From Caldifarciminota bacterium (GTDB lineage: Bacteria; SDB-A), in NCBI GenBank assembly GCA_016929715.1, contig JAFGIG010000001.1, positions 1-43,483 of the forward strand: a stretch of DNA of 43,483 bases. The letters are read 5' to 3'. Every line of letters begins with the position of its first letter. Position 1 is the first letter of the stretch. This document shows positions 1 through 43,483 of this stretch, piece by piece. The notes under the pieces are model-generated. The model did no database searches. It was not told where the DNA came from and saw only the letters and a list, made by a program, of their open reading frames with translations. The position numbers were made by a program, and so were the translations under genes.

Positions 1-181
1 ACTTGAAAGCGGCTTAAACTCTATAGATAGATTTAACCTTTTCCAATAGCTCGTTATGAATAACCTGTTTTGAGCTAATAGTTCTTTTTGGAATGTAACT
101 TGAAAGCGGCTTAAACTCTATAGATAGATTTAACCTTTTCCAATAGCCCGTTATGAATAACCTGTTTTGAGCTAATAGTTC
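1..181. repeat. Two direct copies of an 84-bp repeat, 97-bp period
   Basis: Copy 1 is 1-84 and copy 2 is 98-181, separated by a 13-bp T-rich spacer (85-97). They differ at one base (T at 51, C at 148). Each unit contains inverted motifs. In copy 1, TTAAA-C-TCTAT (14-24) pairs with ATAGA-TTTAA (27-36). GTTAT (53-57) pairs with ATAAC (60-64). TAGCTC (47-52) pairs with GAGCTA (72-77) around that small hairpin. The last two bases of copy 2 belong to the stop codon of the minus-strand response regulator. The window starts on the first base of a unit, so the array may continue leftward, or this may be a contig edge in repetitive DNA. No coding content is seen. Confidence 0.85.
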
Positions 182-1523
182 ATAATGAGCAAAATAACTT
201 TAACTTTCTTTTAAGAGTCGAAAGAGAAATACCGAGATCTCTCGCTGTTTTCGACATATTATTTCCGTTGCTGTTAAGCGTGGTTAAAATGTGCTCTCTT
301 TCTATCTCTTCGAGCTTCAAAGGTTTTTTATGCTGACTCCTGTGAAAAAGCTCTGTTTCCTGAGCGCTTTGCGCGCAGAGTATTTTTGAAGGAAGGACAG
401 CCCGGTCTTCTGCTATTATCATGGCTCTCTCTATAACATTTCTCAATTCCCTGATGTTTCCATCCCAAAAATATCTGCTGAGGACTAATTTTTCCTCTTC
501 GGGTATTATATAGATTTTACCTGCTGAAAGATCTTTTACAAAATACTCTGCCAAATCAGCTATATCCTGAACTCTCTCTCTTAACGGGGGCAGGTGAATC
601 CTGAGAACATTGAGCCGGTAATACAAATCCTTCCTGAACAGATTTTTTGATGAATTTCCGTCTATGTCGGAATTAGTCGCCGCTATTATTCTCGCGGCTG
701 TTTTTCTGGTGACGACATCGCCGATTCGCCTGCACTTTTTCTCTTCTATGACGCCAAGAAGCTTTGACTGAAGAGAAAGGGGCATTTCACCGATTTCGTC
801 GAGAAGCAGTGTCCCTTCGTGAGCGACTTCTAAAAGGCCTTTTTTGTCGTTGTCGGCGCCTGTAAAAGCGCCTTTTTTGTATCCGAAAAGCTCGGCTTCT
901 ACTAAATTTTCGGGCAGAGCCGCGCAGTTGACGCTGACAAAAGGACCTTTTTTCCCGCTTTTTTTGTGAATTATTTTGGCTATCAAAGTCTTTCCGGTTC
1001 CGGTCTCTCCTGTTATCAGGACAGGAGAATCCGATCTAGAGGCTATCTCTATGAGTTCCTCTGTTTTAGCTTTGGATCCTGAAGAGCCCACAAGCTCGAG
1101 GTCTTCTTCTTCTTTTTTCTTCAGAAAATTGAGATCTTCGAGTCCCTTTTCGAGATCGAGCTGTTTAAGGCTTTTTTCTATTGCAAAAGTCAGCTCTTTG
1201 AAGTTGACCGGTTTTGAAACATACCAGAATGCGCCTACCTCAATGGCTTTCAATGCGTTTTCGAAACTCGGAAAAGCCGTTGAAAAAATAATTTTTGTCT
1301 TTTCGTTGTTTTTCAATATGCTCTCGCATATCGCGTGCCCTTCGACGTCAGGAAGTTTCTGATCGAGTATTACAACGTCTATGAGCTGTTTCGAGCATAT
1401 ATCGAGCCCTTTTTTTCCGGTCGAAGCTGTGAATACATCCATCCCTCTCGGTTTGAAATAATCCTCCATTGTCGAAAGGAAAATTTCGTCGTCATCTATG
1501 ACAAGAAGAGTTCGCTTATCCAT
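180..1523 (-). CDS. Sigma-54-dependent response regulator (NtrC family)
   Basis: The protein (447 aa) has the full three-domain NtrC layout. An N-terminal receiver (about 1-118) carries the acidic pocket D10-D12, phospho-acceptor D54, T82 and K104. A sigma-54 AAA+ domain (about 141-375) has Walker A GETGTGKT (172-179), the sigma-54 contact loop GAFTGA (218-223) and Walker B LLLDEIGEM. A Fis-type helix-turn-helix lies at about 405-447. It should activate sigma-54 promoters once phosphorylated, most likely by the histidine kinase encoded 4 bp upstream. The ATG at 1521-1523 follows the kinase stop with no clear Shine-Dalgarno sequence, which suggests coupling. The stop codon touches an 84-bp repeat. 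The targets are not evident, and I found no convincing -24/-12 promoter in the window. Confidence 0.95.
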   Translation of the reverse strand: MDKRTLLVIDDDEIFLSTMEDYFKPRGMDVFTASTGKKGLDICSKQLIDVVILDQKLPDVEGHAICESILKNNEKTKIIFSTAFPSFENALKAIEVGAFWYVSKPVNFKELTFAIEKSLKQLDLEKGLEDLNFLKKKEEEDLELVGSSGSKAKTEELIEIASRSDSPVLITGETGTGKTLIAKIIHKKSGKKGPFVSVNCAALPENLVEAELFGYKKGAFTGADNDKKGLLEVAHEGTLLLDEIGEMPLSLQSKLLGVIEEKKCRRIGDVVTRKTAARIIAATNSDIDGNSSKNLFRKDLYYRLNVLRIHLPPLRERVQDIADLAEYFVKDLSAGKIYIIPEEEKLVLSRYFWDGNIRELRNVIERAMIIAEDRAVLPSKILCAQSAQETELFHRSQHKKPLKLEEIEREHILTTLNSNGNNMSKTARDLGISLSTLKRKLKLFCSL

Positions 1524-1527
1524 TTAT

Positions 1528-2520
1528 TCACATGCTTTTCGGGATTGAAATTAAAACTTCTGTTCCTCTTTCAAGGCTCTTCATATCTATCGTGCCCCCC
1601 ATTTTTATCAAAAGATTTTTCACTATAGTGAGACCCATGCCGGTGCCTTTTGGTTTTGTAGTGTAAAACGGAAAAAATATTTTGCCTCTTTGCTCCTCTC
1701 CGATGCCTATGCCGTTGTCGCGGACAGTTATAACGACTTTTGTCCTTAAACTCGAAATTTCAATGTCAATTGTCGGCTCATCTATTTCTGATACCGCGTC
1801 CATTGCGTTTGTAAGAACATTGAGCAGGACGTGCTGAAGAGCTCGCATGTCGGTCATCGCGAAAATCAAGGGGGTTTTGAACCTGACACTGAAAAATATC
1901 TTTCTCTTGTCAAGATCCGACTCTATCAGCTTGGCAAATTTGTCGAAAAACATCTTCATGCTGACAGCTTGTATGTTCAAGTCTTCATAGGCGTTAAAAA
2001 CCTTGAACATTCTGAGTAAAAACTCTATTCTGTTTATCTCGGTGAGTATGCTCTCGAGATACTCAAGAACTTTTTCCTGCGAAAAAAAATTGACATTGTC
2101 TTTCAGGACGCTCGCTATAGTCTTTATCGAGTTTAGCGGATTTCCAACTTCATGCGAAAATCCTGTGAAAATATAGCCTATGTTGTCCATGGTCGCCGTG
2201 GCTTCGGCTATTTTTTGAAGCCTCTCTTTTTCTGAGATATCGTTTAAGAGAATTGCCATGTGTTCTTCGGACATGGGATACAGCGTATATCCTAAAATCA
2301 TTTCCCCTACGTATGCTTTTCTCTGAATTTTTCGGGAACTTTGCAGGCTCGATTCTTCGATTCCTAGAATACTGAGCAGTTCCAAGTATTCCGGAGAATT
2401 CAAGGCGTTCTTCGCATAGGAATTCATTAAGATTATCTTTTCTGTCGGCAAATCGAGAAGGACAAAACCAGTATCCATTTTCTCGATTATTTCGAAGAGC
2501 TCTTTATTTTCCAAATCCAT
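1528..2520 (-). CDS. Cytosolic sensor histidine kinase, partner of the NtrC-type regulator
   Basis: The protein has 330 aa and no membrane segment or signal peptide, so it should sense a cytoplasmic cue. An N-terminal PAS-like region (about 10-95) precedes the HisKA dimerisation domain with phospho-acceptor H123 in FSHEVGNPLN. The HATPase domain has the N box (N238 in NVLTNAMDA), G1 DNGIG (268-272), F box FFPFYTT (282-288) and G2 GTGMGL (292-297). All catalytic motifs are intact. This layout resembles NtrB/AtoS-type kinases that pair with sigma-54 activators. It lies first in a two-gene pair with the regulator, 43 bp after the barrel protein, and may be read from the same transcript. The GGAGC upstream of the ATG is a reasonable ribosome-binding site. 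The ligand is unknown. Confidence 0.95.
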   Translation of the reverse strand: MDLENKELFEIIEKMDTGFVLLDLPTEKIILMNSYAKNALNSPEYLELLSILGIEESSLQSSRKIQRKAYVGEMILGYTLYPMSEEHMAILLNDISEKERLQKIAEATATMDNIGYIFTGFSHEVGNPLNSIKTIASVLKDNVNFFSQEKVLEYLESILTEINRIEFLLRMFKVFNAYEDLNIQAVSMKMFFDKFAKLIESDLDKRKIFFSVRFKTPLIFAMTDMRALQHVLLNVLTNAMDAVSEIDEPTIDIEISSLRTKVVITVRDNGIGIGEEQRGKIFFPFYTTKPKGTGMGLTIVKNLLIKMGGTIDMKSLERGTEVLISIPKSM

Positions 2521-2563
2521 TTTTGCTCCGTTTTTATATCAATTTATCACAATATCGCCTGCA

Positions 2564-5500
2564 TTAAAACAGCAGTTTTATGCCGAGCGACAATCTTTGG
2601 TATGTTTTTTCGTCTATTCTTTTTTCACCGGAGTAGGAAGCGAGAAAGGACAGGTTGCCGGATGCCATGATGTCTGAGGAGAGATTCCAGTGTAAAACGT
2701 ATCCAGGAAAATCAATAGCCCTAAGTTCGGCAGGGGCAAATGAGGAAGTATAATTGTTGTATGTCAAGCCGAAAGATCCGTCGAGTCTTATATTTCCCGA
2801 AAGTGAAGCTCCGGCGGAAATATCTGTTTTCCTGAATACAAAAGGTCCGAGCAAGGGATAATCTATAAACCCGTTAAACTTTTTCACGACAGCTGTAACT
2901 ACTATTCTCGGTTCCCATGAGCCTATCTCAAGTGCTCCTAAAATTCTCGCGCTGATTTGGTTGCAGTAATAAGAATCATTTTCTGAAACTTTTTCAAATG
3001 AGGATTCTCCGTAAGAACTTTCAGTCTCTAAACGGACTTTTTCATCATAGGCATATCCTATCATAATCATCCATGCATCTTTCAGCGCATCACCTTCCTG
3101 TTCTGAATTTAGATTTATCTCTCTTCTGGCAGAAATCCACGTTTCAGAATTTTCCGTCAGTCCTTTTCTGGCGCCGGCAGAAAAAAAACGAGCCCCTTTT
3201 AGAGTGTTAATCCTGTTCATGGTATGCCCCGGATAGAAAAACGCCGTCGCTTGTGAGTTTTCGCTTTTGTTTATCTCTCGCGCCTTGAGCGCGAAACGAA
3301 AACTTATTCCTCCAAAAAAAGGGCTGAAAAAAGCATAAAAAGACGCGTCATTTACCGGCTCCGAAGAACCTGTCTCTACCCAAAACCTGACATATCTGCC
3401 GTATGGATCAGGGTAATAGATCTTCGCAACAGAGTCATAGCTGAAATTACCCTTTCCTTCGGCGACTTCTTCGAAAACCTCCATTCTTGTAAAATATCTC
3501 GTCCTCGAAAGTGAGTATTCAGCATTAAAGACAACGGCTCCAGAAGAAAATATTGAAATCTCGCTTTTGCCCAAATAAAACGACTGTTCGCTTCTGGGGT
3601 TGAATTTTCCGGGAATTTCTGTTTTCTTCGATAAAAATAAACTAAAAGAACAGCCTTTTCCCCGAAATGCGCTTTTAAAACCCACTTCATTTAGTGTCAT
3701 ATAGACTTCTCTTTCGCCTTCCGTTTCGACGCTTAATCTGCTTGTAAAACCGTGAGCTGAAAAACTGAGGTTTTCGCCCAAAAAAACTGTCCACATGGAG
3801 AACACTTTATCTGTAGATGAATGCACAGTGTCTTCCGACGTCTGCCTGGTCAAGGCGAACTCGGGTCTGATAAAAGAAAATTCCAGCCCGCCTTTCAAAG
3901 ACATCCATTCATCCTTCTTCGATAAATTTCCGGCGGCAGAAGTGGAATCGCCTCTCTGATATGCCGTGATAAATGAAAGGTATCTTCTTTCATCTCCCCA
4001 GGTGATTGAAATGTCCGCTCTTTCTTTTCTGAAATCAAGATTTGTCAAAAAGCCTGAATTGCCTTCTAAAGTGAGTTTTTCATATCCCGCTCCGCGAAAG
4101 CTCAAAAAAACCCATCTGCCGCCCGGAGAGAGAACTGAAGAAAAATATTCAACCGGTTTTTTGCCGCCGTAATCATCCAGAGCTGAAAATCTTTTTCCTA
4201 TAGAAGCTCCTTCACCGAATATGCTGAAACTTCCTCTTCTAAAACTGAAATTCCCTCCAGCCCCGAAACCTTCGTTGTCTTGATCATCACGCGGTGAAAA
4301 TAGGTTTTTGTCAGCGTATGATCTGGCTCCTGTTATCTCCAATGCGAAAATATCCGAATTAAAACCCGCGCCAAAAATTTCGGCTGTTCTCGTCTGCGCA
4401 GGTTCAACACTTATTTTTGCCAAATAATCTCCTTTTTCCGCGCCTGCATATCTGAATCCGGGGAGCGAGCCGTCGTAAACATATTCTCCCATTCCGCTGT
4501 CAACTCTCATAAAAGATACGTCGTAGGAACCTTTTCCGTAGCCTCTGAATACATATATTCCTTCTTCAGAGTCGTATGACCCTCTCCCCACACCGACGAA
4601 TATTCCCGCGTCAACCAAACCCTGACGTGCAGAATCACCAAGAGATTCGAGAATTTCTATTGCCCTTTCGCTCAGGGCAAACCCAAACGGTGCATCTTTT
4701 ATATCGGAATACCCTGCTCTTGAAAAATTCAGAAAAAAACCATTTCTTCCGGTTCCTGAACTCACAAAATGTATCATGCGCCTGAAAGAATTACCTGAAA
4801 CTTTGCAAAATACCATTATTTTGTCTTCGTCACTCAGCCGGACATCGGGAGAGAAAATTATCTGAGCGCCGTCGGTAATTTCAATCCTGTATTCTTCCGA
4901 GGATATCTGTATTCCGTTTAAAAATACTTTTTCGCTTCCGGGCACGAAATTTCTGTTTTCATTGCTTTCTAGTATAGGATAAGGACCCTGCATTCCGAAC
5001 ACGGCTTCAATTATTTTTATCATTGTTTCATTTTTTATCTCTCCGAAAGAACCCATGAGATAATTTTCACTCAGAGTCAACTCGCCTTTGACTCCCAATA
5101 TGTCTCCTGAAAGATTCCCGCAAATTCCGACTTCCTGGCTTTCTTCTATGTCTCCAATATAAGCCCTCATCACAGGCGATTCCAATGTTATATAAATTTT
5201 TTCGAGGTCTCCGACCGGAAGAGCTTCTCCACTCTTGCCGCTGTGTATATAACCTCCCACTTTCCAATATTCGCTGATTAAGCCCCTAAAATTTAGAGCC
5301 AGATCCTGCCGGATTTCGCCTTTTCCGGATTCGGTCCATCCGAAACCGAAAGACTTTTCTCCCCCAATACTCAAATTGTCCGAGTTTTCTGTATTGCCGG
5401 GAAATTCTCCGAAAGAATATCCGGATCCCTCCTCCGCAGCAACCGGGGAATAGGCCCTGTAGAGGGAGTCTGCCAGATAAGATATCGGGAGATATGAAAC

Positions 5501-5701
5501 AAAAACACTTTCAGAGGCTATACGGGGGAAAAACAGACACGCTTCACTATAGTCTACAGAGAACTCAATATCGGCAGGAAATACAGAAACAGAATTGACG
5601 ACAATTTTACTGAACTCAAGTTCATAACGCCCGTAAACCGGCGGCAATAAAGTGTCAATACAAAACAAATATCCCGTGGCAGTTAATGTCAGTATGAGCA
5701 C
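2564..5701 (-). CDS. Large predicted outer-membrane beta-barrel protein, unknown function
   Basis: The protein has 1045 aa. A short hydrophobic N-terminus (about 1-15, without the usual basic residues) may be an atypical signal peptide. Residues about 110-190 and 255-300 hold an N-terminal module with an SEKVFLNG-type motif followed by an IIFSP strand. I recognise this pattern from large uncharacterised envelope proteins of uncultivated FCB-related bacteria. The rest is alternating amphipathic strands rich in Gly, Ser, Tyr and Phe, and the chain ends in LSLGIKLLF. A terminal Phe is the usual BAM recognition signal. The GTG start shares one base with the ndk stop codon. If the start is wrong, the signal peptide would be longer. 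It lies between ndk and the kinase/regulator pair. Its function is not known to me. Confidence 0.8.
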   Translation of the reverse strand: MLILTLTATGYLFCIDTLLPPVYGRYELEFSKIVVNSVSVFPADIEFSVDYSEACLFFPRIASESVFVSYLPISYLADSLYRAYSPVAAEEGSGYSFGEFPGNTENSDNLSIGGEKSFGFGWTESGKGEIRQDLALNFRGLISEYWKVGGYIHSGKSGEALPVGDLEKIYITLESPVMRAYIGDIEESQEVGICGNLSGDILGVKGELTLSENYLMGSFGEIKNETMIKIIEAVFGMQGPYPILESNENRNFVPGSEKVFLNGIQISSEEYRIEITDGAQIIFSPDVRLSDEDKIMVFCKVSGNSFRRMIHFVSSGTGRNGFFLNFSRAGYSDIKDAPFGFALSERAIEILESLGDSARQGLVDAGIFVGVGRGSYDSEEGIYVFRGYGKGSYDVSFMRVDSGMGEYVYDGSLPGFRYAGAEKGDYLAKISVEPAQTRTAEIFGAGFNSDIFALEITGARSYADKNLFSPRDDQDNEGFGAGGNFSFRRGSFSIFGEGASIGKRFSALDDYGGKKPVEYFSSVLSPGGRWVFLSFRGAGYEKLTLEGNSGFLTNLDFRKERADISITWGDERRYLSFITAYQRGDSTSAAGNLSKKDEWMSLKGGLEFSFIRPEFALTRQTSEDTVHSSTDKVFSMWTVFLGENLSFSAHGFTSRLSVETEGEREVYMTLNEVGFKSAFRGKGCSFSLFLSKKTEIPGKFNPRSEQSFYLGKSEISIFSSGAVVFNAEYSLSRTRYFTRMEVFEEVAEGKGNFSYDSVAKIYYPDPYGRYVRFWVETGSSEPVNDASFYAFFSPFFGGISFRFALKAREINKSENSQATAFFYPGHTMNRINTLKGARFFSAGARKGLTENSETWISARREINLNSEQEGDALKDAWMIMIGYAYDEKVRLETESSYGESSFEKVSENDSYYCNQISARILGALEIGSWEPRIVVTAVVKKFNGFIDYPLLGPFVFRKTDISAGASLSGNIRLDGSFGLTYNNYTSSFAPAELRAIDFPGYVLHWNLSSDIMASGNLSFLASYSGEKRIDEKTYQRLSLGIKLLF

Positions 5702-6144
5702 TATATCCAGGAGCGGGTGGCGAGCTTGTATTCTATTATCTCGTCAGCTTTGAAAAATATTTCAATTTCCCTTGAAGATGACCTGTCCGAATCGGAAGCG
5801 TGTATAATATTCTGCCTTATTCTCATACCGAGATCTCCTCTTATCGTTCCTGGTTCAGCTTTCATAGGATCTGTGGCTCCGCACATTTTTCTGACTACCT
5901 CGATGACATTCTCGCCTTCGAGAATCATCGCGACCGAAGGACCCGATGTTATGAAAGAAATCAGAGATTCGTAAAAATCCTTTCCCTCGTGCTCTCTGTA
6001 ATGTTTTACCGCCATATCTGTCGTTATTTGAACCAGCTTCAATGCTATGATCTTCAAACCCCTCTTTTCAAATCTGGTTATTATTTCACCTATGAGTTCT
6101 CTCTGCACCGCGTTCGGTTTTATTATAACAAGAGTTCTCTTCAC
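5701..6144 (-). CDS. ndk: Nucleoside diphosphate kinase
   Basis: This enzyme moves the gamma-phosphate from ATP to other nucleoside diphosphates through a phosphohistidine, balancing cytosolic NTP and dNTP pools. The protein is 147 aa, close to the normal family length, and begins MKRTLVIIKPNAV with the conserved K9. The catalytic H115 sits in NIIHASDSD, where the family consensus is NxxHGSDS, so one Gly is replaced by Ala. R102 in GTIRGDL contacts phosphate. The ATG overlaps the stop of the upstream membrane-protein gene by 4 bp, and the stop shares one base with the barrel gene start, so all three are probably translationally coupled. Functional linkage to its neighbours is not obvious. Confidence 0.97.
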   Translation of the reverse strand: MKRTLVIIKPNAVQRELIGEIITRFEKRGLKIIALKLVQITTDMAVKHYREHEGKDFYESLISFITSGPSVAMILEGENVIEVVRKMCGATDPMKAEPGTIRGDLGMRIRQNIIHASDSDRSSSREIEIFFKADEIIEYKLATRSWI

Positions 6145-7832
6145 TTTTCCTCCATTTCGATTTCCGGCTCACACATTCTGATTATTTTTGCCCAAGATGC
6201 TTTTCCAGGGATTTTCTTCTCGTCGAAAAAAAACAAATCTCCTGAAAAAGCCATGTTAATAAACTCATTTTGCCTGTATTGTTTCGACACACATATTCTC
6301 TTTGAAAGGAAAAACAAAAAATCTTCAGCTTCACTCAAAACCGCCGCTCCTGATCTTGAAAGCTCTAAAGAAACTTCCCTTTTTTCCTTTTCCCACAGAG
6401 TAAATACGCCCACTGTCATTCCCGTCCCATTCAATCGAAAACAGGAAAAAACCGAAAATAATTTCAGATAGAGCAATAGTGCAGCGGCTAAAAAGATCTT
6501 TTTTCTTCCGAAATGCCTGACAGAGCACAGAAACAGCATAAACAGAGACATAAACCCACCGAGCATAATTCTTCCGTTTTTTCCTTCCGATTCAATGTTA
6601 TCAAGGGCATAGAACATCTGTGGAACATTCCTTAAAATCCTTTTGGTCGAAAACATATGGGGATTCGAAAAAAGAATAAATCTTCCCTTGCCGCAGGGAA
6701 TTTCATAATACAACGGAAAGGAAACCGTTTTGACAGCGCTGTTTTTGACCAGAGATAATCCTCCTGATGTTAATATAGGATAAAAATATCTCGCAGACGC
6801 TCTAGTTCTGAACTCAATATTTTCATTTTCGGTCAGCCATACAGTGTCGTTTTTAATTACATCAGGGACGAAAAGGCTTGTTGAAAAAAAGGGGTTTTCA
6901 TTTTCTTCGACTTGAGCCAGACTCAATCCCTGAATGTTAAATTCAGAGGACAGATAAGCCAGGTTTTCGGCGGAAGTATTGAGTAAGAAAACCGCTTTGC
7001 CGCCGCGGTTCAGAAACTTCGAAATTTCCTGAACATCTCTGATTTCACCGAGGTCGCCCGTGAATACAAGAATACCTTTAATGTCGCTTCGGCTCATGGA
7101 ATTATACATAGGGGTCTTAATATAATTTCTGAATAGGTAAAACCCTGAAAGGTAATCTTTGTCGGGAATGAAGTATGCGGATGTATATTTTTCCGCCGGG
7201 TTTCTTCCTATTAAATTGAAATCCATATTATCCTTTGCTGTTTCCGTAAATGCTAAAAAAGACGAAAAAAAAAGCAAAGCTACAGACGATGATAAAAACA
7301 TACGGCTTTTCCCCGCGCTCTTTATGAGCATAAAGATTGATGCGAAAAACAACCCGGCAACAGCGGCATCGAAATTTATGAGAATAAGACTCGCGGGCAT
7401 AAAAAAACTCAGCAGAGATCTTAAACCTTGTTTTTCAGATGAAACAGGAAAAAATAAGCAGAATAAAAGACACGGCAATTCGGGCGGAACTGCTCTAAAA
7501 AACATTCCTTCCGCGGAAACAGCGTCCACAAACGTCCGAATAAATATAAAAGCCGTCGCAGATGACAGGAGACCTCGCCTTATTTTTTCGCTGAAAAATG
7601 AAATCACTGAAAAAAGTGAAAGAAACTCAAAATAACTCTGCATAGGCGAAATGAAAAGCAATGAAATAAACACCAAAGAAATCTTCTTTCCTGAAGACAC
7701 GCCAAGACCAGTGATCGATAAAACCAGAAAAAGAAATCTCAAAGGAGATATTTGGATTGAGTGCACGAGAAGAAAGAGAGAAAGAGAAATATAAGCGAAA
7801 AAGGCTTTATTCAGATTTTTTGTCTTTAACAA
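6141..7832 (-). CDS. Polytopic membrane protein with a central soluble domain (DUF4350-like?)
   Basis: I do not firmly recognise this 563-aa protein. The first 195 residues contain about seven hydrophobic segments. A hydrophilic domain follows (about 200-425) with a Rossmann-like stretch GILVFTGDLGEIRDVQ, then FLNRGGKAVFLL, then GKGRFILFSNPHMF. This order resembles the glutamine-amidotransferase-like domain of DUF4350/GldG-type proteins. Two more membrane helices (about 428-475) and a C-terminal soluble tail of about 85 residues complete it. No catalytic Cys is apparent in the amidotransferase-like part, so a structural or binding role is likelier than catalysis. The TTG start at 7832 lacks a good Shine-Dalgarno sequence and is uncertain. 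The gene ends with a 4-bp ATGA overlap into ndk and lies 12 bp after the amidohydrolase gene. Confidence 0.7.
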   Translation of the reverse strand: MLKTKNLNKAFFAYISLSLFLLVHSIQISPLRFLFLVLSITGLGVSSGKKISLVFISLLFISPMQSYFEFLSLFSVISFFSEKIRRGLLSSATAFIFIRTFVDAVSAEGMFFRAVPPELPCLLFCLFFPVSSEKQGLRSLLSFFMPASLILINFDAAVAGLFFASIFMLIKSAGKSRMFLSSSVALLFFSSFLAFTETAKDNMDFNLIGRNPAEKYTSAYFIPDKDYLSGFYLFRNYIKTPMYNSMSRSDIKGILVFTGDLGEIRDVQEISKFLNRGGKAVFLLNTSAENLAYLSSEFNIQGLSLAQVEENENPFFSTSLFVPDVIKNDTVWLTENENIEFRTRASARYFYPILTSGGLSLVKNSAVKTVSFPLYYEIPCGKGRFILFSNPHMFSTKRILRNVPQMFYALDNIESEGKNGRIMLGGFMSLFMLFLCSVRHFGRKKIFLAAALLLYLKLFSVFSCFRLNGTGMTVGVFTLWEKEKREVSLELSRSGAAVLSEAEDFLFFLSKRICVSKQYRQNEFINMAFSGDLFFFDEKKIPGKASWAKIIRMCEPEIEMEEK

Positions 7833-7844
7833 AATAATGCCGAA

Positions 7845-9011
7845 TCAGCCTCCGAGCTTTTTTAACAGTAAATTCATAAATACATCTATTCCAATACCCA
7901 GAGCGTCCTCGTCTATGTCGAAATACGGTGAGTGATGAGGGTGATTAGCCCCTTTTTCACTGTTGCCTGCGCCGAGAAATCCCATCGCACCCGGATACCT
8001 GTTGAGATAGAAAGAAAAGTCCTCCGCAACGGCTATTTTGAGATTTTCGACCACTTCTTTTATAGCCTTTGATTCTTTCGCCGCTTCTCTGAAAAAGGCG
8101 GCATTTTCAGGTTTGTTGACCGTGGGAGGATAACTCGCGAACAGCTTCAGATCGCTTTGAGAGCCGTAAGCTTTTGCCGTTTTATCGGCTATATGTTTTA
8201 TCTTTTCGAGAATGACATCTCTCGTTGACCCATTGAAAGCTCTGAATGTTCCGCTGAGATAAGCCGAATCCGGGATTACATTGTGAGCGTGCCCCGCCTT
8301 AAACTGTCCTATAGTCACTACGGAGCTTTGGAGGGGGTCAATGCTTCTGCTGACAACAGATTGAAGCGATATGACAATGTTTGAAGCTGCGAGTATTGGG
8401 TCTTTCCCAAGATGGGGTTGGGCTCCGTGACATCCCAGTCCCGTGACATTTATTTCAAATTCGTCGGCAGAGGCGAGAAATTCGCCGTCCGGACAAATGA
8501 AGGAACCTGTTTCGACACCGGTATAAAGATGTATGCTGTAAACTTCATCGACGCCGTATTTTTCCAAAACACCGCTTTGGACGACTTTTTCGCCTCCGGC
8601 TCCCCCTTCTTCAGCAGGCTGAAACATCAGAAAAACCGAACCTTTTAAGCCCGTTTTCATTTTACAGAGAATTTCCGCCACTCCAAGAAGCATAGCCATA
8701 TGCCCGTCGTGGCCGCAGGCGTGACATACGTTTTTATTTTTTGATGAGTAATAGACTTCTTTTTTGTCCTCTAACGCCAAAGCGTCCATGTCGGATCTCA
8801 ATAAAATACAGGGTCCGTCACCGAATCTCTTGAATCCGGCAACCGCCGTGAAGGCAAAATCACTCTCTACGGCGAAGCCTCTTTCAATGAGATAATCCCG
8901 AATGAAAGAAGCCGTCTTGAATTCTTTCAGGGAAAGCTCGGGATTCATGTGAAAATGCCTTCTTATGGCAATCACATTCTCTAAAAGATCGTCAGATATG
9001 TATGATTTCAT
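7845..9011 (-). CDS. M20-family amidohydrolase (N-acyl amino acid or hippurate hydrolase type)
   Basis: This 388-aa metallohydrolase belongs to the M20D group (AmhX/HipO/IAA-amino acid hydrolase-like), which removes acyl groups from N-acylated amino acids or peptides. Visible motifs are RSDMDAL (72-78), CHACGHDGH (96-104, with the metal-binding Cys and His residues), the catalytic acidic pair in QPAEEGGAGG, and a C-terminal HHSPYFDIDEDAL. There is no signal peptide, so it should act in the cytosol. It begins only 12 nt after the 3' end of tRNA-Leu and is probably expressed from the tRNA promoter, its message being released when the tRNA is cut out. AAAGGA lies just upstream of the ATG. The substrate cannot be told from sequence. 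Confidence 0.93.
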   Translation of the reverse strand: MKSYISDDLLENVIAIRRHFHMNPELSLKEFKTASFIRDYLIERGFAVESDFAFTAVAGFKRFGDGPCILLRSDMDALALEDKKEVYYSSKNKNVCHACGHDGHMAMLLGVAEILCKMKTGLKGSVFLMFQPAEEGGAGGEKVVQSGVLEKYGVDEVYSIHLYTGVETGSFICPDGEFLASADEFEINVTGLGCHGAQPHLGKDPILAASNIVISLQSVVSRSIDPLQSSVVTIGQFKAGHAHNVIPDSAYLSGTFRAFNGSTRDVILEKIKHIADKTAKAYGSQSDLKLFASYPPTVNKPENAAFFREAAKESKAIKEVVENLKIAVAEDFSFYLNRYPGAMGFLGAGNSEKGANHPHHSPYFDIDEDALGIGIDVFMNLLLKKLGG

Positions 9012-9022
9012 ATTCCTTTATC

Positions 9023-9104
9023 TGCCGGGAGTGGGAATCGAACCCACAAGGTTTAAACCGGCGGATTTTAAGTCCGCTGCGTATACCGATTTCGCCATCC
9101 CGGC
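9023..9104 (-). tRNA. tRNA-Leu (anticodon UAA)
   Basis: The minus strand folds into a class II tRNA of 82 nt. The acceptor stem pairs GCCGGGA with TCCCGGC and the discriminator is A. The anticodon stem GCGGA/TCCGC encloses the loop CTTAAAA, reading UAA. The long variable arm contains GGT-TTAA-ACC, and the T-arm is GTGGG-TTCGATT-CCCAC. CCA is not encoded. It is the last of three co-transcribed tRNAs, and a protein gene starts 12 nt beyond its 3' end. Confidence 0.97.
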
Positions 9105-9110
9105 CGAAAA

Positions 9111-9182
9111 AGGCGGCGTCCGGACTTGAACCGGAGAATAGCGGTTTTGCAGACCGCCGCCTTACCACTTGGCTACGCCGCC
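9111..9182 (-). tRNA. tRNA-Cys (anticodon GCA)
   Basis: The minus strand gives a 72-nt cloverleaf. The acceptor stem GGCGGCG/CGCCGCC has discriminator U, the identity base expected for tRNA-Cys. The anticodon stem GCGGT/ACCGC carries the loop CTGCAAA, reading GCA. The T-arm is TCCGG-TTCAAGT-CCGGA. CCA is not encoded. It lies 6 bp from tRNA-Leu and 8 bp from tRNA-Gly, so all three come from one precursor. Confidence 0.97.
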
Positions 9183-9190
9183 GTTGAAAA

Positions 9191-9263
9191 AGCGGGAGAC
9201 GGGATTCGAACCCGCGACATCCACCTTGGCAAGGTGGCGCTCTACCAACTGAGCTACTCCCGC
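9191..9263 (-). tRNA. tRNA-Gly (anticodon GCC)
   Basis: The minus strand gives a 73-nt cloverleaf. The acceptor stem is GCGGGAG/CTCCCGC with discriminator U, the D-arm is GCTC/GAGC, and the anticodon stem CCACC/GGTGG encloses TTGCCAA, reading GCC. The T-arm is GCGGG-TTCGAAT-CCCGT. CCA is not encoded. It is first in the Gly-Cys-Leu tRNA run, and its 5' end is about 5 nt from the predicted transcription start of the promoter at 9275-9302. Confidence 0.97.
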
Positions 9264-9274
9264 TTGTTTATATG

Positions 9275-9302
9275 ATTTTATCAAAGGGTTTTAGCGTGTC
9301 AA
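9275..9302 (-). promoter_or_regulatory. Sigma-70-type promoter of the tRNA Gly-Cys-Leu run
   Basis: On the minus strand a perfect -35 TTGACA (9297-9302) is followed, after a 16-bp spacer, by the -10 TAAAAT (9275-9280). Transcription would begin near 9268, just before the tRNA-Gly 5' end at 9263. It is the best consensus promoter seen in the window and may also drive the genes from the amidohydrolase to the barrel protein. Confidence 0.8.
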
Positions 9303-9305
9303 GTT

Positions 9306-10085
9306 TTATCTGAATCCGAGGGATTTTCTGGTGTCAGTTCCAAGAATAATAATTATTCTGTCTTCTTTCAGTCTCGTAAAAGGCAGAGACAAAAGGAGAC
9401 TTTCTTCCAACGCCGAAGGATAATCCGCAAAATTCATGTATTGCGGCATTCTCTCTTCGGAATCCGAAGAAGCCACTGAATAATCATTGGTGCTAACCAT
9501 ATATCCTATGTTTTCATCCCACTCTTTCCTGTGTTTAGGCCAGACCATATATCTTTCTCTTTCGAAAGATCTGCAGGACGCATGCATGAAAACCGGAAAA
9601 CCGGCGTTCGTAAATGACGAATATGCCGGTCTGAAAAAAATTCTTCCCGGAGAAATATAAATACATCTGAAAGACTTAATCACTATGGAATGTTTCTTCT
9701 CAAACAGCTCAGAAAAAAAAACGAGACATGCTTCTATCGCAGCGGGTTCACTTTCATCAAAAAAGGTAAACAATATATAAGTGCCCGATGTTTCAGGCGG
9801 CGCGAAAAAGCTGTTTGCCTTTTCAATTTTCCATAGTCTGCCTGAAAGGCTGAGAAAAGAATCAATTTCACGTAAATTGTTTTCACAAAAAACCGATGCA
9901 ACCGCCTGAAAAAGGCTGGAATTATTCATTATTACGACCCTCAGCGTGTCTGAAGCCAACTCATTCGCTTTTCGTTTATCGTTTTCGGTGGAATCGCTTA
10001 AATCGACCGGATGGGGAACTGAACAGGAAAAGAACAGCAAGACGACAAATGATACAGTATTTGTTACCCGATTAATTCTCGGCAA
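9306..10085 (-). CDS. Putative lipoprotein, unknown function
   Basis: I do not recognise this 259-aa protein. It begins with a basic residue cluster and a hydrophobic stretch (about 11-19) ending FFSC. C21 could be the lipidation site, although the lipobox is loose. A Ser/Asp/Lys-rich linker (about 26-45) precedes a globular domain. The TTG start at 10083-10085 is supported by AAAGGA 8 nt upstream (10094-10099), and it makes a 14-bp overlap with the preceding gene, so the two are probably co-translated. It is the last gene of the smg-topA operon. A distant tie to Bacteroidetes-type DUF4837 lipoproteins is possible, but I cannot confirm it. Confidence 0.6.
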   Translation of the reverse strand: MPRINRVTNTVSFVVLLFFSCSVPHPVDLSDSTENDKRKANELASDTLRVVIMNNSSLFQAVASVFCENNLREIDSFLSLSGRLWKIEKANSFFAPPETSGTYILFTFFDESEPAAIEACLVFFSELFEKKHSIVIKSFRCIYISPGRIFFRPAYSSFTNAGFPVFMHASCRSFERERYMVWPKHRKEWDENIGYMVSTNDYSVASSDSEERMPQYMNFADYPSALEESLLLSLPFTRLKEDRIIIILGTDTRKSLGFR

Positions 10086-10836
10086 CTATAAGATCCTTTA
10101 TGCATTCATTGTCGTATATTCTTTTCCCCTCTCCGTCGAGAAATCTGAAAAAAGGGATGACAATTGGAAGCGGGTTTTTTGAAAAACCGGCTTTTATAAG
10201 CCCGGGTTTAATTTTCACTGTTTTGCTTTTTACTGAACTCAACGGATAGGGATTTTCATAAGATTTCGACCATCCCGCTGAATAGACAACCTTAAAAAGT
10301 TTTACCGTCTCGGAGTTCAGTTTGTAGTTTTTTGAAAGGAAATCCCAGTCGATAGGTATTTTTTTTATGTTTTTCTCGTCGAGGTTGTTGAAAGTCTCAA
10401 TATATTTAATCCATTTTCCGAGCCATTTTTTTTCTCTGTCCTCAAAAATGTGATCTCTATCTACCTCGCTGTCAAGCCAGCTGAAAAAAATATTTTCCGC
10501 AAGTGAATCTCCCTGCGGCAGGGTTATCTTTATCACTCCTTTAATGTCAAGGCTTGTTTTTTTACCTGTTATTTTAACATTTGCCCTTGCAGCAATAAAA
10601 AATTCGTTGTTTTTCGCTGACGAAAGGCTCAGGTCGCCTGAAGCGTAAACTATGCTGTCCCTGAAAAAAGTTATCCCGCTGTCTTTTTTCGGAGGGATTT
10701 TTTTTACATTCAGGACCGGATCAGGCTTTATAATCTCTTTTTTCGGCTTTTCTTTTAGAAAAAGTTTTTTCGGCGTCTTTAATTTACCCGTCTTTTTGAC
10801 TGAAGCATTATTTATTTTCGCGGACTTTTTTGCCAC
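10072..10836 (-). CDS. Hypothetical protein with lysine-rich N-terminus
   Basis: I do not recognise this 254-aa protein. The first 50 or so residues are low-complexity and very rich in Lys and Pro (KKxxK-type runs), looking disordered and able to bind nucleic acid or acidic surfaces. The remaining 200 residues look like a compact mixed domain beginning near DSGITFFRDSIVYASGDLS. No signal peptide or membrane segment is present. The GTG start is preceded by AAAGGGGTG at good spacing. It lies 14 bp after the GH13 gene and overlaps the lipoprotein gene by 14 bp. The pairing with a lipoprotein suggests a common, unknown role. Confidence 0.6.
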   Translation of the reverse strand: MAKKSAKINNASVKKTGKLKTPKKLFLKEKPKKEIIKPDPVLNVKKIPPKKDSGITFFRDSIVYASGDLSLSSAKNNEFFIAARANVKITGKKTSLDIKGVIKITLPQGDSLAENIFFSWLDSEVDRDHIFEDREKKWLGKWIKYIETFNNLDEKNIKKIPIDWDFLSKNYKLNSETVKLFKVVYSAGWSKSYENPYPLSSVKSKTVKIKPGLIKAGFSKNPLPIVIPFFRFLDGEGKRIYDNECIKDLIVAEN

Positions 10837-10850
10837 GTCTTCACCCCTTT

Positions 10851-12305
10851 TCAGTATATTTTGTAAACCTTGAATTCATAGGGTTCAAGTTCAAAATACA
10901 GACCTGAATCCATTACGCTCTTTTTTTCCCTTTCCCAAATTTTGTCGGAGAAAACATCTTTGAAAAAAATTGTTCCTTCTTCTGCATGGATTTTTTCGAG
11001 CATTGAAAATCCGCTTTTGTGAAAAGGCGTGTTATTGACGACGGCTAGAACATCTTCATCCTTATAAGACCATTGGAATGAAAACACGCCTGAAAAACCT
11101 TGCTCTTCAGGAGAATATATTTTCAAAAGAGTCCATCTTCCTTCGTGCAGTGCTTCCTCTGCAATAAGATTCAGCATCTTTTGAAAGAAAATTAAAATCT
11201 CGGGATCGGGATTTTCTTCCGGCCAGCGTGTAAACTGTATCGGAGATCTGTTTTTCCTGCCTTCGGTTTGACCCTCGTAGAAAAGCCTCATGCCCGGCAG
11301 AAGGTAAGTAAGAATTGATGCGGAAAAAAGCTTTCCGTTTTTAAACACGGACGAAGCTCTCTCTTCGTCATGGTTTTCAAGAAATCTGACAAGCTTTTGA
11401 TAAAAGACTTTTTCTGCGTGAAAATGTCCGAAGACAGCTTCGTTTTCACCGTATCTCAGCCTGTCGTAAAGCGTTTTGTCGTAAGTGTAGTCAAAACCCT
11501 GCTGTTGAAGCTCCCATTCCATTCCCCAATAAACCTCAGCTATAAAAAGAAAACCCTCATTCAAATACTTCACTTCAGCAATGGCTTTTTTCCAAAATTC
11601 TTCTGAGGTTTCAATGGGTTTATTCCATGTCCTGGAAAAGACATCATTTGTGACAAGCATAGCCATATCACACCTGACGCCGTCGCATAACTCTGTTATG
11701 CTTTTCAAGGATTCAATCATGACCTCTCGTGTTTCGGCTTTTGAATAATCCAGCTGCGCCGTGTCGTTCCAGGCTGGAAAATTCGGATCTTTTCCCATCG
11801 CTATAATATTCCCGTTTTTAAGAAACGCGCTCTTTTGAAGAAGGAGAGATTCATCGCCTTCCATGAATATCTGAGGCTTTTGTAGTATCAGGGAACTGTC
11901 CCTTGAAGTGTGATTAGGAACAAAATCAAGTATTATTTTTTTTGGTTCTATCCTCTTCTTAAAATCAAGAAAGCCTTCGCGGGTTCCGAAAGAGTTTTCA
12001 ATCATGTATTCAGGAATCGAATACGCCGATGAATCAATGTCTTCCCAAGGGTTGAATTCATGAAGCAGGTCGTCTCCGGCAGTTATCAAGCCCGTGCAGT
12101 TTTGAGCCATTTCCCTTGCCTCATGACTCCTTTTCCAGATCCCCATCAGCCAAAATCCGTCGTAAGGAGATTCTTTTATCTTCCGGATTTCCTCATCAGG
12201 AAAACAGTCGAAGCTGATTTTTCTGCCGTATTCCAAAGAAAGTTTTTCCAGCCATATTTTTGTGTGCCGTTCGAGAACTGAAGGATATTTTCTCCACTTT
12301 GTCAT
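10851..12305 (-). CDS. GH13 alpha-amylase-family glycosidase
   Basis: This 484-aa protein should hydrolyse or transfer alpha-glucosidic bonds in the cytosol, since no signal peptide is seen. The GH13 conserved regions are present: region I DFVPNH (127-132), the nucleophile D213 in GVRCD, the acid/base E257 in FIAEVYW, and the transition-state stabiliser D313 in ENHDEER. A short C-terminal beta domain follows the barrel. The ATG overlaps the topA stop as ATGA, so it is translated with topA. No glycogen or maltose genes lie nearby, which makes its pathway uncertain. The first 70 residues differ from standard amylases. Substrate specificity cannot be assigned. Confidence 0.85.
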   Translation of the reverse strand: MTKWRKYPSVLERHTKIWLEKLSLEYGRKISFDCFPDEEIRKIKESPYDGFWLMGIWKRSHEAREMAQNCTGLITAGDDLLHEFNPWEDIDSSAYSIPEYMIENSFGTREGFLDFKKRIEPKKIILDFVPNHTSRDSSLILQKPQIFMEGDESLLLQKSAFLKNGNIIAMGKDPNFPAWNDTAQLDYSKAETREVMIESLKSITELCDGVRCDMAMLVTNDVFSRTWNKPIETSEEFWKKAIAEVKYLNEGFLFIAEVYWGMEWELQQQGFDYTYDKTLYDRLRYGENEAVFGHFHAEKVFYQKLVRFLENHDEERASSVFKNGKLFSASILTYLLPGMRLFYEGQTEGRKNRSPIQFTRWPEENPDPEILIFFQKMLNLIAEEALHEGRWTLLKIYSPEEQGFSGVFSFQWSYKDEDVLAVVNNTPFHKSGFSMLEKIHAEEGTIFFKDVFSDKIWEREKKSVMDSGLYFELEPYEFKVYKIY

Positions 12306-14509
12306 TCTGTTTCTCCTGTTTTTTCTTCAGCGCTTTTTACTTTGCCGCACACAGGACAGGTCAACATAATCCCTTTTTTCGTTTTTTTCTCGAGAAGTGC
12401 TACACTGCCGCAATCAGGGCAAATGTCCTTAACCGGTTTCGTCCAGAATAATTTTTTGCATTTGTCGCATGACCAGTAAACTTTGCCTTTTTGACTTCTC
12501 TTTTCAGCAATTTTACCTAAACAGCCTTCGTAAGGGCATTCGACTCCTATGTAAAAAGGCGCTGTATAATCGCATTCCGGATATTTCGAACATTTAAGAT
12601 ACCTGCCGTATCTGCCGCTGACTGAGAGCATTTTCGCGCCGCACTTGACGCATTGAGTTTGTGTTTCGCTTTCTTCGCCATTTTCCGAAAATATGTCCTT
12701 TTTCCCTTTGCACTTCGGATAATCAGAACAACCGAGAAAAGAACCGAATCTGCCGCTTTTTATCGTCATTTTTTTCCCGCAGAGAGGGCAGATTTTTTCT
12801 TCTTCGGGTATTTCAATCTCCTTTTTCTCTTTTCCGACGATTTCCATCCTCTCTCCGAAAGGTTTGTAGAACTGGAGAAGGACTTCTTCTCTTTTGGATT
12901 TTCCCTGCTCGATTTCATCGAGTTTTTTTTCCATGAGAGAAGTGAAGTTTTCATTGAAAATATCCGGAAACGAGGTCACGAGATATTTGAGGACTATTTC
13001 TCCGAGTCTTGTCGGAGAGAGGCTTTTGTTAGCTTTTGAAACATAACCCCTTTCGGAGAGAATGGATATAATGGGTGCGTATGTGCTCGGTCTTCCGATT
13101 CCGTTTTCGTCTAGCTTTTTGATCAAAGACGCTTCCGTAAATCTCGCAGGTGGTTGAGTGAAATGCTGTTCAGCTTTTTCAGATATGATCTTCATCTCAT
13201 CGCCTTTTTTAAGCGCAGGCAGTTTTCCGTCTTTTCCTTCTTCCTTTCCGCCGTCGTAGAATATTTTGTATCCCTCGAAAACGGTTCCGGTTTTCGACGC
13301 TCTTAATTCGATGTCTTCTCCTGCGGAAAATGTAATGACTGAAATTTTTTCGACGGCGTCTTTGCATTGAGACGCGAGGAATCTTTTCCATATCAGTTCG
13401 TAAAGGTTGAAGGCATCTTTTTCCAGTTTGCCCTTTAAAGACTCCGGTGTTATGAAAACATCCGTCGGTCGGACGGCTTCGTGGGCGCTTTGAACGTTTT
13501 TTTTCGAGTCGGAATACGATTTAGGTTTTTCCGGAATTACATCTTTATGCCCTTTTTCAGATAAATAATCTCTCGCACGGCTCACGGCATCGGGAGAAAC
13601 CCTGACTGAATCTGTCCTCATATATGTTATCAAGCCCTTGGTTTCGTCTTCAATATCGACACCTTCGAACAGTCCCTGGGCAATTCTCATAGTCCTGCTC
13701 GCGCTGTATCCGAGTTTGGTAACTGCGTCCTGCTGAAGAGTGCTTGTCGTGTAAGGAGGTTTCGGTTTTATTCTTTTTTCCTGAGAAGAAAGGTCAAGAA
13801 CCGTAATTTTGCCGGACTTGACCTCTTCTATAAGCTTTTTAGCTGTTTTTTCGTTTTCAATTTTTATCCTTCTTCCTCCTTTTTTCCAAAGTGAAGCTGT
13901 GACCTTGCTCTTATCCTTAGATAAAACAAATGTAATGTCCCAGTATTCCTCTGAAACAAACTTTCTTCTTTCATCCTCTCTCTCGCATATAAGCCTTAGC
14001 GCGACAGTCTGAACTCTGCCGGCCGAAAGGCCGTTTTTTATCCTCCTCCAAAGAAGAGGGCTGATCTTGTATCCTACAAGGCGATCGAGAACTCTTCTCG
14101 CGTTTTGAGAGTCGACCTTTTGCTGATCTATGTCGCCCGGTTTATCAATCGCCTCCGTTATTGCTTTGGGGGTTATCTCGTAAAAAAGAAGTCTTTTGAC
14201 AATCTTTCCTGAGGGAATCTCCTCGCTTATATGCTGAGCTATTGCCTCTCCTTCCCTGTCCGGGTCTGTAGCTATGTAAACGCTGTCAGCTTTTTTTGCC
14301 GCTTCCTTTATTTTTGTAACATGCTTCATTTTGTTTCTGTTTAGTATGAAAACGGGTTTGAAATTGTCTTGGACATCTACTCCGAGGCTTGACACGGGCA
14401 TGTCTTTTATGTGCCCGAAAGTTGAAAGCACTGAAAAATCTTTGCCTAATATTTTCGTAATAGTTTTTGCTTTCGTAGGGGATTCAACAATCAAGAGTTT
14501 TTTGGCCAT
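12302..14509 (-). CDS. topA: DNA topoisomerase I (type IA)
   Basis: This enzyme relaxes negatively supercoiled DNA by single-strand passage. The 735-aa protein starts with a Toprim domain (LLIVESPTKAKTI with E9, and TDPDREGE at 81-88). The catalytic tyrosine is Y296 in GLITYMRTDSVR. The C-terminal 160 residues hold four zinc-ribbon-like repeats: CPLCG...C, CVKCG...C, CPYEGC...CDKC and CPDCG...CPVCG. All four keep their Cys pairs. An AAAGGA site precedes the ATG. It follows the smg-like gene with a 1-bp gap and overlaps the GH13 gene by 4 bp. Length and domain order are typical for bacterial TopA. Confidence 0.98.
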   Translation of the reverse strand: MAKKLLIVESPTKAKTITKILGKDFSVLSTFGHIKDMPVSSLGVDVQDNFKPVFILNRNKMKHVTKIKEAAKKADSVYIATDPDREGEAIAQHISEEIPSGKIVKRLLFYEITPKAITEAIDKPGDIDQQKVDSQNARRVLDRLVGYKISPLLWRRIKNGLSAGRVQTVALRLICEREDERRKFVSEEYWDITFVLSKDKSKVTASLWKKGGRRIKIENEKTAKKLIEEVKSGKITVLDLSSQEKRIKPKPPYTTSTLQQDAVTKLGYSASRTMRIAQGLFEGVDIEDETKGLITYMRTDSVRVSPDAVSRARDYLSEKGHKDVIPEKPKSYSDSKKNVQSAHEAVRPTDVFITPESLKGKLEKDAFNLYELIWKRFLASQCKDAVEKISVITFSAGEDIELRASKTGTVFEGYKIFYDGGKEEGKDGKLPALKKGDEMKIISEKAEQHFTQPPARFTEASLIKKLDENGIGRPSTYAPIISILSERGYVSKANKSLSPTRLGEIVLKYLVTSFPDIFNENFTSLMEKKLDEIEQGKSKREEVLLQFYKPFGERMEIVGKEKKEIEIPEEEKICPLCGKKMTIKSGRFGSFLGCSDYPKCKGKKDIFSENGEESETQTQCVKCGAKMLSVSGRYGRYLKCSKYPECDYTAPFYIGVECPYEGCLGKIAEKRSQKGKVYWSCDKCKKLFWTKPVKDICPDCGSVALLEKKTKKGIMLTCPVCGKVKSAEEKTGETE

Positions 14510-14510
14510 A

Positions 14511-14897
14511 TCATCCTTTATTTATCAGCAGGCAGTTGAGCAGAATTTCGACAGCTTTTACGTTCATCTTTTCTTCTGTTCTGTTTTCAATCATCTCGAG
14601 AAAAGAATTTATGTCTTTTTCATCGAGCATTCCGCTGTCCCAAAACTGCAAAAAATGCATCATGCCTTCGTCTGTAAGATTATCTATGAGAGAGAGAAGT
14701 CTTTCATCGCTGTATATATCACTTCTTTCGTTCTGCCGGAAACTCGGTATCATACTCAGTATATCCTCTTCCAGCTCGTCTCCTGTGACGCCGCTTAACC
14801 TGAGATCTGAAATTATTTCACCTATGCCTATGCCTTTCAGATTTTTCCTGATAAAGTCCATGAGCACTCTCACTTTGAGAGCTTCTTCCTTTTTCAA
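14511..14897 (-). CDS. smg: Smg/DUF494-family protein
   Basis: This 128-aa protein has no known biochemical activity. The C-terminal half reads like the Smg (DUF494) family: an IYSDERLLSLI segment, then GMMHFLQFWDSGMLDEKD, then a final helix ending VEILLNCLL. It is shorter than the roughly 150-aa gammaproteobacterial Smg. The TTG start is chosen because GGGGGAGG lies 5 nt upstream (14903-14910). In several bacteria smg lies next to topA or a TopA-like zinc-finger gene, and here it directly precedes topA, which supports the call. It is the first gene of the operon. Function is inferred only from family and context. Confidence 0.7.
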   Translation of the reverse strand: MKKEEALKVRVLMDFIRKNLKGIGIGEIISDLRLSGVTGDELEEDILSMIPSFRQNERSDIYSDERLLSLIDNLTDEGMMHFLQFWDSGMLDEKDINSFLEMIENRTEEKMNVKAVEILLNCLLINKG

Positions 14898-15051
14898 TAA
14901 AGCCTCCCCCTGAATAAAAAATATATTGCATTCCTATTCTTTCGGCAAATAGGATATACTTTATTTTCTAATTCGACCACAAAGTTAAAAAGTAGGTTTA
15001 TAGAAATTTTTAAACAAAATCAAGGAAAATCTCAAAAAGGGAGGTCTTAAA
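14898..15051. promoter_or_regulatory. Divergent promoter region between smg-topA and SPFH-hutH
   Basis: This 154-bp AT-rich gap separates two divergent operons. On the minus strand TTGCCG (14943-14948), a 17-bp spacer and TATATT (14920-14925) could drive smg-topA. On the plus strand TTGCAT (14926-14931), an 18-bp spacer and TAGGAT (14950-14955) could drive the SPFH gene. An inverted repeat, CCTATT (14933-14938) with AATAGG (14948-14953), sits inside both promoters and could be an operator. Strong Shine-Dalgarno sites mark both ends: GGGGGAGG for smg (14903-14910, minus) and GGGAGG for the SPFH gene (15039-15044). Promoter calls are by eye and weak. Confidence 0.4.
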
Positions 15052-15966
15052 TTGACTTTTATGTCTTTTCTTTTTTTCCTCTTCGCCTTCGCAGGCGGCA
15101 TATCCTTAATTGCCCTCAAGAAAAAACCGCAGGGCATCAGCGTTTTGGTAATTTTCCTCATCCTCTCATTTTTCGCCCAGACTCTCACTGTGATTGACGC
15201 CGGAGAAATCGGACTCCAAGTCCTCTTCGGCAAAGTTCTGCCCGCGCCGATGAGAGAAGGACTGCACGTGAAAAATCCTCTGGCGAGAATCGTCACCTAT
15301 TCCATAAGACTTCAGGAATACACGATGAGCATTGCTCCCGGGGAAGGCGCAAGATACACCCCTGATCCCATTACGGCAAGAACGCTTGACAATTCCGAAG
15401 TAACCATTGACATCACTATTTTGTGGACCGTGAACCCGGAATCGGCTGCGACTATCTATTCAAAAGTCGCAACAAGCACCGAAGGTCTTAAAGACCTACT
15501 GGTTCGACCCGCGTCCAGAGCGATTCTGAGAGACGTTATAAGCACTTATAAGCTCGACGAATGTTTCAAACAGAGAGATGACATAAGAGTAAAACTCATG
15601 GAAGATTTATCATTATACCTCAACCCCAAAGGTATCATTGTCGATAACGTCCTTCTCAGGAACATAACTCCTCCGGCGAGCGTCGACATCGCCATTCAGG
15701 AAAAACTCGCCGCCGAACAGCAACTCCAGAGAAGAGAATACGAGATAGCAATAACCAGACAGGATTCCGTCAAAAGAGTAGTCGAAGCCGGCGGAATAGC
15801 AGCCGCCCAGCTTATAATATCCTCCAACTTAACCGATAGATACATACAATGGAATGCTGTGGAAGCGATAAAAACTCTCGGAGCCGGAGGTAACTCGGTT
15901 TTTTATGTGATACCCACGAACCCTTCTTCTTCAGGAGTGCCAATAATATTAAACTCATCGCGCTGA
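15052..15966 (+). CDS. SPFH/prohibitin-family membrane protein
   Basis: The protein has 304 aa. Two hydrophobic segments (about 4-22 and 30-47) anchor it, followed by a band-7/SPFH domain (about 45-240) that begins VIDAGEIGLQVLFGKVL, the usual prohibitin opening. A helical, charged stretch (about 215-260) fits the oligomerising coiled coil. Such proteins form ring-shaped membrane scaffolds and often modulate membrane proteases such as FtsH. The TTG start is chosen over the ATG 9 bp downstream because GGGAGG lies 7 nt from the TTG. It is first in a two-gene unit with the ammonia-lyase (12-bp gap). The functional link between the two is not known. Confidence 0.9.
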   Translation: MTFMSFLFFLFAFAGGISLIALKKKPQGISVLVIFLILSFFAQTLTVIDAGEIGLQVLFGKVLPAPMREGLHVKNPLARIVTYSIRLQEYTMSIAPGEGARYTPDPITARTLDNSEVTIDITILWTVNPESAATIYSKVATSTEGLKDLLVRPASRAILRDVISTYKLDECFKQRDDIRVKLMEDLSLYLNPKGIIVDNVLLRNITPPASVDIAIQEKLAAEQQLQRREYEIAITRQDSVKRVVEAGGIAAAQLIISSNLTDRYIQWNAVEAIKTLGAGGNSVFYVIPTNPSSSGVPIILNSSR

Positions 15967-15978
15967 AGGAGCAAGAAA

Positions 15979-17502
15979 GTGCATCATGAAATTGACGGAA
16001 AGAACCTTGATATAGATAAAGTCATCGATGTCGCGAGAAAAGGCGCATCTGTTTCAATCGCGGATTCCAGTGTTGAAAAAATCAAAAAGTGCAGAGAAAT
16101 GCTCGAAAATAAAATACGGACAGGCGAGATAATGTATGGCATAAACACAGGGATAGGCGAATTTTCCGAAACGGTTCTCGACGAAGATCAGACAAAAAAT
16201 TTTCAGAAATACCTTGTTTACAATCATTCCGCCGGAATAGGCGATCCCATGCCTGCTGAGTTTGTCAGAGGCGCCATGCTCGGCAGAATAAACGTTCACG
16301 CCAACGGTAATTCCGGCTGCCGTTTGGAAATAACAAAGACTCTCGCCGACATGCTAAACAGAAAAGTGACTCCCTTTGTATGCAGCAAAGGCTCTGTAGG
16401 AGCCTGCGGCGATCTCGCCCCGATGTCGCAGATAGCTCTGCTACTCATGGGAGAGGGAAAGGCTTATTACGGAGACGAGCTTTTGGATGGAAAAGAAGCT
16501 ATGAACCGCGCAGGCATTGCAGTTCCCGGACTTATGGTGAGAGACGGCTTAGCCGCTATAAACGGATCTAATTTTATAACGGCAATGAGCGCAATTTTCC
16601 TTCACGATGCGGACAGATTTCTCAAACAGGCTGAAATAGCCGCGGCAATGTCGCTCGAAGCCTTGATGGCGAATCCGTCGCCTTACGATGAAAGAATACA
16701 CACTGTCAGAGGCTTCAAAGGCTCCGTCAGGAGCGCGCGATCTCTCAGAAAGCTTATGGCGGGGGGAGACGTTTTTGAAAAAAAGATAAAATGCAAAGTT
16801 CAGGACGCATATTCTATGCGTTCAACTCCGCAGGTGATAGGTTCGGCTCACGACGCCCTTGTTTACGCCAGAAGTCAGGTTGAAACAGAACTAAACGGCG
16901 TTGGCGATAATCCAATTTTTTTTCCCGAAGAGGATATTCAGCTTTCCGGAGCCAATTTTCAGGGCTCTCCGGTGTCGGTTCCCATGGAACTTGCCGGAAC
17001 CGTTGTCACCATGGTCTGCGTTCTTTCGGAAAGAAGAATGAACAGACTGAACAATCCGGCTCTCAGCGTGGGTCTCCCTTCTTTTTTGACTAAAGGAGCG
17101 GGGATGTTCTCGGGACTCATGCTCAGCCAATACACGGCAGACTCGTTAATCGTCGAGCAGAAAATTCTTTCCTCTCCGGCATGCATTCAATCAATACCTG
17201 CTGCCGCCGATCAGGAAGATTTCGTGTCCATGGGAATGAACACGGCGATCAAAAACTTCCAGATACTGGATAACGCCTACGGTATTCTCGGAATTGAATT
17301 TATGGCGGCGGCGCAGGCTCTTGACTTCAGAGATTACAGGACAGGACAAGGGACAACCGCCGCGAGAAAGGTTATTCGAAAATATGTGGAATTTCTCGAT
17401 GTGGACAGACCTCTTTACGGAGATCACAACAAAATGAAAGATCTTGTAAAATCATGTGAAATACTCGAAGAAGTTGAAAAGGTGGTCGGAAGTCTTTCTT
17501 AG
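15979..17502 (+). CDS. hutH: Histidine ammonia-lyase (MIO family) with an Ala-Cys-Gly cofactor tripeptide
   Basis: The protein has 507 aa, the family's usual length. It should convert L-histidine to urocanate plus ammonia, or deaminate a related amino acid. Residues line up with Pseudomonas HAL numbering: Y53 (MYGINTG), H83 (YNHSAG), N195 (AINGSN), then Q275, Y278, R281 and F327 with a two-residue offset, and E413 in SIPAAADQED. The MIO-forming triad, normally Ala-Ser-Gly, is A142-C143-G144 (codon TGC at 16405-16407). N82 replaces the Ser usual beside H83. The GTG start has GAAGGAG upstream. No other hut genes are present. An aromatic amino acid lyase or aminomutase is the alternative, but H83 favours HAL. 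Confidence 0.88.
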   Translation: MHHEIDGKNLDIDKVIDVARKGASVSIADSSVEKIKKCREMLENKIRTGEIMYGINTGIGEFSETVLDEDQTKNFQKYLVYNHSAGIGDPMPAEFVRGAMLGRINVHANGNSGCRLEITKTLADMLNRKVTPFVCSKGSVGACGDLAPMSQIALLLMGEGKAYYGDELLDGKEAMNRAGIAVPGLMVRDGLAAINGSNFITAMSAIFLHDADRFLKQAEIAAAMSLEALMANPSPYDERIHTVRGFKGSVRSARSLRKLMAGGDVFEKKIKCKVQDAYSMRSTPQVIGSAHDALVYARSQVETELNGVGDNPIFFPEEDIQLSGANFQGSPVSVPMELAGTVVTMVCVLSERRMNRLNNPALSVGLPSFLTKGAGMFSGLMLSQYTADSLIVEQKILSSPACIQSIPAAADQEDFVSMGMNTAIKNFQILDNAYGILGIEFMAAAQALDFRDYRTGQGTTAARKVIRKYVEFLDVDRPLYGDHNKMKDLVKSCEILEEVEKVVGSLS

Positions 17503-17508
17503 CGAATA

Positions 17509-18123
17509 TCAAAAGGAATCCAGCGATAACACAAAGTTTCTTTCGCTCTCAAGATCAGTATAATCGCCATGCCCGGGAAAAACTTTGTAATTTTTTCCCA
17601 TATCATAGTAGGATTTCAACGATCTGGTTAACTTTCCCCAATCTCCCGAAGGCAGATCGCATCTTCCTACGCCTCTCCTGAAAAGCGTGTCTCCTGTAAA
17701 CAGGCAATTTTCAACGAGAAACGACACCGATCCTTCGGTATGCCCTGGGGTGTGAAAAACTTTTATGCCGAATCTTCCGAAAGTCAGTTTTTCCCCGCCT
17801 TTGAGAATCAGGGCAGGTTTAATAGGGTTAAAATTGACTCCAAAAAGGGACGCGCCGTTGTATTCTGGATCGTTCAGCCCTGAAAGGTCATTTTCATGAA
17901 CGGCAATTTCCGCTTCTGGATATAAGCTTTTGAGTTTTTCAACGCCGGCAATATGATCGTAATGATTGTGCGTGAGAAGGATGTATCTGCATTTAATCCC
18001 TTTACAGCCAAAATCCATGTCCCGGACAAATCCTCCCGGATCTATAAAAAACAACTCATCTTTTTCAATAACCGCGTAGCAGTTTGTCTGTATCTCTCCG
18101 ACAACGAACCTCTTTACTTCCAT
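17509..18123 (-). CDS. Metallo-beta-lactamase-fold hydrolase, glyoxalase II-like
   Basis: This 204-aa protein has the metal-binding motif THNHYDH (H52, H54, D56, H57), a third His in HTPGHTEGS, the bridging Asp in FTGDTLFRRGVGR and a final His in FPGHGD. The set matches the short glyoxalase-II-like group (YcbL type), binding two metal ions and hydrolysing thioesters or similar bonds in the cytosol. It lacks the C-terminal domain of classical glyoxalase II, so the true substrate is uncertain. It stands alone on the minus strand, converging on hutH with a 6-bp gap and no visible terminator, and diverging from the GYD-cmk operon. AAGGAAAGGA upstream of the ATG is a good ribosome-binding region. 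Confidence 0.92.
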   Translation of the reverse strand: MEVKRFVVGEIQTNCYAVIEKDELFFIDPGGFVRDMDFGCKGIKCRYILLTHNHYDHIAGVEKLKSLYPEAEIAVHENDLSGLNDPEYNGASLFGVNFNPIKPALILKGGEKLTFGRFGIKVFHTPGHTEGSVSFLVENCLFTGDTLFRRGVGRCDLPSGDWGKLTRSLKSYYDMGKNYKVFPGHGDYTDLESERNFVLSLDSF

Positions 18124-18127
18124 GTCT

Positions 18128-18181
18128 TTGTTTTCCTTTCCTTATTTTTTGATATAATATCACTGATAAGTTTTTTTTCAA
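18128..18181. promoter_or_regulatory. Palindromic bidirectional promoter between the MBL hydrolase and GYD-cmk operons
   Basis: The core GATATAATATC (18151-18161) is a near-perfect palindrome that reads as an extended -10 both ways. On the plus strand it is TG-A-TATAAT (18150-18158), with a weak -35 TTGTTT (18128-18133) at 19 bp. On the minus strand it is TG-A-TATTAT (18162-18154), with TTGAAA (18181-18176) at 16 bp. Start points would fall near 18165 (plus) and 18147 (minus). The plus-strand ribosome-binding site AAGGAGG is at 18181-18187, 4 nt before the GTG of the GYD gene. Confidence 0.7.
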
Positions 18182-18191
18182 AGGAGGAGAA

Positions 18192-18485
18192 GTGACTTTC
18201 ATATTGATGACAAAACTTACACCTGAGGTTTCCAAACAGGTGAAAAACAGGGCTTCTGCGGGGAGGGATTGGCTTGAACAGGTAAAAGACAAATGCCCTG
18301 AAGTCAAATTCATATCTCATTACGCTCTGCTCGGAGAATTCGATTTCATGGATATATACGAAGCTCCCGACGAAAAAACCGCCGCCAAAGTTTCAATGAT
18401 AAGCTCCATCAACGGAGCCTTCGAATCACAGAGTTGGACGGCTATTCCTTACAAAGACTTTTTGAAACTCACAAAAGAAGTATAA
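18192..18485 (+). CDS. GYD-domain protein
   Basis: This 97-aa single-domain protein matches the GYD family: a first strand MTFILMTKLTPE, a helix, then SHYALLGEFDFMDIYEAPDEKTA and a C-terminal strand SWTAIPYKDF. The GEFD segment is the family's GYD-like signature. These small ferredoxin-like-fold proteins have no established function. The GTG start is fixed by AAGGAGG 4 nt upstream. It is first behind the palindromic promoter and lies 30 bp before cmk, so it probably shares a transcript with the cmk-plsC-ispH-rpsA run. The GYD-cmk pairing is not one I know to be conserved. Confidence 0.85.
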   Translation: MTFILMTKLTPEVSKQVKNRASAGRDWLEQVKDKCPEVKFISHYALLGEFDFMDIYEAPDEKTAAKVSMISSINGAFESQSWTAIPYKDFLKLTKEV

Positions 18486-18515
18486 AAAACCTCTTGGATC
18501 AAAACTTTTGTAAAA

Positions 18516-19160
18516 ATGAAAATAATTACCATAGACGGACCTGGCGGAGCAGGTAAAAGCACGGTCGCGAAAAAACTCGCGCTTATACTCGGCTATTTAT
18601 ACCTCGACACTGGAGCGATGTACAGAGCCGTGGCTCTTTATGTATTGTTAAAGGGAAAGAGCTGTAAAGACGAAAAAGCCGTCACATCTCTACTTTGCGA
18701 GATTGACATCATGCATGAAAACAATAAAATTTACTTAAACGGCAAAGACGTAGAAAGCGAAATCCGAGATCCGGAAATCAGCGAAGCGGCAAGTGCTGTC
18801 AGCACTTTTTACGAGGTCAGAAAAAAAATGGTCGAACTTCAGAGAAGAGTTTTTCACGGAAAGGGATTGGTATGCGAAGGAAGAGATATGGGATCAGTTG
18901 TCTTTCCTGACGCCTGTTATAAATTTTATCTCACGGCGTCTATTGAAGAACGGGCAAAAAGAAGGCTTAGAGACCTTGAAAAAATGAGAGTCACGGCATC
19001 TATCTCCGAAACAATCCAAAAACTCGACAAGAGAGACAGGCAAGACTCGGAAAGAGCTATCTCTCCTCTTGTAGTTCCCGAAGGTGCATTAGTAATAGAT
19101 ACCACTTGGATGAATGTTCAAGAAGTGACCGAAAAAATACTAAGTTGCGTAGACCATTGA
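18516..19160 (+). CDS. cmk: Cytidylate kinase
   Basis: This 214-aa enzyme phosphorylates CMP and dCMP with ATP. It starts MKIITIDGPGGAGKSTVAKK, with the P-loop GPGGAGKS at 8-15. YLDTGAMYRAVALY forms the CMP-binding part, EGRDMGSVVFPDA follows, and the lid region is RAKRRLRDLE. All are typical of bacterial Cmk, and the length is normal. It starts the widely conserved cmk-plsC-ispH-rpsA order. The ATG lacks a good Shine-Dalgarno site. Its stop TGA overlaps a TTG (TTGA at 19157-19160), which I take as the start of plsC. CMP is also released during LPS synthesis, so it complements kdsB and pyrG nearby. Confidence 0.97.
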   Translation: MKIITIDGPGGAGKSTVAKKLALILGYLYLDTGAMYRAVALYVLLKGKSCKDEKAVTSLLCEIDIMHENNKIYLNGKDVESEIRDPEISEAASAVSTFYEVRKKMVELQRRVFHGKGLVCEGRDMGSVVFPDACYKFYLTASIEERAKRRLRDLEKMRVTASISETIQKLDKRDRQDSERAISPLVVPEGALVIDTTWMNVQEVTEKILSCVDH

Positions 19161-19774
19161 AAGCAAAACATTCATCCTTCTGGTCGTTCTCCCACCTCGC
19201 GGCGAGTTTTTTTTTCAGCAAAATTATGTCTATCAGAATAAAAGGCTTGGAAAACCTTCCGGAGAACATGTCTTTTATCCTCGCTCCGAACCATCAGAAC
19301 AACTTTGACCCCCCGATAGCCGCCTACAGCATTTACCCTATAGAATGCTTTTTTCTCGCGAAAAACGAACTCTTTTCCGTCCACCCTCTCTACAGCGCCA
19401 TTTTAAGGATATATAATTCTATAAAAATCGACAGAACCGGCAGAGACATATCTGCGATCAAAAAATCCCTTTCCGTTCTCAAAAATGGTTATGCTTTAAT
19501 TGTCTTCCCCGAAGGGACGAGAAAAATCGAAAATCAATATAAAGAAATTAAATCGGGAGCGGCTTTTCTTGCTATAAAAACGAAATGCCCTATAGTCCCT
19601 TGTCTGATAAAATACAGGAGCCAGAGTATATCTAAAACACTGATCAGCGGCACAAGAGTTGACGTTTTTTTCGGAAAACCAATATATCCTTCAAAGCATG
19701 TGAGTTCAGCCGTTAAATCAGCGGACGCTATGGCGGAGAAATGGAAAAAGCAAATGAGAGAATTATGCCTGTAA
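19157..19774 (+). CDS. plsC: 1-acyl-sn-glycerol-3-phosphate acyltransferase
   Basis: The enzyme adds the second acyl chain to lysophosphatidic acid at the inner membrane. With the start chosen here the protein is 205 aa. NHQNNFD holds the catalytic HX4D pair (H46 and D51), and FPEGTR (117-122) binds the glycerol phosphate. A hydrophobic N-terminal segment (about 14-28) can associate with the membrane. An ATG at 19106 in frame would overlap cmk by 55 bp and add residues with no family likeness. The TTG at 19157, overlapping the cmk stop as TTGA, matches two other junctions in the window. The start is therefore inferred. The gene overlaps ispH by about 10 bp. Confidence 0.88.
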   Translation: MKAKHSSFWSFSHLAASFFFSKIMSIRIKGLENLPENMSFILAPNHQNNFDPPIAAYSIYPIECFFLAKNELFSVHPLYSAILRIYNSIKIDRTGRDISAIKKSLSVLKNGYALIVFPEGTRKIENQYKEIKSGAAFLAIKTKCPIVPCLIKYRSQSISKTLISGTRVDVFFGKPIYPSKHVSSAVKSADAMAEKWKKQMRELCL

Positions 19775-20637
19775 TCATAGCTGAAAACGCAGGTTTTTGC
19801 TTTGGTGTGAAACGAGCCGTAAAAATGGCTGAAGAAGTTCTCGACTCTTCTCTCGCCGGTGAAAACATATACATCCTCGGTGAAATAATTCACAACCCTC
19901 AAACAGTCAAGATGCTCGAAGAAAAAGGCGCTGTTACCATAGAGGAAAAAGACCTCGAAAAAGTCCATCCGGGCAAACTCATTCTCAGGAGTCACGGCGT
20001 TCCTCTGGAAGTTATTGAAAAAGCAAAAAAACTCAATTTCAGCATTGTAGATACAACTTGTCCTTTTGTCAAAAAAGCACAGATAATTGCAGGACAAAAT
20101 TCAAAACTGGAAAACCAGCTCATAATAATAGGAAAAAAAGAACATCCCGAGGTGAAAGCTCTTTTATCCCACAGCCTATATAACGCAAACGTGATAGGCC
20201 TCGTAGAAGAAGTGAAAAAATTGAATTTCAAGCCTGACGTCAAAACAGTTATAATTGTCCAGACGACTTTTTCAGGCAACGAATTTAAAAAAATTATAGG
20301 AGAAATAGTCTTGCTTTACAAAGAGATTATGGTCTATAATACAATCTGCAATGCGACTTATATAAGACGGAAAGAGTCGCTCAGTGTTGCAGAAAAAACC
20401 GACGTGAATATTGTTGTCGGCGGGAGGAACAGTTCTAATACCAGAGAACTGACCAATTATCTTGTCGAAAACGGTTTCAAGGCTTATCAGATTGAAGGCC
20501 CCGAAGAGATACGCGAGGATTTTTTCAACGGAGCCGGTTGCGTGGGTATCACCGGAGGAGCTTCCACTCCTCTTTCAGTGATAGAAGACGTCAAAAGGAC
20601 CGTAGAAGTGCGTTTTTTAGAGCGAAAATTTAAGTGA
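19765..20637 (+). CDS. ispH: 4-hydroxy-3-methylbut-2-enyl diphosphate reductase
   Basis: IspH (LytB) is the last enzyme of the MEP pathway, reducing HMBPP to IPP and DMAPP with a [4Fe-4S] cluster. The start at 19765 (290 aa) places the first cluster Cys at position 12 (GFCFGVKRA), as in E. coli. An ATG at 19741 would add eight residues. The other two cluster Cys are in TTCPFV and ICNATYIRR. Also seen are LRSHGVP, HPEV, QTTFSGNEF, GGRNSSNTREL and GITGGASTPLSVI. The gene begins inside the end of plsC and lies 49 bp before rpsA, an order common in clostridia and others. Isoprenoids here therefore come from the MEP route. Confidence 0.96.
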   Translation: MPVIIAENAGFCFGVKRAVKMAEEVLDSSLAGENIYILGEIIHNPQTVKMLEEKGAVTIEEKDLEKVHPGKLILRSHGVPLEVIEKAKKLNFSIVDTTCPFVKKAQIIAGQNSKLENQLIIIGKKEHPEVKALLSHSLYNANVIGLVEEVKKLNFKPDVKTVIIVQTTFSGNEFKKIIGEIVLLYKEIMVYNTICNATYIRRKESLSVAEKTDVNIVVGGRNSSNTRELTNYLVENGFKAYQIEGPEEIREDFFNGAGCVGITGGASTPLSVIEDVKRTVEVRFLERKFK

Positions 20638-20676
20638 CGGCATTTTATTTTACAACATTTTAACCCATTGTTTTGC

Positions 20677-20681
20677 GGAGG
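20677..20681 (+). promoter_or_regulatory. Ribosome-binding site setting the rpsA TTG start
   Basis: GGAGG lies 5 nt before the TTG at 20687-20689. The next in-frame ATG (20705) is too far from it, so the TTG is the start despite rpsA being a highly expressed gene. Confidence 0.75.
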
Positions 20682-20686
20682 CAGTA

Positions 20687-22336
20687 TTGGAAAACCAGAA
20701 TGTAATGGACAGTTCAAAACAAAAGTCATTTGAAATCTGGGATATTACAGATGACGAACTCTCTGTCCTAATCGACAAGTATTCTCCCACTCTTGAAGAA
20801 GGTAAAATCGTCAAAGGTACAGTAGTTCGTATAGGCCCTAAAGACATAGTTCTCGACATTTGTCAGAAAAGCGAAGGCGTCCTTTCGGCATCGGAATTTC
20901 CGGAAGACTTTCCCCTGAAAGTAGGCGACACAGTCGAAGTGTTTCTCGAAGAACTCGAAGGGGACGAAGGTTTCGCCGTTGTATCAAAGCAAAAAGCTGA
21001 TTTCATAAAGGTTTGGGACGACATAAAAGCCGCCTATGATGAGAAATCTCCGGTTGAAGGGACTATCACAAGAAGGGTTAAAGGCGGAATGATAGTCTCG
21101 GTTTTCGGAGTAGAAGCTTTTCTGCCCGGAAGCCAGATAGACTTGAGGCCCTGCAAGGACATGGATTCCCTTGTCGGAAAAAAATTCCTCTTCAGAATTA
21201 TCAAACTGAACTGGAAGAGAAGAAATATTGTGGTTTCGAGAAGGCAAATACTCGAGGAAGACAGGGAACAGAAGAAAAAGCAGCTGTTCCACGACCTCGA
21301 CGTCAATTCCGTTCTCGAAGGAAAAGTCAAAAACATCACTCCTTTCGGAGCCTTTATAGATCTCGGCGGAATAGACGGACTTCTTCATATTACGGATATT
21401 TCATGGGGAAGAATTCAGCACCCCAGCGAAGTTTTGTCAATTGGCGACACCGTTCAGGTTATGGTCATCGGCATCGAGAAAGAGAAAAACAGAGTCTCAC
21501 TCGGCATGAAACAACTGATACCCGATCCCTGGAAAAATATTACAGAAAAATACCCTGAAGGATCAAAAGTGAACGGTAAAGTCGTTTCCATGACTGATTA
21601 CGGAGCTTTCGTAGAAATAGAAAAAGGTGTCGAAGGCTTAATCCATATCTCTGAGATGTCTTGGACAAAACACATCAAAAAACCTTCAGACATACTCGAA
21701 GTCGACCAGTCTGTCGAAGCAGTAGTCCTCCATATCGATCCTGATAAACAGAGAATATCCCTCGGTCTTAAACAGGTTCATCCAGATCCGTGGGAGACCA
21801 TAGAGGATAAATATCCGGTAGGTTCGGTTGTCGAAGGCAAAATCAGGACAATAACGAATTTCGGCGCTTTCGTTCAACTTGAAGAAGGAATTGACGGACT
21901 GATTCACGTTTCAGACATGTCCTGGGTTGAAAGAATAGAAACTCCTAGGCAGATTCTAAAAGAGGGCAAATCGGTTCACTGCAAAGTCCTCAAGATAGAC
22001 AAAGAATCAAAAAAAATCTCTCTAGGCATAAAGCAGCTTGAAGAAGACCCTGTCCAGAAATTTATTTCCTCTCATCAGACAGGCGATCAGATAACAGGCA
22101 GCATTGTCGAGCTGAAAGACAGGGGCATCGTCGTCAAAATTGACGACAACGCAAGAGGATTCGTGCCTTTTTCTCATCTGAACAACGAAAACATAAAAAA
22201 ACCTTCCGATGTCTATAAAATCGGAGACGACCTCAGCCTCAAAATCATAGAAATGTCTTCAGACGGTCGAAGGATTCTTCTGTCGGAAAAAGAAGCTCTT
22301 TCGACAGAGTCTCAGGTGAAAGAAATAGAATCCTGA
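20687..22336 (+). CDS. rpsA: Ribosomal protein S1
   Basis: S1 helps mRNA reach the 30S subunit. The 549-aa protein has six S1 (OB-fold) repeats at about 38-101, 121-185, 208-275, 293-362, 380-449 and 467-534. The middle repeats are the most alike, with GAFxxL and GLIHxSxMSW signatures, and the first and last are divergent. This is the six-domain form typical of Gram-negative bacteria. The start is TTG with GGAGG 5 nt upstream. It follows ispH by 49 bp and is separate from it, unlike the IspH-S1 fusions known in some clostridia. KdsB starts 16 bp downstream. Confidence 0.97.
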   Translation: MENQNVMDSSKQKSFEIWDITDDELSVLIDKYSPTLEEGKIVKGTVVRIGPKDIVLDICQKSEGVLSASEFPEDFPLKVGDTVEVFLEELEGDEGFAVVSKQKADFIKVWDDIKAAYDEKSPVEGTITRRVKGGMIVSVFGVEAFLPGSQIDLRPCKDMDSLVGKKFLFRIIKLNWKRRNIVVSRRQILEEDREQKKKQLFHDLDVNSVLEGKVKNITPFGAFIDLGGIDGLLHITDISWGRIQHPSEVLSIGDTVQVMVIGIEKEKNRVSLGMKQLIPDPWKNITEKYPEGSKVNGKVVSMTDYGAFVEIEKGVEGLIHISEMSWTKHIKKPSDILEVDQSVEAVVLHIDPDKQRISLGLKQVHPDPWETIEDKYPVGSVVEGKIRTITNFGAFVQLEEGIDGLIHVSDMSWVERIETPRQILKEGKSVHCKVLKIDKESKKISLGIKQLEEDPVQKFISSHQTGDQITGSIVELKDRGIVVKIDDNARGFVPFSHLNNENIKKPSDVYKIGDDLSLKIIEMSSDGRRILLSEKEALSTESQVKEIES

Positions 22337-22351
22337 CGATTTGAGACCGTC

Positions 22352-23113
22352 ATGAACAAACGCACAGTCCTCGGGGTAATACCGGTGAGGATTGGCTCAG
22401 AAAGGCTTCCTTCCAAACCTCTTTTAGTGCTCGGAGGGAAGCCTCTTTTCCACTGGGCGGCGCGATCTGCCTCCATGGCTAAATCCCTCGATGAAGTGAT
22501 AATTGCCACGGACTCGGAAATAATTGCCGAACAAGCCCCGTCTTTTAGTAATGTTAAATGCGTTTTGACCCCGGAACTTCCGAGCGGTTCAGACAGAGCG
22601 GCATGGATCGCGAGAAATCACGGCGCGCAAATCGTTGCCAATATTCAAGGTGACGAGCCTTTTCTCTGCCCAACCGATATAGACAAAGCCGTTAATTCTC
22701 TGATTGAAGATCCGCTGGCGAGCGTTTCTACCCTTTGTTTTCCTTTCTCCGAAGGCGAAGACCCTTTATGTCAGTCATCGGTGAAAGTCGTTCTCGACAA
22801 TAGAGGTTACGCCCTGTATTTTTCAAGGGCGAAAATTCCGTTTTCAAGGGATAATACACCTGTGAATTATTTGCGCCATTTGGGGCTCTATGTCTTTAGA
22901 AAAGACTTTTTGTTAAAGTTCTCTGAATCTCCTCAGGGAGTTCTCGAAAACACAGAAAAACTCGAACAGCTCAGAGTTCTCGAAATGGGAGAGAAAATAA
23001 AAGTAGTTATTGCCCTGAAAAGCTCATTTGGAATAGACACTGAAGATGATTTCATAAAGGCACAAAATCTCGTCAAGGGAGAAAAAGAAAAATGGCTCAA
23101 AAATATGTCGTAG
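22352..23113 (+). CDS. kdsB: 3-deoxy-manno-octulosonate cytidylyltransferase (CMP-Kdo synthase)
   Basis: This 253-aa enzyme activates Kdo with CTP to form CMP-Kdo for lipid A-core assembly, so it marks an LPS-making cell. The nucleotidyl-transfer signature is at the N-terminus (VIPVRIGSERLPSKPL). NIQGDEPFL is the metal- and Kdo-binding segment, and YFSRAKIPFSR and YLRHLGLYVFR are further KdsB-specific motifs. Length is normal. Its 3' end overlaps pyrG by 22 bp, coupling it to the enzyme that makes its CTP substrate. KdsA is not in the window. The ATG at 22352 has only a weak ribosome-binding site. Confidence 0.96.
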   Translation: MNKRTVLGVIPVRIGSERLPSKPLLVLGGKPLFHWAARSASMAKSLDEVIIATDSEIIAEQAPSFSNVKCVLTPELPSGSDRAAWIARNHGAQIVANIQGDEPFLCPTDIDKAVNSLIEDPLASVSTLCFPFSEGEDPLCQSSVKVVLDNRGYALYFSRAKIPFSRDNTPVNYLRHLGLYVFRKDFLLKFSESPQGVLENTEKLEQLRVLEMGEKIKVVIALKSSFGIDTEDDFIKAQNLVKGEKEKWLKNMS

Positions 23114-24843
23114 TCGTAGGCGGTGTGATAAGCGGCGTCGGTAAAGGAATTGCTTCTGCTTCGATAGCTAAAATACTTGTCGAATACGGATATTGGACGA
23201 CCGCAGTCAAAATAGACCCATATATTAATTTCGACGCCGGAACTTTGAGACCCACGGAGCACGGAGAGGTCTGGGTAACCGACGACGGCGGAGAAATAGA
23301 CCAGGATTTGGGGAATTACGAAAGATTTATCGGCGATCAGATACCGAAAAAGAACAACATTACAACCGGACAGATATACTGGGCGGTCATAGAGAAGGAG
23401 AGGAACGGCAAGTTTCTGGGAGAAACCGTTCAATTTATACCCCATATACCAGACGAAATTATCTACAGAATCGAAGACTCGACAAAAGAACACGAAATAG
23501 CAGTAATTGAAATCGGCGGAACCATAGGGGACTATGAAAATATTCCATTTCTATTTGCCCTGAAAAGCCTTGAAAGAAAACTCGGCCAGAACAGCTTTTC
23601 CTATGTTATGCTCACATATCTTCCCATCCCGGGAAATATAGGCGAAATGAAGACCAAACCGACTCAGCAGGCCATAAAACTTCTTTCTCAACACGGCATA
23701 TTTCCCGACATTATTCTCTGCAGGGCAAAAACAGAAATAGATCAGGTGAGAAAGAAAAAAATCGAGATCTACGCGAACATTCCGGCAGAAATGGTTATTT
23801 CAGCTCCGGATATATCTTCTGTCTATTCAGTTCCTTTGAATTTTGAAAGAGAAAGTCTCGGCAAAAAAATACTAATGACACTGGACTTAAAACCAAAAAA
23901 AGAAGGCAACTGGGTCCAATGGCAAAACCTTGTATCCCGCATAACCAATCCTTCGAAAGAGATTTCCATAGGAATGATAGGCAAATACATAGAAACAGGC
24001 AATTACCAGCTCGAAGACGCCTACATTTCAGTAAAACACGCCCTTGAACACGCCGGAGCCAACTTAGACTGCAGGGTGAAGATAGAATGGATAAGCGCTT
24101 CTTCTATTGAAAAAAACCTGAAGGAAGATTTGACTGGGCTTGAAAACCTTGACGGAGTGATAGTCCCGGGAGGATTCGGCCAACAGGGAGTCGAAGGAAA
24201 GATAACAGCGATAAATATAGCGCGGACAAAAAACATACCCTTTCTCGGACTTTGTCTCGGCATGCAGCTCGCCTTGATAGAGAGCGCAAGAAACATACTG
24301 AAACTTAAAGATGCAAACTCGACCGAATATGAGCCCTCGTGCCCAAATCCAATAATAACTCTTCTCCCTTCCCAGGAAAAAGCTATGGAAAATTCAAGAT
24401 ACGGAGCCACAATGAGACTCGGCGCATACCTCGCCAATATAATAAAAGACACTAAGGTAGAGTCTCTCTATCTTCAGACAGACAGGGTCAAAAAAGATTC
24501 TCTTTTGATAGCTTCTATCGCCGAAGGAAAAGAAAGTTTCAGGCTCGGAGCGGAAACAAGAGACGGAAAATACACGAGAATAATCGAACGTCACAGGCAT
24601 AGATTCGAAGTCAATCCCGAGTTTGTAGAAAGCCTTGAAAAAACAGGCATTGTATTCTCAGGATTCCACCTGCGTCACGAAAATGAACTACCTCTTATGG
24701 AGTTTATAGAGCTCAAAGAACATCCTTTTTTCGTCGCCACGCAAGCTCATCCAGAATTTAAATCGAGCCTGATAGATCCATCCCCTCTTTTCAAAGGATT
24801 CATTGAGGCTTGTCTAAATAGACACTACGGAAAAGCGGTTTGA
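23092..24843 (+). CDS. pyrG: CTP synthase
   Basis: The enzyme aminates UTP to CTP using ATP and glutamine. The 583-aa protein is somewhat longer than the usual 535-550. The synthase half opens KYVVVVGGVISGVGKGI (P-loop about 10-19) and has EHGEVWVTDDGGE. The class I glutamine amidotransferase half starts at about 292, with nucleophile C388 in GLCLGMQ and the catalytic His-Glu in QAHPEF near the C-terminus. It begins inside the end of kdsB, with GGGAG upstream of its ATG, and its stop overlaps a TTG (TTGA at 24840-24843) that starts the next gene. It probably supplies CTP for KdsB and lipid synthesis. Confidence 0.98.
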   Translation: MAQKYVVVVGGVISGVGKGIASASIAKILVEYGYWTTAVKIDPYINFDAGTLRPTEHGEVWVTDDGGEIDQDLGNYERFIGDQIPKKNNITTGQIYWAVIEKERNGKFLGETVQFIPHIPDEIIYRIEDSTKEHEIAVIEIGGTIGDYENIPFLFALKSLERKLGQNSFSYVMLTYLPIPGNIGEMKTKPTQQAIKLLSQHGIFPDIILCRAKTEIDQVRKKKIEIYANIPAEMVISAPDISSVYSVPLNFERESLGKKILMTLDLKPKKEGNWVQWQNLVSRITNPSKEISIGMIGKYIETGNYQLEDAYISVKHALEHAGANLDCRVKIEWISASSIEKNLKEDLTGLENLDGVIVPGGFGQQGVEGKITAINIARTKNIPFLGLCLGMQLALIESARNILKLKDANSTEYEPSCPNPIITLLPSQEKAMENSRYGATMRLGAYLANIIKDTKVESLYLQTDRVKKDSLLIASIAEGKESFRLGAETRDGKYTRIIERHRHRFEVNPEFVESLEKTGIVFSGFHLRHENELPLMEFIELKEHPFFVATQAHPEFKSSLIDPSPLFKGFIEACLNRHYGKAV

Positions 24844-25481
24844 CATCGAATTTTTCTCCCTCCGCAAAGGTTCTCTTTTTTTTCTCTTGTTTTCTTTTCC
24901 TCTTCTATTCCGAGTCTTTTTTATATTCCGCTTCAGTTTTTGCTCTGGTTTCCGCTTTTTTCCTTTTTTCGAAAAATTTAAAAAGATTTGTCTTTTCCAT
25001 ACTCGGTTTTGCCCTATGCACAACCTTTTACTTTTTCGGCAAAGCTGCCGCCGTTCCCTTTTTCAAACTCGTCTCTGTCTTATATCTGTCTTTTATATTC
25101 TCCAACGCCCTTTCAGCCGAAGATTTTGTTTCTCTTCCTTTTTATGGAAAAACAGCCCTCTCCAAAAGTTTTTACATTATATGGGAAATTTCTTCGAGCT
25201 TTGCCCCTTTCTTGCGTTCGGAACTTAATTGCGCTTTGCTCAATTTAAGAATAAACAAAAACGGCCGTTATGGTTCTTATAGCCTTTTTCCTATGCTCGT
25301 AAACTGGAGTTTTCTTAAAATCAAACTGCGTAAACGTGACCTTTATTATTCTCTTTTTTCAAGAGGATTCAAGGATACCGATGATTTAGAAAGATTGACT
25401 GAGAAAAACCGATTTCCCAAAGGAGATCTTTTTCTTTATCTCCAGATAATCTTGTTTACTCTTTGGAGAATCTTTTTTTGA
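24840..25481 (+). CDS. Polytopic membrane protein, EcfT/CbiQ-like (tentative)
   Basis: The 213-aa protein is very rich in Phe, Leu and Ser. About five hydrophobic segments lie at roughly 10-27, 29-44, 50-66, 73-90 and 198-213. A cytosolic stretch before the last helix holds DLYYSLFSRGFKDTDD, which resembles the A-x-x-x-RG coupling motif of EcfT. EcfT is the transmembrane coupling subunit of ECF vitamin transporters and touches the ATPase subunits. In Firmicutes ecfT directly precedes truA, as here, which supports the call. However, no ecfA ATPase or substrate-binding S gene is near, and only one of the two coupling motifs is visible. The TTG start overlaps the pyrG stop as TTGA. Assignment is tentative. 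Confidence 0.5.
   Translation: MTSNFSPSAKVLFFFSCFLFLFYSESFLYSASVFALVSAFFLFSKNLKRFVFSILGFALCTTFYFFGKAAAVPFFKLVSVLYLSFIFSNALSAEDFVSLPFYGKTALSKSFYIIWEISSSFAPFLRSELNCALLNLRINKNGRYGSYSLFPMLVNWSFLKIKLRKRDLYYSLFSRGFKDTDDLERLTEKNRFPKGDLFLYLQIILFTLWRIFF
25465..25470 (+). promoter_or_regulatory. Ribosome-binding site setting the truA TTG start
   Basis: GGAGAA lies 7 nt before the TTG at 25478-25480, inside the end of the upstream gene. This favours 25478 over the in-frame TTG at 25463, which has no site. The chosen TTG overlaps the preceding TGA as TTGA. Confidence 0.65.
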
Positions 25482-26266
25482 GAAGAATTAAGATTTTAAT
25501 TTCTTACAAAGGCGGAAATTTCTACGGCTGGCAGTATCAAAAGGAAAAAAGGACAGTCCAGGGTGAACTTGAAAAAAGGATTAAATTTATAACAGGCGAA
25601 AATATCAGGGTGACCGCCGCAGGAAGAACTGACGCTGGAGTTCACGCACTCGGACAAACCGCTCATTTCGACACTTTTTCCGCTCTGCCCGACAAAGACT
25701 TCTTAAAAGCAATAAATTCAGTATTACCTGCCGATTTGGGGCTTAACGATTTGACAACTGCCTTCGATTCGTTTCATTCGACTAAAGACGCGACAGAAAG
25801 ACAATACTTATACAGAATTGATTATTCCGGCGCAAATCCTTTCACCCGGGGCATAGTTTGGCGCCTGAGAAAAAAACTGAATCATTCCGATATGTCAAAA
25901 GCCCTTCTTCTGCTGAAAGGAAAACACGATTTTTCATCTTTCTGCATAGCCAAGAGTTCAGATAAAAACACTTTCGTGGACATGAGAAGCGCCGAAATAA
26001 CCGAGACAGGAAGCGGCATAGTTCTCTTTTTTGCGGCAGACAGATTTCTGCACAAAATGCTCAGGTCAGTCGTGGGAATGTTATATGATATAGGGAGGGG
26101 CAAAAGAGATCCGGATTGCTTTTCCGAGGCTTTGCTCCTAAAAAACAGAAAGTACGGCGGATTCACCGCTCCGCCTGATGGACTTTATCTCTACAGAGTT
26201 TTATACTCAAATGAAAAAGCTCCGTTCATATTAAGTGAATTCATAAAAGCAGTTACGGGTTTTTAA
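25478..26266 (+). CDS. truA: tRNA pseudouridine synthase A
   Basis: TruA makes pseudouridine at positions 38-40 in the anticodon arm of tRNAs. From the TTG at 25478 the protein is 262 aa. It opens RRIKILISYKGGNFYGWQYQ, and the catalytic aspartate is D52 in AAGRTDAGVHALGQ. A second family motif is seen in FCIAKSSDKN, and FLHKMLRSVVG is the usual C-terminal motif. The upstream TTG at 25463 would add five residues, but it has no ribosome-binding site. The start overlaps the stop of the EcfT-like gene as TTGA. It lies 13 bp before purB, so the run continues. Confidence 0.95.
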   Translation: MRRIKILISYKGGNFYGWQYQKEKRTVQGELEKRIKFITGENIRVTAAGRTDAGVHALGQTAHFDTFSALPDKDFLKAINSVLPADLGLNDLTTAFDSFHSTKDATERQYLYRIDYSGANPFTRGIVWRLRKKLNHSDMSKALLLLKGKHDFSSFCIAKSSDKNTFVDMRSAEITETGSGIVLFFAADRFLHKMLRSVVGMLYDIGRGKRDPDCFSEALLLKNRKYGGFTAPPDGLYLYRVLYSNEKAPFILSEFIKAVTGF

Positions 26267-26279
26267 AAAGAGGAGAACA

Positions 26280-27596
26280 ATGAGTCTTTTAGACAGATAC
26301 ACTTTGCCGGAGATGAAAGACCTCTGGTCGGATGAACACAAGTTCAGGACCTGGCTCAGAGTGGAGCTGGCAGTTTGCAGAGCGAGAATGGAAAAAGGTC
26401 TTATACCTGAGAAAGATTTCAAAGAAATCGAAAATAAGGCGGATTTCGATATAGAGAGAATCCGTGAAATAGAAGAAGAGGTCCAGCACGACGTCATAGC
26501 GTTTCTCAGTTCTGTTTCCGAATTCGCAGGTAAACCTTCAAGGCATATTCATTTCGGAATGACTTCATCGGACGTATTGGACACTTCTCTTGCCGTTATT
26601 TTGACAGAAGCCGGAAAATTAATACAAAAATCACTTTTATCGCTGATGGATAAAATGAGGGACAAAGCGTTAGAGACCAAACATCTCGTGATGATGGGAA
26701 GAACACACGGAGTCCACGCGGAACCGATTACCCTCGGCGTCAAACTTTTATCTTTGAGGGAGAATTTTAAACGCTCTCACGCTATACTTCAAGATGCCAT
26801 CGAGAAAATAGGATTCGGTAAAATTTCAGGTCCGGTAGGATTATACGGGAACACGGATTCTGAAATAGAAAAGCGAGCTCTCCAGATACTCGGGCTGAAA
26901 CCTGAACCGGTCTCCACACAGGTGGTTCCGAGGGACAGACACCTTTATTTCATGATGGCTCTCGCTCATTTGTCATGTTCTCTTGAGAGGACAGCTTTAC
27001 AGATAAGACTTTTACAGAGAACCGAAACCGGCGAACTGGGTGAACCTTTCGCCAAAGGGCAAAAAGGCTCTTCTGCTATGCCGCACAAAAAAAATCCGGT
27101 GATTTGCGAGAGAATTTGCGGTTTGGCAAGACTTTTCAGGGGATACCTCTCGGCTTCCATGGAAAATGTCTCTCTATGGGACGAAAGAGATATAAGTCAT
27201 TCATCCGTTGAGAGAATAACTTTTCCTCAGGCGACAAGTTTATCTCTTTATATGCTCGTTAAAATGGAGTATATTATTCAGTATCTCTTCACAGATTCTG
27301 AAAAAATGAAAAAAAACAAAGATAAATCCGGCCAGAGATATTTGTCTGGATCTTTTCTTCTGAGACTTTGCGACAAAGGCATGGAAAGAGACGAAGCATA
27401 CAGAATAGTCCAATCAGCTTCAATGAAAGCCCAGGAAAAAGGGCTTTCCCTGTCGGAAGTATTCGAAAAAGACGAAGAATATTCAAAAATATTCAAAAGT
27501 GATGAGCTTTCAGAAGTTTGTGACGAGGAAAAATTCAAAGAAAATATTGAGTTAATATTCAAGAGAGTTTTGGATTCTGAAAAGGAGGACAGATGA
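26280..27596 (+). CDS. purB: Adenylosuccinate lyase
   Basis: PurB works twice in purine synthesis, splitting SAICAR to AICAR and adenylosuccinate to AMP, releasing fumarate each time. The 438-aa protein has the fumarase/aspartase-superfamily regions: MTSSDVLDTS (TSSD at 95-98), GRTHGVHAEP (H143) and the signature loop GSSAMPHKKNP (263-273) containing the catalytic serine. Length is normal for the short bacterial form. AGAGGAG lies a few bases before the ATG. Its stop overlaps the acyl-CoA dehydrogenase start by 4 bp (ATGA). No other pur genes are in the window. Confidence 0.97.
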   Translation: MSLLDRYTLPEMKDLWSDEHKFRTWLRVELAVCRARMEKGLIPEKDFKEIENKADFDIERIREIEEEVQHDVIAFLSSVSEFAGKPSRHIHFGMTSSDVLDTSLAVILTEAGKLIQKSLLSLMDKMRDKALETKHLVMMGRTHGVHAEPITLGVKLLSLRENFKRSHAILQDAIEKIGFGKISGPVGLYGNTDSEIEKRALQILGLKPEPVSTQVVPRDRHLYFMMALAHLSCSLERTALQIRLLQRTETGELGEPFAKGQKGSSAMPHKKNPVICERICGLARLFRGYLSASMENVSLWDERDISHSSVERITFPQATSLSLYMLVKMEYIIQYLFTDSEKMKKNKDKSGQRYLSGSFLLRLCDKGMERDEAYRIVQSASMKAQEKGLSLSEVFEKDEEYSKIFKSDELSEVCDEEKFKENIELIFKRVLDSEKEDR

Positions 27597-28762
27597 TTTC
27601 GCCGACGGATATTTTTTACACTGAAGAACAGCTCGAGATTAAAAACCTGACAAAGAAAATTGCCGAAGAAAAGATTCTTCCCATCAGGGCTGAATTCGAC
27701 GAAAAAGAGATTTTCCCCAGAGAAATACTCGCGGAGCTCGCCCGCGCTGATCTTTTCAGAGTTTTCATTCCCGAGCAGTATGACGGACTCGGCGGCGGGA
27801 CAACAGAGCTTTCAATCGTAACGGAGGAATTGTCGAGAATTTGCGGAGGTGTAGCCATTTGCTATGCCGCGAGCGGATTAGGCGCGATGCCTCTGCTTTC
27901 GCACGCCAATGAACAGCAGAAGAAAAAATACCTACCCCTCATCGCCAGCGGTGAAAAACTCGCCGCTTTCGCTATAACCGAGGCCGAAGCCGGCTCCGAT
28001 TCAGGGAACATTAAGACAAAAGCCGTTCTTAAAGGCGACAAATACATCTTAAACGGCACAAAGCAGTTTATAACATCCGGCAGCGAAGCGGATATCTATG
28101 TCGTTTTCGTCACCACCAATCCCGGAAAAGGAATTCGGGGTCTGTCTGCCGTTATTGTGGAGAAAGGAGCCAATGGTTTTTCTTTCGGGAAAAAAGAGAA
28201 AAAGCTCGGTATCAGGTCATCCATAACAACTGAACTCGTATTCGATGATTGCGAAATTCCAAAGGAAAACCTTATAGGCGGAGAAGGCAGGGGCTTCAGA
28301 ATCGCAATGGACACATTTGACAGATCGAGACCGGGCGTGGCTTCTCAGGCTATCGGAATAGCCCAGGGCGCTTTTGAAGCCGCTGCCGAATATTCTTCTG
28401 AAAGAATTCAGTTCGGTCAGGCGGTTATAAACTTTCAGGGTATAGGATTCATGCTCGCGGACATGGAGACTTCTATTCAGGCGGCTAGAAGCCTCAATTT
28501 CATTGTTTCAAAATACATCGATTCCGGTGTAAAAGACATAGGCAAATTTTCCGCAATGACGAAAATATTCGCCAGCGATGTCGCTATGAAAGTTACGACG
28601 GATGCCGTTCAAATTCTGGGCGGTTACGGATACATGAAGGATTATCCCGTGGAGAAAATGATGAGAGACGCAAAAATCACCCAGATATACGAGGGAACAA
28701 ACCAGATTCAGAGATCCATCATAATGACCAAACTCATTCATGAATTAGCGCAGAAAAAATAG
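27593..28762 (+). CDS. Acyl-CoA dehydrogenase (short or branched-chain type)
   Basis: This FAD enzyme (389 aa) oxidises acyl-CoA to trans-2-enoyl-CoA, passing electrons to an ETF. It shows the substrate and flavin motifs FAITEAEAGSD and FITSGSEAD, and the C-terminal IYEGTNQIQRS whose Glu is the usual catalytic base of short and medium-chain members. Strong likeness to butyryl-CoA or glutaryl-like dehydrogenases is expected, but chain length cannot be fixed. GGAGG lies just before the ATG, which overlaps the purB stop. It is followed by a Ptb-type transacylase and fabH, a small acyl-CoA-handling group. No etf genes are visible here. Confidence 0.94.
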   Translation: MISPTDIFYTEEQLEIKNLTKKIAEEKILPIRAEFDEKEIFPREILAELARADLFRVFIPEQYDGLGGGTTELSIVTEELSRICGGVAICYAASGLGAMPLLSHANEQQKKKYLPLIASGEKLAAFAITEAEAGSDSGNIKTKAVLKGDKYILNGTKQFITSGSEADIYVVFVTTNPGKGIRGLSAVIVEKGANGFSFGKKEKKLGIRSSITTELVFDDCEIPKENLIGGEGRGFRIAMDTFDRSRPGVASQAIGIAQGAFEAAAEYSSERIQFGQAVINFQGIGFMLADMETSIQAARSLNFIVSKYIDSGVKDIGKFSAMTKIFASDVAMKVTTDAVQILGGYGYMKDYPVEKMMRDAKITQIYEGTNQIQRSIIMTKLIHELAQKK

Positions 28763-28770
28763 GAGGATAA

Positions 28771-29694
28771 ATGCAAGCCATCGGATCATTTGAAGAATTA
28801 GTCGAAAAAGCGAAATCATGCCCTAAACAAACGGTCTCAGTCGCATGCGGTGACGATCCCGACACTATCGAAGCGATAGCAAGAGCGGCAAAAGAAGGTT
28901 TTATTCACGCTATAATGGTCGGAGACAAAAAGGCGACTGCAGAACTTGCGAAAAAAGTCGGCATAGATCCAGATATATTCGAATACGTTGAAGAGACCGA
29001 CAGAAAACTCGCCGGAAAAAAATCAGTCGAAATAATCAGGGAAAAGAAGGCGGACATCATAATGAAAGGCATGATCTCTACTTCTGATTTCGCAAGGGCG
29101 ATACTCGACAAAGAAAAAGGGCTTATGCCTCCCAAATCGACCCTTACTCATGTGACTATAGCGAAAGTAGAAACATACCCAAAGTTTCTGATTATTTCCG
29201 ACGTAGCTATCCTGCCTCAGCCGGACTTGAGCCAAAAAGCTTTGATGATTGAATACTGCGTGGAAATCGCCAGTTTTCTCGGAGTAAAAAATCCAAAGGT
29301 AGCCGTTTTGTCAGCATCTGAAAAAGTCGAACAAAAAATTCAATCTTCAATAGACGCGGCGCTTCTGACCAAGATGGCTCAAAGAGGACAGATTAAAAAC
29401 TGCATAGTTGACGGCCCCCTCGCTCTCGACATCTCTATAAACAAGCACTGTCTCGACAGCAAAAAAATAATCTCTCCCGTCAACGGAGAAGCGGATGTTC
29501 TTATTTTCCCAAGCGTAGAGGGAGGAAACGCTTTCTACAAAGGGCTGACACATCTTGCTAAAGGAGTAGTCGCGGCGATTATCGTCGGCGCTTCAGCTCC
29601 CGGAGTTCTGGTGTCCAGATCCGACAGCGACGAAACCAAGTATTATTCTATAGCCCTCGCCGCAATTGTTTCGGCAGCGAGAATGGAGAAGTAA
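28771..29694 (+). CDS. ptb: Phosphate acyltransferase of the Pta/Ptb family
   Basis: This 307-aa protein fits phosphate butyryltransferase, which swaps CoA for phosphate on short acyl groups. Family features are the ADIIMKGMISTSDFARAIL stretch, LTHVTIAKVETYPKFLIISD, and the C-terminal ADVLIFPSVEGGNAFYKGL with SAPGVLVSRSDS. It is about the size of Ptb rather than the longer Pta. No butyrate kinase is next to it, which would be expected for butyrate-to-ATP fermentation. The position directly before fabH is where plsX usually lies. PlsX shares this fold but differs clearly in sequence. It lies 8 bp after the acyl-CoA dehydrogenase and 2 bp before fabH. Confidence 0.88.
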   Translation: MQAIGSFEELVEKAKSCPKQTVSVACGDDPDTIEAIARAAKEGFIHAIMVGDKKATAELAKKVGIDPDIFEYVEETDRKLAGKKSVEIIREKKADIIMKGMISTSDFARAILDKEKGLMPPKSTLTHVTIAKVETYPKFLIISDVAILPQPDLSQKALMIEYCVEIASFLGVKNPKVAVLSASEKVEQKIQSSIDAALLTKMAQRGQIKNCIVDGPLALDISINKHCLDSKKIISPVNGEADVLIFPSVEGGNAFYKGLTHLAKGVVAAIIVGASAPGVLVSRSDSDETKYYSIALAAIVSAARMEK

Positions 29695-29696
29695 AA

Positions 29697-30677
29697 ATGT
29701 TCAAAGCAAAAATATACGGCACTGGAGCTTATCTGCCTGAAAGGATTATTACAAACAGGGACTTTGAAAAATATCTCGATACATCCGATGAATGGATAAC
29801 CGAACGTTCCGGCATCAAAGAGAGAAGATGGGTCAGAGACGACCAGGCGACATCCGACATGGTCCTGGAAGCCTCAAAAAGAGCCATAGAGAGCTCAGGA
29901 ATCCTTCCTGAGAAAATAGACATGCTCATTGTGGCGACCATATCTCCCGACCATCTCTTCCCTTCAACAGCCTGTATAGTTCAGAACAAACTGAATCTCA
30001 GGCATATTCCGGCTTTTGACATTTCCGCGGCTTGCACGGGTTTTATTTACGCCATGGAAATCGCGAGAAATTTCATAGCCAACAAGACCGCGAAATATAT
30101 TCTCGTCGCGGCCGCAGAAATATTATCTAAAATCGCCGACAAAGAAGACAGAAGCACTGTGGTCCTTTTCGGCGACGGAGCCGGAGCGGTTTTGCTTGGT
30201 CCTTCTGAAGGAAAAAGCGGTATAATGGCTACCAGAATATATTCAGACGGAAATCTCGCGAAACTTCTTGAGCTTCCGGCCGGCGGATCCCGAAATCCGC
30301 CTACCGAAGAGACCGTCAAAAAAAGAATGCACTATCTTAAAATGCAGGGCAACGAAACATACAAACACGCTGTAACAAAAATGGGAAATGTCGCGGTGGA
30401 AGTTCTGAAAATCGCCGGTTTGACGGGCAAAGATGTCAAAGTCTTCATACCGCATCAGGCAAATTACAGAATTATGGAATCGACGGCAGTCAGAGCGGGG
30501 ATTGACATTGAAAAAGTCTACATAACCATCCACAAATACGGCAACATGTCGGCGGCAACTATCCCCGTTGCGCTCGACGAAGCGGTGAGAGAAGGAAAAA
30601 TCAACCCCGGCGATGTCGTTCTCCTCGATGCTTTCGGAGGAGGTTTGACCTGGGGAGCTACGGTTCTTAGGTGGTAA
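29697..30677 (+). CDS. fabH: 3-oxoacyl-ACP synthase III
   Basis: FabH starts fatty-acid synthesis by condensing an acyl-CoA primer with malonyl-ACP. The 326-aa protein has the full Cys-His-Asn triad: C113 in FDISAACTGF, H253 in IPHQANYRI and N283 in KYGNMSAATIP. GGGLTWGA at the C-terminus is also typical. The upstream dehydrogenase and Ptb-like enzyme could set its primer pool, for example butyryl- or branched-chain CoA. That link is an inference. It starts 2 bp after the previous gene and overlaps the radical SAM gene by 7 bp. No other fab genes are in the window. Confidence 0.97.
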   Translation: MFKAKIYGTGAYLPERIITNRDFEKYLDTSDEWITERSGIKERRWVRDDQATSDMVLEASKRAIESSGILPEKIDMLIVATISPDHLFPSTACIVQNKLNLRHIPAFDISAACTGFIYAMEIARNFIANKTAKYILVAAAEILSKIADKEDRSTVVLFGDGAGAVLLGPSEGKSGIMATRIYSDGNLAKLLELPAGGSRNPPTEETVKKRMHYLKMQGNETYKHAVTKMGNVAVEVLKIAGLTGKDVKVFIPHQANYRIMESTAVRAGIDIEKVYITIHKYGNMSAATIPVALDEAVREGKINPGDVVLLDAFGGGLTWGATVLRW

Positions 30678-32977
30678 AGAGCGATTCGGATGAGATATTC
30701 AGCAGAGTAGAGCATCCGACGAGATACATAAACGGCGAGTTTAATTCGCCGAAAAGCGAGGGAAATCCTCTCGTCCTGCTCTCTTATCCTGATCTGTATG
30801 AGTTGGGAATGTCCAACCTCGGGATTCAGATACTCTCTCATATCCTGAATAAAAACGGCTATGGGACTGAGCGGGTTTTCTCCCCTGCGATAGACCTTGA
30901 GAGAGAACTCATAAAAGCCGATCTGCCTCTTTTATCTCTCGAGAGCGGTACTCCGGCCTGTGAATTTCCTGTTCTGGGATTCTCTCTCGAATGTGAGCTC
31001 GACGCTACAAACATGATAAACATTCTCGTCCTCGCCGGAATACCGGTCAATAGAAATGAACGTTCCGAGGGCATGCCGGTCGTAATCGCAGGAGGATCCT
31101 CCGCTCTCAACCCTTCTCCCTGGTCGCACTTTATAGACGCTTTCGTCGCAGGTGAAGCAGAAGATGTGATTCTCGAAATTGGAAAATTAGCAGGACAATA
31201 CAGAAAAAAAAATATTGGAAGATCAGAGTTCATAAAAGAGCTTTCTCGCCTGAAGGGTGTTTTCGCTCCGGATTATCCTGAAAATGAAGCTTTATATCTG
31301 AGAGTTGACCGACTCAGACGCGAAGACGCGCCTGTTCCTTCTATTCTGCCATTTATGCGGGTAATTCACGACAGGCAGGTTGTCGAGATATCCAGAGGCT
31401 GTTCGAGGACATGCAAGTTCTGTCAAGCGGGGTGTGTGTCGAGAAACACAAGACACAGAAGCGCCGAAGATGTCGTCTATATTGCAAAAAAAGGGCTGCA
31501 AACGACAGGATGGGAAGAACTCTCTCTCCTCAGCCTTTCAGTGAGTGACCACCCTGAACTCGACAGGATACTCGTTGATCTTTTTCCTTATCTTAAAAAA
31601 AACAACATCTCCCTTTCCCTGCCCTCTCTTCGAGCCGACAGCATTAGTGAAGAAACATTGAAAACAGCCGGCATTCTGGGCCACAGAACTCTTACTCTTG
31701 CTCCCGAAGCCGGCAATGAGAGCCTTAGATTTTCAATAGGAAAAATCATGAAAGACGAAGACATCTTTTCTTCAGTCGAAAAAGCCGTGAAAAACGGATT
31801 CAACAGAGTTAAATTTTACTTCATGGTGGGACTGCCCGGAGAAAAAGACTCTGATATTCATGACATTGTGAGAATCGTAAAGGAGCTTTTTTTGGCGATG
31901 AAATTAGGCAAACCTAAGGTTTCGATAGCGCCTTTCGTCCCGAGGCCTCATACGCCTTTTGAGGCAATTCCGCAGGCGGCTCCGGAAGAAGTGACTGAAA
32001 AATATAAAACTCTCTCGGACAGATTGAGTAAGATTCGGAGATTTATCCATTTCAGAGACCCCAAAGCCGCCGCGATAGAAGGCATTATAGCCAGAGGAGA
32101 TGAAAGAATTTCTTCGGCGGCATTGTCCGCTTTCAAAGCAGGAGCGAGGTTTGATCAATGGAGAGAGACTTTCAGTTATGAAATCTGGCAGAAATCGCTG
32201 GAAGAATCAGGCATTGATATGAAAAAAGAACTTAAAAGTTCCCCCTGCGCTCCTGAAAGATGGGCAATGATAAAAATAGAAAAAGAAACCCCGACTAAAA
32301 TCCGCCCGTCAAATTTTCCTTCAGCAAAACCTGAAATCCCGATTCAAATTTGGGAGATAAAAGAAGACGTGGTCTTTTATTACAGGCTTAAATACTCAAA
32401 GGATATCCCTCTCAGATTTCTTTCGCATCTTGAATTGACATCTGCTGTTCTGCGCTCTCTTAAAAGGGCGGGAGTGAAAATCCCTTATTCAAAGGGCAAA
32501 AGGCCCAAGCCTCTCGTAAATTACGGCCCTCCTCTTCCCTGCGGGATAGTTTCAAAAACAGAACTTCTTGATTTTTCTTCTAAAGAACCTCTAAAAAAGG
32601 ATTTTTTATCCTTATCGGAAAAGCATTTTCCCTGCGGAATCGGGTTGTTAGATCTTTTCGTGTTCGGCCAGCAGCCGTCGCCGATAACTTCTTCCGAACT
32701 TGAAATAAAATATCTCTGCAGAGGTGCCGCCCTTTCAGATGAAAAAATAAAAAACTTTCTTTCGGATGACGAGTGTTTTATAGACAGGAACACTTCGGGA
32801 AGGGAAAAGAAAGTAAATCTCAGAAAATTTGTCCTCAAAATCGAAAAGACAGACTACGGAGTTATATTCAGCGTCTTGTTCGGAAAAAACGGTTCGGCAA
32901 GGCCTTCTGAACTCGCCGAATACTTTAATATTCAGAAAAACTTAATTTGGGAAAGAACAGAAATAAATCCGAGGTAA
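30671..32977 (+). CDS. TIGR03960-type radical SAM protein fused to a DUF2344 domain
   Basis: The 768-aa protein has an N-terminal cobalamin-binding-like region (about 30-200), a radical SAM core with the cluster motif C244-x3-C248-x2-C251 (GCSRTCKFCQAG), and a C-terminal DUF2344 domain from about 565, beginning YYRLKYSKDIPLRFLSHLEL. This fusion is known from TIGR03960/TIGR03936 proteins, which are usually encoded next to RNase G, as here (3-bp gap). The reaction is not established. Links to tRNA or ribosome modification have been suggested from context. The GTG start at 30671 lies within the end of fabH, overlapping by 7 bp. Confidence 0.9.
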   Translation: MVKSDSDEIFSRVEHPTRYINGEFNSPKSEGNPLVLLSYPDLYELGMSNLGIQILSHILNKNGYGTERVFSPAIDLERELIKADLPLLSLESGTPACEFPVLGFSLECELDATNMINILVLAGIPVNRNERSEGMPVVIAGGSSALNPSPWSHFIDAFVAGEAEDVILEIGKLAGQYRKKNIGRSEFIKELSRLKGVFAPDYPENEALYLRVDRLRREDAPVPSILPFMRVIHDRQVVEISRGCSRTCKFCQAGCVSRNTRHRSAEDVVYIAKKGLQTTGWEELSLLSLSVSDHPELDRILVDLFPYLKKNNISLSLPSLRADSISEETLKTAGILGHRTLTLAPEAGNESLRFSIGKIMKDEDIFSSVEKAVKNGFNRVKFYFMVGLPGEKDSDIHDIVRIVKELFLAMKLGKPKVSIAPFVPRPHTPFEAIPQAAPEEVTEKYKTLSDRLSKIRRFIHFRDPKAAAIEGIIARGDERISSAALSAFKAGARFDQWRETFSYEIWQKSLEESGIDMKKELKSSPCAPERWAMIKIEKETPTKIRPSNFPSAKPEIPIQIWEIKEDVVFYYRLKYSKDIPLRFLSHLELTSAVLRSLKRAGVKIPYSKGKRPKPLVNYGPPLPCGIVSKTELLDFSSKEPLKKDFLSLSEKHFPCGIGLLDLFVFGQQPSPITSSELEIKYLCRGAALSDEKIKNFLSDDECFIDRNTSGREKKVNLRKFVLKIEKTDYGVIFSVLFGKNGSARPSELAEYFNIQKNLIWERTEINPR

Positions 32978-32980
32978 ACA

Positions 32981-34498
32981 ATGGAAAACGGAATATTCAT
33001 TAATTCATACGACGAAGAACTTCGTGTGGCAGTGATAGAAAACGGAAGACTTTCAGATATATTCATAGAGACTTTCGACAGGAAAAAATTAGTTGGAGAC
33101 ATTTACAAGGGCATTGTAACGCAGGTAAACACCGGTTTAAACGCCGCTTTTGTGGACATTGGCCAGGAAAAAGCCGCCTTTCTGCCCCTGTCCGAAGTTA
33201 TGTCGGATTCCATAGAATTCGATGACGACACTCCTTTGGAAAAACAGCGGCTCGAGAAAGGCAAGGTCATATACCTGCAGATAACAAAATCGCCCATGGG
33301 GAAAAAAGGCCCCAGGGCGACGACTTATATTTCAATACCCGGCAGATATTCAGTTCTCATGCCCGGAAGAAGAATTGTAGGTATTTCTAGAAAAATCAAG
33401 AATCGAGACGAGAAAAAAAGACTCAAAGCTATTGGGCATGAGATTGTCTCAAAAGATTTCGGCATAATTATCAGAACTGAATCCCAGAACAGAACTAAAG
33501 ACGAGATAATCTCCGACCTTGAAATTCTGAAATCTAAATGGATGGAAATCGAGGAACTGTCCAAAAAGAAAGAAGCCCCCGCTCTCCTCCACACTGAAGA
33601 TGAACCTATTTTAAGGATTCTCCGCGATCATCTGCTCGGATCGACCGAACAGCTCGTAATAGACAACCCTCAGCTGTTCAAACAAATACAGAGAAATCTA
33701 TCCTCGACAAACAAATCAGGCGACCTGTTGAAAAAAGTTAAATTATATTCAGAAAAATTTCCTGTATTCGAGTATTTCGGAATAGAAGACGAAATCACAA
33801 AACTGTTCTCGCCGATAGTTCCCCTTCAATCCGGAGCATATCTCATTTTTCAGCACACAGAAGCACTCGTGGCTATAGATGTCAACAGCGGCAGATATTC
33901 GACAATAAACAACCCTGAAGAGCTCGCTTACAAGATAAACCTCGAAGCGGCGAGAGAAATCGCCAAACAGGCGAGACTGAGAAACTTCGGTGGATTAATC
34001 GTAATTGATTTCATAGACATGCAGTCTGAAGAGCACAGAAAATCCGTCAGAGCCGAGTTTGAAAAGCACCTCGCGAGGGATAAAACCAGTTACCAAACTC
34101 TGCCAATAAGCGAATTCGGCCTTCTGCAGATGACGAGGAAAAGGACAGGACCTTCGGTCGTTCAGAATCTGCAGAAAAGCTGTCCTTTCTGCAAAGGATC
34201 AGGGCTTCTTTTCGAAGATTATTACATCACATCATCCATGAAGCGCTGGCTGAGAAATATATCTGTCAAGCTTTCAGGCAAGACGATCCAGATAAGATGT
34301 CCGCGGAGGCTTTACGATTTCATTTCCCATCAACTGTCCTCTTTTTTCACATCACTTTCAAGGGAGAGAAACATAAGCATCGAAACTGTCCTTGACCTTT
34401 CTGCCGCAGGCGATCAGATTACCGTATGGTGTGTCAATGACAACATTGAGATAAGCCTTTGGGACGGAGGTTTCCTGCCGGACATCGAGGTAAAATGA
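32981..34498 (+). CDS. rng: Ribonuclease G/E family endoribonuclease
   Basis: The 505-aa protein has an N-terminal S1 RNA-binding domain (about 36-115), an RNase H-like and 5' sensor region, and the DNase I-like catalytic part with metal-binding D300 (VAIDVNSG) and D343 (IVIDFIDM). The zinc-link CPFCKGSG (C400 and C403) joins subunits, as in RNase E. It lacks the long C-terminal scaffold of E. coli RNase E, so it fits RNase G. It should cut single-stranded RNA in rRNA maturation and mRNA decay. GAGG precedes the ATG. The pairing with the upstream radical SAM-DUF2344 gene is conserved in many bacteria. Confidence 0.96.
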   Translation: MENGIFINSYDEELRVAVIENGRLSDIFIETFDRKKLVGDIYKGIVTQVNTGLNAAFVDIGQEKAAFLPLSEVMSDSIEFDDDTPLEKQRLEKGKVIYLQITKSPMGKKGPRATTYISIPGRYSVLMPGRRIVGISRKIKNRDEKKRLKAIGHEIVSKDFGIIIRTESQNRTKDEIISDLEILKSKWMEIEELSKKKEAPALLHTEDEPILRILRDHLLGSTEQLVIDNPQLFKQIQRNLSSTNKSGDLLKKVKLYSEKFPVFEYFGIEDEITKLFSPIVPLQSGAYLIFQHTEALVAIDVNSGRYSTINNPEELAYKINLEAAREIAKQARLRNFGGLIVIDFIDMQSEEHRKSVRAEFEKHLARDKTSYQTLPISEFGLLQMTRKRTGPSVVQNLQKSCPFCKGSGLLFEDYYITSSMKRWLRNISVKLSGKTIQIRCPRRLYDFISHQLSSFFTSLSRERNISIETVLDLSAAGDQITVWCVNDNIEISLWDGGFLPDIEVK

Positions 34499-34511
34499 GA
34501 AAGGATGTTCC

Positions 34512-35900
34512 ATGAACCAAATTGACAGCCATCTCGATTCGGTTAAAGACAATCTGATATCCGACATACAGCTAATGCTGAGAATTCCAAGCGTCAAAAG
34601 CTCTCCCCTTCCCGGAGCTCCTTTCGGAAAGGAAATAGCTTCAGCTTTCGAAACATCTCTTGCCATAGGGAAAAAACTCGGACTCCAAACATTTACTAAA
34701 GACGGCCACTACGTTTTTTTTCAATCCGGAACAAAAGGCACAATGGGCGCAGTTTTATGCCATGTAGATGTCGTTCCGGCGGAAAAGGGCTGGAAACACC
34801 CTCCGTTTTCGGGGACAGTTGAGAGCGGAAAATTATTCGGAAGAGGAGTTGAAGACAACAAAGGTCCTGCTGTCTGCGCCCTTTACGCCCTGTATTTACT
34901 CCAAAAGACAGACAAAATCCGCGGAAGGCTTCGCGTTATTCTCGGAGGTGACGAAGAAACGGGATGGGACTGCGTCGAAAACTACAAAAAGAATGAAGAG
35001 CACCCTGCATGGGCGATAACTCCAGACTCTCAGTTTCCTGTAATATACGCTGAAAAAAATATTTCAAGATTCTCATTTTCAACCCCCCTAAAATCAGACC
35101 TTGTAAAATCTATATCCGGCGGTTCAGCTGTCAACATGGTCCCGGACTGGGCAGTTGCCGTTTTAGACGAAAAAGCGCCTATGGAAACCCTGAAAAAGAC
35201 AGCTCAAGAATATTTCGCCCGAGAAATTTCAATAGAAGAAAAAAACGGAGAAAAGTCAATATCAGCTCACGGCAAATCCGCTCACGCTAGCGTCCCGGAA
35301 AAGGGAAAAAACGCTTTTTCAGAACTTTTCAGTTTTTTAAGCCGTGTTATGCCCGAAGAAGATCCATTCCGCGGATTTGTTGAATTTTACAATGGTTTTA
35401 TTCTCGGTGACCACAACGGCAAAAAACTCGGCGTGTATTTCAAGGACGACGTGTCCGGCGAACTGACATTGAATCCCGGCGTGCTCGAAACCAAAAAAGG
35501 ACGGATCGCCCTGCATATCGACGTGAGATCTCCCGTGACCGTATCTGAAGATGACTTGAGAAAAGCTTTCATGAAGATTCAATATCCGAATATCGAGATA
35601 ACACAAGGTAAGTTCGTCCCCGGACTGCATGTTCCGGAAAATTCCCCGCTCGTTTCTACGCTTTTGGAAATCTACAGAAAAAACACAAAAGATTTGACGC
35701 CGCCTGTGGCAATAGGCGGGGGGACATATGCGAGGGCTTTCAAAAACACAGTGGCTTTCGGCCCTGTGTTCCCCTGGAGAGAGAATATGGCGCATCAGTC
35801 CGACGAATATATGCATATAGAAGACATTTTTCTTTTCACAAAAATTCTCGCCCAATCTCTCTGTGAACTCGACAAAAAATATTCGGAGAAGAAAAAATGA
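34512..35900 (+). CDS. pepV: PepV-like M20 dipeptidase
   Basis: The 462-aa zinc peptidase has the PepV layout: CHVDVVPAEKGW (H84 and D86), RGVEDNKGP (bridging D115), the acidic pair in GGDEETGWD, WAITPDSQFPVIYAEK, and a C-terminal MAHQSDEY with a metal His. A lid domain is inserted in the middle (about 190-330). PepV cleaves dipeptides with a free N-terminus in the cytosol. Its ATG is 13 bp after rng and its stop overlaps the next ATG by 4 bp. Together with the AmgK-like and MurU-like genes downstream, it might act on muropeptide-derived dipeptides. That role is an inference. Confidence 0.9.
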   Translation: MNQIDSHLDSVKDNLISDIQLMLRIPSVKSSPLPGAPFGKEIASAFETSLAIGKKLGLQTFTKDGHYVFFQSGTKGTMGAVLCHVDVVPAEKGWKHPPFSGTVESGKLFGRGVEDNKGPAVCALYALYLLQKTDKIRGRLRVILGGDEETGWDCVENYKKNEEHPAWAITPDSQFPVIYAEKNISRFSFSTPLKSDLVKSISGGSAVNMVPDWAVAVLDEKAPMETLKKTAQEYFAREISIEEKNGEKSISAHGKSAHASVPEKGKNAFSELFSFLSRVMPEEDPFRGFVEFYNGFILGDHNGKKLGVYFKDDVSGELTLNPGVLETKKGRIALHIDVRSPVTVSEDDLRKAFMKIQYPNIEITQGKFVPGLHVPENSPLVSTLLEIYRKNTKDLTPPVAIGGGTYARAFKNTVAFGPVFPWRENMAHQSDEYMHIEDIFLFTKILAQSLCELDKKYSEKKK

Positions 35901-37027
35901 AAAAAAAAATAACAGTTCTCGGTTCAGGTATCGTCGGCAGCCTTATAGCTTCGGAACTCAACAGAGATTATGAAGTCTCCTGCGCGGATAAAAACATCAC
36001 GAGGCTTGAAAAACTAAAATCCTCATCAGGCGTCATATCTCTTGAAAGCGATCTTTCCGATCCGCGCCAGTTGGAAAAAGCGCTGTCTGAAGCGGATCTC
36101 GCTGTAATAGCTCTTCCGGGATCTATGGGCTACAAAACTCTTGAGAGAGTCATCGAAACCGGAACTGACGTCGTCGACATATCTTTTTTCGCCGAAGATC
36201 CTTTCTCTCTCGAAGAAAAAGCCAGACAGAAAGGGGTCACGGCTGTAGTCGACTGCGGTGTAGCGCCCGGGCTTTGCAACATCATTCTCGGATTTCACTT
36301 GCAAAGAGACAAAATCCTCTCCTACAAGTGCCTTGTCGGAGGTCTTATTCAGGCGAGGTTCGCCCCGTTTGAATACAAGTCGGTGTTTTCCCCGTCTGAT
36401 GTAATCGCCGAATACGTCAGGGAAGCGAGGTTAGTCAAAAACGGATCAATAGTCTTTGAAGAAGCTCTTTCGGAACCGGAGAATATCGATTTTGAAGGCA
36501 TTGGCACTCTGACGGCATTTAACACTGACGGACTGCGAACTCTGACAAAAACCGCGGACATTCCTTTCATGTCGGAAAAAACCCTGCGTTACCCAAAAAC
36601 TTATGAATATCTTAAAGTCTTAAAAGACGCCGGTTTTTTTTCGGATATTCCCGTCGAGTTTGAAGGCGCCGAGATAAAACCTTGTGATTTCAGCGACAGG
36701 CTTCTTTCTGAAAAATGGAGAATAGAAGATAACGACAGAGACATAACCTGTATGAAAATATTTATAGAATCCTGTTCAGAAAACGGCAAAGAACTCATAG
36801 AATACACACTGACTGACTACTACGACGAAAAAGAGAAAATCCTATCAATGGCGAGAACGACCGGCTATACCTGCTGTGCGGTCAGCAGACTTGTTCTTGA
36901 GGGTAAAATCAGCCGGAAAGGCATTCTCCCTCCGGAAGAAATCGGCAGGGAAGAGAAAGATTTCTCTTTTGTCCTTGACTATCTCAGAAATAAGGGCGTC
37001 CGGATCAGCGAAAAAAGACAGGCGTGA
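35897..37027 (+). CDS. Saccharopine dehydrogenase-family oxidoreductase
   Basis: The 376-aa protein begins with a Rossmann fold (ITVLGSGIVGSLIASEL, with a GxGxxG-like GSGIVGS at 9-15), followed by DVVDISFFAEDP and VVDCGVAPGLCNIILG, typical of saccharopine and lysine dehydrogenase-like proteins. The C-terminal half is the catalytic and dimerisation domain. Members act on lysine or saccharopine, or on carboxynorspermidine, and I cannot choose between them. It overlaps the PepV-like gene by 4 bp (ATGA), and the next start lies 4 bp after its stop. No lysine or polyamine genes lie nearby. Confidence 0.88.
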   Translation: MKKKITVLGSGIVGSLIASELNRDYEVSCADKNITRLEKLKSSSGVISLESDLSDPRQLEKALSEADLAVIALPGSMGYKTLERVIETGTDVVDISFFAEDPFSLEEKARQKGVTAVVDCGVAPGLCNIILGFHLQRDKILSYKCLVGGLIQARFAPFEYKSVFSPSDVIAEYVREARLVKNGSIVFEEALSEPENIDFEGIGTLTAFNTDGLRTLTKTADIPFMSEKTLRYPKTYEYLKVLKDAGFFSDIPVEFEGAEIKPCDFSDRLLSEKWRIEDNDRDITCMKIFIESCSENGKELIEYTLTDYYDEKEKILSMARTTGYTCCAVSRLVLEGKISRKGILPPEEIGREEKDFSFVLDYLRNKGVRISEKRQA

Positions 37028-37031
37028 AGAC

Positions 37032-38450
37032 TTGACTCAAAGGACCCTTTCGGCAGTTTCTTTGTTCAGGTGTTATTTCGGAGACGAGGCCACTGAATGT
37101 TCCGCGGTCCAATCTACTGACGGCAAAAAGACTGTATTAAAGATAAAATCAGAAAAGCATTCGGCTGCGGCGCTTTTATTTTCATCGAAAAAGGAAGCCG
37201 AGGTTTTTTCATACATCACCGACATATTTATAAAATCCGGCGTCAGGGTTCCGGAAATATACTTTTCTGACCGAGAAAAAAATATTTTACTCTGCGAAGA
37301 TGCGGGAGAGGAATCTCTCTTTGTAAAAACGAGCTCTCTCTCAGAGACGACTGAAAGGCATATTTTTATGTCGCTTTTCACCAAAGCGCTTGATTTTCTC
37401 CGCCTGATGCAGACCGAAGTCGCCAAGAGAATAGACTATTCAAAATGCTGGCCCGTCAGGCAATTTTGCAGGAAGTCCGTCTCTTGGGACTTAGATTATT
37501 TCAAATACTGTTTCCTCAGGCTTCTTAACATATCTTTTGATGAAAGCTCTCTTGACAAAGACTTCATTCGGCTCAGTTCCCTTTTTATGAAAATACCGCA
37601 AGAGTTTTTCGTTCACAGAGATTTCCAATCGAGAAATCTTTTCTTAAAAAACGGCGAGTTGTTGGTAATAGACTACGCGGGGGGCAGAAAAGGACCTATG
37701 CAATACGATGCCACTTCGCTTATACACCAGACGAGAGCTGCAATATCTAAAGAGGAAAGGGAAAAACTTATAGATTATTACGTTAAAATAGCGGAATCGG
37801 AACTAATGGATAAACCTTCTTTTGTCAGAGAAGGGTTTCTTGTTTGTGCCCTTTTAAGGCTCCTTCAGAACCTCGGAGCATACGGGCTCAGGGGCTTTCA
37901 CGAACAAAAAACCCGTTTCAAAAACTGCGTTATACAGGCTATAGAAAATGCCCTCGGAATAATAGACGAGCTGGATAAAAAGTCATTTCCGCATATAACG
38001 GAGGCTCTTAAAAAATCCAGAAACGCCGCCTTTTTACTTGTCCCCTCAACCGTAGAGGGTTCACTTACAGTCAGGATAAAGAGTTTTTCATACAAAAAAG
38101 GCATACCCAGAGACTTGAGTGTCCACGGAGGAGGTTTCGTCTTCGACTGCCGGCATCTTTCAAACCCGGGCAGAATCTCCAGGCTTGCGCATTTATCCGG
38201 AAAAGACCCTCTTATTGCTCATTTCATTGAAAAAGACCCGCGTTTTGATCTTTTCATGGGAAACGTCCGCGAAATCATCCATTCTGCCGTTGAAAACTAT
38301 CTCGAAAGAGGATTCGAACACCTCGACGTTTTCTTCGGATGCACAGGAGGAAGACACAGATCTGTCTTTTGCGCCGAAAAGCTTAAAGAGTCATTGTTGG
38401 AAAAAAAAGAGCTGAAAGTCCAGCTCTTTCACTCTGAAGAAGAAGCATGA
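37032..38450 (+). CDS. AmgK-type sugar kinase fused to a RapZ C-terminal domain
   Basis: From a TTG at 37032 the protein is 472 aa. An in-frame ATG at 36876 would overlap the upstream gene by 152 bp. The N-terminal part is an APH/ChoK-like kinase with HRDFQSRN (195-202) and the metal-binding VIDY (D214), like AmgK, the anomeric MurNAc/GlcNAc kinase. The C-terminal part (about 345-458) matches the RapZ regulatory domain, with VHGGGFVFDCRHLSNPG, DLFMGNVREII and GCTGGRHRS (436-444). RapZ uses this domain to bind glucosamine-6-phosphate. The RapZ P-loop domain is missing. A MurU-like gene follows at 1 bp. I infer a recycling kinase with a built-in amino-sugar sensor. Confidence 0.9.
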   Translation: MTQRTLSAVSLFRCYFGDEATECSAVQSTDGKKTVLKIKSEKHSAAALLFSSKKEAEVFSYITDIFIKSGVRVPEIYFSDREKNILLCEDAGEESLFVKTSSLSETTERHIFMSLFTKALDFLRLMQTEVAKRIDYSKCWPVRQFCRKSVSWDLDYFKYCFLRLLNISFDESSLDKDFIRLSSLFMKIPQEFFVHRDFQSRNLFLKNGELLVIDYAGGRKGPMQYDATSLIHQTRAAISKEEREKLIDYYVKIAESELMDKPSFVREGFLVCALLRLLQNLGAYGLRGFHEQKTRFKNCVIQAIENALGIIDELDKKSFPHITEALKKSRNAAFLLVPSTVEGSLTVRIKSFSYKKGIPRDLSVHGGGFVFDCRHLSNPGRISRLAHLSGKDPLIAHFIEKDPRFDLFMGNVREIIHSAVENYLERGFEHLDVFFGCTGGRHRSVFCAEKLKESLLEKKELKVQLFHSEEEA

Positions 38451-38451
38451 A

Positions 38452-39177
38452 TTGAAAGCGATGATACTGGCGGCGGGTCTGGGCGAAAGACTCAAACCGC
38501 TGACCTTAAAAACTCCGAAAGCTCTCGTTAAAATAAGGGGAATCCCCCTTATTGAAATCGTAGCTCGAAAGCTCATATCTGCGGGTTTTAACAAAATCGC
38601 AGTCAACGTCAACCATTTCGCCGATGAAATAGAGGAATACATTCGTTCCAAAAACTCTTTCGGCGCTGAAATCTTCATATCCCGGGAAATCTGCCGGCCT
38701 CTCGGAACCGGTGGAGGTGTTTTTTGGGCTAAAGATTTTTTAAAAGAAGAAGAAAGTTTTCTCATCCACAATGTGGACATAATATCGGACACAGATCTTG
38801 ACGGGCTCTATAATTATCACCAAAAATCCGGCAACGCTGCGACTCTTTCAGTCAAAAAAAGAAACACGTCCAGAATGCTTTTATTCGGAAGGGACGGCTT
38901 TTTACGGGGCAGGAAAACAGAAAAAGACCCCTTAAACACGGACTCTTTGAGAGAATTCGCTTTTTCGGGAATACACTGCGCAAATTCAGCGATATTTGAT
39001 GTTGCGCCGCCAGAGGAAGTATTTTCAATAATTGACTTTTATCTTTCTCTTAAGTTTTCAGGTAAAATCGGATTTCTTGAAGACAGAGGAAAAATCTGGT
39101 TCGACGCCGGCAAAAAAGATTCTCTTTCCCTACTTCAAAAATCAGATATCTTCAGCTTGAGTAAAATCTTCGATTAG
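38452..39177 (+). CDS. murU: Nucleotidyltransferase, MurU-like
   Basis: The 241-aa protein opens MKAMILAAGLGERLKPLTLK, the sugar-phosphate nucleotidyltransferase signature, and matches the start of MurU, which makes UDP-MurNAc from MurNAc-1-phosphate. Also seen are TPKALVKIRGIPLIE, GTGGGVFWAKDF and FLIHNVDIISD. The TTG at 38452 is taken as the start because it gives the family's MKAMILAAG beginning and lies 1 bp after the kinase stop. The neighbouring AmgK-RapZ fusion supports a MurNAc role, but a mannose-1-phosphate or glucose-1-phosphate enzyme cannot be excluded. Its 3' end overlaps the opposing HAD gene by 36 bp. Confidence 0.85.
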   Translation: MKAMILAAGLGERLKPLTLKTPKALVKIRGIPLIEIVARKLISAGFNKIAVNVNHFADEIEEYIRSKNSFGAEIFISREICRPLGTGGGVFWAKDFLKEEESFLIHNVDIISDTDLDGLYNYHQKSGNAATLSVKKRNTSRMLLFGRDGFLRGRKTEKDPLNTDSLREFAFSGIHCANSAIFDVAPPEEVFSIIDFYLSLKFSGKIGFLEDRGKIWFDAGKKDSLSLLQKSDIFSLSKIFD

Positions 39178-39792
39178 AGCTCTTATTTGCATGGGTTTCT
39201 CGACGCTATATTCTGCGCCTTCTATTTCTTTTCTCCCGAATCCATAGAGCGCCCCGATAAAGACAAGATAATTTTCATTAGCCGCCGTCATGTCGTGCGA
39301 CCTGTCCCCTATCATAAATCCTATTCCAGGACTAAATTTGTTTTTTATTTCTCGCAGCATCATAGTTTTGTTTTCTGAACCTTTGGGAACCCTCAGAGCT
39401 GAAAACATAGTTAAGAGATTGAACTTTTCCAGCACGGTATTTAAGTATATTTCAGTAGCGTTTGAACAAACCGCGAGGTTAAAATCCTGTTCTTTTAGCC
39501 AGCCGAGGAGGGGAATAACACCTTCATACAGTTGTCCGTCTCTCTCAACAGCCCCGAGTTCGGCTCCTTGAAATTCTCTGTATAGAATATGGGCGGGCTT
39601 TTCAGCGTTTAGCATTTTCAGCCACCGGATAAAAACACTGTCCGGTTCGCCTATGAAGCGAAATAAAAACTCGTCCTCGGGAACTGCCAGTCCGTTTTCC
39701 TTGAGCAGGGATTTTACCGCCGGCATGAAAGATGTTTCGGATCTGTAAAGAGTCCCGTCCATATCGAATACGGCCAGCTTATTTGATGACAT
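39142..39792 (-). CDS. HAD-family phosphatase
   Basis: The 217-aa protein (start at 39792) belongs to the Gph-like HAD phosphatases. Motif I is VFDMDGTLY (nucleophile D10 and acid D12), motif II AVCSNA, and motif IV GFMIGDRSHDMTAA. A helical cap lies between them. The ATG at 39792 is chosen because it follows the stop of the GNAT gene by 1 bp. A TTG at 39822 or an ATG at 39801 is also possible. It converges on the MurU-like gene with a 36-bp overlap of coding ends. In Pseudomonas a HAD phosphatase, MupP, removes phosphate from MurNAc-6-P in the AmgK-MurU pathway, so a similar role is possible but unproven. Confidence 0.88.
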   Translation of the reverse strand: MSSNKLAVFDMDGTLYRSETSFMPAVKSLLKENGLAVPEDEFLFRFIGEPDSVFIRWLKMLNAEKPAHILYREFQGAELGAVERDGQLYEGVIPLLGWLKEQDFNLAVCSNATEIYLNTVLEKFNLLTMFSALRVPKGSENKTMMLREIKNKFSPGIGFMIGDRSHDMTAANENYLVFIGALYGFGRKEIEGAEYSVEKPMQIRALIEDFTQAEDI

Positions 39793-39793
39793 A

Positions 39794-40228
39794 TCAGACA
39801 TCGCCCGAAGGTTTTTTGACAAAATATTTAATATGGTCCTTCAAAGAGTAGCCCTTTTTTTCAAAAACTTTCTTGGACCTTTCGTTTTCACCGTCTATCA
39901 GGCACGCGTAAACTTTTATCTTCATCTTGAAAAACCAATGCTCCGCTTCTTCGATGAGGATGCCGGCAATTCCTTTTCCCTGAAAAAGAGGGTCCACGGC
40001 GAGCCTGTTGACCCATCCTTTTCTCCCGTCGTGAGTCGCAAAGACGCTTCCAATTATCTTTCCATCTGATTCCGCGACGAGATAGTTTGTGTTGCCGAGT
40101 TTGGACTGTCTGTAAGTCTCTTCATCGGCGTCTCTTCCCTTTGTTTTAAACGGAAGTCCGCTTTTCTCCCAGAGAAGTATCAATCCCTCGTAATCGCTTT
40201 TTCTGTATTTTCTTATTTTCATACTCAA
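39794..40228 (-). CDS. GNAT-family N-acetyltransferase
   Basis: The 144-aa protein has the acetyl-CoA-binding motif A in NRLAVDPLFQGKGIAGILIEEAE (Q/RxxGxG/A as QGKGIA) and motif B near the C-terminus (AERSKKVFEKKGYS). It transfers acetyl from acetyl-CoA to an amine that cannot be named from sequence. The TTG at 40228 is favoured over the ATG at 40222 because AGGAG (40235-40239) sits 6 nt from it. It starts a two-gene minus-strand unit with the HAD phosphatase, driven by the promoter at 40248-40276, and diverges from the glutamate dehydrogenase gene. Confidence 0.9.
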   Translation of the reverse strand: MSMKIRKYRKSDYEGLILLWEKSGLPFKTKGRDADEETYRQSKLGNTNYLVAESDGKIIGSVFATHDGRKGWVNRLAVDPLFQGKGIAGILIEEAEHWFFKMKIKVYACLIDGENERSKKVFEKKGYSLKDHIKYFVKKPSGDV

Positions 40229-40247
40229 AAAAATCTCCTGAACGAAA

Positions 40248-40276
40248 ATGATATTTTTTGATTCCCTTTAGTGCAA
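40248..40276 (-). promoter_or_regulatory. Promoter of the GNAT-HAD pair
   Basis: On the minus strand TTGCAC (40271-40276), a 17-bp spacer and TATCAT (40248-40253) form a likely sigma-70 promoter. The predicted start near 40241 leaves a very short leader, with AGGAG almost at the 5' end. Confidence 0.55.
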
Positions 40277-40288
40277 GGGTTTTTTCTA

Positions 40289-40318
40289 TTGTGGTTAACT
40301 TATAACATAAAATACATT
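40289..40318 (+). promoter_or_regulatory. Possible promoter of the glutamate dehydrogenase gene
   Basis: TTGTGG (40289-40294), an 18-bp spacer and TACATT (40313-40318) give a weak candidate in the AT-rich 141-bp gap upstream of gdhA. TATAAC at 40301-40306 is an alternative -10 without a good -35. The rest of the gap, to 40358, shows no riboswitch-like structure. Confidence 0.35.
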
Positions 40319-40358
40319 AAAATATGCTATCTGTAATATTTTTATTAATTTATTTCAT

Positions 40359-40364
40359 AGGAGG
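40359..40364 (+). promoter_or_regulatory. Ribosome-binding site setting the gdhA GTG start
   Basis: AGGAGG lies 5 nt before the GTG at 40370-40372. An in-frame GTG at 40364 overlaps the site itself and so cannot be the start. Confidence 0.8.
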
Positions 40365-40369
40365 TGTCT

Positions 40370-41656
40370 GTGTCTGAGAAGTCTTTCAACGCGTTCAAGA
40401 TGGCCCAGCAGCAATTCGATAATACTGCCGACAAGTTAGGCCTCGACCAGGCGACAAGGGATTTACTTCGCACTCCTCTGAGAGAATATTCCTTCAGCAT
40501 CCCAGTCCGGATGGACGACGGCTCTGTGAAAGTCTTCAGAGGATTCAGGGTCCAGCACAACGATTCGAGAGGACCTTGTAAAGGCGGAATCAGGTTTCAC
40601 CCCTTGGAAACTCTAGACACAGTGAGAGCTTTGGCTATGTGGATGACGTGGAAATGTTCCGTTGTCGATATCCCTCTCGGAGGCGGCAAGGGCGGCGTGA
40701 TATGCGATCCTCACCATCTTTCTGAAAGAGAACAGGAAGGAATATGCAGAGGATGGATCAGGCAGATATCATACAACATAGGCCCTTTTCAGGACGTGCC
40801 TGCTCCGGACGTAATGACGTCCGGTCAGCACATGCTCTGGATGCTCGACGAATACGAAAAGATACATCAAGGCAAATATCCGGGTATGATAACGGGAAAA
40901 CCAGTCGGCGTGGGCGGATCTCTCGGCAGAACCGAAGCTACAGGATACGGCGTCATATACACAGTCAGAGAAGCCCTGAAGGATCTCGGGCTCGACATCA
41001 AAAAGTCGAGAGCGTCTTTTCAGGGATTCGGGAATGTCAGTCAATACGCGATAAGGCTTTTTGTCGAATACGGCGGCACTCCTGTGTGCGTATCGTGCTG
41101 GGATCAGGAGGACCAGACCTCATACTCATTCAGAAAGACAGACGGTTTCGACATCGACGAACTGCTCGAAATAACCGACCGGTTCGGAGGCATCAATAAA
41201 GAAAAAGCAAAATCTCTCGGATATGAAGTCCTTCCCGGTGATGCCTGGCTCGAACAGGAAGCTGAAATACTGGTTCCCGCAGCTCTTGAAAACCAAATCA
41301 CAGGCGAAAATGTCTCTAAGATAAAACCTTCTGTTAAACTCATATCTGAAGGCGCAAACGGACCGACGACGCCGGAAGCCGATAATTACCTCAAAGAAAA
41401 AGGAATCTACATAGTCCCGGATTTTCTCGCCAATGCCGGCGGAGTGACCTGCAGTTATTTCGAACAGGTTCAGTGCAACATGAACTATTTCTGGACAAAG
41501 CAAGAGGTTCTTCACAATCTCGATACAAAAATGACTTCAGCATACAGAGCGGTCGCGGATCTGGCTAAAAAACAGAACATCTACATGAGAGACGCCGCCT
41601 ACATGATTTCCGTTCAGAGAGTCGCAGAATCGTGCAGAATAAGAGGCTGGGTCTGA
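40370..41656 (+). CDS. gdhA: Glu/Leu/Phe/Val-family dehydrogenase (glutamate dehydrogenase type)
   Basis: This 428-aa enzyme interconverts glutamate and 2-oxoglutarate plus ammonia with NAD(P). The substrate part has GPCKGGIRFHP and PLGGGKGGV (active-site lysines) and DVPAPDVMTS. The dinucleotide fold has the glycine motif GFGNVS, and EGANGPTTPEAD and PDFLANAGGVTCSYFEQVQ follow. Length suits the short hexameric form. The start is GTG at 40370, not 40364. It is a single-gene unit, with its own promoter region and a strong intrinsic terminator 15 nt after the stop. Coenzyme preference is not obvious. Confidence 0.95.
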   Translation: MSEKSFNAFKMAQQQFDNTADKLGLDQATRDLLRTPLREYSFSIPVRMDDGSVKVFRGFRVQHNDSRGPCKGGIRFHPLETLDTVRALAMWMTWKCSVVDIPLGGGKGGVICDPHHLSEREQEGICRGWIRQISYNIGPFQDVPAPDVMTSGQHMLWMLDEYEKIHQGKYPGMITGKPVGVGGSLGRTEATGYGVIYTVREALKDLGLDIKKSRASFQGFGNVSQYAIRLFVEYGGTPVCVSCWDQEDQTSYSFRKTDGFDIDELLEITDRFGGINKEKAKSLGYEVLPGDAWLEQEAEILVPAALENQITGENVSKIKPSVKLISEGANGPTTPEADNYLKEKGIYIVPDFLANAGGVTCSYFEQVQCNMNYFWTKQEVLHNLDTKMTSAYRAVADLAKKQNIYMRDAAYMISVQRVAESCRIRGWV

Positions 41657-41670
41657 TCTGAAATTCTTTC

Positions 41671-41696
41671 AGGGGCGGATTATTTCCGCCCCTTTT
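41671..41696 (+). terminator. Intrinsic terminator after gdhA
   Basis: AGGGGCGG (41671-41678) pairs with CCGCCCCT (41686-41693) across a 7-nt loop ATTATTT, followed by a short T run (to 41696). The GC-rich stem is far above background. The next gene starts only 17 nt downstream. Confidence 0.85.
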
Positions 41697-41713
41697 CCAA
41701 AAGCGGAGTGATT

Positions 41714-43483
41714 ATGTCCCCAAAAAAACCGGAATGGAGAATAATAATTGACCTCCTCGAAGAGGCAAATCCCAATCTCTATAAAAGACTCGGCAGAAGG
41801 ATGATGAATCATCTTTTCAAAAAAGACATAACAAAAATAGAGGACATTGTATTCAACATCGATAAATCCGTGACCATGTTCGATTTCGATGAAAACCTCG
41901 ACGAAAATCAGCCGCATCCGAGGATTAACACGCAGATTCTCGAAAAACTTATCGGTGAAGTCTTCAACATAGCCGAGAGCGAGCTGGGAGAAGAAGAGAT
42001 AACAGACATAATAAGGCTGTGGATAAAAAACGAAAACGTAAGTTTTCTTCTCACAACCGCTGAAAAAAGGGACGTCGCATTCGATGAGATACAAAACGCC
42101 TTATACGATTTTTCAAACCAGCCGCATCTCAAGGATTCTTTGGCGAAAGAGGACAGGATAGGAGTCCGCGTTGCCCTGATAAGGAGATTTCTGAGCAACA
42201 ACCTTTCCTACATAAACACTCTCAAAGACCACATCACAATCGAAGACTTCATTGAGATAATGAACAAGACCATAGGGCCTTCCAAAGGCAACGGAAAGCT
42301 GGGCGGGAAAGCCGCCGGAATGATAAGGGCAAGACAGATACTAAAAAGCAAGTCCTCCGAGTTTCCTGTTCTCGGAGAAATCCGGACACCGAAAACATGG
42401 TTTGTCACTTCAGACGGCATTTTCGATTTTCTTCATTCAAACGCCCTCGAAGAGTTTCAGAGAGTCAAGTATCACGACCCCATAGAGATCCGCAGAGAAT
42501 ACCCCTACATTGAACAGATTTTCAAAAATTCAATAATGCCGCTCGAATCCATAACAATGCTGAGCAGCGTTCTTGACGACTTCGGCGATTCACCCATAAT
42601 AGTCCGCTCTTCAAGTCTTCTCGAAGACAGTCCGGAAGCGGCATTCGCCGGAAAATACAAGAGCCTTTTCGTGTCAAATCAAGGCTCGAAAAAAGAACGC
42701 CTCGAAGCTCTTATAGACGCCGTGGAAGAAGTCTATTCGAGCGTGTTCAGCCCTGATGTCATTGAATACAGGCGAGAGAACGGACTCCTCGATTTCAACG
42801 AAGAAATGGCTCTGATGATACAGGAGGTTGTCGGGACAAAAGTTGGAAAGTATTATCTTCCGGCTTTCGCAGGCGTCGCTTTCACCGACAACGAATTCAG
42901 ATGGTCTCCGAGAATTAAAAAGGAAGACGGCATTATACGTCTTGTCGCCGGACTCGGCACAAGAGCGGTTGACAGGGTAGGAGACGACTACCCGCTGATT
43001 TTATGTCCCGGCCAGCCGGGTTTGAAAGTCAATTCAACACCGGAAGAGTCGTTTCACTATTCCCAAAAATGCATAGACATCATAAACCTCGAGACGAAAA
43101 AATTCGAAACTCTTCCGCTTAAAGCACTCATAGAGGAAGTCGGTTCTTCTCTGCCCGGCCTCACCGACATCATATCCCTCTACTCAGAGGGTCAGCTTCA
43201 CCAGTCAGTCGGCAGTTACATAGACCTTTCCAAGGGGGACCCTGTAATAACTTTCTCTAATCTTATAAAAAAAGGGAGATTCACCAATTATATAAAGACC
43301 ATACTCGACGTCCTGAAAAAAGCTCTGGGTTATCCCGTCGACATTGAATTCGCCTTCGACGCCGCCAAAGACAAATTTTATCTACTCCAGTGCAGGCCTC
43401 AGAGCCATTCAAAAGAAATGATCTCCGTCTCCATGCCCAGGGAAATCCCTCCTGAAAAAATACTCTTTACGGCAAAAAAATAT
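41714..43483 (+). CDS. PEP/pyruvate-binding-domain protein (PPDK/PEP-synthase N-terminal type), partial
   Basis: The frame is open from ATG 41714 to the window end (590 codons, no stop), so the gene is cut. Residues 1-180 are an N-terminal helical region I do not recognise. From about 185 (SKGNGKLGGKAAGM, a Gly/Lys-rich ATP-binding start) it resembles the PPDK_N ATP-grasp domain. Family pieces are IIVRSSSLLEDSPEAAFAGKY, MALMIQEVVG, and DIEFAFDAAKDKFYLLQCRPQ near residue 570. A phosphohistidine or PEP-binding domain may follow outside. GGAG (6-nt spacing) precedes the ATG. The full PEP synthase/PPDK architecture cannot be judged. Confidence 0.85.
   Translation, partial: MSPKKPEWRIIIDLLEEANPNLYKRLGRRMMNHLFKKDITKIEDIVFNIDKSVTMFDFDENLDENQPHPRINTQILEKLIGEVFNIAESELGEEEITDIIRLWIKNENVSFLLTTAEKRDVAFDEIQNALYDFSNQPHLKDSLAKEDRIGVRVALIRRFLSNNLSYINTLKDHITIEDFIEIMNKTIGPSKGNGKLGGKAAGMIRARQILKSKSSEFPVLGEIRTPKTWFVTSDGIFDFLHSNALEEFQRVKYHDPIEIRREYPYIEQIFKNSIMPLESITMLSSVLDDFGDSPIIVRSSSLLEDSPEAAFAGKYKSLFVSNQGSKKERLEALIDAVEEVYSSVFSPDVIEYRRENGLLDFNEEMALMIQEVVGTKVGKYYLPAFAGVAFTDNEFRWSPRIKKEDGIIRLVAGLGTRAVDRVGDDYPLILCPGQPGLKVNSTPEESFHYSQKCIDIINLETKKFETLPLKALIEEVGSSLPGLTDIISLYSEGQLHQSVGSYIDLSKGDPVITFSNLIKKGRFTNYIKTILDVLKKALGYPVDIEFAFDAAKDKFYLLQCRPQSHSKEMISVSMPREIPPEKILFTAKKY

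Follow-up and report, generated by a model that had tools for sequence, protein, structure and literature searches.

What does the C-terminal domain of RapZ, the sRNA adaptor protein of E. coli, do at the end of a chain whose first half resembles the MurNAc kinase AmgK? This question is raised by one gene in the 43,483-nt stretch of Caldifarciminota DNA analysed here (the window), which a preliminary description had presented as a kinase with an HRDFQSRN motif, joined to a RapZ domain with a GCTGGRHRS loop and ending 1 bp before a MurU-like nucleotidyltransferase gene. Both motifs and the spacing could be confirmed (Table 1), as could a convergent HAD gene, whose 3' end overlaps the 3' end of the MurU-like gene. 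The fused reading frame runs without interruption and matches first the APH kinase family (PF01636, E 2.9e-6) and then the RapZ C-terminal domain, the latter with 110 bits against a cut-off of 27, while the AlphaFold model of the protein is confident along its whole length (mean pLDDT 92.1, pTM 0.81). An origin of the fusion as an assembly artefact could be ruled out, since the same fusion with an adjacent nucleotidyltransferase (NTase) gene is present in all four genomes of the source phylum that were examined and the fusion is also found in distant genomes.

Table 1. Genes and sequence features around the fused gene, in window coordinates.
Feature	Position	Strand	Remarks
AmgK-type kinase + RapZ C-terminal domain fusion	37032..38450	+	472 aa, TTG start
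Kinase domain, about residues 1-336	37032..38039	+	Z 30.6 to 3csv; NF045759 E 6.8e-12
HRDFQSRN catalytic motif	37614..37637	+	R196, D197, R201, N202 invariant in 72-row alignment
RapZ C-terminal domain, residues 346-469	38067..38438	+	PF22740 E 1e-31; Z 20.4 to 5o5s
GCTGGRHRS anion loop, CX5R(S) pattern	38337..38363	+	C, H, R, S invariant in 84/84 fusions and 7/7 canonical RapZ
MurU-like sugar-1-phosphate nucleotidyltransferase	38452..39177	+	241 aa, TTG start; NF045761, NF045697
HAD-family hydrolase, convergent	39142..39822	-	near fusion in 4/4 genomes of source phylum only
GNAT acetyltransferase	39794..40228	-	accompanies HAD gene in source phylum
Saccharopine-dehydrogenase-like gene	35897..37027	+	ends 4 bp upstream of fusion
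Sapep/PepV-type dipeptidase	34512..35900	+	member of same closely packed gene run as fusion
RNase E/G-family gene	32981..34498	+	first gene of run containing fusion

The assignment of the kinase half to the AmgK type, as originally proposed, is borne out by model matches and by fold. All 72 fusions that were scanned matched the AmgK model NF045759, 70 of them also matched NF045698, and no kinase model outside AmgK, LicA included, was found among them at E 1e-5; a clustering with non-sugar kinases, named beforehand as an outcome that would speak against the reading, was thus not seen. For the window's own kinase, the AmgK score is 45 bits and stays far below the curated cut-off of 550 at which an equivalog is called, so that the kinase half, as judged from sequence, belongs to the wider family on a distant AmgK branch and is no called equivalog. 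In a structure search, the nearest solved structure was 3csv, aligned over 307 residues, followed by corramycin kinase (Z 27.1) and choline kinases (Z about 20), which places 3csv about 10 Z units above LicA. The aligned stretch of 3csv is itself AmgK by NF045698 (E 5.7e-79).

The neighbouring NTase gene scores best with two MurU models (NF045761, 121 bits, E 6e-35; NF045697, 86 bits) and reaches 71 bits with the best model outside MurU, the 121 bits again lying far below the curated cut-off, here 250, of a MurU equivalog. Its best matches in the PDB include MurU 4y7t and the 8hhd/9smv group. It had been suggested to look for the same fusion beside murU in other genomes, and in a comparison of 84 loci, four from the source phylum and 80 others, the NTase turned out to be the only broadly conserved neighbour: a co-directional NTase gene is no more than 700 bp away from the fusion at 52 loci and no more than 150 bp at 40, frequently with a 4-bp overlap. 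The second outcome that would have spoken against the reading, fused homologues never standing beside MurU-like genes, was likewise not seen. The MurU neighbour is missing at 29 of the 84 loci, partly because contigs end there and partly because MurU is located elsewhere, as in Mariniphaga and Draconibacterium, where the best MurU match sits away from the fusion. Distances between kinase, RapZ and MurU sequences are correlated in Mantel tests (r 0.52-0.59, P 0.001), which shows a shared history of the three and says nothing on their interaction.

Relatives of the fusion are encoded at no fewer than 527 places in public genomes, as counted in a scan of named genomes. The best 80 of these at least 527 places all span both the kinase and the RapZ domain and stem from Bacteroidota, Elusimicrobia, Neomarinimicrobia, KSB1, Ignavibacteria/Chlorobiota, Gemmatimonadales, Terriglobia and others. 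The fusion is common in Bacteroidetes-like bacteria and hence not peculiar to the source genome. Within the Tannerellaceae, it was found in 43 of 46 genomes, one of the 43 copies (G090:C176:3886-5281) being broken by a stop. In this copy, the kinase and RapZ halves appear as two adjacent matches with the stop within the second, and the three members of the family that lack the fusion (G048, G049 and G086) have MurA, possibly a clean loss series.

It is within this family that gene content comes closest to an experiment. Tannerella forsythia lacks murA, murB, glmS and glmU, is auxotrophic for MurNAc and carries MurNAc to UDP-MurNAc-pentapeptide even without its MurNAc 6-kinase (PMC5790795), and in later publications its route from MurNAc to UDP-MurNAc is assigned to AmgK and MurU (PMC7670621). 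MurA is present in 45 of the 46 Tannerellaceae genomes, the sole exception being G084, and of 12 genomes compared with a published T. forsythia primer, G084 is the only one that matches, with two mismatches at bases that we take to have been engineered for cloning. This genome encodes a single fusion, which is its only match to the AmgK models, and its best MurU match overlaps the fusion by 4 bp, an arrangement of kinase and NTase genes as in the locus studied here. Since MurA is missing, the fusion is the only AmgK match and the best MurU match overlaps it, fusion and MurU are likely to carry MurNAc to UDP-MurNAc in T. forsythia, by elimination from gene content. Taken together, the matches to AmgK and RapZ models, the conserved linkage to MurU and the gene content of T. 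forsythia support the original proposal of a MurNAc salvage module well.

In the source phylum itself, MurA was found in the source genome (G000), where the end of a contig truncates it, and in G001, and no MurA was found in G002 or G003, whose stated completeness is 100% and 98%. The latter two genomes keep the fusion and MurU; they may be bound to salvage MurNAc, as T. forsythia is, or their assemblies may have a gap. AnmK is absent from all four genomes, and searches for MurQ gave weak matches only, resembling related SIS domains; there is therefore no recognisable source of MurNAc-6-phosphate and no clear need for a MupP. The HAD gene had been taken as the counterpart of MupP, a part of the proposal that found no support and that we reject: the protein scores as a generic HAD enzyme, with a phosphoglycolate-phosphatase type model (E 5.5e-15) ahead of the MupP model (E 2.4e-4), in a phylum without AnmK and with only SIS-like MurQ matches. 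Like the GNAT, dipeptidase and RNase E/G genes, it accompanies the fusion in all four genomes of the phylum, in the fourth at a distance of 3 kb. At the other 80 loci, no linkage of HAD, GNAT or RNase E/G genes to the fusion was found, and the dipeptidase gave weak matches there only. It should be noted that the RNase E/G gene lies within about 5 kb of the fusion in each of the four genomes (the window, L087, L088 and L089), and that in E. coli RapZ works together with RNase E. The proximity may be due to chance, since none of the other 80 loci shows it.

Turning to the RapZ half, its predicted structure superimposes on the C-terminal domain of E. coli RapZ (RapZ-CTD, 5o5s) with 1.4 A over 123 residues. 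Shared with E. coli RapZ and B. subtilis YvcJ are the fold, the GCTGGxHRS loop and the residues D182, R184, N188 and P189, and the equivalents of C247, T248, G249, G250, H252, R253 and S254 are kept in 83-84 of the 84 fusions and in all seven canonical RapZ sequences. In contrast to these proteins, the fusion lacks both the N-terminal P-loop domain and the basic C-terminal tail, and it features a GGG insert before FVFDCR that is common to the fused domains. Of the residues that contact RNA in E. coli, R184 and mostly K170 are retained, R238 is replaced by Phe in 82/84 and K251 by Gln in 68/84 fusions, and others vary. The pocket residue H190 is a Gly in every one of the 84 fusions; as position 190 varies in canonical RapZ as well (H, Y, N or F), its loss was dropped as an argument against binding of GlcN6P. 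On the whole, the conserved residues give the RapZ half the appearance of a pocket for anions or sugar phosphates from which the sRNA-adaptor surface is missing. In a tree of this domain, which has few columns, a single branch with a support of 100/99 separates the 84 fused from the seven canonical sequences, and a single origin of the fused domain would be the simplest reading of it.

The N-terminal P-loop domain of canonical RapZ (PF03668) was not found elsewhere in the four genomes of the source phylum, and of 42 other fusion genomes it is missing from 35. The remaining seven, six Elusimicrobia (L008, L012, L024, L027, L029, L042) and one member of the Terriglobia (L068), carry canonical RapZ next to the fusion, so that a simple replacement of RapZ by the fusion is no general rule. 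In such genomes, the two domains could be compared inside one cell.

What the RapZ half contributes can be approached from its possible ligand. The preliminary description saw in it a specific sensor of GlcN6P, through which the amino-sugar level would gate the kinase, and the reported binding of GlcN6P by the E. coli RapZ-CTD (PMC7073468), the match in fold and the retention of the anion-loop residues fit this proposal. The exchange of H190 is neither proof nor exclusion, the GlcN6P site of E. coli RapZ is itself described as uncharacterised (PMC9841335), and T. forsythia retains the RapZ domain although it has no glmS; we therefore regard specificity for GlcN6P as possible but rather doubtful; most likely, a sugar phosphate of some kind is sensed by the domain or tunes the protein. 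The loop also admits a catalytic reading, in which the domain is a cysteine phosphatase that has a sugar 6-phosphate, for instance MurNAc-6-phosphate, as its substrate, feeds the kinase and replaces MupP. Its C-X5-R-S pattern is flanked by a strand and a helix in the predicted structure, as in PTPs, a likeness to the PTP loop and a possible hydrolysis of GlcN6P have been proposed before for the RapZ-CTD (PMC7199280), and in E. coli RapZ the C247S exchange abolishes activity while GlcN6P appeared chemically transformed in the crystal (PMC9841335). Moreover, nine fusion genomes possess AnmK and lack a strong MurQ match, and MurNAc-6-phosphate would need an outlet there. Against this, no PTP fold is among the best 50 structural matches of the RapZ half, where phosphofructokinases lead the matches outside RapZ (Z 6.6); the source phylum and the fusion-bearing Tannerellaceae genomes that were tested keep the fusion without any AnmK, and canonical RapZ bears the same loop with no kinase partner. 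We consider a phosphatase distinctly improbable. If it were one, a single bifunctional chain would do the work of MupP and AmgK, taking the 6-phosphate off MurNAc-6-phosphate or a related amino-sugar phosphate and then phosphorylating C1, and canonical RapZ would be a sugar phosphatase or the descendant of one, a consequence no more probable to us than the premise.

It is also conceivable that the domain merely assembles the kinase into dimers or tetramers, as the isolated E. coli RapZ-CTD forms a swapped dimer (PMC5737377). Oligomerisation by itself would not explain why C, H, R and S of the anion loop are unchanged in all 84 fusions, which makes a purely structural role unlikely. A departure from wall metabolism altogether would be a pair of choline kinase and cytidylyltransferase, as in LicA/LicC, or another sugar-1-phosphate route with no role for MurNAc: the same two superfamilies do form such pairs and choline kinases share the fold of the kinase half. 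With neither LicA nor any other rival model matched by the 72 fusions and with 3csv well ahead in the structural ranking, this reading was rejected, and the distribution in T. forsythia also argues against it, leaving it a very small chance.

We propose a model, which we hold to be probable, in which an AmgK-family MurNAc kinase and its MurU-like partner carry out UDP-MurNAc salvage and the RapZ half tunes or oligomerises the kinase. The kinase half would phosphorylate MurNAc, and probably GlcNAc too, at the anomeric position, and the adjacent MurU-like enzyme would convert the resulting MurNAc-1-phosphate to UDP-MurNAc, bypassing MurA and MurB. AmgK accepts GlcNAc as well as MurNAc, and the main product could therefore be UDP-GlcNAc. 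The RapZ half would most likely bind a sugar phosphate or another anion via its invariant GCTGGxHRS loop and would not act as an sRNA adaptor in the manner of E. coli RapZ. For the source organism, we infer the substrate, the identity of the ligand and its effect on the kinase.

The kind of system is already known: AmgK-type kinase and MurU-type nucleotidyltransferase are shared with the salvage route of Pseudomonas and Caulobacter, which, unlike the fusion, has an AmgK without RapZ domain and additionally includes MupP and AnmK, neither of them recognisable in the source phylum. In the accessible literature, we found no paper that discusses the AmgK-RapZ architecture or mentions RapZ together with AmgK. 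The fusion would be the standard AmgK of Bacteroidota-like bacteria and of some other phyla, and in T. forsythia it pinpoints the exact gene without which wall synthesis should stop. It furthermore offers a simple one-protein setting for ligand binding or hydrolysis by a RapZ domain. Across a group of phyla, and mostly in genomes without canonical RapZ, a RapZ-type domain thus rides on a kinase of MurNAc salvage, which suggests that the older role of the RapZ C-terminal domain was a metabolic one.
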